Origin: Pseudomonadota bacterium
Lineage (GTDB): Bacteria; Pseudomonadota; Gammaproteobacteria; Burkholderiales; JAKAFK01
Reading direction: 5' to 3'
NCBI GenBank assembly: GCA_021817985.1
Contig: JAKAFK010000014.1
Location: forward strand, 1 to 64,000
DNA length: 64,000 nt
A model generated the notes under the pieces. That model was not told the DNA's origin. It worked only from the letters and a program-made list of their open reading frames with translations, and did not search any database. Shown here piece by piece: positions 1 to 64,000 of the stretch. How positions within the stretch are numbered: the stretch's first letter is position 1; every line of letters begins with the position of its first letter. The position numbers and the translations under genes were made by a program.

Positions 1-1
1 C

Positions 2-1288
2 CGATCGCGGCTCGCCGTCTTCGCGCCCCTCCCCCGCCTCAAGCTCGTGGTGGTCGACGAGGAGCATGATGCCTCCTACAAGCAGCAGGAGGGGCTGCGC
101 TATTCCGCACGCGACCTTGCGGTGCTGCGCGCCCACGAGCGCGCGTGCCCGGTGGTGCTGGGCTCGGCCACGCCCTCGCTCGAAAGCTTCCATCATGCCG
201 CCACCGGGCGCTACCGGACGGTGCGGCTTCCCGTTCGCGCGGTGCCGGGCGCGGGCCTGCCCGCCGTGAAGAGCCTCCCGCCGCCGCCGTCCGCGCGCGA
301 GGCGCTGAGCGCGCCCCTTCTGGAGGCCATCGGGGAGCGGTTGTCGCGCGGCGAACAAAGCCTTTTGTTCATCAATCGCCGCGGCTATGCGCCTGCGCTG
401 TATTGCGCCGGTTGCGGCTACCTCGCCGCATGCCCGCGCTGCGGCGGCGCCAAGCTGGTCTATCATTTGCGCGACAAGCGGCTGCGCTGCCACCACTGCG
501 GCTTGAGCGCGCCGCCGCCGGCCGCCTGCCCGCAGTGCGGCAATCTCGACCTCAAGCTGGTCGGGCATGGCACGCAGCGCATCGAGGAAAGCCTGGGAGA
601 GCACTTTCCGGCGGCGCGCATTCTTCGCATCGACCGCGACAGCACGCGGGGGCGCCAAACATTCGAGGAAATGGCCGCGCGCGTGCGCGCCGGAGACGTC
701 GACCTCCTGGTGGGGACGCAGATGCTGGTCAAGGGCCACGACTTCCCGCGACTCACCCTGGTGGGCGTGCTCAATGCCGACAGCGCCTTGTACAGCGCGG
801 ACTTTCGGGCCTCCGAGCGGCTCTTCGCCCAGCTCATGCAAGTCGCGGGACGGGCGGGGCGCGGCGAACTCCCGGGGGAGGTTCTCATCCAGACGGCTTT
901 TCCCGACCATCCGGTCTATCGCGCGCTCGCCCACCAGGATTATGGCGCGTTTGCCCAGACGCTGCTCGCCGAGCGCAAGGCGCTGGGCTTTCCCCCCTTC
1001 GTCGCGCAGGCCATGCTGCGGGCGGAAGCCCCGGCGATCCGGGAGGCGCTCGCCTTCCTCACCGCCTGTGCCGAGGCCGGGCGCGCCCGGGAGCTGCCGA
1101 TCACGCTGTACGATCCGGTGCCCGCGCAGCTGACCCGCGTCAACGGCCGTGACCGCGCGCAGCTCCTGATTCAGGCGCGCTCCCGCAAGGCGCTCCAGCA
1201 GTTCCTCACGGGGTGGGTCACGCACCTCGCCGCGCTCCCGGCCGGGGACGTGCGCTGGCACCTGGACGTCGATCCGATCGAATTCTGA
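2..1288 (+). CDS. priA: Primosomal protein N' (PriA helicase), C-terminal part
   Basis: Superfamily 2 DNA helicase that restarts collapsed replication forks. The gene is cut by the left window edge; the frame is open from base 2, so the start and the Walker A region lie outside. Visible are the DEEHD helicase motif II just after the edge, a GSATPS motif III, an eight-cysteine zinc-binding region (pairs such as CAGC, CPRC, CHHC and CPQC, about 400-545) typical of PriA, and the motif V/VI region with GTQM and QVAGRAGRG. The C-terminal domain ends normally with a TGA stop. The zinc-binding block inserted within the helicase core separates PriA from other SF2 helicases. Identification is firm; only the N-terminus is missing. 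Confidence 0.96.
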   Translation, partial: RSRLAVFAPLPRLKLVVVDEEHDASYKQQEGLRYSARDLAVLRAHERACPVVLGSATPSLESFHHAATGRYRTVRLPVRAVPGAGLPAVKSLPPPPSAREALSAPLLEAIGERLSRGEQSLLFINRRGYAPALYCAGCGYLAACPRCGGAKLVYHLRDKRLRCHHCGLSAPPPAACPQCGNLDLKLVGHGTQRIEESLGEHFPAARILRIDRDSTRGRQTFEEMAARVRAGDVDLLVGTQMLVKGHDFPRLTLVGVLNADSALYSADFRASERLFAQLMQVAGRAGRGELPGEVLIQTAFPDHPVYRALAHQDYGAFAQTLLAERKALGFPPFVAQAMLRAEAPAIREALAFLTACAEAGRARELPITLYDPVPAQLTRVNGRDRAQLLIQARSRKALQQFLTGWVTHLAALPAGDVRWHLDVDPIEF

Positions 1289-1318
1289 CGCGCAGGCAGC
1301 GACGGCCCCCGCGCAGAC

Positions 1319-1347
1319 TTGCGTTTTCCCTCCAATTGTGGTAATAG
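1319..1347 (+). promoter_or_regulatory. Candidate sigma-70 promoter for the HD-GYP-like gene
   Basis: TTGCGT (1319-1324) and TAATAG (1342-1347) are separated by 17 bases in a locally AT-rich stretch between priA and the next gene. Found by eye; the -35 box matches four of six consensus positions. Confidence 0.4.
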
Positions 1348-1402
1348 CAATAAAAAGCCAAATAAAAATAATTAGATGGCGCCACCGGAGGAGGGGACCC
1401 TC

Positions 1403-2521
1403 ATGAACCGTGTCGAAACGGGGAGCGTACAGGTCGGCGAGCCCTTGCCCTTCGATTGCTTCGACCGCGCGGGGGTGCTGCTCCTGAGACGGGGGCACGT
1501 CATCGAAAGCGCCTGGCAGTTGGAGCAGCTGATCGAGCGGGGCCTGTTCCGCTGGGACATGAAGGAGCGGGGGCCGGAGCCTTCTGCGCGCGGCAGCGCC
1601 AAGGACTCCCCTTTCGCCCTGCTCGAACGATTCAAGCTGCGGCTGGGCGGGACCCTGCGCGCACTGGTGGACGCGGACCCGCAGGCCCCCGCCCAGGTTC
1701 TGGCGGCCGTCGAGGAGATCCAGGCCATATGCGCCCAGGATCCGTGCGCGGCGCTCGGCGCCTTGCATCTCGACCAAGGGGATCGCTACACGATCCTTCA
1801 TCCCCTGCAGGTGTCGACGCTGAGCGAGCTGATCGCGCTGCGCAGGGAATTGGCCCCCGAGGCGCGCAGGTCCATCGTTGCCGGCGCGCTGACGGCCAAC
1901 ATCGCCCTCACGGGCTTGCAGGAAGTGCTGCAGAAGCAGCGCGGCCCCTTGAGCGAGGAACAACGCTCGGCGCTGATGGCGCATCCGGCGCAAGGTGCGG
2001 ACATCCTGCGGCGGGCGGGCGTGGCCGACGAAACCTGGATCAACGCCGTCGCGCAACATCACGAGCGCCTGGACGGCAGCGGCTACCCCGCCGCGCTGAA
2101 GGCCCCGGAAATCGACCTCGCCGCACGCATCGTCGCGCTCGCCGACCGATACGGCGCCATGGTCTCCCCCCGTTCCTACCGGACGCCGCTGCTCGCGCGC
2201 AACGCCTTGCGCGACATCTTCCTTCAGCGCGCGTGCGGCATCGACGCAGGCCTTGCGCAACTGCTCATCAAGGAACTGGGCGTCTTCCCGCCGGGCTCGT
2301 TCGTGCGGCTCCAAAACGGCGAAGTGGCGGTGGTCATTCGCCGCCGCGCGGACGCTTCCGCGACCTGCCCCGTCGTCAAGAGCGTCATCGGTCCCCGCGG
2401 CGCGGTGCTGCCCTTTCCGGTCAACCGGGACACGCGCGATTCGCGCTTCGCGATCAAGGAGATGGTCGCGCGCGACCCCGCCGTGACCATCGACTTCGAG
2501 GCCCTCTGGGGCTATCGCTGA
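1403..2521 (+). CDS. Degenerate HD-GYP domain protein
   Basis: Resembles class II cyclic-di-GMP phosphodiesterases (HD-GYP). About 372 residues. The N-terminal ~100 residues resemble the segment that precedes HD in this family (…DRAGVLLLRRGHVIES…). The HD-GYP core follows, with HP near RYTILHPLQV, then HHERLDGSGYP carrying an intact GYP motif. The metal-binding HD dyad is missing: where LLHDIGK is expected the protein reads GALTANIAL, so classic di-iron catalysis is doubtful and a sensor or binding role is possible. The ATG at 1403 is preferred over the in-frame ATG at 1376 because GGAGGAGGGG at 1387-1396 is a strong ribosome-binding site just upstream of it. Monocistronic between priA and argS. 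Confidence 0.8.
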   Translation: MNRVETGSVQVGEPLPFDCFDRAGVLLLRRGHVIESAWQLEQLIERGLFRWDMKERGPEPSARGSAKDSPFALLERFKLRLGGTLRALVDADPQAPAQVLAAVEEIQAICAQDPCAALGALHLDQGDRYTILHPLQVSTLSELIALRRELAPEARRSIVAGALTANIALTGLQEVLQKQRGPLSEEQRSALMAHPAQGADILRRAGVADETWINAVAQHHERLDGSGYPAALKAPEIDLAARIVALADRYGAMVSPRSYRTPLLARNALRDIFLQRACGIDAGLAQLLIKELGVFPPGSFVRLQNGEVAVVIRRRADASATCPVVKSVIGPRGAVLPFPVNRDTRDSRFAIKEMVARDPAVTIDFEALWGYR

Positions 2522-2639
2522 GGAACCGGCCCGCACCGCAGCCGAAAAGAGCCCCTCGGATCCCCCTGGGCGTTTTGCCGGAAGCCTGCGGGCCGGCCGG
2601 CGCCCGGGAAGGGGCTTCGTGCCCGATCACCCGTCAGCC

Positions 2640-2670
2640 CTGACAAAACGGCCCGGAGTGCGGCTATAAT
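2640..2670 (+). promoter_or_regulatory. Candidate argS promoter
   Basis: CTGACA (2640-2645) and a perfect TATAAT (2665-2670) are 19 bases apart. The argS ATG at 2685 is only 14 bases past the -10 box, so the transcript leader would be about 8 bases. Confidence 0.5.
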
Positions 2671-2684
2671 ACGCAATTCTGGCG

Positions 2685-4436
2685 ATGACGGACATGACCT
2701 CTTCTCACAGCTTCGACCTCAAGGGCCACTTGGTCCGACTGCTCGCCGAGGCGCTGTCGCGCGTCGCTCCGGGGAGCGATGTCAGCGTCTCCCTCGAGCG
2801 GCCCAAGCTGCCTTCCCACGGCGATTTCGCCACCAGCGTGGCGCTGCCGCTCGCCAAGGGGCTGGGCCGCAATCCGCGCATGCTCGCCGAAGCGATCGTG
2901 GCCGAGCTCGCGCCCTCGCCCTACGTCGAAAGGGTCGAGCTCGCGGGGCCGGGCTTCATCAATTTCTTCATCCGGCCGGATGCCGTCATGGCGGTCGTCC
3001 GGCAAGCGCTGTCGCTGGGCAGCCGCTTCGGGAGCAGCGCGCTCGGGGCCGGGCGGAAGGTTCAGGTGGAGTTCGTCTCCGCCAATCCCACCGGCCCCCT
3101 GCATGTGGGCCACGGGCGCGGTGCCGCGTTCGGCGCGAGTCTCGCCAACGTGCTGGCGGCGGCGGGCTTCGAGGTGACCCGGGAGTTCTACGTCAACGAC
3201 GCCGGTCGCCAGATGGACATCCTGGCCCTCTCCACGTGGCTGCGCTATCTCGCCCTGCACGACTTCGCCATTCCCTTCCCCGCCAATGCCTACCAGGGCG
3301 AATACGTCAGCACCATGGCCCGCCAGATCCAGGCAGCGCATGGGGCGCGCTACGTCCGCGAGCCCGAGCGCGTGTGGGCGGACGCCCCCTTGGCCTCGAC
3401 CGAGCCGGAAGCCCATCTCGACCACCTCATCGCCGGCGCCAAGGCCGCGCTCGGCGCAGACTACGCGTACATCCACGACTTTGCGCTCACCGAACAGCTC
3501 GGCGATGCGCGCGACGACCTGGCGGAATTCGGCGTCACCTTCGATGCATGGTTCTCGGAGAAGTCCCTCTTCGATAGCCATCTCGTGGACAAGGCCGTCG
3601 CCATGCTCGAACGCAACGGGCATCTCTACCTCCAAGATGGCGCCCAGTGGTTCCGCTCAACCGCCTTCGGCGACGAGAAGGACCGGGTGGTGCGTCGCGA
3701 GAACGGGCAATATACCTACTTCGCCTCCGACATCGCCTACCATCTCAACAAGTATGAGCGTGGCTTCGACCGCATCATCGACATCTGGGGCGCCGATCAT
3801 CACGGCTACATTCCGCGCGTGCGGGGCGCGCTGCAGGCGCTCGGGCTCGATGCCGACAAGCTCACCGTCGCCTTGGTGCAGTTCGCGGTGCTCTATCGGG
3901 AAGGCAAGAAGGTCTCGATGTCGACCCGCAGCGGCGAATTCGTCACCCTGCGCGAACTGCGGGCGGAAGTCGGCAACGATGCCGCCCGATTCTTCTACGT
4001 GCTGCGAAAAAGCGATCAGCACCTCGATTTCGACCTCGATCTCGCCAAGTCGCAAAGCAACGAGAACCCGGTCTATTACATCCAATACGCACACGCCCGC
4101 ATCGCCAGCGTGTTCGAACAGTGGGGAGGCGCCCTCGAGGACCTCGGCGATGCGCCGCTCGATCGCCTGGCAAGCCCTTACGAGCGGGCCCTGGGCGCCC
4201 GCCTGGCCCAGTACCCGGAGACCGTGGAATCGGCGGCCAAGGAACTCGCGCCGCACTTGGTGGCCTATTACCTGAAGGAGCTCGCCGCCGAGTTTCACAG
4301 TTACTATAACGCGGAGCAATTCCTGGTCAGCGACGAGGCCACCCGGCGCGCCCGCCTGGCGCTGATCGGGGCCGTGCGCGTGGTGCTGGCGAGCGGGCTG
4401 TCATTATTGGGCGTGAGCGCGCCGCAGAAGATGTAG
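2685..4436 (+). CDS. argS: Arginyl-tRNA synthetase
   Basis: Class I aminoacyl-tRNA synthetase charging tRNA-Arg; cytoplasmic. At 583 residues it is close to the usual 560-590. The N-terminal Add-1 domain (SRVAPGSDVSVSLERPKLPSHGDFAT) is followed by the HIGH-type motif in NPTGPLHVGHGRGA, and the KMSKS position reads KKVSMSTRSG. The C-terminal DALR anticodon-binding domain includes YYIQYAHARIASVFEQ. An alternative ATG lies at codon 4 (2694). The SPOR-domain gene follows almost immediately, so argS probably heads an argS-SPOR-dsbA transcript, an arrangement found in other betaproteobacteria. Confidence 0.97.
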   Translation: MTDMTSSHSFDLKGHLVRLLAEALSRVAPGSDVSVSLERPKLPSHGDFATSVALPLAKGLGRNPRMLAEAIVAELAPSPYVERVELAGPGFINFFIRPDAVMAVVRQALSLGSRFGSSALGAGRKVQVEFVSANPTGPLHVGHGRGAAFGASLANVLAAAGFEVTREFYVNDAGRQMDILALSTWLRYLALHDFAIPFPANAYQGEYVSTMARQIQAAHGARYVREPERVWADAPLASTEPEAHLDHLIAGAKAALGADYAYIHDFALTEQLGDARDDLAEFGVTFDAWFSEKSLFDSHLVDKAVAMLERNGHLYLQDGAQWFRSTAFGDEKDRVVRRENGQYTYFASDIAYHLNKYERGFDRIIDIWGADHHGYIPRVRGALQALGLDADKLTVALVQFAVLYREGKKVSMSTRSGEFVTLRELRAEVGNDAARFFYVLRKSDQHLDFDLDLAKSQSNENPVYYIQYAHARIASVFEQWGGALEDLGDAPLDRLASPYERALGARLAQYPETVESAAKELAPHLVAYYLKELAAEFHSYYNAEQFLVSDEATRRARLALIGAVRVVLASGLSLLGVSAPQKM

Positions 4437-4447
4437 GTTTGTCATCC

Positions 4448-5080
4448 ATGAGCCGAGACTACAAGACACCGCCCAAGGCGGCCAAACGCGGGACCCACCC
4501 GATGCTGACGGGCATTTTCATCGGCATCCTGATCGGCCTGGGGATATCGGTGGCCGTCGTCGTATACATCCACCGGATGCCGAGCCCTTTCGTGAACCGC
4601 TTCGCCCATGACGAAGCGCCCAACGTCGCCGCACCGGCGCAGCCCCCGGTGCCGGCCAGCGCGCCGCGGCCGCCCGCCCCAAGCACCACCAAGCCCAATT
4701 TCGACTTCTATACCATCCTGCCGGGCAACGGCAACCGCCCGGCGACCCCGCCCGCCGCAGGCTCCGCGCCGACGAGCTCGCCGGCACCCGCCGGCACCGC
4801 CGCGATGCAAGCGCCCAGCGCCGGAAACCGCTATTATTACCTGCAGGTCGGATCCTTCAGAACGTCGGCGGAAGCGGACAGCATGAAGGCCAAGCTTGCC
4901 TTTCTCGGCATCGAGGCCGCCGTGCAGACCGTGCAACTGCCCGACACGGGGGTATGGCATCGCGTCCGGCTCGGACCTTACTATACGCAAGCGGACCTGA
5001 ATCACGCCAAGCAGTCCCTGACCGACAACGGAATCCCGGTCACGGTGGTGCGCATGGGCACGGGGGCCGGCGGCCAGTAG
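4448..5080 (+). CDS. SPOR-domain membrane protein (FtsN-like)
   Basis: Single-pass inner-membrane protein with a C-terminal SPOR domain, a fold that binds denuded peptidoglycan glycans at the septum. About 210 residues: a basic cytoplasmic N-terminus (SRDYKTPPKAAKRG), one transmembrane helix around residues 19-41, a long Pro/Ala-rich periplasmic linker, then SPOR at about 133-207 beginning YYYLQVGSF and containing WHRVRLGPY. The ATG at 4448 is preferred to an in-frame TTG at 4439. It sits between argS and dsbA. The FtsN-like role is inferred from architecture; direct orthology to FtsN cannot be shown here. Confidence 0.85.
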   Translation: MSRDYKTPPKAAKRGTHPMLTGIFIGILIGLGISVAVVVYIHRMPSPFVNRFAHDEAPNVAAPAQPPVPASAPRPPAPSTTKPNFDFYTILPGNGNRPATPPAAGSAPTSSPAPAGTAAMQAPSAGNRYYYLQVGSFRTSAEADSMKAKLAFLGIEAAVQTVQLPDTGVWHRVRLGPYYTQADLNHAKQSLTDNGIPVTVVRMGTGAGGQ

Positions 5081-5102
5081 CAAGAACCGCGGACGTCCTT
5101 TA

Positions 5103-5774
5103 ATGAAGGAGGGAGCATTGAACTTTTGGCGACGAGTTCTGATCGGATGCACACTCATCGGGGCCACGGCATTCCTGGGCCAGGCCGCGTATGCGACACC
5201 CACTTTGGGCATCGAGTACGTGGCGGAGACCCCGCCGCAGCCGACCCACACCGGCAACAAGATCGAGGTTCTGGAACTGTTCTGGTACGGCTGCCCACAC
5301 TGCTACCACCTGGAGCCGCTGCTCGAACCCTGGGTCAAGTCGCTGCCGCGCGACGTGGCGTTCCGCCGCATGCCCGCCGCCCTCACGCCGGCGTGGGTGC
5401 CGGCCGTCAAGACGTTCTATACGATGAAGGCGCTGGGCATCCTCAGCACCTACCACGAACGGCTGTTCGATGCGGTGCAGCGCCAAGGCCTCAACATCAC
5501 CGATCCTGACGCGCTGGCGAACTGGTTCACCGCCCAGGGCGTGAACCGTGCGAAGTTCACCAGCACCTACCGTTCGTTCGCGGTCGCGAACGAGACCTTG
5601 CGGGCCGAACAGATGACGCGCGCCTATGGCATCGACGGGGTGCCCTCGATCGTGGTCGGCGGCGAATACATGACCTCGCCCGCCCTCACGGGGGGCGAGG
5701 ACCGCCTGCTCCCGGTGGTAGACTATCTCATCCAGAAGGTGCGCGCCGAACACGCACAGCACGCCTCGCGATGA
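5103..5774 (+). CDS. dsbA: Thiol:disulfide interchange protein DsbA
   Basis: Periplasmic oxidase that introduces disulfide bonds into secreted proteins. About 223 residues with an N-terminal signal peptide (basic FWRR, hydrophobic core, cleavage likely after QAAYA). The thioredoxin-fold active site is CPHC at residues 64-67 within ELFWYGCPHCYHLEP, and the cis-proline loop is GVPSIVVGG. The stretch AFRRMPAAL is typical of the DsbA helical insert region. The start is uncertain: the ATG at 5103 has no ribosome-binding site, whereas an in-frame TTG at 5118 lies directly behind GGAGG (5108-5112). Either gives a usable signal peptide. Confidence 0.93.
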   Translation: MKEGALNFWRRVLIGCTLIGATAFLGQAAYATPTLGIEYVAETPPQPTHTGNKIEVLELFWYGCPHCYHLEPLLEPWVKSLPRDVAFRRMPAALTPAWVPAVKTFYTMKALGILSTYHERLFDAVQRQGLNITDPDALANWFTAQGVNRAKFTSTYRSFAVANETLRAEQMTRAYGIDGVPSIVVGGEYMTSPALTGGEDRLLPVVDYLIQKVRAEHAQHASR

Positions 5775-5823
5775 CGCGAAATTTGATCCTTTGCTCAGCA
5801 CACGCACCGGCACGAGGTCTTGC

Positions 5824-6465
5824 ATGCACATTTCGGTAATCCTGATCGATGACCATCCGCTCTTTCGCAAGGGACTCATCCACCTGCTGTCCGGGCAGCA
5901 GGAAGTCAGCGTCATCGGCGAGTTCGCCGACGTCGCTGGCGTGCGCACCTGGCTCGCCGACGGGCACCGCGCCGAGGTCGCGCTGCTGGACCGAAATCTG
6001 CGCGAGGAAGACGGTCTTGTCCTGGTGCCCGAACTCAAGCGGCACGGCATTCGGGTGGTGATGCTCACGATCGCGGATGCCGACTACGAGATTCGCGATG
6101 CCATCGAATCCGGCGTCGACGGCTACGTGCTCAAGACGAGCGAGCCGGAACAGATCCTTCAGGCGATCCAGGCGGTGTGCCAGGGAACCAGCATGTATCC
6201 CAGCCATGTCATGCAGAAGATGGCGCGCGGGCAGCTGGCCCAGGACATCTTCGCGAAGCTGACGCACCGGGAACTGGAAATCGTCACCTACGTCGCGAAG
6301 GGCTTGAGCAACCGCGGGATCGGCGATGCCCTCGGGGTATCGGAGAACACCGTGCGCAACCATCTGCGCAACATCCTCGACAAGCTGGCCCTCGACAACC
6401 GCGTTCAGGTGGCCACCCTTGCCCTGGAACGGGGCCTCGTCAAGCGCAAGGACCTGGACGCCTAG
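5824..6465 (+). CDS. Response regulator, receiver plus LuxR-type HTH (NarL/FixJ family)
   Basis: Two-component transcription factor of 213 residues. The receiver domain has the acidic pair D9-D10 (ILIDDHPLF), phospho-acceptor D56 (ALLDRNL), T82 and K104 (YVLKTSEP). The C-terminal LuxR helix-turn-helix runs from LTHRELEIVTYVAKGLSN through VSENTVRNHLRNIL. The start at 5824 has GAGG about eight bases upstream. An upstream in-frame TTG (5791) would add 11 residues foreign to receivers. No histidine kinase is adjacent, so partner and regulon are unknown. It converges on the ATPase operon, with only 13 bases between the two stops. Confidence 0.9.
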   Translation: MHISVILIDDHPLFRKGLIHLLSGQQEVSVIGEFADVAGVRTWLADGHRAEVALLDRNLREEDGLVLVPELKRHGIRVVMLTIADADYEIRDAIESGVDGYVLKTSEPEQILQAIQAVCQGTSMYPSHVMQKMARGQLAQDIFAKLTHRELEIVTYVAKGLSNRGIGDALGVSENTVRNHLRNILDKLALDNRVQVATLALERGLVKRKDLDA

Positions 6466-6478
6466 GCGGGCGGCGGGC

Positions 6479-7330
6479 TCAGCGTTCCGGCCCGGTCCTT
6501 TGCGGCTTGCGGCCCAGCATGATCACTTCGATTTCCTCGGTGATCTCTTCCTGGCGCAGGCTGTTGCGGCGCAGGGCAAGGGCCGCGGATTGCTCCTCGA
6601 TGTTCCGGATGGCGTTGTCCATATGGCGCAGGCGCTGGAGGTTCTCCGCCATGAGCGAGGCATAGAACACGTCGTAAAGGCTCGCCAGCAGGTAATGCTC
6701 CATCAAGCCCGTGAGGCAGGCCGCAGGCGAAAGCGTGAGCATCGGCGGGCCGGCAGGGGGCACATTCGCGCGCGGAAGCTGCCGGAAAGGCATGGGCATG
6801 AAGGCGCGCACGGCGCCGTCGTCGGCATGATGCATCACAGTGAGGTTGAGCGATCCCATGGACGGAAGCCCGCGTGCCAGGCGATCGAGGACCTCCATCA
6901 CGTCGGCCAGAACACCGCCCACGTCCTCCATCACGCTCGGACCGGCAAGGCGCGCGACGACCCGCCGATCGTCATCGAGGCGGCTTCCCAACCGAAAGCC
7001 CACCGCGACCAGATCCGCCGCGTGGCCGGGAGGACAGGCGATCCTGAGACGATCGACGAGGGCCTCGTTGAAGTCCCCGCAAAACCCCCTTTCGCTGCCG
7101 ACGACGAGGTAGACCGCCCGCGACGGGTTCCCATCCCCGCCGTCCTGCCGATAGAAACTCAGGAAATCGACCGCCGCCGCCTCGACCGTCTGCGCCATGC
7201 GCTGCTGCGCGACCCGGGCGGCGCCGACCTTGTGCGTCTCCATCAAGGCGAGGTTCCGCATCGCCCGCATGATGTCGGCGATTTCCCCGAAGGCCGCGAG
7301 TTGGCTCTCGATTTCCAGCCGCTTGCTCAT
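6479..7330 (-). CDS. atpG: N-type ATPase gamma subunit
   Basis: Central rotor shaft of the second F1Fo ATPase, last gene of its operon. About 283 residues. The N-terminal coiled coil ([21 protein letters not shown]) and the C-terminal helix ([31 protein letters not shown]) are the two halves of the gamma shaft, and [11 protein letters not shown] matches the conserved gamma core motif. Its ATG overlaps the alpha-subunit stop by four bases. It is clearly divergent from the housekeeping gamma at 19473-20336, which argues against a recent duplication. Confidence 0.9.
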
Positions 7331-8805
7331 GAGTCCGCCAGAAAATCCGCCACCGCGGCGGCCCACCGGCTGCGTTCGTCGGTCAGCTGAAGGCCGGCCT
7401 CGGCGATGCGGCGATCCAGGGCCTCGAGGCGGTCCGCCACCGTCCGGACATCGCTTCCGCCCAGCAGCCCTTCGTTGAACGCCACGAGCCACGCCATCTC
7501 GAATTCGGCGGGAACCGGCGCGAGGCGCTCCTGCTTGAGGCACTCCCGCAGCAGCCGCCCGCGCTGGATTTTCGCCTCGATGGACGCCTCGAGGTGCGCG
7601 CCGAACCGGGTGAACACCTCCAGCTCCAGATACTGAAGATAGTCGAGCTTCATGCGCCCCGCCTCCTCCTTGATGCGGGGATGCTGGGCGTTGCCGCCGA
7701 TGCGCGATACCGAACGGGTGACGTCGATGGCGGGCAGGAAACCGGCGGCGAACAGCCGCCGTTCGAGATAAATCTGCCCGTCGGTGATGGAGATCAGGTT
7801 GGTCGGAATGTAGCTTGCGATGTCGCCTTGTTCCGTCTCGATGATGGGGAGCGCGGTCATGCTGCCGCCGCCCAGCGGCGCGGCAAGCCGCGTCGAGCGC
7901 TCCAGCAGGCGGGAGTGCAGGTAGAAGATGTCCCCCGGATAGGCCTCGCGCCCCGGTGGACGGCGCAGCAGGAGCGAGAGTTCGCGGTAGGCGCGCGCGT
8001 GAGTGGACAGGTCGTCGTAGATGACCAGGCTGTCGCGCCCGTCCCACATGGCCGCTTCCGCAAGCGCGCAGCCGGCGAACGGCGCCAGGTAGCGAAGGCC
8101 CGGCGCGCCCGAGGCTTCCGCCACGACCAGCGTGGTATAGGCCATCGCCCCGGCCTCCGCCAGCGTCTCGACGACGTTGACGACGTCCGAGCGTTTCTGG
8201 CCGATGGCGACGTACACGCAATAGACGTTCTTGCCCTTCTGATTGATGATCGCGTCCACCGCCAAGGACGTCTTTCCCAGGCCGTTGTCCCCGATGACGA
8301 GCTGGCGCTGGCCGCGCCCGATCGGAATCAGGGTATCGATGATCTTGTTGCCGGTATAGAGCGGGCGGTCCACGAAATCGCGCGCCGTGATCGGCGGGGA
8401 GGGCCCGTCCAGCGCCCTGCGTGCCGCGCTCTCCGGTGCGGGCCCCCCGTCGAGCGGCGCCCCCAGGGGGTCGACGGTGCGCCCGGCGAGCGCATCGCCC
8501 ACGGGGATGTCGAGGATCCGTCCCGACCGTCGCACGCGGGTACCGGCCGTCAGGCCGCCCCCTTGCTTGAGAAGGATCGTGCCGAGCTCCTCCTGGCCCA
8601 AATGGAACACGAGTCCGAGGCTATCGTCCTCGAACTCGAGGACCTCGTCCATGGTGGCCGAAGGCAGCCCCTCGACCCACGCGATGCCGTCGCCCACCGC
8701 CAGCACGCGGCCGATTTCGGCAAGGCGCGCGCCGAAGCGGTACTGCGCAAGGCGCGCCGCGCGCGCGCCCAAGGGCCCGACCAAGTCGGCGCCGCCACGG
8801 CTCAC
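7327..8805 (-). CDS. atpA: N-type ATPase alpha subunit
   Basis: Non-catalytic nucleotide-binding subunit of the second F1. About 492 residues. Key sites: P-loop GDNGLGKTS (Gln and Thr of the usual GDRQTGKT replaced by Gly and Leu but Lys kept), [20 protein letters not shown] (Walker B), [12 protein letters not shown] and [11 protein letters not shown]. Start chosen at a GTG (8805) overlapping the b-delta stop by four bases; the longer reading to 8892 would add residues with no alpha similarity and overlap the upstream gene by about 90 bases. The operon position (after the b-like subunit, before gamma) is typical of N-ATPases. Confidence 0.93.
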
Positions 8806-9542
8806 TCGGACGCCCCCTGGACGAACCAACGGAGCTCGTCGCGCACGTCGGCTTCGAGGACATAGGCACCGATCAGGATGCGTACGCCGCACGTGAGCGC
8901 GGGCTCGACGGCATAGCGCGGGGCCGGGCTGTCGGGCGCGAGGCCCGCGAGCGCCCGGGCGATGTCCGCGCGCGTGTCCGCGTCCAAGGGAAAGGCGCTC
9001 TCCACCAGGGGCTCGGCCGCTTGGGCGAGCGCCTCGCGAAGCTTTTGCGCGTGCGCCGGCGGCAGCTGCGCCAAGTCCTCAAGCGCCAGGCGCACGAGCG
9101 CAGCCTCGAGGCTCGGCGAGGCCAGGCGCGCCAGCAGGCGAGAGGCGAACTGCGCGCCCTGGGCGGCGGCCGCCTCCTCCAGCGCGCGTTGGGCCGCGGC
9201 ATGGCGCCGCTCGTCCAGTGCGCGGTGGCGTTCGCGCTCCTGGGCGAGTTCGGCGTCCAACTCGGCGAGGCGGCGGGCGCGTGCCTGTCCCATCTCGTCC
9301 GAAAGCTGCGCCCTGGCCCGGGCGGCCTCCGCTGCCCACTCGGCGAGGCGGCCGTCATACTGGCTCTTGAGCTGCGCGGCGTCGCTTCTCGCCGCCTGTG
9401 CGTCCGACAAGGTCTTCTCGACCATCGCCTTGCGGGCCGCGATGATGCCGAGGACCGGCTGGTACAGGAAGCGCTTGAGGATCCAGACCAGGACCAGGAA
9501 ATTGAGGATTTCGAGGATGAAACTCGTCCAGTCGATGTGCAC
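8802..9542 (-). CDS. atpF: N-type ATPase subunit b fused to a delta-like C-terminus
   Basis: Peripheral stalk subunit of 246 residues, about 90 longer than the housekeeping b subunit (156). The N-terminus is a membrane anchor ([20 protein letters not shown]) followed by a long charged coiled coil (residues ~30-130) as in b. The last ~100 residues resemble the delta/OSCP C-terminal domain: [19 protein letters not shown] matches [19 protein letters not shown] of the housekeeping delta in this window. No separate atpH gene exists in the cluster, so the fusion presumably supplies the delta function. Its start lies 34 bases after the c-subunit stop. Confidence 0.88.
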
Positions 9543-9576
9543 GGCGTTCTCTTTCGGAAAGATCGCGGGCGGCTGC

Positions 9577-9843
9577 CTACTTGAGGAGATACCCGAGAAG
9601 CGGATTGCGGAAGAGCACGATGAGCACGATCACCAGCACATAGATCGCCAAGGATTCGATCATGGCGAGCCCGATGAACAGGGTGCGGGTGATCGACCCT
9701 TCGGACTCCGGCTGGCGTGCGAGCGCGTCGAGCGCCTGGGAGATCGCCATGCCCATGGCGATGGCCGGACCGAGGACCCCGATGGCGATCGCCAGAACGC
9801 CGGCCGCGGTGGACACGACGACCAGCCAGCTGATGTTGTTCAT
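9577..9843 (-). CDS. atpE: N-type ATPase c subunit (rotor ring)
   Basis: Two-helix membrane proteolipid of 88 residues. The first helix ends in the loop ALARQPESEG and the second carries the ion-binding carboxylate in GLAMIESLAIYVLV. The Glu-Ser-x-x-x-Tyr pattern is shared with sodium-binding c subunits, but the helix-1 position occupied by Gln32 in the Ilyobacter c ring aligns with Met30 here. The housekeeping c subunit (22972-23208) instead has Asp in GLVDAVPMI. Start chosen at the ATG overlapping the a-subunit stop by four bases. Confidence 0.93.
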   Translation of the reverse strand: MNNISWLVVVSTAAGVLAIAIGVLGPAIAMGMAISQALDALARQPESEGSITRTLFIGLAMIESLAIYVLVIVLIVLFRNPLLGYLLK

Positions 9844-10541
9844 GAAAGACTCCTTTCTTCCGGGTTTTCGAGGCGTTCCTGCGACTGGATGCCCCCCGCG
9901 ATATAGATCAAGGCCAGCATCCCGAAGATGTACGCTTGCACGACGGCTTCGACGATGTGGAGCATGAGCACCGGCACCGGCACCAGGAACCCGGCGACGA
10001 GCAGCACGATCATCGCGGTCATCTCCAGGCTCATGATGTTTCCGAACAGGCGAACGGCCAGCGCCAGCGTACGGGTCAGCTCGCTCAACACATGGAACGG
10101 CAGCATCAGAGGCGTCGGACTGAGATAGTGGCGCAGATAGCCCCTGAGCCCCTGGATGCGCAACCCGTACCAGTGAACGGACACGAACACCAGCATCGCA
10201 AGCCCCGCCGTCAGCGAGAGATCGCTGGTCGGCGAGTGCAGTCCCGGAATGATGCCCAGCAGGTTCGCGACGAGGATGTAGATCCAAAGGCTCGCGACCA
10301 AGGGCATCACCTCGCCCACATGGTCGGGCAGCACCGCCCGTATCGCTTGCTCGATGAGCGACACGATGCCTTCCAGCGCGACCTGCCAGGCCCCGGGCTC
10401 GAGCTTGAGGCGACGGGTCGAGAGCCCGCTCACGACGGACAGCCCCAAGACGATGCCCAGGCTCGTGAGCTCGGTCCCGGTCAGCGTCAGCGGGCCGAGA
10501 TGCCATTGGGCGGAGGGAAGGAGGGAACCGGGGGTGCTCAT
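9840..10541 (-). CDS. atpB: N-type ATPase subunit a (Fo stator)
   Basis: Polytopic membrane subunit forming the ion half-channels. About 233 residues from ATG 10541 (MSTPGSLLPS). The signature helix carries the essential stator arginine in LALAVRLFGNIMSLEM, and HIVEAVVQAYIFGMLALIYI is the conserved last-helix motif. It is shorter than the housekeeping a subunit (273 residues) and lacks that protein's longer N-terminus. It begins five bases after the atpQ stop, and its stop overlaps the c-subunit start. Confidence 0.93.
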   Translation of the reverse strand: MSTPGSLLPSAQWHLGPLTLTGTELTSLGIVLGLSVVSGLSTRRLKLEPGAWQVALEGIVSLIEQAIRAVLPDHVGEVMPLVASLWIYILVANLLGIIPGLHSPTSDLSLTAGLAMLVFVSVHWYGLRIQGLRGYLRHYLSPTPLMLPFHVLSELTRTLALAVRLFGNIMSLEMTAMIVLLVAGFLVPVPVLMLHIVEAVVQAYIFGMLALIYIAGGIQSQERLENPEERSLS

Positions 10542-10546
10542 CCGCG

Positions 10547-10812
10547 TCAGCGCCTGATCAGCAGGTAGACGTTGACCGCGCCCACGCCGATGCCGAGAAA
10601 GATCATGCTCAAGGTCCACCGCACGGAGTAGTCCCCCGCCAAGCCGTCCAGCCAGCGCCCGAGATAGGCGCCGCCGATCACAGGCAGGATGAAAACGAGC
10701 CCCAGGGTCCCGAAGTAGGCGGTCTGCGCGAGCACCGAGCGCCGTTCGCGCTGCGCGCGCTCGAGACGGCGGACCTGCCGTTCCAGGCGAACCTTGAGGC
10801 GGTCGGCGGGCT

Positions 10813-10816
<4 letters not shown>
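10547..10816 (-). CDS. atpQ: AtpQ, small AtpI-like membrane protein of the N-ATPase
   Basis: About 89 residues: a basic, arginine-rich N-terminal helix (residues ~8-27) followed by two transmembrane segments (AYFGTLGLVFILPVIGGAYL and LSMIFLGIGVGAVNVYLL). This matches the ATPase_gene1/AtpI-type family found as AtpQ in N-ATPase operons, thought to help rotor assembly or divalent-cation handling. The GTG at 10816 overlaps the epsilon stop by four bases and is preferred to the ATG at 10849. The usual partner AtpR, normally the next gene, is absent: only five bases separate this stop from the a-subunit start. Confidence 0.78.
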
Positions 10817-13107
<2,291 letters not shown>

Positions 13108-13353
13108 TATAATATCGCACAGCACCATGCCCGCGACGACGATCACGGGTGCCTCATACGCCTTTTCGCAGACCCTGTGCAGCAGGGCCACTATCGTTAT
13201 GTTTCCCCCGGAAAAATCTCGGAGCGCAGATTCACCCTGCCCGCGCCGCTTAGTCGGCTTGTACTACCCCGCCTAGCATGGTAGTATCAAGCGGCAAGTG
13301 TGATGCTTGTTTCTGTTCAACGCCTCGCCCCGACCCGTCGGGGCGTTTTTTTT
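13108..13353 (+). ncRNA. Candidate multi-hairpin small RNA with own promoter and terminator
   Basis: A perfect TATAAT at 13108-13113 precedes about 235 bases with no convincing reading frame but a chain of hairpins: CCCTG/CAGGG (13173-13187), TACTACC/GGTAGTA (13262-13286, 7 bp), CAAGC/GCTTG (13288-13309) and a strong terminator at 13326-13353. Transcription would start near 13120. The -35 element is weak. It lies on the opposite strand to, and converges with, the orphan parA-glmS transcript. It does not look like 6S, 4.5S, tmRNA or RNase P RNA. Function unknown; evidence is structural only. Confidence 0.5.
13326..13353 (+). terminator. Rho-independent terminator
   Basis: CGCCCCGAC (13326-13334) pairs perfectly with GTCGGGGCG (13337-13345), followed by eight T (13346-13353). 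It works only for plus-strand transcription, which has no upstream protein gene, supporting a small RNA here. Confidence 0.85.
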
Positions 13354-13467
13354 GCGGCGGCCAGGCCGCATCCCGCGCCTGGAGTTGTGCGCGGCGGACC
13401 CTTGGCACGCGGCCCTCGCCGGAGGGGTGGGATCGGTGTCGGCTGTCGCGTAGCGCCTTGGGCCGCG

Positions 13468-14229
13468 TCACAGAAAACCGCCTTGCGCGAGCTCTTCCAT
13501 CAGCGCCCAATAATCCTTGGCGCCCGTGCTTCCGGGATCGTGCGCAAACACGTCCTGGCCGGCCACGGGGCTTTCGGCCAGCGCCACCGTCTCCCCGATG
13601 CGGGTCTCGCACAGATCCGCGCCGCAGTAACTCCTGAGTTGGGCGAAAATGTCGTGGGACAAGCGGCGGCGCGCGTCGAAGCGGGTGACCACCACCTTGC
13701 GCGGAATGGGCCGACCGCGGGCCTTCTCCAGCACGCGCAAGGCCGCGTCCAGCTTGTGCACGGACTGCATGGACAGAAAATCGGCGGATACCGGCACGAG
13801 GACATGGTCGGCCGCCAGCACCGCATTCAAGGAGAGCACCCCCAGCATCGGGCAACAGTCGATCAGGATCGGCCCCGGCTCGTCCCTGAAGCTCGCCACG
13901 ATCCCGGCGCGCAGCCGCGTGGTGGCGGCGGCGCTTTTGCCGAACAAGGCATCGACTTTCGCAAGGTCGAGGCTCGCCGGAATGAGCCGCAATCCGGTCT
14001 GAACCTCCTGCACGAGGTCCCTCAAGGTCGCCTCTTCGCGGAAAAAGGCCGAGACCGTGGGAGCGCCCTGGCCGCCTTGGTAGCCGAGCGACCAGGAGAG
14101 ATGGCTTTGCGGGTCGAGATCGATGGCGATCGGCTGCAGGCCTTCGCGGGCGAGCGCCGCCGAGAGGTTGAGGGTGGTCGTGGTCTTGCCGACCCCTCCT
14201 TTTTGGTTGAAGATCGCAACGACCGGCAC
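13468..14229 (-). CDS. Orphan ParA-family ATPase (MinD/ParA/Soj superfamily)
   Basis: Deviant Walker ATPase of 253 residues. Signature N-terminus FNQKGGVGKTTTTLNLSAAL, then AIDLDPQSHLSW and ILIDCCPMLGVLSLNAVL. It is a paralogue of the chromosomal ParA at 26023-26802 but clearly diverged. No parB lies beside it. Its ATG is two bases after the glmS stop, so the two are probably co-transcribed. ParA-like proteins without ParB often position cellular cargo such as chemoreceptor arrays, carboxysomes or pili; which cargo applies here cannot be told from the sequence. Confidence 0.88.
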   Translation of the reverse strand: MPVVAIFNQKGGVGKTTTTLNLSAALAREGLQPIAIDLDPQSHLSWSLGYQGGQGAPTVSAFFREEATLRDLVQEVQTGLRLIPASLDLAKVDALFGKSAAATTRLRAGIVASFRDEPGPILIDCCPMLGVLSLNAVLAADHVLVPVSADFLSMQSVHKLDAALRVLEKARGRPIPRKVVVTRFDARRRLSHDIFAQLRSYCGADLCETRIGETVALAESPVAGQDVFAHDPGSTGAKDYWALMEELAQGGFL

Positions 14230-14231
14230 GG

Positions 14232-16064
14232 CTATTCGACCGTCACGGACTTGGCGAGGTTGCGCGGCTTGTCCACGTCGGTGCCCTTCTGGAGCGCCGC
14301 ATGGTAGGCGAGCAGCTGGAGGGGCACGGTGTACAGGATGGGGCTCAACGGTCCGTCATGCTGGGGCATGAAGATCGTCCGGACCCCTTCGGCCTCCTTG
14401 ATGCTTGCCCCCGGATCGGCGAACACGAACAGGAGCCCCCCGCGCGCGCGCACCTCCTGCAGGTTGGACTTGAGCTTTTCCACCAGTTGATCATTCGGCG
14501 CGATCGCCACGACCGGCATTTCGCTGTCCACCAGGGCGAGCGGCCCGTGCTTGAGCTCGCCTGCCGGATAGGCCTCGGCGTGGATGTAGGAAATCTCCTT
14601 GAGCTTGAGGGCCCCTTCCAGGGCGATCGGATAATGCTGCCCGCGTCCGAGGAACAAGGCATGGTGCTTGGGCGCGAAATGCTCCGCCCACAGGGCCACC
14701 TGGTCTTCCAGGGCCAGCGTCTGGGCCACCGCCACGGGCAGATGCCGCAAGGCCTTCATGATCTCGGCCTCCTGGTCCGCAGGCATGCGGCCGCGCTGCT
14801 TCGCCAGCACGCAGGCGAGCAGGAACAAGGCCGCAAGCTGGGTCGTGAAGGCCTTGGTGGAAGCCACGCCGATCTCGGGGCCCGCGCGCGTGAGAAAGCG
14901 CAGCTCCGACTCGCGCACCAGCGCGCTTTCGGGCACATTGCAGATGGCCAGGCTGTGGCGGTGACCGAGCGCCTTGGCATGCGCGAGCGCCGCCAACGTA
15001 TCGGCGGTCTCCCCGGATTGGGAGATGGTGACGATCAAGGCGTCCGGATTCGGCACGCTCTCGCGGTAGCGGTATTCGCTCGCCACCTCGGCGTTGCACG
15101 GCACCCCGGCCAGGGCTTCGATCCAGTAGCGCGCAAGCATGGCGGCATGGTAACTCGTGCCGCAGGCGATGAGATAGACGGCCTTGATGCCGCCCAGCAC
15201 CGCTTCCCCGCGCGGCCCGAAGAGCTGAGGCGAAAAGCTGCCGAGCGCAAGCGCGTCGGACAGGGTGTCGGCAAGCGCGCGGGGCTGCTCGTGGATTTCC
15301 TTCTGCATGAAGTGGCGGTAGTGGCCCAGCTCGGCCGCCTCGAGCGGCGCCTCGCTCACCTGCTCGGGCCGCGTCACCCGCGCACCTTGCGCGTCGTGGA
15401 TGGCCACGGTCAGCAACCCGATATCGGCGAGATCCCCGTCTTCCAGAAAGATGAGCCGCTGGGTGACGGGCGCGAGCGCGGTCCCGTCGGAGGCCACGAA
15501 GTTCTCCTCGATGCCGAGGCCGATCACCAGTGGGCTGCCCTTGCGCGCGGCGATAAGCCGGTTGGGCGCGTCGGCGGCCACCACCGCAATGGCGTAGGCG
15601 CCGGTGAGCTCGCCCACCGCCTCGGCCGTCGCCTCCAGAAGGTCGAGGCCGCCGTGGCGGTAATGATAATGAATCAGATGGGCAATGACTTCGGTGTCGG
15701 TCTGCGAGGAGAAAACATAGCCGTGGGCTTCGAGGCGGCTGCGCAGCGCCTCGTGATTCTCGATGATGCCGTTGTGGACGACCGCCACCGTGTCGTGGCT
15801 GGCGTGCGGATGCGCGTTGGACAGCGTCGGCGCCCCATGCGTTGCCCAGCGGGTGTGCGCGATGCCGAGCCGGCCGTGGACCTGCGCCCGCTTGACCTCG
15901 TTTTCCAGTTCCGCCACGCGCCCGACGCTGCGCACGCAGGCAAGCCCGTCGTGCACGATCGCGAGCCCGGCCGAGTCGTAGCCGCGATATTCCAGGCGAC
16001 GCAGGCCTTCCAGCAGAATCGGTACCACGTTGCGCTGGGCTACCGCCCCAACGATGCCACACAT
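14232..16064 (-). CDS. glmS: Glutamine-fructose-6-phosphate aminotransferase (isomerizing)
   Basis: Makes glucosamine-6-phosphate from fructose-6-phosphate and glutamine, the committed step to UDP-GlcNAc. 610 residues, normal length. The N-terminal glutaminase domain begins MCGIVGAV with nucleophile Cys2 (after Met removal), followed by [14 protein letters not shown] and HTRWATHG. Two SIS sugar-isomerase domains follow ([19 protein letters not shown]) and the C-terminus ends [11 protein letters not shown]. It lies 37 bases downstream of glmU in the same direction; that gap is too short for a glmS ribozyme, and none was seen. Confidence 0.98.
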
Positions 16065-16101
16065 AACCTACCCCCCCTCGTCTTCTGCGCGGCTGCCCGC
16101 C

Positions 16102-17472
16102 TCACGGCCCCTTGCGCGGGCGCTTCCACCCGGAAATCGTGGTCTGTCGGGCACGCGAGAGTGTCAGCTCGCCGGCCGGCGCGTCACGGGTAATCGTCGA
16201 CCCCGCCCCGATGGTCGCGCCCGGCCCGACCGTCACCGGTGCGACCAGCTGCGTATTGGAGCCGATGAACGCGTCGTCCCCGATGACCGTGCGATGCTTC
16301 CGGGCCCCGTCGTAGTTGCAGGTGATCGTGCCGGCGCCGATGTTCACGCCGACGCCCACATCCGCATCGCCGACATAGCTCAAGTGGTTGATCTTGGACC
16401 CTTCGCCGACGCGGCTGTTCTTGACCTCGACGAAGTTGCCCACATGCACCGAAGCCCCGGTGGCAGCGCCGGGGCGCAGGCGGGCGAACGGGCCGATACG
16501 GTTGCCCTCGCCAAGACTCGTCTCGTCCAGGTGGCTGAAGGGCTCGATGCGGGTATTGGCGCCGACGCGCGTGTTGCGCAAGACCGTATAGGCGCCCACG
16601 AAGGTATTGTCGCCCAGGGTCACCGCGCCTTCGAACACGCAGCCCACGTCGATGGTCACATCGCGCCCGCAAATGAGCTCGCCGCGCACATCGAGGCGAT
16701 CCGGATCTAGGAGCGCGACGCCGTGCTCGAGCAGCTGCTCGGCCTGGCGCCGCTGGTAGATCCGCTCGAGGTGGGCGAGCTGGGCATGGCTGTTGACGCC
16801 GAGGGTCTCCCAGGCGGCCTGCGCCCGCCCGCTGACGATCTCCACGCCATCCGCGAGCGCCAGTGCCACGATGTCGGTCAGATAATATTCCCCTTGCGCA
16901 TTGTCAGCCGTGAGCCGCCCCACCCAGTCGGCCAGGCGGGCGGTGGGCAGCGCCATGAGCCCGGTGTTCACCTCATGGATCTCGCGCTCGTCGGGGGTGG
17001 CGTCCTTGTGCTCGACGATGCGCGTGATCGCGCCCGCGTCGTCGCGCACGATGCGCCCGTAGCCGGTGGGGTCGGAAAGCTGCTCGGTGAGGAGCGCGAT
17101 GCGGTTGGCCGCGGCCAGGCCGGCGAGCATCGTCGCCGTGGGCGGTTGGATGAGCGGCACGTCCCCGTAAAGGATGAGCGTCACCGGCGCGTCCGACAGC
17201 ATGTCCAGGCTGCTGGCCACCGCGTGGCCGGTGCCGAGCTGCTGGGCCTGTCGCACCCAGACGACATCGGGATCGGGGATCGCGGCAGGCACGGCCTCCC
17301 CGCCATAGCCATAGACGACCGTGATCTGCCGGGGCGCGAGTGCGCGCGCGCTGGCGAGCACGTGCGCGAGGAGCGGACGCCCGGCCAGCCGGTGGAGGAC
17401 CTTGGGCCGCTCCGAATGCATGCGGGTGCCCTTGCCGGCCGCAAGGATCAGCACGTTGACAGCGGGATTCAT
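16102..17472 (-). CDS. glmU: Bifunctional N-acetylglucosamine-1-phosphate uridyltransferase / glucosamine-1-phosphate acetyltransferase
   Basis: Completes UDP-GlcNAc synthesis for peptidoglycan and LPS. 456 residues from ATG 17472 ([18 protein letters not shown]). The N-terminal pyrophosphorylase domain has [18 protein letters not shown] and YGDVPLI; the C-terminal left-handed beta-helix acetyltransferase shows hexapeptide repeats and the conserved [19 protein letters not shown] and [12 protein letters not shown] longer frame reaches 17643 but runs through the atpC terminator and adds no homologous residues. glmU-glmS downstream of the atp operon is a common proteobacterial order. Confidence 0.97.
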
Positions 17473-17530
17473 GGGTGGAGACGCACCTTGGCGAACGTTG
17501 GCGCCCTTGCGGGCCCTTTGCCGCCAGTAT

Positions 17531-17557
17531 AAAACAAAAACGGCGGGTGCGCCGCCG
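17531..17557 (-). terminator. Terminator after the housekeeping atp operon
   Basis: Read on the minus strand, a 6-bp stem (CGGCGG/CCGCCG, loop of 5, plus coordinates 17541-17557) is followed by a T-rich tract (AAAACAAAAA on the plus strand, 17531-17540). It lies seven bases after the atpC stop and separates atp from glmU. Confidence 0.75.
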
Positions 17558-17563
17558 GCCGGC

Positions 17564-17989
17564 TCAGTGGCGATGCCGGCGCAGCCGTTCGATGGCCGCC
17601 AGCTGGGCGATGGCTTGCGCGAGATCCGCCTGGGCCTTGGCAAAATCCATCACCGCCGCCCGGTTCTTCATGGCCTCTTCCGCCCGGTGGCGCGCCTCGA
17701 GCGCCTTCTGCTCGTCAAGATCCGCCGCGCGAATCGCGGTGTCGGACAGGATCGTCACGCCGGCGGGCTGGATTTCGACCATGCCGCCCGACACGTAGAT
17801 GAGCTCCTCCTCGGCCTGGAAGGGAATCTTGACGCGCACGGATCCGGGCCGGATACGGCCGAGCAGCGGCGCGTGCCGCGGATAGATGCCGAGTTCCCCC
17901 CGCTCGCCCGGCACCACGACAAATTCCGCCGCACCCGAGAAGAGGGACTCCTCGGCGCTCACCACATCCACATGTATCGTCATTGCCAT
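17564..17989 (-). CDS. atpC: ATP synthase epsilon subunit (housekeeping)
   Basis: F1 epsilon, about 141 residues. The beta-sandwich contains [25 protein letters not shown], typical of proteobacterial AtpC, and the C-terminal helical hairpin (residues ~90-140) is Ala/Arg rich. Last gene of atpIBEFHAGDC. A second ATG at 17983 (codon 3) is an alternative start. About 60 bases separate it from atpD. Confidence 0.95.
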
Positions 17990-18049
17990 AGCGTGTGCGC
18001 GCCAAGCGGCGTGCCCGGAAGGGTCGCGCTTGGCGCCTCCTCCTTGAGC

Positions 18050-20336
<2,287 letters not shown>

Positions 20337-20374
20337 GTCTTCTCTCCGCGGCCCGCCGGCAGGCGGGCCCTCCG

Positions 20375-21916
20375 TCAGTACGCCTGGGTCGCCTTGAAGG
20401 TTTCGATGGCGGCCGCCAACTGCTGCTCGGTGGCGGCGTCGAGGTCCAGCTTGGCGTCGAGGGTCTCCATGATCTCGGCATGCTGATCGCGCATGTACGC
20501 ACGCAGCGCCGCCTCGAAGGCAAGCCCGCGGGGTACCTCGACATCGTCGAGGTACCCCTTGTTCACGGCGAACAAGGTCAGGGCCATCTGGGAAACCGGC
20601 AGCGGCGTGTACTGGGGCTGCTTCATGAGCTCGGTGACCATGCGGCCGCGCTCGAGCTGCTTGCGCGTGGACTCGTCCAGATCCGAGGCGAACTGCGCGA
20701 ACGCGGCGAGCTCGCGGTACTGGGCGAGCGCCAGGCGCACCCCGCCGCCCAGCTTCTTGATGATCTTGGTCTGGGCCGCACCGCCCACCCGGGAGACCGA
20801 GAGGCCTGCGTTGATCGCCGGGCGCACGCCCGCGTTGAAAAGATCCGTCTCCAGGAAGATCTGCCCGTCCGTGATGGAGATCACGTTGGTGGGCACGAAG
20901 GCGGACACGTCCCCCGCCTGGGTCTCGATGATCGGCAGCGCGGTGAGCGAGCCGGTACGCCCCTTGACGGCGCCCCCGGTCACCCGCTCGACGTACTCCG
21001 CGTTCACCCGCGCGGCGCGCTCGAGCAGGCGCGAATGGAGGTAGAACACATCGCCCGGGTAGGCCTCGCGCCCGGGCGGGCGCCGCAGGAGCAGCGAAAT
21101 CTGGCGATAGGCCCAGGCCTGCTTGGTCAGGTCGTCATAAATGATGAGGGCGTCCTGGCCGCGGTCGCGGAAGTACTCGCCCATCGCGCAGCCGGCATAA
21201 GGCGCGATGTACTGCATGGCGGCCGAGTCGGCGGCGCCGGCCGCCACCACGATGGTGTGCGCCATCGCGCCATGCTCCTCGAGCTTGCGCACGACGTTGG
21301 CGATGCTGGAGGTCTTCTGGCCGATCGCCACGTAGATGCACCAGACCCCGCGCCCTTTCTGGCTGATGATGGTGTCGATCGCCACCGCCGTCTTGCCGGT
21401 CTGGCGGTCGCCGATGATGAGTTCGCGCTGGCCGCGGCCGATCGGCACCATGGCGTCGACCGCCTTGATGCCGGTCTGGATGGGCTCGCTCACCGACTGG
21501 CGGTCGATCACGCCGGGCGCGATCTTTTCGATGGGCGAGGTCTGGGGCGCCTCGATCGGGCCCTTCCCGTCGATCGCCTGGCCCAGCGCGTTGACCACGC
21601 GCCCGACCAGGGGCTCGCCGACGGGCACCTCGAGAATGCGCCCGGTGCAGGTGACCGTGTCGCCTTCCTTGAGATGTTCGTATTCGCCCAGGACGACGGC
21701 GCCGACGGAGTCGCGCTCCAGATTGAGGGCGAGCCCGAAGGTGTTGCCCGGGAATTCGAGCATTTCGCCTTGCATGACATCGCTCAGGCCATGGATGCGC
21801 ACGATGCCGTCGGTGACCGCGATGATGGTCCCTTGCGTGCGCAGCTCGGTGGCCGCGGCCAGTCCGGCGATGCGATCACGGATCAGATCGCTGATTTCAG
21901 AGGGGTTTAGCTGCAT
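20375..21916 (-). CDS. atpA: ATP synthase alpha subunit (housekeeping)
   Basis: Non-catalytic F1 subunit, 513 residues, the usual length. Start [17 protein letters not shown]-loop [63 protein letters not shown] and [16 protein letters not shown] are intact. The start lies eight bases downstream of the atpH stop. Confidence 0.98.
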
Positions 21917-21924
21917 GATTGCTC

Positions 21925-22461
21925 CTAACGTTTGAGGGCAAACGCCATGGCCTTGAGTTTGCCGCGCACCGAGGCGTCGAAGATCTGGTCGCCCACCGTG
22001 ATGGTCACGCCGCCGATCAGGTCCGGATCCACTTCGACCTTCGGCTCGATGCGGCAGCCGAAGCGCTTCGCCATCGAGCCCGCGAGCATCGCCAGCTGGG
22101 CGTCGCTCAGGGGGAAGGCCGAGGCGATGTTCGCCTCGAGGCTGCCCGCGGCCTCGGCCCGGAGTGCCTCGAAGGCGGCGAGGATGGCGGGCGCGAGCCA
22201 GAGGCGGCCGTTTTCGAAAAGCACGCGCACCAGCTCCTGGCCGTGCGCGTCCAGGGCCTTCTCGCCGAGGGAGCCGATGAAGGCCCGGCGGCGCTTAGGA
22301 TCGAGGTGCGGGTTTTCGATGAAGTCGCGCACACGCTCGTCGGCGACGACGGCCGCCAGGAATGCCAGCATCGCGGACCACTGATCGAGGGTGCCGGACT
22401 CGGTGGCCAGCCGATAGACGGCCTCGGCATAGGGCCTTGCAAGGGTTGCGGGTTCTGCCAT
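21925..22461 (-). CDS. atpH: ATP synthase delta subunit (housekeeping)
   Basis: OSCP-type subunit linking the b stalk to F1, 178 residues. It begins [19 protein letters not shown], the classic N-terminal motif, and ends with [20 protein letters not shown] followed by [12 protein letters not shown] 22461 is chosen; a longer open frame upstream overlaps atpF and lacks delta similarity. It serves as the in-window reference for recognising the delta-like tail on the second ATPase's b subunit. Confidence 0.96.
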
Positions 22462-22469
22462 GGCGGGCT

Positions 22470-22940
22470 CTAGAGCTGGTCCTGGATGGTGCTGAGCAGA
22501 TCGGCGTGCGCGCGGGCATCGATCTCGCGGCGCAGGATTTTCTCCGCGCCGCTGACCGCGAGTTCCGCCACGTGCTGGCGCAGGTCCTCCTTGGCCCGAT
22601 AGATCTGCTGCTCGAGTTCGGCGCGGGAGGCCGCGAGCACCCGCTCGCCTTCCACGCGGGCGTGGCCTTTGGCTTCCTCGATGATGTGGGTCGCCCGCCG
22701 CTCGGCCTGCGCGAGAATCTCGGAGGCCTGCTGGCGAGCGTCCGTCAGCACCTGGCCAGCGCGCTTGGCGGCGAGCTCCAGATCGTGCTTTCCGCGCTCG
22801 GCCTGCGCCAAGCCGTCGGCGATCTGCTGCCGCCGCGCCTCCAGGGCTTGGGTGATGGGCGGCCAGATGAAGCGCATGCAAAACCAGACGAACACGATGA
22901 ACATGATCGTCTGGCCGATGAGGGTGGCGTTGATGTCCAT
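22470..22940 (-). CDS. atpF: ATP synthase subunit b (housekeeping)
   Basis: Peripheral stalk, 156 residues, standard length. An N-terminal transmembrane helix ([20 protein letters not shown]) is followed by [18 protein letters not shown] and a long Ala/Arg/Glu-rich coiled coil. Forms a dimer linking subunit a to delta. Eight bases separate its stop from the atpH start. Confidence 0.96.
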
Positions 22941-22971
22941 TGACGCACCTTTGGTTTACTGGATGACCGCC

Positions 22972-23220
<249 letters not shown>

Positions 23221-23265
23221 CTACTTCATTTAAAGATGATTAAACGGGCTGGCGAGATCGTGCGG

Positions 23266-24090
<825 letters not shown>

Positions 24091-24441
24091 TTACCGGATC
24101 CCACGCATAAGTTGTGAAAGCACGAGCGCAATTTGGCCCGCCGCGAACCCGCCGACGAGCGGCAGGGCCGGCAGCCTAAGGGGCCCCATCCCGGCGGCCA
24201 GCGCCGCGCCGACGACGACGAGGCGCTCGACGGCGGAGCGATAGAAAAAGCGCAGATGCGCTCGCGCGTCGCGGACCGGGCCCTTCGGACCCAAACGGGC
24301 CCGAAGCGCCAGGAGCCCTGCGTTGATCCCGGCGCAGCCCAAGCCATAGATGCTGCCCCAAACCGCCCAGGTAAAGGCGGCGGCGCTCGTCGGGGAGGCG
24401 GGGAGCGAAGGCGCCCCCAGGGCGGCAGCAAGGAAGAGCAT
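24091..24441 (-). CDS. atpI: ATP synthase assembly protein I
   Basis: Small membrane protein, about 116 residues, first gene of the atp operon. Hydrophobic segments near residues 5-45 and 72-112, with a basic stretch (HLRFFYRSAVERL) between, fit AtpI, which assists c-ring assembly. Sequence identity within this family is low, so the call leans on position just ahead of atpB. The start is uncertain: no good ribosome-binding site precedes ATG 24441. Confidence 0.8.
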   Translation of the reverse strand: MLFLAAALGAPSLPASPTSAAAFTWAVWGSIYGLGCAGINAGLLALRARLGPKGPVRDARAHLRFFYRSAVERLVVVGAALAAGMGPLRLPALPLVGGFAAGQIALVLSQLMRGIR

Positions 24442-24509
24442 TTAATTGTAGGGCGATCGCCTGACATCCATCAATGGGCTTTGCGGCGGCGGCCATCAAA
24501 GCGGGGCAT

Positions 24510-24540
24510 ATTGTATCAGATTCCCTGATTGATTGATCAA
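24510..24540 (-). promoter_or_regulatory. Candidate atp operon promoter
   Basis: On the minus strand an extended -10 (TGATACAAT; TACAAT at 24510-24515) follows TTGATC (24535-24540) with 19-base spacing, about 60 bases upstream of the atpI start. Surroundings are AT-rich relative to the region. Confidence 0.55.
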
Positions 24541-25148
24541 ATAATTAAATGGTTGTCCGTTGCGCGCAACGCACCCTAAGTCTAGGCCGCCGGTGCCGTG
24601 TGCACCCGACGCGTCGTTCTTTTTGACGGCAGGCCGACGGCCTCATGCCCGGCGTTGCCGATCTCCCTGGGCTGCGGTCCCGGCGATCCGAGCCGCCTCA
24701 CCCATCAGGCATTAGCACGATGTATGCCAGGATTAATATCCAGCGTTTTCAATAGGTTGTTGCGTGACGCCGATCAAAACCCCTTCCGGATTCCGAGAGT
24801 TGGGAATGCCGGAGCGCGGTCGGCGGGACCCTGGAAGCCCGGCGGGCCGGGGTTGGCGTCTGCTCGCCGCCCGGCTCTGCGGTGCGAGTGGTCAGTTGGG
24901 GATTCACCCGGATAGGGGACGGGAAGGAGGGACATCGAGGAACATCAGCGCAAAGTGCGGCGACAAGGCATGCGACGCCGAGGTCATTGAGCGAATGCGT
25001 TTGGAGGCGGCGGGCTTGCCGCCTTATCGGGATGCGTGGCGAGGCCCTGGCGGCCCGCCTGAAAGGGGGTCGGTTTTCGGAAATTCCCGGTGCACCATGA
25101 TCCGGCCGTTCGTGCGGAGGTCGTGCATGCCGTGGCCTGTGCCCGGTT
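24541..25148. other. Non-coding gap between parB and the atp promoter
   Basis: About 600 bases. Open frames on both strands show no recognisable domain and are judged non-coding. A perfect 12-base palindrome GTTGCGCGCAAC lies at 24559-24570, just upstream of the atp promoter and placed to be an operator. No clear terminator was seen downstream of parB. Confidence 0.5.
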
Positions 25149-25985
25149 TCAGCCCGTCAGCTTGGCCACGAGGCGCTCCAGCGCGTCCAGGTCGCCGTAA
25201 TGGATGGTGAGTCGGCCCCGCCCGCCGCGGCCCGAACGGATGCTCACCTTCGCCCCCACCCGCTCCGACAGCTCCTCTTCCAGGCGGACCACGTCGCGGT
25301 CCGGTGTTTTTGGAGGCGGAGCAGGCTTTTGCAGGCGTGCGACGAAGCGCTCGGTCTCCCGCACCGACCATTGTTCGCGCACGGCGCGCTGCGCGGCCTC
25401 GATCTGCGCGGGCCCGGCCAGCGAGAGGAGCGCGCGCGCGTGCCCCATATCGAGGTGGGAGGCCATCAAAAGCGCCTGCACCGGAGGCGTGAGATTGAGC
25501 AGGCGCAACAGGTTGCTCACCGCGGCCCGGGAGCGCCCCAACGCTTCGGAGGCGCTTTGGTGCGTCATGCTGAACTCGTCGATGAGCCGTTGAATGCCCA
25601 CCGCTTCCTCGAGGGGATTCAGGTTTTCGCGCTGGATGTTTTCGATGAGGGACATCGCCAGCGCCGCCTCGTCGGGCACTTCCCGCACCAGCACCGGCAC
25701 TTCGAGGAGGCCCGCCAGGCGGGCCGCGCGCCAGCGCCGCTCGCCCGCGATGATCTCGTAGCGACCCTGCGCCAGCGGTCGCACGAGGATCGGCTGCATG
25801 ATCCCCTGCGCCTTGATGGAGTCCGCCAACTGGTTGAGGGATTCCTCATCCATGCGCGTGCGCGGCTGGTACTTCCCAGGCTGCAACCAGGCCACGCTCA
25901 CCGCCCGCAGCTCGCTGTCCGTGGCGGTTTCGTCGCCGGCGAGCAGGGCATCGAGCCCGCGCCCCAATCCTTTCAGCTTTGCCAT
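25149..25985 (-). CDS. parB: Chromosome partitioning protein ParB
   Basis: CTPase clamp that loads at parS and spreads, 278 residues. N-terminal KGLGRGLDALL is the ParA-interacting motif; then the ParB/Srx domain with QPRTRMDEESLNQLADSIK, GRYEIIAGERRWRAARLAG and LIENIQRENLNPLEEA, followed by the helix-turn-helix (MTHQSASEALGRSRAAVSNLLRLL split across about residues 137-160) and a C-terminal dimerisation domain. ATG 25985 is preferred; the longer reading overlaps parA. Candidate parS sites are at 29398 and 35904. Confidence 0.97.
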   Translation of the reverse strand: MAKLKGLGRGLDALLAGDETATDSELRAVSVAWLQPGKYQPRTRMDEESLNQLADSIKAQGIMQPILVRPLAQGRYEIIAGERRWRAARLAGLLEVPVLVREVPDEAALAMSLIENIQRENLNPLEEAVGIQRLIDEFSMTHQSASEALGRSRAAVSNLLRLLNLTPPVQALLMASHLDMGHARALLSLAGPAQIEAAQRAVREQWSVRETERFVARLQKPAPPPKTPDRDVVRLEEELSERVGAKVSIRSGRGGRGRLTIHYGDLDALERLVAKLTG

Positions 25986-26022
25986 CGCCTGTTCTCTCGT
26001 TGCCTTGCGAATGTCATGCGCG

Positions 26023-26802
26023 TCACGGGGCCGCGTCCGGGCGGCTGCGCGCCAGGATCTCGTCCGCCAGCGCCAGATACGCCGCCGCGCCTTTCGACTG
26101 CTTGTCATGGTAGAGCGCGGGCAGGCCATAGCTCGGGGCCTCGGCCAGCCGGATATTGCGCGGGATGACGGTCCGGTAGACCTTCTCGCCGAAGTGGCGC
26201 TTCAATTGTTCGGACACCTGGGCACCCAGCATGTTGCGCGGATCGAACATGGTGAGGAGCAATCCCTCGATTTCGAGGGCCGGATTGAGGTGGGCCCGAA
26301 CCTTCTTGATGGTCTGGACGAGGTCGCTCAAGCCCTCGAGCGCATAATATTCGCACTGCATCGGGATCATCACCGCGCGCGCGGCGCACAGCGCATTCAC
26401 CGTCAGCAGGTTGAGCGCCGGAGGGCAGTCGATCATGACGAAGTCGAACCGACCGTCCACCGCCTCCAGCGCCTGCTTGAGCCGGGCCTCGCGGTGCGGC
26501 TCGTCCACGAGCTCCACCTCGGCGCCGGCAAGCTCGCGGTTGGCGGGGATGACCGCGAAGCCGCCGCTGGGCGAGCGCTGCTCGACGCGGTCGAGCGGCG
26601 CGCGTCCGAGGAGCACGTCATAGACGGTCTCGCGCAGGGCGCGCTTGTCCACCCCCGCGCCCATGGTGGCATTGGCCTGGGGGTCGAGGTCGATCAACAG
26701 CACCCGGCGCCCCCGGACGGCAAGGCTCGCCGCGAGATTGACGCTGGTGGTGGTCTTGCCCACCCCCCCCTTCTGGTTGGTGACCGCGAGTATCTTAGCC
26801 AT
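26023..26802 (-). CDS. parA: Chromosome partitioning ATPase ParA (Soj)
   Basis: Deviant Walker ATPase, 259 residues, that forms a DNA-bound gradient pulling ParB-parS complexes. N-terminus ILAVTNQKGGVGKTTTSVNL, LLIDLDPQANATMG, FVMIDCPPALNLLTVNAL and MFDPRNMLGAQVSEQLKRHF are canonical Soj motifs. Its start overlaps the end of rsmG by eight bases; parB follows 37 bases later. It belongs to the mnmG-rsmG-parA-parB operon. Confidence 0.97.
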   Translation of the reverse strand: MAKILAVTNQKGGVGKTTTSVNLAASLAVRGRRVLLIDLDPQANATMGAGVDKRALRETVYDVLLGRAPLDRVEQRSPSGGFAVIPANRELAGAEVELVDEPHREARLKQALEAVDGRFDFVMIDCPPALNLLTVNALCAARAVMIPMQCEYYALEGLSDLVQTIKKVRAHLNPALEIEGLLLTMFDPRNMLGAQVSEQLKRHFGEKVYRTVIPRNIRLAEAPSYGLPALYHDKQSKGAAAYLALADEILARSRPDAAP

Positions 26803-27424
26803 CGGACTTCACCTGCATGACGACCACATGTCGGCTTCCCTCGATGCCCGGAACGGTCAGGGGCTGGACCTCGACGGCGACCACATCGGCCGGGAGCTGG
26901 GCAAGCTCCTCGTACGGATAGACCCCCTTCATGGCCAGCAGACGCCCGCCCGGCGCCAGCAGGTGGCGCGCCAGCCGCACACCCTCCGCGAGGTCCGAGA
27001 AGGCGCGGGAGACGATGCAGTCATAGGGCGTCGCGGACCACTGCTCCACGCGCGCACACACCACATCGACGCGGGACAGGGAAAGTTCGATGACCGCCTG
27101 CTGCAGGAAGGCCGTCTTCTTGTGGCTGGCATCCAGCAGCGTGACGGCCAGCGCCGGGCGCGCGATCGCGAGCGGGATCCCCGGCAGGCCCGCGCCGGCC
27201 CCGACGTCGAGCAGCCTGGAGCCGGTCACGTGCGGCGCCACCGCCAAGCTGTCCAGAATGTGGTAGGGCAGCATCCTGCGCGGGTCGCGAATCGCGGTCA
27301 GGTTGTAGACGCGGTTCCATTTCTCGAGGAGGTCGACGTAGCGCAGCAGGCGCTGGCCCGCCTCCGGGGGAACGGTCAGCCCGAGCGCGGCGATGCCCTG
27401 CTCCAGTTCTTCCGCCGGACTCAT
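26795..27424 (-). CDS. rsmG: 16S rRNA (guanine527-N7)-methyltransferase
   Basis: Methylates G527 of 16S rRNA with S-adenosylmethionine. 209 residues, normal length. The SAM-binding motif is [18 protein letters not shown]; also [12 protein letters not shown] upstream and [10 protein letters not shown] downstream. ATG 27424 overlaps the mnmG stop in a four-base ATGA junction; the much longer open frame to 28135 is antisense-free read-through into mnmG and is rejected. Loss of this enzyme gives low-level streptomycin resistance in other bacteria. Confidence 0.96.
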
Positions 27425-29334
27425 GAGGCGAGCCCTTGGCGCGGCGCGGGCGGCGTGCGCCCCGCCGCGGCCCGCCGCAGATGGACCAGCAAGACCGAGA
27501 GCGCGGCGGGCGTGACGCCGGAAATGCGCGCCGCTTGGCCGAGGGTCTCCGGGCGGTGGCGCGCCAGCTTCTGGCGCACTTCGGTGGAAAGGCCGGTCAG
27601 CGCCGCGTAGTCCAGATCGTCGGGCAGGCGCAGGTCCTCCTGGGCGCGCAGGCGTTCCACTTCGGCCTCCTGGCGCTCGATATAGCCCTGATACTTGGCC
27701 TGGATCTCCACCTGCTCGGCCACCTCCGGGGGCACCTGCCCGCCCTCGCGATCGACGGTCGCCGCCAGCTGGCGGATGGTCACCTCCGGTCGGCGCAGCA
27801 GGTCGTAGAGCGCATACTCGCGCTCGAGCGCACGCCCCACCAGCGCCTGTGCGGCCTCGGGCGGCACCGTCTGGGGATGGATCCAGGTGGACTTCAGGCG
27901 CCCGATCTCGCGGGCAATGGCCTCGCGCTTGGCCTCGAACCGCGCCCAGCGCTCGTCGCCGACAAGGCCCAGCTGACGGCCGATCTCGGTGAGCCGCAAA
28001 TCCGCGTTGTCCTCGCGCAGCCGCAGGCGGTACTCGGCACGGCTGGTGAACATGCGATAGGGCTCGGTGACGCCGCGCGTCACCAGATCGTCCACCATCA
28101 CGCCGAGGTAGGCCTCCTCGCGCCGGGGGCACCACGGCTCCCGGCCTTGCGCCTGCAGGGCCGCATTGATCCCGGCGAGGAGCCCCTGGGCGGCGGCTTC
28201 CTCGTAGCCGGTGGTCCCGTTGATCTGCCCGGCAAAGAACAGGCCCGCCAGCGCGCGCGTCTCCAGCGAGCGCCGCAAGCCCCGCGGATCGAAATAGTCG
28301 TACTCGATGGCGTAGCCCGGACGTGTGATGTGGGCACGCTCGAAGCCCGGGATGGAGTGCACCAAGGCGAGCTGGACGTCGTAGGGCAGGCTCGTCGAGA
28401 TGCCGTTGGGATAGACCTCATGCGTGCCCAAGCCTTCCGGCTCGACGAAGATCGGATGGCTGTCCTTGGCCGAAAAACGCACCACCTTGTCCTCGATCGA
28501 CGGGCAATAGCGGGGACCGACGCCTTCAATGACGCCCGTATAGAGGGGCGAGCGGGACAGCCCCCCACGGATGATGTCGTGGGTGGCCTCCGAGGTGCGC
28601 GTCGCCCAGCACGGCAGCTGGGCGGGGTGCTGGGAAGGGTGCCCCAGGAACGAGAAGACGGGCACCGGGTCGTCCCCGGGCTGGCGCTCCATGACGCGGT
28701 AGTCGAGGCTTCGTCCATCCAGGCGCGGCGGCGTGCCGGTCTTGAGCCGGCCGGCCGGCAGCGCGAGTTCGCGCAGGCGGGCCGCCAGCGCGCTTGCGGG
28801 CGGATCCCCTGCCCGGCCGGCGGCATAGTGCGACTGCCCGACATGGATAAGCCCCGCGAGGAAGGTGCCGGTCGTGAGGACGACCGCACGGGCGGTGAAG
28901 GTCAGGCCGATCTGGGTGACGATCCCGCGCACCGCATCGCCCTCGACCCGCAGATCCTCGACCGCCTGCTGGAAAAGCCACAGGTTGGGCTGCCCTTCGA
29001 GGCGGACGCGGATGGCCTGGCGATAGAGGGTGCGGTCGGCCTGGGCGCGGGTGGCGCGCACCGCCGGTCCTTTGCTCGAGTTGAGGATGCGAAACTGGAT
29101 GCCCGCCTCGTCGGCGGCTTGCGCCATCGCACCGCCCAGCGCGTCGATCTCCTTGACCAGGTGGCCTTTGCCGATCCCCCCGATGGAGGGATTGCACGAC
29201 ATCTGGCCGAGCGTCTCGATGCTCTGCGTGACCAGCAGCGTGCGCGCGCCCATGCGGGCGGCCGCCAAGGCCGCCTCGGTGCCGGCGTGGCCGCCGCCCA
29301 CCACGATGACATCAAAATCTGGCGATAGGGTCAT
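27421..29334 (-). CDS. mnmG: tRNA U34 carboxymethylaminomethyl-modifying enzyme MnmG (GidA)
   Basis: FAD-dependent partner of MnmE in cmnm5U34 synthesis. About 637 residues, typical. FAD-binding motif [75 protein letters not shown]; and the C-terminal [16 protein letters not shown] region are all present. It is the first gene of the mnmG-rsmG-parA-parB operon; a parS site lies between it and mnmE. Confidence 0.98.
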
Positions 29335-29397
29335 GATTCCGCGCGCTCATGCAAGAAGGGGGGATTATATGCTTGCCCACGGCAAAATAGCAGCCGA

Positions 29398-29413
29398 TGT
29401 TTCACGTGAAACA
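29398..29413. promoter_or_regulatory. parS centromere site
   Basis: TGTTTCACGTGAAACA is a perfect 16-base palindrome identical to the widespread bacterial parS consensus. It lies between mnmG and mnmE, about 3.4 kb from parB and about 5 kb from the candidate origin. Confidence 0.93.
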
Positions 29414-29457
29414 TCACCGACCCAGGAAAGCCCAGGGCCCGGGGCCCGCGGCGCACC

Positions 29458-30798
29458 TTACTTCCCGATGCAGAAGCGGGAAAAGATCTCGCCCAGCAAG
29501 TCGTCCGCGCCGAAGGCCCCGGTGATGGTGTTGAGGGCCTCCTGCGCCAGGCGCAGCTCCTCGGCGACCAGTTCCGGCCCGAGCCCCGGTTCGCCCGCGC
29601 CCTCGAGGTGGGTGCGAGCGCGCGCGAGCGCGCGCACATGCCGCTCGCGCGCCATGAAGGCGCCCTCCGTGCTCGGCACCCTGCCCGCCAGGGCAAGCAC
29701 CGCGCGCTTCAGGTCGTCCATGCCCTCGCCGGTCAGCGCCGAGACGAACACTGCCGACGCGCCCTCTTCCCCCGGCACCCGTGCCGCCTCGCACCCCAGG
29801 TCGATCTTGTTGTGGACCTCCACCACCGGAACCCCGGCCGGTACCCGCGCCAACACGGCCCGGTCGGCCACACGGCGCCCTTCGCGCGCGTCGAGCACGA
29901 GGAGCACGACATCGGCCTTGGCGAGCGCGCCCCACGCCTTCTCGACACCGATTCTTTCGACGGCGTCCGTCGTCTCCCGCAGGCCGGCGGTGTCCGTGAC
30001 ATGCAGCGGTATGCCCTCGAGGGAGAGTGTCTCGCGGATGGGGTCGCGCGTCGTTCCGGGCAGCGCGGTGACGATCGCCACCTCATCGCCCGCCAGCCGG
30101 TTGAGCAGGCTCGACTTGCCGACGTTGGGCTGGCCCGCCAGCACGACGCGCAGGCCCTCGCGCAGCAGGCGGCCGGCCGAGGCCGCGCGCTCGACGTCGC
30201 GCACCTGCCCGAGCAGGGCGGCGACGTCGGCGCGCGTGCGGGAGGCGGCATGCCCCTCCAGTTCCTCCTCCGGGAAATCCAGCGTGGCCTCCAGGTACAT
30301 GCGCGCCTCGACAAGGCCGGCGACCAAGGCGTCCACCCGCCGCGAAAATTCGCCTTCCAGCGAGCGGGCAGCGCTACGGGCCGCCTGAGCGGAGGCCGCA
30401 TCGATGAGGTCGGCGACGGCCTCGGCCTGCGCGAGATCGAGCTTGCCCGCGAGGAAGGCGCGCTTCGTGAACTCGCCCGGTTCCGCCAGCCGAGCGCCGA
30501 GCGCGAGAGCCCGGGCAAGCAGCAGGCGCTGCACGGCCACGCCCCCGTGCCCCTGCAATTCCAGGACGTCTTCGCCGGTATACGAGTGCGGGGCAGGAAA
30601 ATAAAGCGCGAGGCCCTGGTCGATCAGGCGGTCGTCCGCATCCCTGAAATCGCCGAGCGTCGCGTGGCGCGGTCGCGGGCACGCCCCCAGCATCGCCTCG
30701 GCGATGGCCGGGACCCGCGGGCCGGAGACCCGCAGCACCCCGATGCCCCCTCGCCCGGGGGCCGTCGCCGTCGCCGCGATGGTGTCAGCGTTCGCCAT
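29458..30798 (-). CDS. mnmE: tRNA modification GTPase MnmE (TrmE)
   Basis: GTPase that works with MnmG on U34 of tRNAs. About 446 residues. Starts MANADTIAATATAPGRGGIG, the classic formyl-THF-binding N-terminus. The G domain inserted in the helical domain has GQPNVGKSSLLNRL (G1), TALPGTTRD (G2) and DTAGLRET (G3); the G4 element NKID lies in VVEVHNKID. It ends in the catalytic CxGK motif (FCIGK). The start overlaps the yidC stop by 14 bases. Confidence 0.98.
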   Translation of the reverse strand: MANADTIAATATAPGRGGIGVLRVSGPRVPAIAEAMLGACPRPRHATLGDFRDADDRLIDQGLALYFPAPHSYTGEDVLELQGHGGVAVQRLLLARALALGARLAEPGEFTKRAFLAGKLDLAQAEAVADLIDAASAQAARSAARSLEGEFSRRVDALVAGLVEARMYLEATLDFPEEELEGHAASRTRADVAALLGQVRDVERAASAGRLLREGLRVVLAGQPNVGKSSLLNRLAGDEVAIVTALPGTTRDPIRETLSLEGIPLHVTDTAGLRETTDAVERIGVEKAWGALAKADVVLLVLDAREGRRVADRAVLARVPAGVPVVEVHNKIDLGCEAARVPGEEGASAVFVSALTGEGMDDLKRAVLALAGRVPSTEGAFMARERHVRALARARTHLEGAGEPGLGPELVAEELRLAQEALNTITGAFGADDLLGEIFSRFCIGK

Positions 30799-32416
30799 GC
30801 CCCGACTTGCGCCGCTCGAGCGAGCGGGTGATGTACCACTGCTGGCCTATCGAGAGCAGGTTGTTCACCAGGTAGTAGAGCACCAGTCCCGAGGGCAGGA
30901 ACAGGAAGAATACCCCGAAGGCGAGCGGCATGATCATCATGACCTTGGCCTGCATGGGATCGGGTGGCGGCGGGTTGAGCCGCGTCTGCAGGAGCATGAC
31001 GAGGCCCAGCACGACCGGCAGCACGTAGTACGGATCGGGGACCGACAGGTCGTGGATCCACAGGACGAAGGGCGCCTGCCGCAGGTCGACCGACGACAAC
31101 AGCACGCGGTAGAGGGTGATGAAGACCGGGATCTGGACGACCACCGGCAGACAGCCGCCGAGGGGATTGACCTTCTCGGTCTTATAAAGCTCCATCATCG
31201 CCTGATGGAGGCGCTCGCGATCCTCGCCGTACTGTTCCTTGATCCGCTGCATCTTGGGCGCGAGCACGCGCATCTGCGCCATGGAGCGATAGCTCTTGGC
31301 CGACAGCGGGAAGAACACCAGCTTGATGAGCACGGTGAGCAGGATGATCGCCAGCCCCCAGTTGCCCACGCCCTTCTGGATGAAGGCGAGGACCCAGAAA
31401 AGCGGCGAGGCGATGACGGTGAGCCAGCCGTAATTGACGGTGAGGTTGAGGCCGGGCGCGAGCGCCCCCAGCCGGGTGGGATCCTCCGGCCCAAGGTAGA
31501 GCCGCATGGGGAGGGTAACCACGGCCCCGGGTGCGAGCTGCCCTGCGGGCACCATGACGCCGGCCGTGTAGCGGTCCGGTCCGACCTGCCGCATATAGAA
31601 CTGCCGGGCGACCGCCCCCTCGGGCAGCCAGGCGCCGAGGAAGTAGTGCTGCAGCATGGCGATCCACCCGTTGTCCACGGACCCGGGCAGGGCGACGTCG
31701 CCCTTCGCGATGTCGCCGAAGTCGACCGTCTGAAACTTCGCCTTGCCCGTGTAATAGGCCGGACCGGTGAAGGTCTTGACGAAGCGCGGATTTCCCGCCG
31801 GCGGGGCGCTGTTGCGCAGGAACTGGAAATAGGCCACCGGCTGGACCGTCCGCTGCGTCGCGTTCCTCACGGTGTAGGTGAGACCGACCACATAGCTGCC
31901 GCGCGTGAAGGTATACGTCTTGGTCACCTGCAGGCCGTTGGCCGCCCAGTCGAAGCTGACCGCCAGCTGCTTTTGCCCCGCCCCCAGCACGTAGTGGGTT
32001 CGCGGCGCCGTGTAGAGCATCTTGTGATCGGGCAAGCCGCTATCGACGAACCCCGACTGCGTCACATAGAGGTCGGAGCGATGGTGATCGAGCAGGACGA
32101 GCGGTTGCGCCTGCTTTCCCGGCGCGTTGAAGCGCAGCAAGGCCAGGTGATCGATATCCCCCCCGAGCGCGCTGATGTCGGCCGAAAACAGGTCGGTGCG
32201 CACATGGACGGTCGGGACATGGGCGGGCAGCGGGGTCGCGGCGGGCGCCGCGGGCGCGCCGGCCTGCGGGAGCGTCGGCACGGCGCTCGGCACCGACGAG
32301 GGCGCGTGCACGGCGACAGGCGGTGCAGGCGGTTCGTGTTCCTTCTGCCAAGCATCCCACAGCAGGACGATCGACATGGAAAAGACGATGAAGACGATGA
32401 TGCGTTGGATATCCAT
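30785..32416 (-). CDS. yidC: Membrane protein insertase YidC
   Basis: Inserts proteins such as Fo c and a into the inner membrane, alone or with Sec. 543 residues. N-terminal TM (RIIVFIVFSMSIVLLWDAW), a large periplasmic P1 domain (residues ~50-330), then the conserved core with NWGLAIILLTVLIKLVFFPL, YRSMAQMRVLAPKMQ and LPVVVQIPVFITLYRVL. The C-terminus is basic, as needed for ribosome contact. Upstream of mnmE and downstream of yidD in the rpmH-rnpA-yidD-yidC-mnmE series. Confidence 0.97.
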   Translation of the reverse strand: MDIQRIIVFIVFSMSIVLLWDAWQKEHEPPAPPVAVHAPSSVPSAVPTLPQAGAPAAPAATPLPAHVPTVHVRTDLFSADISALGGDIDHLALLRFNAPGKQAQPLVLLDHHRSDLYVTQSGFVDSGLPDHKMLYTAPRTHYVLGAGQKQLAVSFDWAANGLQVTKTYTFTRGSYVVGLTYTVRNATQRTVQPVAYFQFLRNSAPPAGNPRFVKTFTGPAYYTGKAKFQTVDFGDIAKGDVALPGSVDNGWIAMLQHYFLGAWLPEGAVARQFYMRQVGPDRYTAGVMVPAGQLAPGAVVTLPMRLYLGPEDPTRLGALAPGLNLTVNYGWLTVIASPLFWVLAFIQKGVGNWGLAIILLTVLIKLVFFPLSAKSYRSMAQMRVLAPKMQRIKEQYGEDRERLHQAMMELYKTEKVNPLGGCLPVVVQIPVFITLYRVLLSSVDLRQAPFVLWIHDLSVPDPYYVLPVVLGLVMLLQTRLNPPPPDPMQAKVMMIMPLAFGVFFLFLPSGLVLYYLVNNLLSIGQQWYITRSLERRKSGHGER

Positions 32417-32436
32417 GTTCTTGCCAAAAAGAGCTT

Positions 32437-32646
32437 TCAGGGAAGCGGATCATACCCCCCGGGATGCCAGGGATGACACCGGGCGATCCGCCGCAGGCCC
32501 AAGCCCATGCCTTTGATGAGCCCGTACTTCTCGAGCGCCTGGCAGGTATATTCGGAGCAACTCGGGGTATAGCGGCACCGGGGACCCAGCAGGGGGCTGA
32601 CGCACCACTGGTAGCCGCGGATCAGGATGACAAGCCAGCGTGACAT
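32437..32646 (-). CDS. yidD: Membrane protein insertion efficiency factor YidD
   Basis: Small conserved protein, 69 residues from ATG 32646. [20 protein letters not shown] forms an amphipathic N-terminus, followed by the invariant cysteine-containing [19 protein letters not shown] and [11 protein letters not shown]. It overlaps the end of rnpA by 25 bases, common for this pair, and lies 20 bases upstream of yidC. Confidence 0.95.
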
Positions 32647-32978
32647 TTTCGCGTAAGAACCCCGAATTGGCGCATCAGTTCCCCTTCCACCCGGTCCGAG
32701 GCGATGTCGACGAAGCCGGTGTGCACGCGGACCACCCAGTCGAGGCTGGGAAGCGTCGGACGGACCTTCCGGAAGAGCTCGCGCAACACCCGCTTCATCC
32801 GATTGACCCGCCGGCTGACCACCAATCCCAGGCGCGGACCCTGCCCCCCGTTGGGCTTGGCGAAGACCTGGAAGAACGCCCCGCTCGTCCGGCACCGGAA
32901 AGCAAAAACGGATGAAAACTCATCCGTTTTGCGCACTCTCGCGGCCCTGGGCAGGCGTTTCCCCTGGGTGTTCTGCAC
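32622..32978 (-). CDS. rnpA: Ribonuclease P protein component
   Basis: Protein cofactor of RNase P for 5' maturation of tRNA. About 118 residues. The RNA-binding signature [19 protein letters not shown] (RNR-type motif) and the N-terminal [14 protein letters not shown] region are typical. It follows rpmH by nine bases and overlaps yidD. Confidence 0.95.
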
Positions 32979-32987
32979 CCCGGCGGC

Positions 32988-33122
32988 CTAGACGCCCAGC
33001 CGCGCCCGCCCCTTCGCGCGTCGCGCCCGGATGACGGCCTGTCCGCCGCGCGTCTTCATGCGCGTGAGGAATCCATGGGTCCGGCGCCGCCGCACGACGG
33101 AGGGTTGATAGGTTCGTTTCAT
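32988..33122 (-). CDS. rpmH: 50S ribosomal protein L34
   Basis: 44 residues from ATG 33122: [18 protein letters not shown], then [19 protein letters not shown]. The sequence is unmistakable; an upstream in-frame ATG (33182) would add 20 non-homologous residues. A ribosome-binding site GGGGAG lies just upstream. First gene of the minus-strand half of the origin region. Confidence 0.98.
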
Positions 33123-33152
33123 GCTCCACTCCCCGCGTCTTAAAAATGTGAA

Positions 33153-33182
33153 ATTACACCGTTTTTTGCCCTTCTGTGTCAA
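33153..33182 (-). promoter_or_regulatory. rpmH promoter
   Basis: On the minus strand a perfect TTGACA (33177-33182) and TGTAAT (33153-33158) are separated by 18 bases, about 30 bases upstream of the rpmH ATG. Confidence 0.75.
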
Positions 33183-33193
33183 GTCCCAATTAT

Positions 33194-33224
33194 TTGCCCC
33201 CCTGGGGATAACTTGCAGTAAAAT
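33194..33224 (+). promoter_or_regulatory. Candidate dnaA promoter with embedded DnaA box
   Basis: TTGCCC (33194-33199) and TAAAAT (33219-33224) are 19 bases apart. Between them TGGGGATAA (33203-33211) is the reverse of TTATCCCCA, one mismatch from the DnaA box consensus TTATCCACA, suggesting autoregulation. Confidence 0.45.
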
Positions 33225-33280
33225 GGCCCGACGTTGCCTCCACCACCCACACCGACTCCAGCGAAGCCCCCGCTCGTCCT

Positions 33281-34603
33281 ATGGAAAACTTTTGGCCATC
33301 CTGCGCGGCGCGACTGCAAAAGGAGCTCACGTCCCAGCAATTCAACACCTGGATCAAGCCGCTGACGGTCAAGGTTGCCGAGGGGTCGGTCGAGGTGACG
33401 GCGCCGAACCGTTTCGTGATGCAGTGGGTCAAGGACAAGTTTTTTTCACAGATTCAGCGGCTCGCCGAGGAGTATTTCGCGCGCCCGGTCCCGATCTCCC
33501 TCGTGCTCGGTGAGGGCCAGCCTGCCCCCGCCCAGCCGCCGCGGCCGCAGCCCAGCGCCGCGCCGGCCGCCCCCGCCGCAGACCATACGCGCCTCAACCC
33601 CGCCTTCACCTTCGACAGCTTCGTCGCCGGCCGCGCCAATCAGCTGGCGCGCGCCGCCGCCTTGCAGATCGGCGAGCATCTGGGCACGGCCTACAATCCC
33701 TTGTTCGTTTACGGCGGTGTCGGTCTCGGCAAGACGCATCTGATCCAGGCCATCGGCAACTTCGTCAAGGAGCAGCAGCACCACGCGCGCATCAGCTACA
33801 TTCACGCCGAACGCTACGTGTCCGATGTCGTGCGCGCATACCAGCACAAGGCCTTCGACGAGTTCAAGCGCTACTACCATTCGCTCGACCTGCTGCTCAT
33901 CGATGATATCCAGTTCTTCAGCGGGAAGACCCGGACGCAAGAGGAGTTCTTCTACGCCTTCAATGCCCTGATCGAGACCAAGAAGCAAGTCGTCATCACC
34001 TGCGATACCTATCCCAAGGAGATCGCCGGCATGGAAGACCGACTCATCTCCCGCTTCGGATGGGGGCTGACCGTGGCCATCGAACCGCCGGAATTGGAGA
34101 TGCGGGTCGCCATCTTGTTGAAGAAGGCCTGCGCGGAAAAAGTGAAACTCGACGAGAACGTCGCCTTCTTCATCGCCAAGCAGGTGCGCTCGAACGTGCG
34201 GGAACTCGAAGGCGCGATGAAGCGCGTCATCGCCTATGCCCGCTTCAACGGGCAACCGATCTCCCTGGAACTGACGAAGGAGGCGCTCAAGGACCTCCTT
34301 GCCGTGCAAAAGCGGCTGATCTCGATCGAGAATATCCAGAAGACGGTGGCCGACTACTACAAGATCAAGGTGGCCGAGATGTATTCCAAGAAGCGATCGC
34401 GCAACATCGCCCGCCCGCGCCAGATGGCCATGGCGCTCGCCAAGGAACTCACGCAGCATAGTCTTCCCGACATCGGCGATGCCTTCGGCGGCCGCGACCA
34501 CACGACCGTCTTGCATGCCTGCCGCAAGATATCCGAGCTCAAGAAGGACGATCCGGGCACGGCGAAGGATTTCGCCCTCCTCTTGCAAGTGCTGACCAGT
34601 TGA
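33281..34603 (+). CDS. dnaA: Chromosomal replication initiator DnaA
   Basis: AAA+ initiator that binds DnaA boxes and melts oriC. 440 residues, slightly shorter than E. coli because the domain II linker (residues ~88-105, Pro/Ala rich) is short. Domain I starts [14 protein letters not shown]; domain III has Walker [16 protein letters not shown] and Walker [15 protein letters not shown]; domain IV ends with the DNA-binding signature [16 protein letters not shown]. Divergent from rpmH, adjacent to dnaN: the standard origin layout. Confidence 0.99.
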
Positions 34604-34793
34604 AGACCTGTGTACAGAATGGGGATAACTGCCCTTCCAGGAACGGCGCCGGAAATGATCCACAATCCGTCCACAGGCTATACCGGCGCTCCCCACCCCC
34701 GAGGAAGCCATCTTCTTCCTTGATTAACAAAGAGAAATTTTTGCTATACACTTATCCCCTGCGCCTTAATTATCTATGTTTAGGTAAAAAACA
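34604..34793. other. Candidate oriC (dnaA-dnaN intergenic region)
   Basis: 190 bases with DnaA-box-like 9-mers: TGGGGATAA (34620-34628, one mismatch on the reverse strand), TGATCCACA (34656-34664, one mismatch) and TTATCCCCT (34752-34760, two mismatches), plus an AT-rich run from about 34719 to 34793 that could be the unwinding element. An additional box lies upstream of dnaA at 33203. The location is typical; no perfect TTATCCACA was seen. Confidence 0.55.
34720..34750 (+). promoter_or_regulatory. Candidate dnaN promoter
   Basis: Extended -10 TGCTATACA (TATACA at 34745-34750) with TTGATT (34720-34725) 19 bases upstream, about 44 bases before the dnaN ATG, inside the AT-rich part of the candidate origin. 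Confidence 0.45.
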
Positions 34794-35903
34794 ATGATTC
34801 TATTGGAAACGAACCGCGATGCGCTGCTGCGGCCACTGCAGGCGGCAGTGGGCATTGTGGAGCGCCGCCACACCCTCCCCATTCTCTCCAATGTCCTGAT
34901 CGCCCGGGTGTCCGACCGCCTGGATTTCGTCGCCACCGACCTGGAGATCCAGATCGCCGTCAGCGCCCCGGCCGAACCCGGGCGACCGGACTTTGCCATC
35001 ACCGTGTCGGCCAAGAAGTTGCAGGACATCTGCCGCGCCCTGCCGGAGGATACGCCGGTGGTGCTCGAGGCCGTGGATTCCAAGGTCACGGTGCGGGCCG
35101 GCCGAAGCCGCTTCAGTCTGCAGACGTTGCCCGCAGACCATTTTCCGCGGCTCGCACCGCTCAACGACCCGGTCGCGACACTCCGGCTCACGGAGCGTGA
35201 ACTGAAACGGGCGCTCGGTCTGGTACAATACGCAATGGCCCAGCAGGATATCCGCTACTACCTCAACGGCGCGCTGCTCGTGGTCAGTCCGCAAGCCTTG
35301 CACGTGGTGGCCACGGACGGCCATCGTTTGAGCTTTGCGAGCGTGCCGGTTTCGGAGCAGGCCGTGGTCCCGCACGAGGTGATCCTGCCGCGCAAGACCG
35401 TCCTCGAAGTCTCCAAGCTGCTGGCCGACAGCGAGAATCCCGTGAGCCTCGAAATCGGGACCTCGCAGGTCAAGCTGACCTTCGGCAACACGGAACTGGT
35501 CAGCAAGGTCATCGACGGCAAGTTTCCGGACTACACGCGCGTGATTCCGACGGCCTTGGACAAGCACATCGACGTTTCCCGCGAAGCCTTGCTGCATGCG
35601 CTGCAGCGCGCCGCGATCCTGTCGAACGAGAAGCTCAAGGGGGTGCGCCTGGTGCTCACCGACGGGTCGCTGCGGGTGATTTCCACCAACAGCGAGCAGG
35701 AAGAGGCGCAGGAAGAACTGGAGGTCGCCTATCAAGGCGAGTCCCTCGACATCGGGTTCAATGTGACCTACCTCCTCGATGTGCTGACCAACCTGTCGGC
35801 GACCGAGGTGCAATGTGCGTTCGGCGATGCCGGCGCCAGCGCGCTCATCACGTTGGCCGAGGAACCGAATTTCAAGTATGTGGTCATGCCCATGCGCATT
35901 TGA
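34794..35903 (+). CDS. dnaN: DNA polymerase III beta sliding clamp
   Basis: Ring-shaped processivity factor, 369 residues, normal length. The start MILLETNRDALLRPLQAAVG and the first-domain motif RRHTLPILSNVLI are typical; YYLNGALLVVSPQALHVVATDGHRLS marks domain II (given here as motif within residues ~155-182), and the C-terminus ends YVVMPMRI, the conserved end of proteobacterial clamps. It is followed directly by a parS site and gyrB rather than recF. Confidence 0.98.
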   Translation: MILLETNRDALLRPLQAAVGIVERRHTLPILSNVLIARVSDRLDFVATDLEIQIAVSAPAEPGRPDFAITVSAKKLQDICRALPEDTPVVLEAVDSKVTVRAGRSRFSLQTLPADHFPRLAPLNDPVATLRLTERELKRALGLVQYAMAQQDIRYYLNGALLVVSPQALHVVATDGHRLSFASVPVSEQAVVPHEVILPRKTVLEVSKLLADSENPVSLEIGTSQVKLTFGNTELVSKVIDGKFPDYTRVIPTALDKHIDVSREALLHALQRAAILSNEKLKGVRLVLTDGSLRVISTNSEQEEAQEELEVAYQGESLDIGFNVTYLLDVLTNLSATEVQCAFGDAGASALITLAEEPNFKYVVMPMRI

Positions 35904-35919
35904 TGTTCCACGTGGAACG
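35904..35919. promoter_or_regulatory. Second parS site
   Basis: TGTTCCACGTGGAACG differs from the Pseudomonas-type parS (TGTTCCACGTGGAACA) at one terminal base. It begins right after the dnaN stop codon, upstream of gyrB. Confidence 0.8.
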
Positions 35920-35935
35920 TCCTTTTCGCGCATGA

Positions 35936-38482
<2,547 letters not shown>

Positions 38483-38492
38483 TTTGAAGCTG

Positions 38493-39017
38493 TCATCTGG
38501 CAGCCTTCGCCATCCTCGCGACCATCGTCGGCGCGATCAGCTTGTGCATCGGCGCGACCGGGAGCATGTAAAGCCGGCCCAAGGCGTTGTGCACGTGCAC
38601 CACCGTCGTGACCGACAGCGTGATACGTCCACCCTCGCGTCCTGGCCTCTTGCACACCGACACCACGACATCGAGATGTTTGTCGTCGTCGCCGAGCAAC
38701 ACCTCGTCGTCCGCATTGGCGATCAGGGTAAAGATGCCGACGCGGTCACCCGGCCGATAGTCGGCCGGCGGGCGGTCAGGATCGATGTCACGGAAGCCGC
38801 CGAGGTTCTTTAGCCCGGCCAGCTGCACCAGCCGATTGCGCAGCCGCATGAGCGATTCCACCCAGGCAGGCGTCTCGGCGGCGAGAAAATAGCCCAGTGC
38901 CGGCCATCCTGCATCCGGCACCTCGACGCCATGGCAGTCATGGAAATACGCGCCCGGTAGCCGCGCCTGTATGGAACTGCCGGTCGGCGCGTCACAGGGA
39001 AAGACGCGGGTGTTCAA
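38493..39017 (-). CDS. DUF2867 family protein
   Basis: About 174 residues, soluble. Sequence such as [57 protein letters not shown] and the C-terminal [20 protein letters not shown] (split over residues ~140-162) matches the DUF2867 family, whose function is not established. It ends 11 bases from the gyrB stop on the opposite strand. It is the last gene of a remnant GNAT-SnoaL-DUF2867 operon; nine bases separate it from the SnoaL gene. Confidence 0.8.
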
Positions 39018-39026
39018 GCGATCGCC

Positions 39027-39434
39027 TCAAGCGGGGTAAGGCGAAAACTGGTCGCCGACCACCCACCAGCGGCCATTCTCCCGAACGACGAAGAACAAGT
39101 CTCGGCCACCCATGGTGATGGTCTGCCCGCCCATCTCGAAGGACATGTCGAAATCGTAGGCGACTACGGCCGCGTCGCCGAAGACGCGGATCACCGGATC
39201 GACCTCCTTCCAGAAATGGATCTGCGTCGTCTGGGCAAACCGTTTCCAGGCGGCGATGCAGGCCGGACCGCCGTCAAGCCGGTGGCGATCCGTCGCCGTG
39301 ACGGCAATCATGCGTGGATGAAAGAACTGCTTGAGGTCGTCCGGATCGCCCTTGGTCCAGGCATCGTTCATGGCCCGGATCGTGGTCCAGATCTCCTGCT
39401 CCACCAGGCTGGAGAAAATAGGTGTCGTTGTCAT
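39027..39434 (-). CDS. SnoaL-like / ketosteroid-isomerase-fold protein
   Basis: 135 residues. The cone-shaped NTF2-like fold is suggested by EQEIWTTIRAMNDAWTKGD, DDLKQFFHPRMIAV, HFWKEVDPVIRVFGDAAVV and a C-terminal GRDLFFVVRENGRWWVVGDQ. Members of this family bind small hydrophobic ligands or catalyse isomerisation/hydrolysis; the substrate cannot be assigned. Its ATG lies two bases downstream of the GNAT stop, showing that it was co-transcribed with the now truncated acetyltransferase gene. Confidence 0.8.
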   Translation of the reverse strand: MTTTPIFSSLVEQEIWTTIRAMNDAWTKGDPDDLKQFFHPRMIAVTATDRHRLDGGPACIAAWKRFAQTTQIHFWKEVDPVIRVFGDAAVVAYDFDMSFEMGGQTITMGGRDLFFVVRENGRWWVVGDQFSPYPA

Positions 39435-39436
39435 GA

Positions 39437-39607
39437 TCAGAGCGTGATCCGGTAAACGGTCGTTTCCCTCGGGTCGAAACCGAGCGTTCGATACAACCGA
39501 TGGGCCGCTTCCCTTGATGGTCCCGATGTCAGGGCGATCGTGGGCGCGCCCTTCGATCGGGCCAGGTCGATGGCGGTCGGAATCCGGAAGATCACCAGCG
39601 TGCGCAT
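39437..39607 (-). pseudogene. C-terminal fragment of a GNAT acetyltransferase
   Basis: The last ~56 codons, with TAIDLARSKGAPTIALTSG, SREAAHRLYRTLGF and the ending ETTVYRITL, match the acetyl-CoA-binding C-terminal half of GNAT enzymes. The N-terminal half is missing; upstream the same frame is open and runs straight into an IS3-type transposase end, giving a chimeric 158-codon frame (39437-39913). Loss of the 5' part by IS insertion is the simplest reading. Confidence 0.75.
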
Positions 39608-40476
39608 GCCGCCAAGGCTGCTGTCGTCTTCCACGGTTTCGCGGGTTTCATTGCCGCCCGATTCGTCTGACCTGAATCGAGCTGAAAATTCTGCCGGCAT
39701 CTGGTGACCCAGCGCGCTGTGCGGCCGGTTCTCCTTGCCGTCACGACGCCGGGCGGCGATCAGTATGCGCGCTTCCGCCAAGCCGGTAAACCAGTGCTCG
39801 TTCAGGCATTCGTCCCGGAACCTCCCGTTGAAGCTCTCGAGATAGGCATTCTGCGCCGGCTTGCCCGGCTCGACGAGCTTGAGTCGCACGCCATTGCGAT
39901 AGGCCCACTCCACTGGTCGAGCGCGTGCCCGGTGAACTCCGACCTCTGGTCGATCCGGAGCGCAGCCGGCAGGCCGCGACTTCGTGCCGCCTGGTCCAGC
40001 ACCCGGGTCACACGCTGACCGCTGATGCCATGGTCCGCCACGATGTCGATGAACGCCTTGGTGTAGTCATCGACGATGGTCAGCGCCTTGATCCGTCGCC
40101 CGCCTGCCAAGGCATCCGAGACCGAGTCCATCGACCATTCCGCATTCGGCCCGCTGGGCCATTGCGGCTTCTCCCGGTCCACGGCCACGCCGTGACGCGA
40201 GCGGCGGCGCATCAGGGCCTGTTCTACAATTCGCCCTTGCAGGGCCGCATGCTCAGACTGTGCCTTGGCCTCATGATGCAGTACGATACGGGAAACGCCC
40301 ACAAGCGCCGCAGGCGCGGCGCTTTCGGCCCAAGCGCTGACCTTTAGCGCTTCCGTATCCAGGATCGACTCGGCCAGGAGGCGCTCGAGCCTGGCATTCT
40401 CGGCATCCAGCGCCTTCAACCGCCTGGCGTTCAGACGGGGCCCGCTTCCGCGTCGTCGTTGAATCTCGATGACCAC
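39608..40476 (-). mobile_element. Decayed IS3-family insertion sequence
   Basis: Reading 5' to 3' on the minus strand: an OrfA tail (RRLKALDAENARLERLLAES, ILDTEALK), then part of OrfB's integrase core (EWSMDSVSDALAGGRRIKAL, VDDYTKAFIDIVADHGISG, ALRIDQRSEFTGHALDQW), then in another frame the rest (GVRLKLVEPGKPAQNAYLES, FNGRFRDECLNEHWF, NRPHSALGHQMPAEF). A frame break lies near 39905-39913, and the junction of OrfA and OrfB has lost most of the OrfB N-terminus. Catalytic Asp and Glu positions survive but sit in different frames, so it cannot encode an active transposase. Terminal inverted repeats were not found by eye. Confidence 0.82.
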
Positions 40477-40573
40477 GCATAGTTGGGCGGCCAGAAGGCA
40501 TCAGTGTGGCGGTACGGCGCCCGCCAAATACGGTTGCTCGCAGCGTGATGGGCGCCATGCAGGAGTATCGAAC

Positions 40574-41278
40574 ATGATGTTCACGGATGTTCCAAGCCCG
40601 GTCGATTTCCATGATCTCCAGCAAGCGCGAGCCTGGGTTGAAAACACGGTCGCCGCCAGGCCGTGGAGATCAGCATTCTTCGATGCCTTCGTCGACGCGC
40701 TCAACCAACATTTCCGCCGATCCTTTTCGGTACTGGAACTTGGTTCCGGCCCGGGGCACCTGGCGGGGCATGTGCTCGAAAGGTGCACCGTGGCGCAATA
40801 CCGGGCGATCGACTTCTCGGCCGCCATGCACGCCTTGGCCCGGGAGCATCTGGGCGCGGCCGCCGAGCGTGTCCTTTTTGTGGAGAAGGATTTCCGGTCG
40901 CCGCATTGGTTCGCGGGCCTGGCGCCAGTCGATGCCATCGTCACCATGCAGGCCGCCCATGAGGTTCGCCACAAGGCGCGGCAACCGGGGTTCCTCGCGC
41001 AGGTCCGGCGGGTGATTGCCGAAGGCGGCCTGTTCCTCTTCTGCGACCATTACGCGGAACCGGGAACAGGGAAGAATCCCGAGCTCTTCCTGACCAAGCG
41101 CGAGCAGGCGGACACCTTGGTGCGCGCCGGATTCCAGGACGTGCGAATGCTGCTGGACTTCGGCGGCATCGCGCTGCATCGTGCTGTTCCCCTGACGGTT
41201 ACCCCGAGAGCAAGCCGGACGATCGACCCGCACGCCAACCGCGAGCGCGGCGGCTTTATAGGGCGCTGTCGAAATTGA
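40574..41278 (+). CDS. SAM-dependent class I methyltransferase
   Basis: About 234 residues. Motif I is SVLELGSGPGHLAGHVLE, the acidic post-I residue is in YRAIDFSAAMHALA, motif IV region reads PVDAIVTMQAAHEVRH, and post-motif FLAQVRRVIAEGGLFLFCDH is typical of methyltransferases acting on small molecules. ATG 40574 (followed by a second ATG) has AGGAG at 40561-40565. Substrate unknown. It lies just outside the IS3 remnant and is read away from it. Confidence 0.85.
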   Translation: MMFTDVPSPVDFHDLQQARAWVENTVAARPWRSAFFDAFVDALNQHFRRSFSVLELGSGPGHLAGHVLERCTVAQYRAIDFSAAMHALAREHLGAAAERVLFVEKDFRSPHWFAGLAPVDAIVTMQAAHEVRHKARQPGFLAQVRRVIAEGGLFLFCDHYAEPGTGKNPELFLTKREQADTLVRAGFQDVRMLLDFGGIALHRAVPLTVTPRASRTIDPHANRERGGFIGRCRN

Positions 41279-41450
41279 GCCAGTATCCATGCTGGCTCGG
41301 CATGCTCACGCCAGGCATGTAGCCTGACGCTGCGTCCGGTTTCGGCGGGATGACGCATCTGTCGCTCATCGCGTTGACGCAACGGGTCAACACCCGCACG
41401 AATGCTATCGCGCCCAAGCCAGCAACAACTCCGCCGAGAGGCCACCCCAT
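41256..41450 (-). CDS. Possible small membrane protein
   Basis: 64 codons from ATG 41450 with GAAGG about ten bases upstream. One hydrophobic segment (WPLGGVVAGLGAIAFVRVL) near the N-terminus, then a short polar tail. It overlaps the 3' end of the methyltransferase gene by 23 bases on the opposite strand. No family recognised; it could be non-coding. Confidence 0.3.
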   Translation of the reverse strand: MGWPLGGVVAGLGAIAFVRVLTRCVNAMSDRCVIPPKPDAASGYMPGVSMPSQHGYWLNFDSAL

Positions 41451-41589
41451 TTTTCTGTCGCCTTCCCAATCGCGACGACCGCTGCAATGGATAGAACCGG
41501 CCCTGGCATCCGCAAAGCTGACAAGTGCCTGCCGCGAGAGGCCGTTTTCCAGGAACTGCGAGACCCTGCAGTTCGTTGGCCGGTGACAC

Positions 41590-43065
41590 TCAGCGGGCCT
41601 TGGCAATGCTCACGCGCCTATCGATTTCGGCGAGATACCGTGCCGCCTGCGCCGGTGTCCTTATCGCTTGCGCGCGCCGCACAACCGCGAGCCGCCTCCT
41701 GGGATCAGACAGTGCAAGCTCGTGACGCATAGCGATATGCAGAAACAACGGCAGATTTCCGTACTCGACCGATTCGCTCCCAGGGTCTGGCGCCGGCGCC
41801 GACGGGCCGCCCGGAAGATAAGGCGGCAGGCTATCGGGCGTGTCTTCCCTCGGTTCAGTCAACGTCAGGAGCGTTTCGACCGAATGGGCACCCTTATCGC
41901 GCTGGGTCAGCGGCGGCAAATTGAAAATCTCTTCTATGGTTTTCGGAATCGCGCTGTGATCGTATGGACGATGATCTATGGTGCCGGCCGGGATGCGCGG
42001 AGAGACAATCACCGCAGGCACGCGCACGCCGAGCTGGGTGAAGGTGAAGCCGTGCTGGTTGTATCTTGATCCGGGCGCGGTATCCCCCGGCGCCACGGCT
42101 TGCCCGGGTGCCACATGGTCGTAGAAACCGCCATGCTCGTCCCAGGTCACTATCAGAAGGCTTGACTCCCAAAGCGGCGAACGCCGAATCGACTCATAGA
42201 CCTGCTTGATCAGCTTCTCGCCGCCCGCCACATTATCCATGGGATGCTGCGAGCTTCCACCCCTGAACGTGCCGAAGACCATGTCGCCATAGTCGGGCTC
42301 GATCCACGTGAGACGATAGGGGTATGGACCATTGCTCAGATCAGTGGAAAGGTCATCGATCAACCGGACGTCCTCAATGGGGCTGATGCCCCTCAAGGCC
42401 GAGACGAGCGGGAAGCGGTTGCCCGCGTAGATGCGCCATGCCGCATCGCCGAACCGCCTCGTTAAGGCGCCAAAAATCGAGCCGTTGGGAAAGCCAAAGC
42501 CATCGGCCCCCTCCCAGGTGAGCAGCTCCGCCGTCGATGGGCTGTGGTCCAGTCCATTGGACGAGGCGCCCATCGCAAACAGACGATTCGGAAAGGTCGG
42601 ACCGGGGAGCGAGGCATGCCACCCGTCGCAAAGCGCAAAATTTACCGCCAGCGCGTTCAGCACCGGCAGTTGCGCGGCGGTAAACCCATCCATGATCTGC
42701 CCAAAGTCTCCTGCCGCGTTCCCATACCCCTTCGTGTGCGAGTGAGCGTAGTCGCTCACGAAGCCGCCGAGGGTGATGGGCGGATAGGCCTTGCCAGATT
42801 CGTAGACTGCGTTGGTGCCGCACAGCTGTTCCAGCACGTCCAGGAATTCATGTGCCGGATCCACGGCGAGCGGCTCATGAAACGGTTTCCCGACCACATA
42901 GCGGGCACCGCGATGGCCGTTCCACTCGTCGCCCTTGAGGCCGTTTACTTGTGTCGTGGCCCCTGTCGTCGCGTCCTTTCCGGTGATTCCGGAAAATCCC
43001 AGCATATGATCGAAGGAGCGGTTCTCCAGCAGCAAGACGAAAACGTTCTTGATGTCCGCGGACAT
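41590..43065 (-). CDS. Phosphoesterase family protein (phospholipase C / AcpA-type)
   Basis: About 491 residues of the alkaline-phosphatase-superfamily phosphoesterase group that includes non-haemolytic phospholipase C and the acid phosphatase AcpA. Hallmarks: VFVLLLENRSFDHMLGF with the metal-binding/nucleophile region at the N-terminus, SLPGPTFPNRLFAMGAS, LLIVTWDEHGGFYDHV and GVRVPAVIVSPRI. ATG 43065 is chosen because CGGAGA precedes it; the frame extends to 43206 but the extra residues are unrelated. No signal peptide or Tat motif is evident from this start, which is unusual for the family. Confidence 0.85.
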   Translation of the reverse strand: MSADIKNVFVLLLENRSFDHMLGFSGITGKDATTGATTQVNGLKGDEWNGHRGARYVVGKPFHEPLAVDPAHEFLDVLEQLCGTNAVYESGKAYPPITLGGFVSDYAHSHTKGYGNAAGDFGQIMDGFTAAQLPVLNALAVNFALCDGWHASLPGPTFPNRLFAMGASSNGLDHSPSTAELLTWEGADGFGFPNGSIFGALTRRFGDAAWRIYAGNRFPLVSALRGISPIEDVRLIDDLSTDLSNGPYPYRLTWIEPDYGDMVFGTFRGGSSQHPMDNVAGGEKLIKQVYESIRRSPLWESSLLIVTWDEHGGFYDHVAPGQAVAPGDTAPGSRYNQHGFTFTQLGVRVPAVIVSPRIPAGTIDHRPYDHSAIPKTIEEIFNLPPLTQRDKGAHSVETLLTLTEPREDTPDSLPPYLPGGPSAPAPDPGSESVEYGNLPLFLHIAMRHELALSDPRRRLAVVRRAQAIRTPAQAARYLAEIDRRVSIAKAR

Positions 43066-43676
43066 TGCGGGTCTCCGAGAGTCAACGACAGCCTTGGGCG
43101 TTTCGGTCATCACGTCCGCGTCCCGCCCGGATGGCGCCGTCCCAAAAGCCTCGGGATAGCGACGGTATCTCCCCCATATTAGCCCCTGGACCACCTTGAC
43201 GCGCAAGAAGGGCCGCCTTAATCGCGGGGTGGGGCGAAACGCGCGTCGGCGCCCCTGGGGCTTGCGCCCAATGAGACCTCATTCAAGGACCAGGGCTGGA
43301 AATGCATACACTGATGCCCTCGTCCGGGAAACCTTCCGGCTCCTTGACACCGCGAGATCGCAACTCTCGCCTTGGCGCGGGCGTGGGGCCGGGCAAGGCG
43401 AAGGACGTGGAAGCCCCTGAACAACGGCCGAGAGGCGGCTTCGACTTCCCCCTTGGGGGGTCGCCGCGGAAAGCGCTGTCGCGGTATAGTATCGGGATCT
43501 CCCCCGGGCCACGCCCCACCTGGGAGTCCGCCGCCGCCTCAGGCCCCGTGAACGGGCGGCCCACCGGACTGGCCCATGGGCAGGCTTTCCGGCGCATCAA
43601 GGCGGCTATCGATGGGGGAGCGCCGCACCCGGGATCGCTCGGGAGACATCGCATTCGCCAATCATGGGGAGGCGTC
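43066..43676. other. Divergent intergenic region
   Basis: About 610 bases between the phosphoesterase and sulP starts. Frames run through it (the sulP frame is open from 43302) but they carry no homology. Nothing else recognised; a TATAGT hexamer near 43483 lacks a -35 partner. Confidence 0.4.
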
Positions 43677-45350
43677 ATGGCCTTGGGGCTATTCAAGCGG
43701 CTGGTGCCTGCCAATCGCACTGCGGCGTTGCGCGATGCCGTGGCGGGGGTGGTCTTTGCCTCGATGGATATCCCGCAGTTGCTCGGCTATGCGCGCATTG
43801 CCGGCATGCCGCCGGTGGCGGGGCTCTATACGGGCCTGCTGCCGATCTTCGCGTTCGCACTTTGCGGCTCCTCGCCGAACCTCGTCGTGGCCGCCGACTC
43901 CGCGACCGCGACCATCTTCGCGGGCAAGCTCTCGATGATGGCGGCGCCGGGGAGTCCGCAGTACATCGCGCTGGCCGGGATGACGGCCCTGCTCACAGCC
44001 CTGATGCTGTTGATCGCGCGAATTTTTCGCCTGGGCTTCCTCGCCGACTTCCTTTCGCGCACGGTGCTGGTCGGCTTTCTCGCAGGCGTGGGCGTGCAGG
44101 TCGGCGTCGCCATGCTCGGGGACATGCTCGGGATCCCGATCTCCTCCCGCCTGACGCTGCGCCAGATCGCCCAAGTCGCCGCCCACTTGTCGACAGCCCA
44201 CTGGCCGACGGTTGCGCTCTCGGCGCTCGTCGTCGCGACGATCCTGCTGTTCAAGCATTACCGGCCCCGATGGCCGTTCGCGCTTGCGGCAGTGGTCATC
44301 GGCATCGGATCGAGCGCCACCTGGAACTTCGCAGGCCACGGCATTGCCGTCATCGGGCCTTTGCACGTCGGCTTCCCCCGCCTGCGCCTTCTCGGCATTC
44401 GCTGGCCGCAGGTATTGGACCTGATGCAGGTGGCCGCCGCCTGCTTCGTCGTCGTGGTCGCGCAGAGTGCGGCGACCAGCCGCGCCTTCGCGGAGCGTCA
44501 TGGCGCGCGCGTCGACGAGGACGCCGACCTCCTGGGCCTCGCCATGGCCAACGCTGCCGCGGCGGTAAGCGGCGCTTTCGTGGTGAACGGCAGCCCCACC
44601 CAGACGGCAATGGCCGATCAGGCCGGTGCACGCAGCCAGCTTGCGCAATTGACGCTTGCCGCGATCGTCGTGGTGGTTCTGTTGTTCCTGGGGCGCTGGC
44701 TGCAGTATCTGCCGCAGTGCGTGTTGGCGGCCGTGGTGTTTACCATTGCGGTCGGCCTCGTCGCCGTGGGTCAGCTAAACGAGATCCGTCGGGAGAGCCC
44801 CGGGGAATTCGCGCTGGCGCTGGCGACGGCTGCCACCGTCGTGGTTGCCGGCGTGGAAAACGGAATCCTGGTCGCGATCGGGCTTTCGTTGTTGCGACAC
44901 GTGCGGCATAGCTACCGGCCGCACACGATGGTCCTGGCGCCGAACGACGACGGGCGGTGGGAGCCCCGCCCTTCGAAGGCCGGTCTGGAGACGGCGCCGG
45001 GCCTGATCATTTACCGATTCGGCGCCGACTTGTTCTATGCGAATGAACATCTGTTCGTCGACGAGGTGCGGCGATTGATCGACGCCGCCCCCGAACCGGT
45101 CCGCCGGTTCGTCATCGACGCCGCCGCGATTACGGATCTGGACTACTCGGCAGGGCGCTCCGTCAACGCCTTGTGCCAGGAGTTGGCCGGGCGCGGCATC
45201 GAGATCCTTTTCGCCCGCGTGAACCCATACCTGCGCGCGGACATGGATCGCCACGGCGTCACTGCCGTGATCGGGGCAAATCATGTTTACAGGACGCTGC
45301 ACGAGGCGCTCGCGGGGACACAGGGATTCCGCCAGGGCGAGGCCCTCTAG
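43677..45350 (+). CDS. SulP-family anion permease with STAS domain
   Basis: About 557 residues, polytopic. The N-terminal motif FASMDIPQLLGYARIAGMPP matches the SulP signature, followed by GLYTGLLPIFAFALCGSSPN and further helices to about residue 420. A C-terminal STAS domain follows (GLIIYRFGADLFYANEHLF to ILFARVNPYLRADM). SulP proteins move sulfate, bicarbonate or dicarboxylates; the substrate cannot be decided. ATG 43677 has GGGGAGG immediately upstream, so the longer frame from 43302 is rejected. Followed 12 bases later by an MFS gene. Confidence 0.9.
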   Translation: MALGLFKRLVPANRTAALRDAVAGVVFASMDIPQLLGYARIAGMPPVAGLYTGLLPIFAFALCGSSPNLVVAADSATATIFAGKLSMMAAPGSPQYIALAGMTALLTALMLLIARIFRLGFLADFLSRTVLVGFLAGVGVQVGVAMLGDMLGIPISSRLTLRQIAQVAAHLSTAHWPTVALSALVVATILLFKHYRPRWPFALAAVVIGIGSSATWNFAGHGIAVIGPLHVGFPRLRLLGIRWPQVLDLMQVAAACFVVVVAQSAATSRAFAERHGARVDEDADLLGLAMANAAAAVSGAFVVNGSPTQTAMADQAGARSQLAQLTLAAIVVVVLLFLGRWLQYLPQCVLAAVVFTIAVGLVAVGQLNEIRRESPGEFALALATAATVVVAGVENGILVAIGLSLLRHVRHSYRPHTMVLAPNDDGRWEPRPSKAGLETAPGLIIYRFGADLFYANEHLFVDEVRRLIDAAPEPVRRFVIDAAAITDLDYSAGRSVNALCQELAGRGIEILFARVNPYLRADMDRHGVTAVIGANHVYRTLHEALAGTQGFRQGEAL

Positions 45351-45362
45351 CCAGACACCCGC

Positions 45363-46568
45363 ATGGGCGAACGCTTCCGGCAGGACGCAATGGAACTTGA
45401 GCCTAAACAAAAGCCGATTCTGGGCGTCCATCCCGACGTGCTCAAGCTCGGGCTGGTCAGTTTTCTGACCGACGTGAGCTCCGAGATGATCTTCTCCGTT
45501 TTCGCGATCGCCTTCACCACCATTGCCGGCGCCTCCAGTGCCTTGCTCGGGCTGATCGAAGGGATGGCGGATTTCTCGGCGTCCTCGCTGAATTGCGTCG
45601 CGGGCTGGCTGTCGGACAGATCCGGCAGACGCAAGCCACTTGCGCTCGCCGGCTATGCCTTCTCTGCGGCGGCGAAAACCATCCTGCTGGTGGCCACCAC
45701 GGTGACTGCCATGAGCCTGTTTCGCGTCGCGGAGCGGCTCGGCAAGGGCTTGCGCGGCCCGCCGCGCGACGCATGGCTCGCCGGCGTCGCAGACAAGGCG
45801 GTGCGGGGATATTCCTTTGGCATGCACAAGGCACTCGATAAGGCGGGCGCCGTGGCGGGGCCGCTCATTGCCTACGGGCTTCTCACGTGGCTGGGCGGGA
45901 CCGCGCAGACGTTCAAGACCCTGTTTTGGGTCGCCTTCGTACCCGCCCTGCTGAGCGTCATCCTGCTGAGCCGCATCGACGACCAGCCAGGCGTTCGACA
46001 CCGCAGCGAGCGCGTGGGCGACGCATGGAGGACCCTGCGGCCGGGGTTCAAGCGGTATCTGGTCGTGGCAAGCCTCTTCTCGCTGGCGTATTTCAGCTTC
46101 GGCTTTCTGCTGTTGCGTGCCCACACCCTCGGCTTCTCGACGCGGGATGTCGTGCTGCTCTATGCATGGTTCAACGTCGCGGTCGTCGCCTCGGCGCCAC
46201 TGGTCGGAAAGCTCGGGGATCTCGTCGGGAGAAGATACGTCGTGATGTGGAGCTACCTGATCTATCTCTTGATGAGTCTCGGGTTCGCCTTCGCGACGGC
46301 GAAATGGCAGATCATCGCCTTGTTCGCGGTCTATGGCGTGTTCTTTTCGATGGACGAAGCGCAAAGCAAGGCGTTCATAGCGGACATTGAGCCGGAGCGG
46401 CGCGCCACCGCCATCGGCATCTACAATTTGGTGACCGGCATGGCTTACGTGCCGGCATCGATCATGGCGGGGCTCTTTTGGCTCGTGCAGCCGAGCCTCG
46501 CCTTTTTGGTTGCCGCACTCCTGTGCCTCGCGGCAATCGCCGCCTTCGTGCTGTTGCGGCCACGGTGA
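45363..46568 (+). CDS. Major facilitator superfamily transporter
   Basis: About 401 residues, twelve predicted helices. N-terminal LGLVSFLTDVSSEMIFSVF and the loop motif GWLSDRSGRRKPLALAGY between helices 2 and 3 are typical of MFS; GKLGDLVGRRYVVMWSYL repeats the motif in the second half. An alternative ATG lies at 45390. It follows sulP by 12 bases, so both are likely one transcript. Substrate unknown; related proteins are annotated only as MFS transporters. Confidence 0.87.
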   Translation: MGERFRQDAMELEPKQKPILGVHPDVLKLGLVSFLTDVSSEMIFSVFAIAFTTIAGASSALLGLIEGMADFSASSLNCVAGWLSDRSGRRKPLALAGYAFSAAAKTILLVATTVTAMSLFRVAERLGKGLRGPPRDAWLAGVADKAVRGYSFGMHKALDKAGAVAGPLIAYGLLTWLGGTAQTFKTLFWVAFVPALLSVILLSRIDDQPGVRHRSERVGDAWRTLRPGFKRYLVVASLFSLAYFSFGFLLLRAHTLGFSTRDVVLLYAWFNVAVVASAPLVGKLGDLVGRRYVVMWSYLIYLLMSLGFAFATAKWQIIALFAVYGVFFSMDEAQSKAFIADIEPERRATAIGIYNLVTGMAYVPASIMAGLFWLVQPSLAFLVAALLCLAAIAAFVLLRPR

Positions 46569-46881
46569 GGTGCCCATGGCGGTATGCCGTGGGGCACCTG
46601 CGCGCCCCAGACTCCGCGCAGCGCCGTGCGCTGCCGGAGGGGGTCGCCATTCCATCGCGGGCCGATTCAGGTGATCGAGGACGGCTGTACCGCAAAGCCG
46701 CAAGATGGCCGTTACTGGGGCACGCATCGTTGCGTTGGGCGTCACCGGCCCGGAAGGGTGGCATCGGGTGCCGCACAGGGTGTCGGTGCGGGTAGGCCGC
46801 TGCGACGAAATGGCTCAGCCCAACCGGATCATGTCCGAAAACGGCCAGCACCGAATAGCAAGGCCTCTTATAGTGAATGCC

Positions 46882-48354
46882 ATGGACCCGCATCTCGATC
46901 CGGAAGCCTGCTATCGGGCACTTCTCGCGCGTGACTCGCGCTTTGATGGCGTGTTTTACGTCGGCGTTCTCTCCACGGGGATCTACTGCCGACCGATCTG
47001 CCCTGCCGGGCCGCCGAAATTCAAGAACTGCACGTTTCTGCCCAGCGCTGCGGCCGCTCAGCAACGCGGCTTCAGACCCTGCCTGCGGTGCCGGCCGGAA
47101 TTGAGTCCAGGCATTGCTGGTTGGCGCGGCACGGCCACAACGGTGTCCCGGGCCCTGTATCTGGTTTCCGAAGGGGCGTTGAACGAAAGCGGGATCGACG
47201 CGCTCGCCAACCGGCTGGGCGTCACTGCGCGCCACCTTCGGCGGCTTTTCCGGCACCACCTGGGTGCAACGCCGATTTCAGTCGCCCAGACGCATCGCAT
47301 CCTGTTCGCCAAGAAATTGCTCGACGAGAGCGCGTTGACGGTGACGGAGATCGCCATGGCCGCGGGCTTCGGAAGCATCCGGCGCTTCAACGCCGTCATG
47401 CAGCATGTCTTCGGCATGCCCCCAAGCCGGCTGCGGCGGCTCACCGAACCCAAACCGGCCGACACGACGGGGATTTCGCTGCGCTTACCCTTCAGCCCGC
47501 CGTACGATTGGCACACCATGATTGACTTCCTGGCGCTGCGCGCAGTGCCCGGGGTCGAGGCCGTGGAGGCCGGACGCTATCTGCGCACCTTCGCGATCGA
47601 TGGGGCTCGCGGCGCGGTTGCGGTCGAACCCGGGCGAGCGGATTATCTGCGGGCGACGATTTGGACCCGCGATGTCGGCGTCCTGGGGGGTATCATCGGG
47701 CGCCTGCGGTGCCTGTTCGATCTCGATGCCGATCTGGCCGCCATCGACGGGCACCTGACGAACGATTCGGCCTTGGCCGCGAGGATTCAAAGTCGGCCAG
47801 GCGTTCGCGTACCGGGCGCGTGGGATCCCTTCGAATTGGCCGTTCGGGCCATACTCGCGCAGCAGGTCAGCGTGCGCGCGGCGACGACGCTTGCCGGGCG
47901 GCTGGTCGAGCGGGCGGGCGGCTCGCTCGACTCGAAGGCCCGCGGTCAGGCGGCCGGTCTGCATCGCCTGTTCCCGACCCCGGGCGAACTCGCCCGGGCG
48001 GACTTGAGCGGGATCGGGATCGCGGCCAAGCGGGTGCACACGCTCCGCAATCTGGCGCAGGCGATGCTCGAGGATCCGCGGCTACTGCGTCCCTTCGAGT
48101 CTTTGGAGGCCACCATGGAGAGGCTGGTTTCCGTCCCCGGCGTCGGCCCCTGGACGGCCCAGTACATCGCAATGCGTGCCTTGCGAGAGCCGGATGCCTT
48201 TCCCGCAACGGACCTCGGGTTGTTGCGAGCCCTCGAGGATGCCGATGGGCGGCCGACCCCGGCGCAGCTCGCGGGCAGAGCCGAGGCTTGGCGTCCTTGG
48301 CGGGCCTATGGCGCCATGCGCCTGTGGATGCAGCCGTCGGGCGATGCCCGCTAA
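46882..48354 (+). CDS. Ada-like regulator fused to AlkA 3-methyladenine DNA glycosylase
   Basis: About 490 residues in three parts. Residues ~1-80 form the Ada zinc/methyl-acceptor domain with GIYCRPICPAGPP and FRPCLRCRPE (four cysteines). Next is an AraC-type helix-turn-helix (~85-190: GVTARHLRRLFRHHLGATP, MAAGFGSIRRFNAVMQHVFG). The rest is AlkA: an N-terminal domain, then helix-hairpin-helix LVSVPGVGPWTAQYIAMRAL with the catalytic aspartate in FPATDLGLLRAL. It senses methylphosphotriesters and removes alkylated bases. The Ada C-terminal methyltransferase domain is absent but encoded separately by ogt downstream. GTG 46873 is an alternative start. Confidence 0.92.
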   Translation: MDPHLDPEACYRALLARDSRFDGVFYVGVLSTGIYCRPICPAGPPKFKNCTFLPSAAAAQQRGFRPCLRCRPELSPGIAGWRGTATTVSRALYLVSEGALNESGIDALANRLGVTARHLRRLFRHHLGATPISVAQTHRILFAKKLLDESALTVTEIAMAAGFGSIRRFNAVMQHVFGMPPSRLRRLTEPKPADTTGISLRLPFSPPYDWHTMIDFLALRAVPGVEAVEAGRYLRTFAIDGARGAVAVEPGRADYLRATIWTRDVGVLGGIIGRLRCLFDLDADLAAIDGHLTNDSALAARIQSRPGVRVPGAWDPFELAVRAILAQQVSVRAATTLAGRLVERAGGSLDSKARGQAAGLHRLFPTPGELARADLSGIGIAAKRVHTLRNLAQAMLEDPRLLRPFESLEATMERLVSVPGVGPWTAQYIAMRALREPDAFPATDLGLLRALEDADGRPTPAQLAGRAEAWRPWRAYGAMRLWMQPSGDAR

Positions 48355-48453
48355 CCGGCCCCATCCCGCGCTCCCGGGTTGAGGTCCGTTGCCGGTCGGC
48401 TTGGGCGCTAAACCTGAGCGCAGGTTGGGTAACCACGAAAAAGGCGAAACCTG

Positions 48454-48972
48454 ATGACGACACTGACGTTGCGCATGAACCATGCCTCGACGCCCATTGG
48501 CGACATCCTGATTCTTTCGGATCCGGAGGGCCTCGTTCGTGCCATCGAATTCAAGGACAGGGCGCATCGCATGCACCGGCTGCTTCGGGCCCAGTATGGC
48601 GCCAACGCCGTCACCGTGGAGGACAGCCGCGGGCCGGTTGACTGTGTCCGGAAGGTGCGCGCCTATTTCCAGGGCGATCTGGCCGCCCTCGACCAGATCG
48701 GGATAGCGACCTGCGGAACACCTTTTCAGCGTTCCGTATGGACGGCCCTTAGGCTCGTCGGTGCCGGGCAGACCATCAGCTATGGCGGACTGGCGGCGCG
48801 TGTCGGCCGGCCGGCGGCGGCACGCGCGGTCGGCCTTGCGAACGCAACCAACCCGATTCCGCTCATCGTGCCCTGCCACCGCGTGATCGGTGCGGACGGT
48901 TCCTTGACAGGATATGGCGGGGGTCTGGACCGGAAGCGGTGGCTCTTGGACCATGAACGCACGCCTCACTGA
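48454..48972 (+). CDS. ogt: Methylated-DNA-protein-cysteine methyltransferase
   Basis: Suicidal repair of O6-alkylguanine. 172 residues. The DNA-binding helix-turn-helix includes GLAARVGRPAAARAVGLAN, and the active-site cysteine is in IPLIVPCHRVIG; GTPFQRSVWTALRLVGAGQT precedes it. It sits about 100 bases downstream of the Ada-AlkA fusion on the same strand, making an adaptive-response pair split over two genes. Confidence 0.95.
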   Translation: MTTLTLRMNHASTPIGDILILSDPEGLVRAIEFKDRAHRMHRLLRAQYGANAVTVEDSRGPVDCVRKVRAYFQGDLAALDQIGIATCGTPFQRSVWTALRLVGAGQTISYGGLAARVGRPAAARAVGLANATNPIPLIVPCHRVIGADGSLTGYGGGLDRKRWLLDHERTPH

Positions 48973-49293
48973 GGCGACCGCCCTCCCCCTCGCGCAGGTT
49001 GGTGACCGGGTCGCTCAGCCGCGGCGAGGCGACAGAAAAAATCCGTGACGGCGAGGTGTTCGCACGGTGCGCTCGGTGCCGCTCCTCAAGCATACCGTAT
49101 CGAGCACGAACGGGCGGGAGCCTGCCTTTCCGGACGCGCCGACTGCTCGGAACGCCTCCGCCATCCTCTGCGCCAAGGGCGTACGGGAAGTTCGGATGCT
49201 GGCCGATGAAAGACCCGGCTCGGGGGTGGCCAAGGGCGCGTCCATGGACTTTCCGCTGGGCGACCCTGAGGCAGGCCCGTCGGCCCAGGAGGC

Positions 49294-49737
49294 CTATTGG
49301 CGCGTTTTGCTGCGAGCCGCCTCGCGCATGGCGTCGATCGAGTATTGTCCCGGGCCGCTCACATAAAGCGCCAGTAGACCGCCGATGATGCTGATGTTCT
49401 TGTAGAAATTGATCTCGCCCTCGAAGCGGGCCATGCCCGTCATGGTCCAGTAGTGGTGGCCGATCACCGCCGTTCCGAAGGTATAGAGCGCCAGCAGCAA
49501 CGCCAGCGGCCTTGTATAGAGGCCCAGGACAATCGCGATGCCGACGAACAATTCCATGACGATCGCGACGAGCGTAGCCAGGTCAGGGAGGGGTGCGCCG
49601 ACTTGCTCCATGTACTGGAGCGTACCCGAGAAGTTCATGAATTTCTCCCAACCAAAGATCAGAAAGAGCAGCGCAATAAGGAAACGCGCGGCTGCCAGGA
49701 TTTCGTTTCGGAGGGGGCTTGCACTCGATGGGGTCAT
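49294..49737 (-). CDS. DoxX family membrane protein
   Basis: 147 residues with four hydrophobic segments (ARFLIALLFLIFGWEKF; LATLVAIVMELFVGIAIVLG; LALLLALYTFGTAVIGHHYW; ISIIGGLLALYVSGPG). This is the DoxX/DoxD-like fold, often linked to redox stress and thiol or quinone metabolism. It lies in the same direction as the pirin and AzoR genes; a 98-base gap separates it from pirin. Exact activity unknown. Confidence 0.87.
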   Translation of the reverse strand: MTPSSASPLRNEILAAARFLIALLFLIFGWEKFMNFSGTLQYMEQVGAPLPDLATLVAIVMELFVGIAIVLGLYTRPLALLLALYTFGTAVIGHHYWTMTGMARFEGEINFYKNISIIGGLLALYVSGPGQYSIDAMREAARSKTRQ

Positions 49738-49835
49738 GGCGACAACTCCTTTGTCAGGTTAAACGGGAATCGGGACCGGCGTGGGCGACCGAAAGGCGAT
49801 CCACGGCGTTGTTTTTTCAAGGTCGGTTTGCCATG

Positions 49836-50711
49836 TCAGGTTTCGGCAAAATGTCCTTCACGAAAGTCATTGAGGGCCTGCCTGATCTCTTCCTGGGTGT
49901 TCATCACGAACGGCCCATACCGCGCAATCGGCTCACGGAGGGGGCGCCCCGCGATGAGCAGCGCGCGGGCCGGCATCTGGGCATGCACAACGATGCCGCC
50001 GCTTGCGGGGTCGTTCCCGAGGATCGCCAGTTGCTGCTGGGCCACTGTCTGCTCCCCGATGCGGACATCGCCGCGGTAGACATAGGCGAAGGCATTCAAT
50101 TCCGGCGGCAACGCCTGGGCAAAGTGCGCTCCCGCAGGCAGCTGCAGGTCGAGGTAGAGGGGCTCGGTGGTGTCCCGCTGAATGGCGCCCCGCACGCCAT
50201 GGCTGGTTCCCGCGATGACGCGTGCCGTTACGCCCTCGGATGTGACGAATTCCGGGATCTGCGCGCACTGGATGTTGCGGTACCACGGCGAGCGCATCTT
50301 GTCCTTGGCGCTCAGGTTGAGCCATAGCTGAAAACCTTCGAGGCGGCCTTCCTGCTGCTCCGGAAGCTCCGAATGGATCACGCCCCGCCCCGCCATCATC
50401 CACTGCACCCCACCGCTTTCCAGGACGCCTTCGTGCCCTGCGCTGTCCCGGTGGCGCATGCGTCCGGCGATCATGTAGGTCACCGTCTCAAAGCCGCGGT
50501 GCGGGTGGTCCGGAAACCCGGCAATGTAATCCTCGGGGTCGTCGCTCCCGAAGGCGTCGAGCAAGAGAAACGGGTCGAGCCTTTGCTGCAGCTCCTGGGA
50601 CAACAACCGGGTCAGGTCGACACCGGCGCCATCCGAGGTGGCGTGGCCGACCACCAGCCGCTCGACCAAGCGCGGGCGCGCAATGGTTTCCGTCAAGACA
50701 GGACCTGTCAT
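49836..50711 (-). CDS. Pirin family protein
   Basis: Bicupin protein of about 291 residues from ATG 50711. The N-terminal cupin has DPFLLLDAFGSDDP, GFPDHPHRGFETVTYMIAG with the metal-binding histidines, and GGVQWMMAGRGVIHSELP; the C-terminal cupin covers residues ~170-270. Bacterial pirins bind a metal and some act as quercetin 2,3-dioxygenases. It starts ten bases downstream of azoR, so the two are likely co-transcribed. Confidence 0.92.
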   Translation of the reverse strand: MTGPVLTETIARPRLVERLVVGHATSDGAGVDLTRLLSQELQQRLDPFLLLDAFGSDDPEDYIAGFPDHPHRGFETVTYMIAGRMRHRDSAGHEGVLESGGVQWMMAGRGVIHSELPEQQEGRLEGFQLWLNLSAKDKMRSPWYRNIQCAQIPEFVTSEGVTARVIAGTSHGVRGAIQRDTTEPLYLDLQLPAGAHFAQALPPELNAFAYVYRGDVRIGEQTVAQQQLAILGNDPASGGIVVHAQMPARALLIAGRPLREPIARYGPFVMNTQEEIRQALNDFREGHFAET

Positions 50712-50721
50712 GGGGCTCTCC

Positions 50722-51324
50722 TTAAACCGCAATGTCGTGCGCGATCTGGGCAAAGGCGGCGGCCAGACCATTTTTCTCGGCCTCAGGGCCCATGGCAAGC
50801 CCTTCGGCGTAAACGAACTGCACGTCGCCGATGCCGATGAAGCCGAGGACGCTCTTGAGGTGCGGTGTAATCGTATCGGCAGGCGAATTGCGATGCAGGC
50901 CGCCGCTCGCCTGCGCGACGATCGCCGTTTTGCCCTTCAGCAGGCCCTGCGGGCCCTGTTCGGTGTAACGGAACGTGACGCCGGCACGCGAGATGGCGTC
51001 GATCCAAGTCTTGAGCTGGGCGGGAACGCCGAAGTTGTACATGGGCACCCCCAGGACGAGGATGTCCGCCCACTGAATCTCGGCGATGAGCGCATCGTCC
51101 AACGCGACGCGCGCCGCCTGCTCCGGCGTTCGCTGGTCCGCGGGCGCAAGCAGGGCCCGCAGCGCCGGCCCGTCGAGCATCGGATGGGGCGCGCGGGCGA
51201 GGTCACGCACGATCACCTGCGCCTGGGGCCGGTCGGCGCGCAGGCGATCCACCACGGCATCGGCCATGCGCGTGGAATGGGAGCCTTCGGCACGTTGGCT
51301 GGAATTGATTTGCAGAATATGCAT
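50722..51324 (-). CDS. azoR: FMN-dependent NADH-azoreductase
   Basis: Flavodoxin-fold NAD(P)H quinone/azo reductase, 200 residues from ATG 51324. N-terminal [20 protein letters not shown] binds FMN phosphate, and [39 protein letters not shown] and GGLHR are signature AzoR motifs. Detoxifies quinones by two-electron reduction. Divergent from lysR across a 110-base region carrying a palindromic operator. Confidence 0.94.
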
Positions 51325-51397
51325 ACAGCACCGCCTTTGGGATAAGGGTTGCGATGAGCCTACTTTATCTGTCCCAAATGACTTCATAAAGATAGTA

Positions 51398-51420
51398 TTA
51401 TGGATATAATTGTTCCATAA
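51398..51420. promoter_or_regulatory. Palindromic operator over the lysR -10 box
   Basis: TTATGGA (51398-51404) and TCCATAA (51414-51420) form an inverted repeat around TATAAT (51405-51410). TTCATA (51383-51388) lies 16 bases before that -10. Placement between divergent azoR and lysR fits a LysR-type autoregulated control site. Confidence 0.6.
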
Positions 51421-51434
51421 ATGGGATAACAAAA

Positions 51435-52364
51435 TTGAAGCTCGATCCCAATGATCTGTTGCTGTTTGCGCGCGTCGCGGACGAGGGCAACTTCAGTCGT
51501 GCCGCCGAACGCCTGGGCCTGCCGAAGTCGACGCTGTCGCGGCGGATTTCGGCGCTGGAAGCCAGACTCGGTGAAAGGTTGCTGTTGCGCACGACGCGCA
51601 AGCTGACCCTCACCGACTTTGGCCGGGCGGTGCTCGCCCATGGGCAGCAGGTGGCTGCCGAGGTGGAGGCGGCGCTTGCGCTCACGCAGCACCGACAGGC
51701 CGAGCCCGGCGGGCGTTTGCGCATCTCGTTCCCCGGCGATTTTGCGGAGGACGTCCTGGGTCCCCTTCTCACGGACTTCGTCGCGAAATATCCCGCGATC
51801 GCTCTCGACGTCGATATTTCGCCTCGCCGCGTGGACCTGATCGGAGAAAACTTCGACGTGGCCATCCGGATCGGTGACTTGCCGGACGACGCCTCGCTGG
51901 CCGCCCGCAGGATCGCGACGCTGGCCGTGGGCCTTTATGCCTCGCCGGCTTACCTCGAGCGGCGCGGAATCCCCCGGGAGCCCGAGGCGTTGATGGTGCA
52001 TGACACCTTGCACCTGACCGGACGCAACGGCGACCCGGTCGGGTGGCGCCTAAGCAAGGGCGCAAGGCAATGGCAGGGGACTCCGCCCGTTCGGGCGGCC
52101 GCGAATTCTCCAGCCCTGTTGCGGCGCCTGGCGCTTTCGGGCGCCGGAATCACGATCCTGGCCGACCCGTACACACAGCCCCACGCCCAACGCGGGGAAC
52201 TGATTCCCGTGCTCGAGGACTGGCATCTGCCCGCCGTGGCCGCCTGGGCGGTTTTCCCGGGCCGGCGCCTGATGCCGGCGCGCACGAGGCTATTTCTCGA
52301 CGCGCTGGAGGAGAAATTTTCCCAACGCTGCCCCGGTCCCACCCGCGCGCGCCCTCCCCTTTAA
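51435..52364 (+). CDS. LysR-family transcriptional regulator
   Basis: 309 residues. The winged helix-turn-helix (residues ~1-60) has [20 protein letters not shown] and [20 protein letters not shown], followed by [15 protein letters not shown]. The C-terminal effector domain (~90-295) is a LysR substrate fold with [18 protein letters not shown]. The start is TTG 51435. Divergent from azoR, so likely its regulator; LysR proteins beside AzoR/pirin genes typically respond to quinones. Its last four bases overlap the converging tetR. Confidence 0.92.
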
Positions 52365-52999
52365 CGCGCATCCCCGCCATGCGCCCTGAGGAACAGGCGA
52401 ACGTTCTGGGCGATCAGCTCCCGGTCCTGCCGCGCGGTCGGCTTGCCCAGGCCCAGCATGGCGCGAATGTCGGCCATGCCGAAAAACAGCGAGAGAAACT
52501 GATCGGCGGCTCTTGTCGGGTCCTCGATCACGAGACTGCCCGCCAAATGCGCGGCGCCGAGATAGCGCGCCACCTGGGCCACCAGTTTCTCCGGGCCCTG
52601 GCGCAAGAAGGCCCGGCAGGCCGCCTCCTGCTGACTACCGGCGGCATACATGGTACGGAAGGCGCCGATGCCGAGGTCGGAGCGCTTCAGGGCCAGGAAA
52701 CGCTCGGCCATCCGCGTCAGCGCTCCTCGCGGGTCCCTGGGGTCCAGTTCGGCGGGGGAAAGATCGGAGAACACCGTATCGGTGCGGCTGCCGATGCACG
52801 CCTCAAAAAGCGCCTCCTTGGTCGGAAAGTAGCGGTAGATCGTCACTTTCGACACCCCGGAAGCCTGCGCGACGGCGTCCATGCTGGTCTTGTCGAACCC
52901 CTGGCGCATGAACTGGCCGCTGGCCGCCTCCAGCACCCGCCGCATCCGCTCGGGATCGCGCTGTCGCCCGCGCCGCGCGCCGTTGCCCGCAGTATCCAT
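52361..52999 (-). CDS. TetR-family transcriptional regulator
   Basis: 212 residues. N-terminal helix-turn-helix: RRVLEAASGQFMRQGFDKTS, MDAVAQASGVSKVTIYRYF and PTKEALFEACI are classic TetR/AcrR. The C-terminal ligand domain is all-helical and unassigned. Divergent from a methyltransferase-like membrane gene at 53124, with operator-like palindromes between them. Confidence 0.92.
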   Translation of the reverse strand: MDTAGNGARRGRQRDPERMRRVLEAASGQFMRQGFDKTSMDAVAQASGVSKVTIYRYFPTKEALFEACIGSRTDTVFSDLSPAELDPRDPRGALTRMAERFLALKRSDLGIGAFRTMYAAGSQQEAACRAFLRQGPEKLVAQVARYLGAAHLAGSLVIEDPTRAADQFLSLFFGMADIRAMLGLGKPTARQDRELIAQNVRLFLRAHGGDAR

Positions 53000-53002
53000 T
53001 AC

Positions 53003-53053
53003 TTTACTATCCGGTAAACATGAACTAGATTGTTAATACGGTACTGCCCAGTA
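53003..53053. promoter_or_regulatory. Operator-like palindromes between tetR and the 53124 gene
   Basis: TTTAC/GTAAA arms (53003-53018, six-base spacer) lie four bases upstream of the tetR start, and TACTG/CAGTA arms (53042-53053, two-base spacer) follow. Plausible TetR binding sites; unproven. Confidence 0.4.
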
Positions 53054-53123
53054 TACATTATTCAGCGGCCTGGGCGATTCGACTGGACCGACCACGACCT
53101 GCAACCCGACCGACGGAGGCACG

Positions 53124-53600
53124 ATGCTCAGGACGAGAATTCCGCCCCCGCTCTATGCGCTGCTCGCCGGCATCACGATGTTTGCATTGAACCGCTATGC
53201 CCCGGGGGCGATGCTCCTCGGCCCGCCCCTGACGCGCTGGGCATGGCTCATCGCGACACCGGGCGGGCTGCTCGCCGGATGGGCCGCGACAACCTTCCGG
53301 CGGGCGCACACGACCCTCGATCCCACCGACCCATCGAAAGCGTCCCGGCTGGTGACGCACGGGCCTTTCCGCTTCTCCCGGAACCCCATGTATCTGGGGC
53401 TCCTCATCGCTTTGTCGGGCTGGGCGGCTTGGCTGGGAAGCCTCTCGCCGCTGCTGGTGCTGCCCTTCTTCGTCGCGCTCGTCACTTCCCAGCAAATCGT
53501 GCCGGAGGAACAGGCGTTGCAAGCGCGCTTTGGCGAGCCGTACACGCGCTACCGGCAGCGCGTTCGCCGATGGGTGGGCGGCGGGCGGACCGCCCGATGA
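53124..53600 (+). CDS. Isoprenylcysteine/phospholipid methyltransferase-like membrane protein
   Basis: 158 residues, several transmembrane segments (YALLAGITMFALNRYA; LIATPGGLLAGWAATTF; LIALSGWAAWLG; LLVLPFFVALVTSQQIV). SRLVTHGPFRFSRNPMYLGL and VPEEQALQARFGEPYTRYR are hallmarks of the ICMT/PEMT-type methyltransferase fold, which binds SAM at the membrane face. Substrate unknown. Divergent from tetR, which may control it. Confidence 0.82.
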   Translation: MLRTRIPPPLYALLAGITMFALNRYAPGAMLLGPPLTRWAWLIATPGGLLAGWAATTFRRAHTTLDPTDPSKASRLVTHGPFRFSRNPMYLGLLIALSGWAAWLGSLSPLLVLPFFVALVTSQQIVPEEQALQARFGEPYTRYRQRVRRWVGGGRTAR

Positions 53601-53689
53601 GCCCACGCACGGCTTAGGCGCCATCCCAGCGGCACCGGCCGACGCCGACCGCCGCACCACAATCTGCCCCGCGGGGCTGGAGGAAACCG

Positions 53690-54196
53690 ATGACAAAGGA
53701 CGCGAAAGCACGCGCACTGTTTGGCCTGAGCCTCCTGTCGAGCTTTTTCGCCTGGAGCCTCGTGGCCTGCCTATACGCCTACCCGCATCTGGGCGCGCTG
53801 CCGCTCAAGGCGGCCTTGATGGGCCTGATGGCCCCGCACATGTTCCGCTTCGTCGGGCTGAGTTTCCTGATGCCCGGCGTCGTCTCGGATACGCTCCCCG
53901 CCCGCTTTGCGCGCCCGGCCGCCTGGGGCGACTTCTTTGCCGCATGCCTGGCGATGATCGCAACGCTCGGATTCGCGAACAACGCGACCTGGGCACCCGC
54001 GGCCGCCTGGGTGTTCAACGTCTGGGGCACGATCGACCTGGCGAACGCCTTTCTCCAGGGGGCCATCGCCTTCCCCGCCTCCGGGTCGGGGCCGCACGAC
54101 CTGGGGGCGGCGTTCTTCATTCCGACGTTCATCGTCCCGGGGCTTCTGGCGAGCCATGTCCTCATCTTTTGGTTCCTGGCGCACGCACCGTGGTGA
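53690..54196 (+). CDS. Hypothetical integral membrane protein
   Basis: 168 residues with four to five hydrophobic stretches (LFGLSLLSSFFAWSLVACLY; AALMGLMAPHMFRFVGLSFL; FFAACLAMIATLGFA; AWVFNVWGTIDLANAF; FIVPGLLASHVLIFWFL). No catalytic motif is recognised. It lies 90 bases downstream of the methyltransferase-like gene on the same strand. Confidence 0.75.
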   Translation: MTKDAKARALFGLSLLSSFFAWSLVACLYAYPHLGALPLKAALMGLMAPHMFRFVGLSFLMPGVVSDTLPARFARPAAWGDFFAACLAMIATLGFANNATWAPAAAWVFNVWGTIDLANAFLQGAIAFPASGSGPHDLGAAFFIPTFIVPGLLASHVLIFWFLAHAPW

Positions 54197-54561
54197 CCCG
54201 CGCCCGCGCCGGCAGCGGCTTCGAGCGCCGGGCAGGATGTTCGGGAACGGTGCGCGGCGAACTCGACCGCTATGGTATTCTCGAAATCAATGAGTTAACA
54301 TTCAGACTTCTGCGAGCAGTCGCTTTGCAGAAATTTTGAGAATGCACCAGCAGCCTCCCGCGACCCCGCGGAGGCTTCCCAATCGGCTACATTTGAATGG
54401 GGCACGCGAGCAGCCTGGCCGTCTTTCGGCCCAGCGGCGGGAAAGACGCTCAGCGCGCCATCGAGCGCCGAGGCGCCTCGCGTCGGATTGCCGACCCTTC
54501 CGGCGCCCCGCAGGCCGCATGGCTCCGCCCGCAACGACAAACTGTGCCTTTAAAGGACTTC

Positions 54562-55302
54562 GTGACCTCGACCGTGAATCTCGTCCAAAAATTGATCGCC
54601 CCGATCGCGCGAACGCGCGCCGGGCAAACCGCCTTGTCGGCGACCATCGGATTGCTCTTGACCGCCGTGTCGGCGCATGCAAGCCCGCCTGAAGGCCATC
54701 GTCTGGAACGCCTCGCCGGCACCATCCGCGCGCAGGCACCCAATATCAGCATCAAAGCCATTTCGACCGCGATCATCGCGTATTGGCACGCCAAGCGCCG
54801 ACATTTGACCGACAAGCCCCTGGTCACGATCGTCGACTATTCCCTGCCGTCCACCCAGAAGCGCCTGGCTGTCGCCGACGTGCAGACCGGGAAGGTGCTT
54901 TTCTACACCTACGTGGCCCACGGCAAAGGCAGCGGACTTGACTACGCGACCCATTTCTCCAACCAGCCCGGGACGGACGCGAGCAGCCTCGGCGTGTATC
55001 TGACCGGCAGCACCTATTTCGGCAAGCACGGCTATTCGCTGCGGCTTCATGGGCTGGATCCTCAATTCAACGGGGCGGCCTATCGTCGCGACATCGTCAT
55101 GCACAGCGCCTGGTATGTGAGCAAGACGTTTGCGCAGGATCATGGGCGCATGGGCCGCAGCTGGGGGTGCTTCGCCCTCAGCCGCAAGGTGGAAGGCGCC
55201 GTCGTGAAGCTGATCCAGGGCGGCACCGTGCTGGTCGGGTACTATCCGGATCCCCGGTGGCTCCACTCCTCCGCCTTTCTCGGCACCCAGCCCAATACCT
55301 GA
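54562..55302 (+). CDS. Murein L,D-transpeptidase catalytic-domain protein (YkuD-like)
   Basis: 246 residues from GTG 54562, preceded by AAAGGA. A signal peptide (hydrophobic TALSATIGLLLTAVSAHA) exports it to the periplasm. The catalytic domain has PLVTIVDYSLPSTQKRLAV, YVAHGKGSGLDYATHFSN, RLHGLDPQFNGAAYRRD and the active-site cysteine motif MGRSWGCFALS, with HSAW ahead of it. This matches the YkuD_2 group of murein L,D-transpeptidases. An open frame extends upstream to 54397 but contains no homologous residues. It ends 54 bases before the next gene. Confidence 0.88.
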   Translation: MTSTVNLVQKLIAPIARTRAGQTALSATIGLLLTAVSAHASPPEGHRLERLAGTIRAQAPNISIKAISTAIIAYWHAKRRHLTDKPLVTIVDYSLPSTQKRLAVADVQTGKVLFYTYVAHGKGSGLDYATHFSNQPGTDASSLGVYLTGSTYFGKHGYSLRLHGLDPQFNGAAYRRDIVMHSAWYVSKTFAQDHGRMGRSWGCFALSRKVEGAVVKLIQGGTVLVGYYPDPRWLHSSAFLGTQPNT

Positions 55303-55356
55303 CGAAAAGGCACGGCGCGCACCGCCCGCCGTGCACCCGACCGCCGAATCGCCGAC

Positions 55357-55914
55357 ATGCCCTCCGCCCTGACGCCCAAAGAACAGCAAATCGTGCAATT
55401 CCACGCCGCCCTGATTCATCGCGTGGTGATGGTGTGTCTCGATCGGACGCTGCTTCCCCAACTGGAACCGATGCTGGCCCTGGTGACCGAGAACGGGTGG
55501 GGAAACCTGGCTGCGGCGATACGGCAGATCGCGAACGGGCAGCGGGATTTCCGCGCGCTCGGCGCGCTGGACGAGGAGGACCGGGCCATTGTCGGCGCCA
55601 TCCTGCGCGGGCTTCAGGATCCCTCCACTTTGCCCGACCCGGAGGCCAAGCCCGATGCCGGGGCGGCGGCCCCGGGACTGGCCAGCATGATCGATGCGGC
55701 GGGACGCGGGGACGCCAACGCCTTGCACTTGCTCGCCAAGATGGCCGAACAGATGGTGCGCGCGGGCGGCGACATGGCCCGCCTGGGCGGCCTCATGCGA
55801 CAACTCGTCAATGGCGAAAGGGACGCCGACAAGCTGACCAAGGGCATGGGCGCACAAGGGCGCGAGCTCGTCTATGCTATCCTGACAGAGTTGGGCCGCC
55901 TGGCGAGTCATTGA
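55357..55914 (+). CDS. Hypothetical protein with internal duplication
   Basis: 185 residues, predicted soluble and helical; family not recognised. Residues ~46-87 (NGWGNLAAAIRQIANGQRD … AILRGLQ) and ~138-180 (GGDMARLGGLMRQLVNGERD … AILTELG) look like two copies of one ~42-residue unit, with a Pro/Ala-rich linker (~88-108) between. The start ATG lies in good reading frame context after the L,D-transpeptidase gene. The stop is 21 bases before the next gene, so the pair is likely co-expressed. Confidence 0.72.
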   Translation: MPSALTPKEQQIVQFHAALIHRVVMVCLDRTLLPQLEPMLALVTENGWGNLAAAIRQIANGQRDFRALGALDEEDRAIVGAILRGLQDPSTLPDPEAKPDAGAAAPGLASMIDAAGRGDANALHLLAKMAEQMVRAGGDMARLGGLMRQLVNGERDADKLTKGMGAQGRELVYAILTELGRLASH

Positions 55915-55935
55915 GCGGCACGCCCGTGCCGGGGC

Positions 55936-56343
55936 ATGGCCCTGTTCCTGGACAGCTCGCGCATCGATGTGAAGCTCATTGACGGGTCTGACGCGCTCCC
56001 CTTGCCCGGCCGCTCGATCAGCCCGGGCACGCCGTTGTGGCAGATCGTTCCCACGCACGATGATCACGGTCGCCCGCTGGCGGACCTCATGATGCTGATC
56101 CCGGGCTTGCGCAACCGCCCCCAGCAGGTCATCAACAACACTCTTGCCAATCTCCGGACGGCGCTCGTGCCATACCGCGAAGTCGTCTTCGTCCACCTCG
56201 ACCTGAAGCTCAATATCCTCTGGATTTCGCTTACGTTTCGCCCCGGGATCGTGTTGGACTTGGCGGCGGCGGTCCGTCGCCGCGTGCCCGAGGCGCTGCT
56301 GGTGGCCCACCAGCAGGACTCCGCCTTGCGCCCGTCGCGGTAG
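55936..56343 (+). CDS. Hypothetical protein
   Basis: 135 residues, soluble, no recognised domain. It starts MALFLDSSRIDVKLIDGSDA and contains VVFVHLDLKLNILWISLTFR, which resembles a beta-strand pair, and LDLAAAVRRRVPEALLV, an amphipathic helix. Only 21 bases separate it from the preceding gene. Confidence 0.65.
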   Translation: MALFLDSSRIDVKLIDGSDALPLPGRSISPGTPLWQIVPTHDDHGRPLADLMMLIPGLRNRPQQVINNTLANLRTALVPYREVVFVHLDLKLNILWISLTFRPGIVLDLAAAVRRRVPEALLVAHQQDSALRPSR

Positions 56344-56537
56344 GCGTGGGGCGCCGGGCGCGCCTTCTCTTGGCGTCCGAGGGACGCTGAGGACGGCGAT
56401 CGCATTGTCTAAACTGAAGGTATGGGCGAGCGCCGACACTAAGATGGCGGGTGCGCCTGTTGGGTGTCGATGGCAGTACACATCAGCGCGGGCCGACCCA
56501 CCCATCGGCCGCGCATTGGGGATGAAGGAGTCAGACC

Positions 56538-56951
56538 GTGAAAGATATCAACATCAGCTTATCGGGGCTCGACTTGAGCTTCCGGATGGCGGGCAAGATT
56601 GCCGCCGCAGTCGCGGGAGAGATCGACGGCACGGAACCGGTCCTCGTGGCGTGGCACGACAAAGACAAGGCGAGGATGTCCCCGACGATCGAAGGCGGCG
56701 ACATTCATTCGCGGTGGCGCGATTATGGCGAGAGTCACGGCGGGCAGGTGGAGGTGGACGTCAACGGGGACTATGACTTTATTTTCGCCGCGGGCGAGGG
56801 CTTTGAAGGTCTCGGACACAGCCCATATGTCAACGTCCGCGGCGCGAGCGGTGAGGAATACGTCTGCCAACTGAGCGCGTTGCGCGATCCCACGCACCCG
56901 ACCGAAGAGGCCTGCGTGAAGCTTGAGGACACCGGCGAGCGCGGAGGCTAG
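56538..56951 (+). CDS. Hypothetical acidic protein
   Basis: 137 residues from GTG 56538, which has GAAGGAG upstream at good spacing. Acidic and rich in Gly/Asp/Glu; VLVAWHDKDKARMSPTIEGG, RWRDYGESHGGQVEVDVNGD and EYVCQLSALRDPTHP are conserved-looking blocks but no family is recognised. It lies about 430 bases upstream of the Wadjet operon and 195 bases after the preceding gene, so it is probably a separate unit. Confidence 0.6.
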   Translation: MKDINISLSGLDLSFRMAGKIAAAVAGEIDGTEPVLVAWHDKDKARMSPTIEGGDIHSRWRDYGESHGGQVEVDVNGDYDFIFAAGEGFEGLGHSPYVNVRGASGEEYVCQLSALRDPTHPTEEACVKLEDTGERGG

Positions 56952-57378
56952 CGCGCACCAGGGCGTCCCTTTCGTCGACGCCGGTCCGTGGTTCGCCCGG
57001 CCGTGAGGCCGGAACGATGGGCGCGTCGAGGAGCGCCCTGGGCCTGGACCGGACGACCCGGCCCAGGCCCGGGTGCGCGTCGTCCGCGCGTCCGGCCCGC
57101 AGGGATTTCGGCAACATGACGAGCGCAGATCGCGGAAGCGGGCTTTCCTTCCCGCAAGACCATCGGATGTCGGCAGCCGCTCGATCTGCAGGGGCCGCGC
57201 CCCACACCTGAAAACATATCCGGCCCGCCGCCTCTTCTGAGGGCGTAGCGCACTTCTTCCGCGCGACCTTTCCGGCGTGAACGCCTCTTCTTCGCCCCGC
57301 CTTCCCGACAATAGGCCCATGTCGTTGTCAGTTTGGTAGAATTGCTTGTCTCTTCCAGGCATTTTTAGGAAACCGGAA
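56952..57378. other. Region upstream of the Wadjet operon
   Basis: About 430 bases without a supported gene. It should contain the jet promoter, but no good -35/-10 pair was found; TTGTCA at 57325-57330 and TAGAAT at 57337-57342 are only six bases apart. Confidence 0.4.
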
Positions 57379-58830
57379 TTGAGCCTCGATTATGCGACGC
57401 TGGGTGCCCTCAGGCGGAACCATCCGGCCTGGCGCCTGTTGCAGGCCGACTCGTCGCCGCTCGTCGCCAGCGTTTTGCACGCCGTGTTTGTGGCCCCCAA
57501 CGTCCGGGAGATGTCGCAAGCGGATCTCGCCGAAAAACTGGGGGACGTCTTGTACGGCTTGCGCCAAACGCTGGGCGAGGATGCTTTTCCCCGCACAGCC
57601 GCGCAGTATCTTGACGAATGGGCCGCCAACGACAAGGGATGGTTGCGCAAGTTTTACCCGCCGGGCTCCGACGAGCCCCATTTCGACCTGACCCCGGCGA
57701 CCGAAAAGGCGCTGACCTGGCTCGAGAGCCTGACGCAGCGGGCGTTTGTCGGCACCGAGTCGCGGCTGATGACGGTGTTCGACTTGCTGCGCCAGATGGT
57801 GCACGGCTCCGAAGCGGATCCGCAGGCGCGGCTGCGCGAATTGGAGAAGCGCCGCGCGGCCATCGATGCGGAAATGGAGCGCGTGCGGGCGGGCGAGATG
57901 GCGCTGCTGGACGAGACCGCCCTCAAGGACCGCTTTCAGCAGCTGGCAGGCACGGCGCGCGACCTGTTGTCCGATTTTCGCGAGGTGGAGCAAAATTTTC
58001 GTACGCTCGACCGCAGCGTCCGCGAGCGCATCGCCCTCTGGGAGGGAGGCAAGGGCGCCTTGCTCGAAAGCATTTTCGGGGAGCGCGACGCGATCGCGGA
58101 CTCCGATCAGGGTCGAAGCTTCCGCGCATTCTGGGATTTCCTGATGTCGCCGGCGCGCCAGGAGGAGCTGTCGAGCCTGCTCGAATCGGTTCTGGCCCTG
58201 CCGGCGATCCAGACGCTGGCGCCGGACGCGCGACTCAAGCGGATCCACTACGACTGGTTGGCGGCAGGCGAACACACGCAGCGCACGGTGGCCCTGCTTT
58301 CCATGCAGTTGCGCCGCTTCCTCGACGACAAGGCCTGGCTGGAAAATCGCCGCATCATGGAAGTGCTGCGCGCCCTCGAGGCCAAGGCGCTTGCCGTGCG
58401 CGAGACCCCGCCGCCGGGAGCGTTCATGGCGCTCGATGACACCGCCCCCGAAATCGCGCTGCCGATGGATCGCCCTCTTTATTCCCCGCCCATCCGCCCC
58501 AAGATCGAGGCCCAGGTGCTGCTGGCCGGGGAAGAAGACATCGAGGCGGCGGCCCTGTTCAGCCAGGTGGTTGTCGACAAGGCGCGGCTCGCCGCCCGGA
58601 TTCGACAGGCGCTCGCCGAACGCACGCAGATCACGGTGGCGGAACTGGTCACCCGTCATCCCCTCGAGCAAGGGCTTGCCGAGGTGATTGCGTACCTGGC
58701 GCTGGCGTCCGAAGCAGGCCCGGCGGTGTTCGAAGAGGATGTCCGTGAGCAGATCTCGTGGCAGGATGGCACCGGCCGGCGTCGTGCCGCGACGCTGCCG
58801 CGCGTCAGTTTCGTAAGGAGCCTGTCATAG
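57379..58830 (+). CDS. jetA: Wadjet subunit JetA (DUF3375, kleisin-like)
   Basis: First gene of a four-gene Wadjet anti-plasmid operon. About 483 residues from TTG 57379, giving MSLDYATLGALRRNHPAWRL, the usual JetA start; AGGA precedes it by eight bases. Helical, with PLVASVLHAVFVAPNVREM and SLTQRAFVGTESRLMTVFDL matching DUF3375. JetA is the MukF-like kleisin bridging the SMC JetC with JetB and JetD in this SMC-nuclease complex. The frame extends upstream to 57346 without homology. Confidence 0.93.
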   Translation: MSLDYATLGALRRNHPAWRLLQADSSPLVASVLHAVFVAPNVREMSQADLAEKLGDVLYGLRQTLGEDAFPRTAAQYLDEWAANDKGWLRKFYPPGSDEPHFDLTPATEKALTWLESLTQRAFVGTESRLMTVFDLLRQMVHGSEADPQARLRELEKRRAAIDAEMERVRAGEMALLDETALKDRFQQLAGTARDLLSDFREVEQNFRTLDRSVRERIALWEGGKGALLESIFGERDAIADSDQGRSFRAFWDFLMSPARQEELSSLLESVLALPAIQTLAPDARLKRIHYDWLAAGEHTQRTVALLSMQLRRFLDDKAWLENRRIMEVLRALEAKALAVRETPPPGAFMALDDTAPEIALPMDRPLYSPPIRPKIEAQVLLAGEEDIEAAALFSQVVVDKARLAARIRQALAERTQITVAELVTRHPLEQGLAEVIAYLALASEAGPAVFEEDVREQISWQDGTGRRRAATLPRVSFVRSLS

Positions 58831-59432
58831 AGACCCCCTCCCCACCATCGCCTTCCCTTTCCCTGCCCGTGATCGCGCTGATGAAGGGCATCGTCTATCG
58901 GGACGCGGATGGCGCGCTCTGGAAGGACCTTCTGTCCTTGCAGGCCCGCGTGCGCGAATATGTCGCCGTGCTCGGGCTGGAACTGCTGATCGACGAAGCC
59001 GAGGGCTATGCCTTCTTGCGCGCGCGGCCTCCCGAGGAGGGGGTGCCGCCGCTGCCGCACCTTGTTCCGCGCCGCGCGCTGTCGTTCCCCGTGAGCCTCC
59101 TGGCGGCGCTGCTGCGCAAGAAGCTGGCGGAGTTCGACGCGGGGGGAGCGGATACGCGACTGATCCTGAGCCGCGACGAGATCCTCGAGCTCATCCGGGT
59201 GTTTCTGCCTGCAGGAACCAACGAGGCGCGCCTCGTCGACCAGGTGGATGCGCATATCAATAAGATGGTCGACCTGGGGTTCGTCCGCCGCTTGAAAGTG
59301 CCCGGCGGGGACTCGGCTTTCGAGGTCCGCCGGATCCTCAAGGCGTTCGTTGACGCGCAGTGGCTGAACGAGCTGGATGAGCGCTTGTCGGCGTACTGCG
59401 CAGGCCTGGACGCCGCGGAGGCGGCCGAATGA
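58827..59432 (+). CDS. jetB: Wadjet subunit JetB (DUF4194, MukE-like)
   Basis: About 201 residues, winged-helix KITE-type subunit that binds the kleisin Jet[54 protein letters not shown] and [20 protein letters not shown] are DUF4194 hallmarks. No canonical start lies at the expected place: AAGGAG (58815-58820) faces ATA at 58827 overlapping the jetA stop. In-frame alternatives are ATG 58758 (inside jetA, with 22 non-homologous residues), GTG 58869 and ATG 58881. The stop overlaps the jetC ATG. Confidence 0.85.
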
Positions 59433-62400
59433 TGCGCGAGGCTGAACTGGACTTCGCGGCGAGCGACGAACAGGCGGGTTTCCGCCTGCACCGCCTGGAG
59501 GTCTACAACTGGGGCACCTTCGACAAGCGGGTTTGGGCCTTGGCGCCCAACGGCGAGAATGCGCTGCTGACCGGCGACATCGGTTCCGGGAAATCGACCT
59601 TGGTCGACGCGGTCACCACCTTGCTGGTGCCCGCCCATCGCATTGCCTACAACAAGGCGGCAGGCGCGGAGGCGCGGGAGCGGACATTGCGCTCCTACGT
59701 GCTCGGGCACTACAAGTCGGAGCGCGCGGATGGCGGGTGGGCGGCTAAGCCGGTCGCCTTGCGCGATCACAACGCATACTCGGTCATCCTCGGGGTGTTC
59801 CGCAACAGCGGCTTCGACAAGACCGTCACGCTCGCGCAAGTGTTTTGGCTCAAGGACGCCCAAAGCCAACCGGCGCGCCTGTATGTGGCGGCCGAGGAGA
59901 CCCTTTCCGTCTCCCGGGACTTCGCAGGCTTCGGAAGCGACATCAACGACCTGCGCAAGCGGCTGCGCCAGCGCCGCGGGATCGAGTTGTTCGACAGTTT
60001 CCCGCCCTATGGCGCCTGGTTCAGGCGCCGCTTCGGCATCGACAACGAACAGGCGCTCGAACTCTTCCATCAGACCGTGTCGATGAAATCGGTGGGCAAC
60101 CTGACCGATTTCGTGCGCGACCATATGCTGGAGGCCTTTGACGTCGAGCCCCGGATCGAGGCCCTCATCCACCATTTCGAGGACCTCAACCGGGCCCATG
60201 GGGCTGTGCTCAAGGCCAAGGACCAGGTTTCACGGCTCAAGCCGCTGGTGGAGAAAACTGACGAACACGCGCGCCTGAAGGGCGAGCTCCACGAACTGGC
60301 CGGCGCACAGGAGGCGCTGGAAGCCTGGTTTGCGCAGCAGAAGGCGGAGTTGCTCAGCCAGCGACTCGGCGCCTTGGGCGTCGAGCATCAGCGCGGCGCA
60401 GCCCGGCTGCAGGTGCTCGAGCAGTCCCGGCGCGAGCAGACGGATCGGCGCGATCAGATCAAGCAGGACATTGCCGCGCAAGGCGGGCTCAGGCTCGCTT
60501 CCCTGGCCGCGGAGATTGCCGCCCGGGAGGAAGAGAAGGGAAGACGACAGGCCCGGGCGCAGCGCTATGGAGAACTCGCGCGGGAAATCGGTCTCGCGCC
60601 GGTCACCGGGCCCGAGCGCTTCGTCACCAACCGCGGCGTGTGCGAGACGCTTGAGCGCCAGCTGCGCGAGAAGGAGGCGGAAGCGCAGAACCGGCACAAC
60701 GAAGCGGGCGTGGACTTCACCACGCTGAAGCGGGAGCATGCTGCGCTGCAGGCGGAACTCGCCGGCTTGCGGTCGCGGCGCAGCAACATCGACGAGGCGC
60801 AGGTGCTGATCCGCCGAGCCTTGTGTGGTGCTCTTGGGGCCGATGAAGAGGAACTGCCCTTTGCCGGGGAACTCATCCAGGTGAGGCCCGAATGCGCCCA
60901 ATGGGAAGGCGCGGCGGAGCGGCTGCTGCACAACTTCGGGCTGTCCCTCCTGGTGCCGGACCGGCACTATGGCCTGGTCGCCGAATGGGTGGAGCGAACC
61001 CATTTGCGCGGGCGTCTCGTGTACTTTCGCGTCCGTGACGGGATCGCGCCCAGCCTGGCCCCCACGCAGCCGGGCTCCCTGGCGAGGAAGCTCGCCGTCA
61101 AGCCCGATTCGCCGCTGTACGGCTGGCTCGAACAGGAATTGGCGAAGCGCTTCGACTACGTGTGCTGCGAGTCGCTGGAACAATTGCGCCGCGAGCGTCA
61201 GGCCATCACGCCGGCCGGCCAGATCAAGGGTGGCGGCGAGCGTCATGAGAAGGACGACCGATATGCGCTGGACGATCGCAGCCGGTACGTCCTGGGCTGG
61301 ACCAATGCCGGCAAGATCGCCGCCCTCGAGACGCGCGCGGCTACCCTGCAGGAGGGCATGCACGCCGTGTCGAGGCGGATCGCGGCCGCGCAGTCCGCGC
61401 TCAAGGAGAGCCAGGAGAGCATCATCCGCCTGGCGCGCATCAGCGAGTTCCGGGACTTCCAGGAACTGGACTGGCAGTCGCTGGTGGCCGAGATCGCCCG
61501 GCTGGAGACGGAAAAGAAAGCGCTGGAGACGGCCTCCGATCAGCTGCAGCTGCTCACGCAGCAATTGGCCTCGCTGGAAGACCGGCTTCGCCAGACCGAG
61601 CAGGATTGGCTCGCACGCACTCAGGAGCAGGCCCGCCGTGAGGAACGACAGGCCGACTTGCGCGCCGCGGCCGCCGATTGCCGGGCCAAGATTGCAACCC
61701 TCGACGAGTCCGTCCGAGGCCGCCGCTTCGCCCAACTCGATGCCCTGCGCGTGGAGGCCCTGGGAAGCGAAGCCCCAACGCTCGAGAACATCGACAACCG
61801 CGAGCGCGAGATGGGCAAATGGCTGCACAGGCGCAGGAGCACCCTGGAAGAACGGATCCAGCGGGTGCGCGAGCGCATTCTCGACGGCATGCGGACCTAC
61901 AGCACGGCCTATCCCCTGGAGACGCAGGAGGTGGATGTCGCAGTGGAAGCGGCGCACGAGTATCGGGGCATGCTGGAGCGCCTGGAAGCGGACGATCTTC
62001 CCCGCTTCGAAACGCGGTTCAAGGAATTGCTGAACGAGAACACGATTCGCGAGGTCGCCAACTTTCAATCGCAGCTCGCGCGCGAGCGCCAGACCATCAA
62101 GGAACGGATCGAGCGCATCAACCAGTCGCTGCGCCAGATCGACTACAATCCCGGCCGCTACATCGAGCTGGAGGCCCAGCCGAGCCCCGATGCGGAGATC
62201 CGGGATTTCCAGAGCGAGCTGCGCGCGTGCACCGAGGGCAGCCTGACCGGTTCCGAGGACGCCCAGTACTCGGAGGCGAAGTTCCTGCAAGTCAAAGCCA
62301 TCATCGAGCGCTTCCGTGGGCGCGAGGGGCAGGGCGAGATCGACCGGCGCTGGACGCGAAAGGTCACCGACGTGCGCAACGGCTTCGTGTTCGCCGCCGC

Positions 62401-62800
62401 CGAGCGCTGGCGCGAGGACGGCCGGGAATATGAACACTACACGGACTCCGGCGGCAAGTCGGGGGGGCAGAAGGAGAAGCTCGCCTATACCGTGCTGGCG
62501 GCCAGCCTTGCCTACCAGTTCGGCCTGGAATGGGGCGAGGTGCGCTCGCGCAGCTTCCGCTTCGTCGTCATCGACGAGGCCTTCGGGCGCGGCTCGGACG
62601 AATCCGCCCGCTTCGGGCTTGAACTCTTCCGGCGGCTCAACCTGCAGCTCCTCATCGTCACCCCGCTGCAGAAAATCCATATCATCGAGCCTTATGTGTC
62701 CAGCGTCGGCTTCGTGCACAACGAGGCGGGGCTTGACTCGCGCCTGCGCAACCTCACGATCAAGGCATACCAGGCGGAGAAGGCGTTGCGGCGCGCATGA
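59429..62800 (+). CDS. jetC: Wadjet subunit JetC (MukB/SMC-like ATPase)
   Basis: About 1123 residues. The ATPase head is split: Walker [20 protein letters not shown] at residues ~48-66, and the C-terminal half has [14 protein letters not shown] (signature, ~1007-1020) and [17 protein letters not shown] (Walker B, ~1040-1056). Between them lies a long coiled coil (~250-900) with a hinge-like segment around 490-590 ([30 protein letters not shown]). As in known Wadjet systems, it is expected to extrude DNA loops using ATP. ATGA overlap with jetB and with jetD. Confidence 0.94.
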
Positions 62801-63987
62801 GCGATTGGACGACGGTGAGCACCCTGCGGGCGAAGGTCCTGCGGGACTGGATGCGCGGGCACCTGCTGGCGGGGCTATTGGGAGAGGACGACCGCTATCC
62901 GTGGCGGATTCCGCTTCAGGGTCCGGCATCCAGGGAACTGGCGGAGCGTTTCGACGACGTGCGCGCCTGGGCGCGTGCGCTGATCGACGGCGCCAAGGCG
63001 GGCGAGGGCCTGGGCTATCGTCTGGAGATGCGCGAGTTCAGCCCCCGCAGCCTCGGACGCAATGAGCTGCCGGTGGCGGCCTGGCTCGATGGCCCGGCGG
63101 ATGCCCTCGCGCTCATCGGCAAGCGCCGTGAGGCCGCGCGCTTCGAGGCGCTTGCCGAGGAGATCCTGGCGGCCTTTCCGGGCTTGCGCCCTTGGCTTGT
63201 CAGGAAACCGTTGCGTGTGCTCGATCAGGCCGAGGACTGGCCGCGGCTCCTGGCCGTGCTCGGGTGGATCCTCGATCATCCCGGTTGTGGCCTGTTCGTG
63301 CGGCAGATCGACCTGCCCGGCGTGCACAGCAAATTTGTCGAGCGCCATCGGGGCCTGCTGTCGGAACTTCTGGACGCATTGCATGCGCCCACCTTTGACC
63401 CGGCAGACGGCGGCGGAGCCCGCTTCGAACGACGCTACGGATTTCGCTCCAAGCCCGTCCTCATCCGCTTTCGGCTGCTGGGAAGCAGCGTGCAGGGACT
63501 CACCGACCTGTCGGTGCCCGCCGACGAATTCGGTCGCATCGACCTGCCGGTCCAGCGCGTGTTTATGACCGAGAACGAGATCAATTACCTCGCCTTTCCG
63601 GCGGTCGCGGGCAGCGTCGTCATCTTTGGCGCGGGCTATGGTTTCGAAGCCTTGGCGCAAGCCGCCTGGCTTCATCACTGCGAGTTTTTTTATTGGGGGG
63701 ACATCGATACCCACGGCTTCGCCATTCTGAACAGCCTGCGCGGGTATTTTCCTCATGCCCGCTCACTGTTGATGGATCGCGCCACGCTGCTTGCCCATCG
63801 GCCGCTCTGGGGGCGGGAGGCGTCGCCCACGCGACGGGCGCTTGACCGCCTGCGGCCGGAGGAGGCCAGTCTATTCGACGACTTGCGCAACGATGTCATG
63901 GCGCCGGCGGTGCGCCTGGAACAGGAGCGCATCGCTTTCGGGCGCGTGCTGGAGGCGCTCGCCCCCTTGTCGGTCAGCGCGGGATAG
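62797..63987 (+). CDS. jetD: Wadjet subunit JetD (DUF3322/DUF2220, Toprim nuclease)
   Basis: About 396 residues. The N-terminal half is DUF3322 ([39 protein letters not shown]). The C-terminal half is the Toprim-like nuclease: acidic residues in [12 protein letters not shown] (E259/E261) and the D302-x-D304 pair in [14 protein letters not shown], with [10 protein letters not shown] downstream. JetD cuts closed circular DNA once JetABC loop extrusion stalls. It ends 13 bases before the window edge, so the operon is complete. Start overlaps jetC by four bases. Confidence 0.94.
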
Positions 63988-64000
63988 GCACGGCCTTGTC

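Follow-up and report, generated by a model that had tools for sequence, protein, structure and literature searches.

The question raised by this locus is whether the four genes at 57379-63987 form a complete, plasmid-restricting Wadjet system, and whether their position near the replication origin is unusual for a defence operon. The locus was analyzed in the window, meaning the whole stretch of 64,000 nucleotides studied here, which belongs to a contig of 68,631 bases in total that runs past the window end; the source genome is a draft of 184 contigs with 96% completeness. Four contiguous, co-directional open reading frames were found in the order jetA-jetB-jetC-jetD (Table 1). Pfam searches recovered all of the expected profiles (DUF3375, DUF4194, JetD_C and DUF3322), and the four proteins matched the PADLOC type I Wadjet models across nearly the whole model length, which bears out the original prediction of a complete jetABCD in this order, on this strand and at these coordinates. 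Judged from the sequence, the locus is almost certainly a complete chromosomal type I Wadjet (JetABCD) operon. It is a further member of a well-studied family and as such holds little surprise; relatives, too, have complete operons with jetABCD in this order. A search of the whole genome found one JetD gene only. NCBIfam contained no useful family for the four Jet proteins.

Table 1. Coordinates of the jet genes and of the context features in the window, with the supporting matches.
Feature	Coordinates	Strand	Length	Start	Evidence
jetA, kleisin subunit (DUF3375)	57379..58830	+	483 aa	TTG	PF11855 2e-163; PADLOC JetA1 PDLC00457 748 bits, model 1-478/480
jetB, KITE subunit (DUF4194)	58827..59432	+	~201 aa	uncertain	PF13835 2e-46; PF21980 MksE 4e-18; PADLOC JetB1 288 bits
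jetC, SMC motor subunit	59429..62800	+	1123 aa		PADLOC JetC1 1613 bits, positions 3-1119/1123; PDB 8dk2_C 6e-71, 8as8_A 5e-63
jetD, Toprim nuclease subunit	62797..63987	+	396 aa		PF09983 (JetD_C) 2e-56; PF11795 (DUF3322) 5e-55; PADLOC JetD1 484 bits
dnaA-dnaN-gyrB, origin-region marker (context)	33281..38482	+			Pfam
DUF5619 protein, left neighbour (context)	56538..56951	+			PF18505; 97% identical and syntenic at L024:8407-8817

The ATPase motifs and Toprim acidic residues, which had been described as intact, were all located. In jetC, the Walker A motif lies at 59573, the signature SGGQKEKL at 62459 and the Walker B motif at 62561, corresponding to residues 49, 1011 and 1045 of JetC. In jetD, TENE is at 63568 and GDIDTHG at 63697. 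TENE and GDID were unchanged in all eight relatives compared, and GDIDTHG was invariant up to T/S among 8 sequences; E259 of JetD aligns to E248 of the solved E. coli JetD, the residue that is changed to alanine in 8q72. The start residue of JetA is the same as in relatives (V/M-SLDY). The jetB/jetC and jetC/jetD pairs each overlap by ATGA (4 nt). No internal stop or frameshift was present in the four jet frames, and both jetC and jetD, the genes in which a frameshift had been considered damaging to the prediction, were open over their full length.

The operon was compared with named systems. The type I Wadjets of E. coli GF4-3 (8as8/8q72) and P. aeruginosa (8dk1-8dk3) have the same gene order, domains, and ATPase and Toprim residues. 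However, these solved systems are only distant sequence relatives of this operon: the PDB sequence matches were to JetA, JetC and JetD/MksG chains, and no relative of JetB was found there by sequence. The IFDR motif at the N-terminus of JetB (PMC10586767) was not seen among the N-terminal residues read here. The MksBEFG system of C. glutamicum has the same four-subunit architecture and coexists with SMC-ScpAB, as is the case here, and its MksG entry 8b7f was the nearest solved relative of this JetD (1e-31; JetD(E248A) 8q72 gave 8e-14), but it belongs to another phylum, and polar and DivIVA association was reported for it (PMC7083940). SMC-ScpAB and MukBEF share the combination of SMC, kleisin and KITE (or MukE-like) subunits but are without JetD. 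The nearest relative found was the Wadjet of Betaproteobacteria bacterium bin_127, with identities of 76% for JetA, 66% for JetB, 76% for JetC and 63% for JetD; its JetC was the sister of this JetC in the tree with 100/100 support, and none of the tested flanking proteins was found near this Wadjet (locus L015).

The surroundings of the operon were then annotated. Pfam confirmed dnaA-dnaN-gyrB, which puts the start of the operon 19 kb downstream of gyrB and about 23 kb from dnaA; the latter distance agrees with the original prediction. The origin was located from the gene content together with a single near-consensus DnaA box (33203) immediately upstream of dnaA; a search for strict DnaA boxes gave one match, which is at chance level and does not map the origin. 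To the left of the DUF5619 gene are two genes for small proteins of unknown family, an L,D-transpeptidase gene, and genes for TetR and LysR regulators, followed by Ada/AlkA, an MFS transporter and a sulfate transporter, and then dnaA-dnaN-gyrB. To the right of jetD are an Lrp/AsnC regulator, leuA and a PAS-type sensor kinase. PADLOC also gave partial matches to the Lrp regulator and to a methyltransferase at 40469, which were taken as shared domains and rejected as defence genes. Of the flanking genes scanned on both sides, also past the window end, none was recognized as a mobile, integrase, IS or further defence gene, in agreement with the original prediction that no mobile element adjoins the operon in the window. 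ARAGORN found no tRNA in the window. The G+C content of the jet genes (0.66-0.67) is the same as that of the flanks, and their third-position G+C (0.80-0.85) resembles that of the neighbouring genes.

The history of the locus was examined in genome G001 (JAJYKK01), which is of the same genus and was the sole other genome of the family compared. Contig JAJYKK010000082.1 (L024; 9762 bases), which appears to be contig C16 of G001, is syntenic with the window at 48.7-57.09 kb with 81-88% identity. This syntenic stretch is followed by 80 unrelated bases and a jetD fragment, directly after which an IS607-like gene starts and the contig ends (fragment and gene start, L024:8966-9762). The fragment corresponds to window positions 63309-63863 with 90% DNA identity and 89% protein identity, but it is frameshifted and is without the first ~40% of the protein, and jetABC is missing at the syntenic site. 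On contig C66 of G001 synteny resumes at window position 64061, with Lrp and leuA. The element beside the jetD fragment encodes a 36-aa MerR-type helix-turn-helix and matches part of a plasmid at 78% on the DNA level; in this plasmid region the next gene has a weak, below-cut-off match to a TnpB/Cas12f-type domain; from these sequence features it was judged to be IS607-like. A second, different and complete jetABCD was found in G001 on contig C101 (L042:406-7119), away from the syntenic site. It is 64% (JetA), 61% (JetB), 59% (JetC) and 45% (JetD) identical to the operon in the window, and its JetC grouped in the tree with that of G047, a genome from another family, apart from the JetC of the window. 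The L024 sequence is a low-coverage (3.3x) metagenome contig, and the relevant G001 contigs are not joined to each other. On the same contig, the L,D-transpeptidase gene (L024:6367-7167) shows two stop codons within the aligned stretch, which may be assembly errors at this low coverage.

These data indicate that in G001 jetABC was probably deleted and the jetD fragment interrupted. The presence of a jetD fragment at the syntenic site from which jetABC is gone argues that the locus predates the species/genus split and was lost in the sister lineage. A recent acquisition of the operon as a mobile defence island was also considered. Wadjet is patchily distributed within the order, with JetA above the cut-off in 27 of 200 genomes (JetD was found in 29 of 397 genomes of the phylum), and the JetC of the window stands in the tree apart from that of the second Wadjet of the sister, both of which would fit such an acquisition. 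However, the jetD fragment at the same site in the same-genus genome belongs to the lineage of the window's jetD, with the high protein identity given above, the G+C content matches that of the neighbours, and neither a tRNA nor, among the flanking genes scanned, an integrase or IS accompanies the operon, so that a recent island is very unlikely. As to whether the locus is conserved or an island, it fits neither description, being no recent island and not stably maintained, since the sister holds a ruined jetD at the same site. The same-genus pair thus clearly illustrates how Wadjets turn over at one syntenic site of the chromosome: the operon is intact in one genome, and the other has a jetABC deletion, an IS607-like element and a different Wadjet elsewhere.

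The start codon of jetB was investigated by comparing the jetA/jetB junction with that of relatives. No in-frame ATG, GTG or TTG was found at the expected start; in relatives, jetB begins with an ATG about as far from the conserved core. Of the candidate starts, the ATA at 58827 is the best placed: it lies 6 nt after TAAGGAG, the strongest ribosome-binding site at the junction, and overlaps the jetA stop as ATAG (58815-58830). Two other in-frame codons, GTG 58758 and GTG 58869, are alternative starts. The ATA may be a rare start or an assembly error, or initiation may take place at one of the two GTG codons instead. The original prediction of overlapping genes throughout therefore held for jetB/jetC and jetC/jetD, whereas the jetA/jetB overlap depends on which start is used and is lost with GTG 58869. 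The lack of an ordinary start codon in the place of jetB, with only ATA behind a good ribosome-binding site, together with the ruin of the same locus in the sister species, could mean that the operon has decayed to a broken or silent remnant in which jetB is not properly initiated and the system is inactive. This reading is unlikely: all four frames are open and of full length, two in-frame GTG codons are left as possible starts, the third-position G+C is like that of the neighbours, and a one-base assembly error could also explain the ATA.

An intact operon would act by the mechanism established for the family. JetABC is a DNA loop extruder, and JetD cleaves small DNA circles once two motors meet, while plasmids larger than about 100 kb and linear DNA escape Wadjet (PMC10586767); the C. 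glutamicum MksBEFG controls plasmids and not chromosome folding (PMC7083940). Here, JetABC would form a dimer-of-dimers, loop-extruding SMC motor; on a small circle two motors would meet, which would activate JetD and lead to cutting of the plasmid, and the much larger chromosome would escape cutting. By homology with these systems, we infer that the operon would be expressed and would restrict plasmids in this organism.

We also considered whether the complex is a condensin. An SMC frame of 1184 codons is present on contig C183 of the same genome and ScpA is encoded on C82, and because SMC and ScpA are encoded elsewhere, the role of housekeeping condensin is unlikely to fall to the jet operon. 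In the profile searches the best models for all four genes were those of type I Wadjet, and not of MukBEF or MksBEF. MukBEF was rejected as unlikely on the intact jetD, the Wadjet model scores and the separate SMC and ScpA, as was a three-gene MksBEF without nuclease, since an intact jetD overlaps jetC by 4 nt. A further possibility is an auxiliary MksBEF-like condensin that lies near the origin because it acts on the chromosome, with the nuclease being secondary. The operon is indeed origin-proximal, JetB also matches the Pfam MksE family, and P. aeruginosa MksBEF is thought, from its citation in PMC7083940, to act on the chromosome. However, the full jetD with intact Toprim residues, the best-model assignments, the SMC and ScpA genes elsewhere, the patchy spread in the order and the loss of the locus in the sister make an auxiliary condensin highly improbable, and the Wadjet assignment is retained.

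The origin-proximal position had been regarded as less expected for a defence operon. The distance between the jet locus and dnaA was determined in 51 of the Wadjet-bearing genomes identified above through JetA and JetD, exclusive of the window's genome and its sister, and compared with uniform placement on the dnaA contig. The jet locus was within 50 kb of dnaA in 3 genomes (1.1 expected, p 0.10), within 100 kb in 5 (1.9 expected, p 0.04) and within 250 kb in 10 (3.3 expected, p 0.001), the last being 6 to 244 kb away. In G056 (L098, 5863-18219), a distant type I Wadjet directly follows the origin genes in the order dnaA-dnaN-gyrB-jetABCD, with jetA about 150 bases after gyrB. The position was thus not borne out as unexpected, and Wadjets close to the origin are nothing unusual in this group. 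HsdR (type I restriction), analyzed in the same genomes, was found 4, 4 and 8 times within 50, 100 and 250 kb, against 1.5, 2.5 and 4.5 expected (p 0.08 for the last), a weaker trend in the same direction, and several of the counted HsdR genes adjoin a jet locus (G149, G322, G375 and G418).

The origin-ward bias of Wadjet loci is exploratory, as the distances were picked once the data had been inspected, the genomes share ancestry, and hits of several query families were pooled. In the open-access literature searched, no report of a link between Wadjet position and the origin was found. A stronger proposal is that Wadjets are preferentially origin-proximal in proteobacterial chromosomes, more so than other defence genes, and that dosage, early replication or the cell position of the origin helps SMC-based plasmid surveillance. 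This proposal is tentative and rather doubtful, and the data fit a general origin-proximal defence-gene hotspot at least as well as a Wadjet-specific rule. If it were true, the operon in the window would be one case of an origin-proximal Wadjet rule, in which the operon at times lies directly behind dnaA-dnaN-gyrB. The suggested bias is easily testable on complete genomes. As a separate observation, HsdR was located 5 to 16 kb from dnaA in G033, G110, G341 and G418, which suggests a hotspot of defence genes close to the origin.
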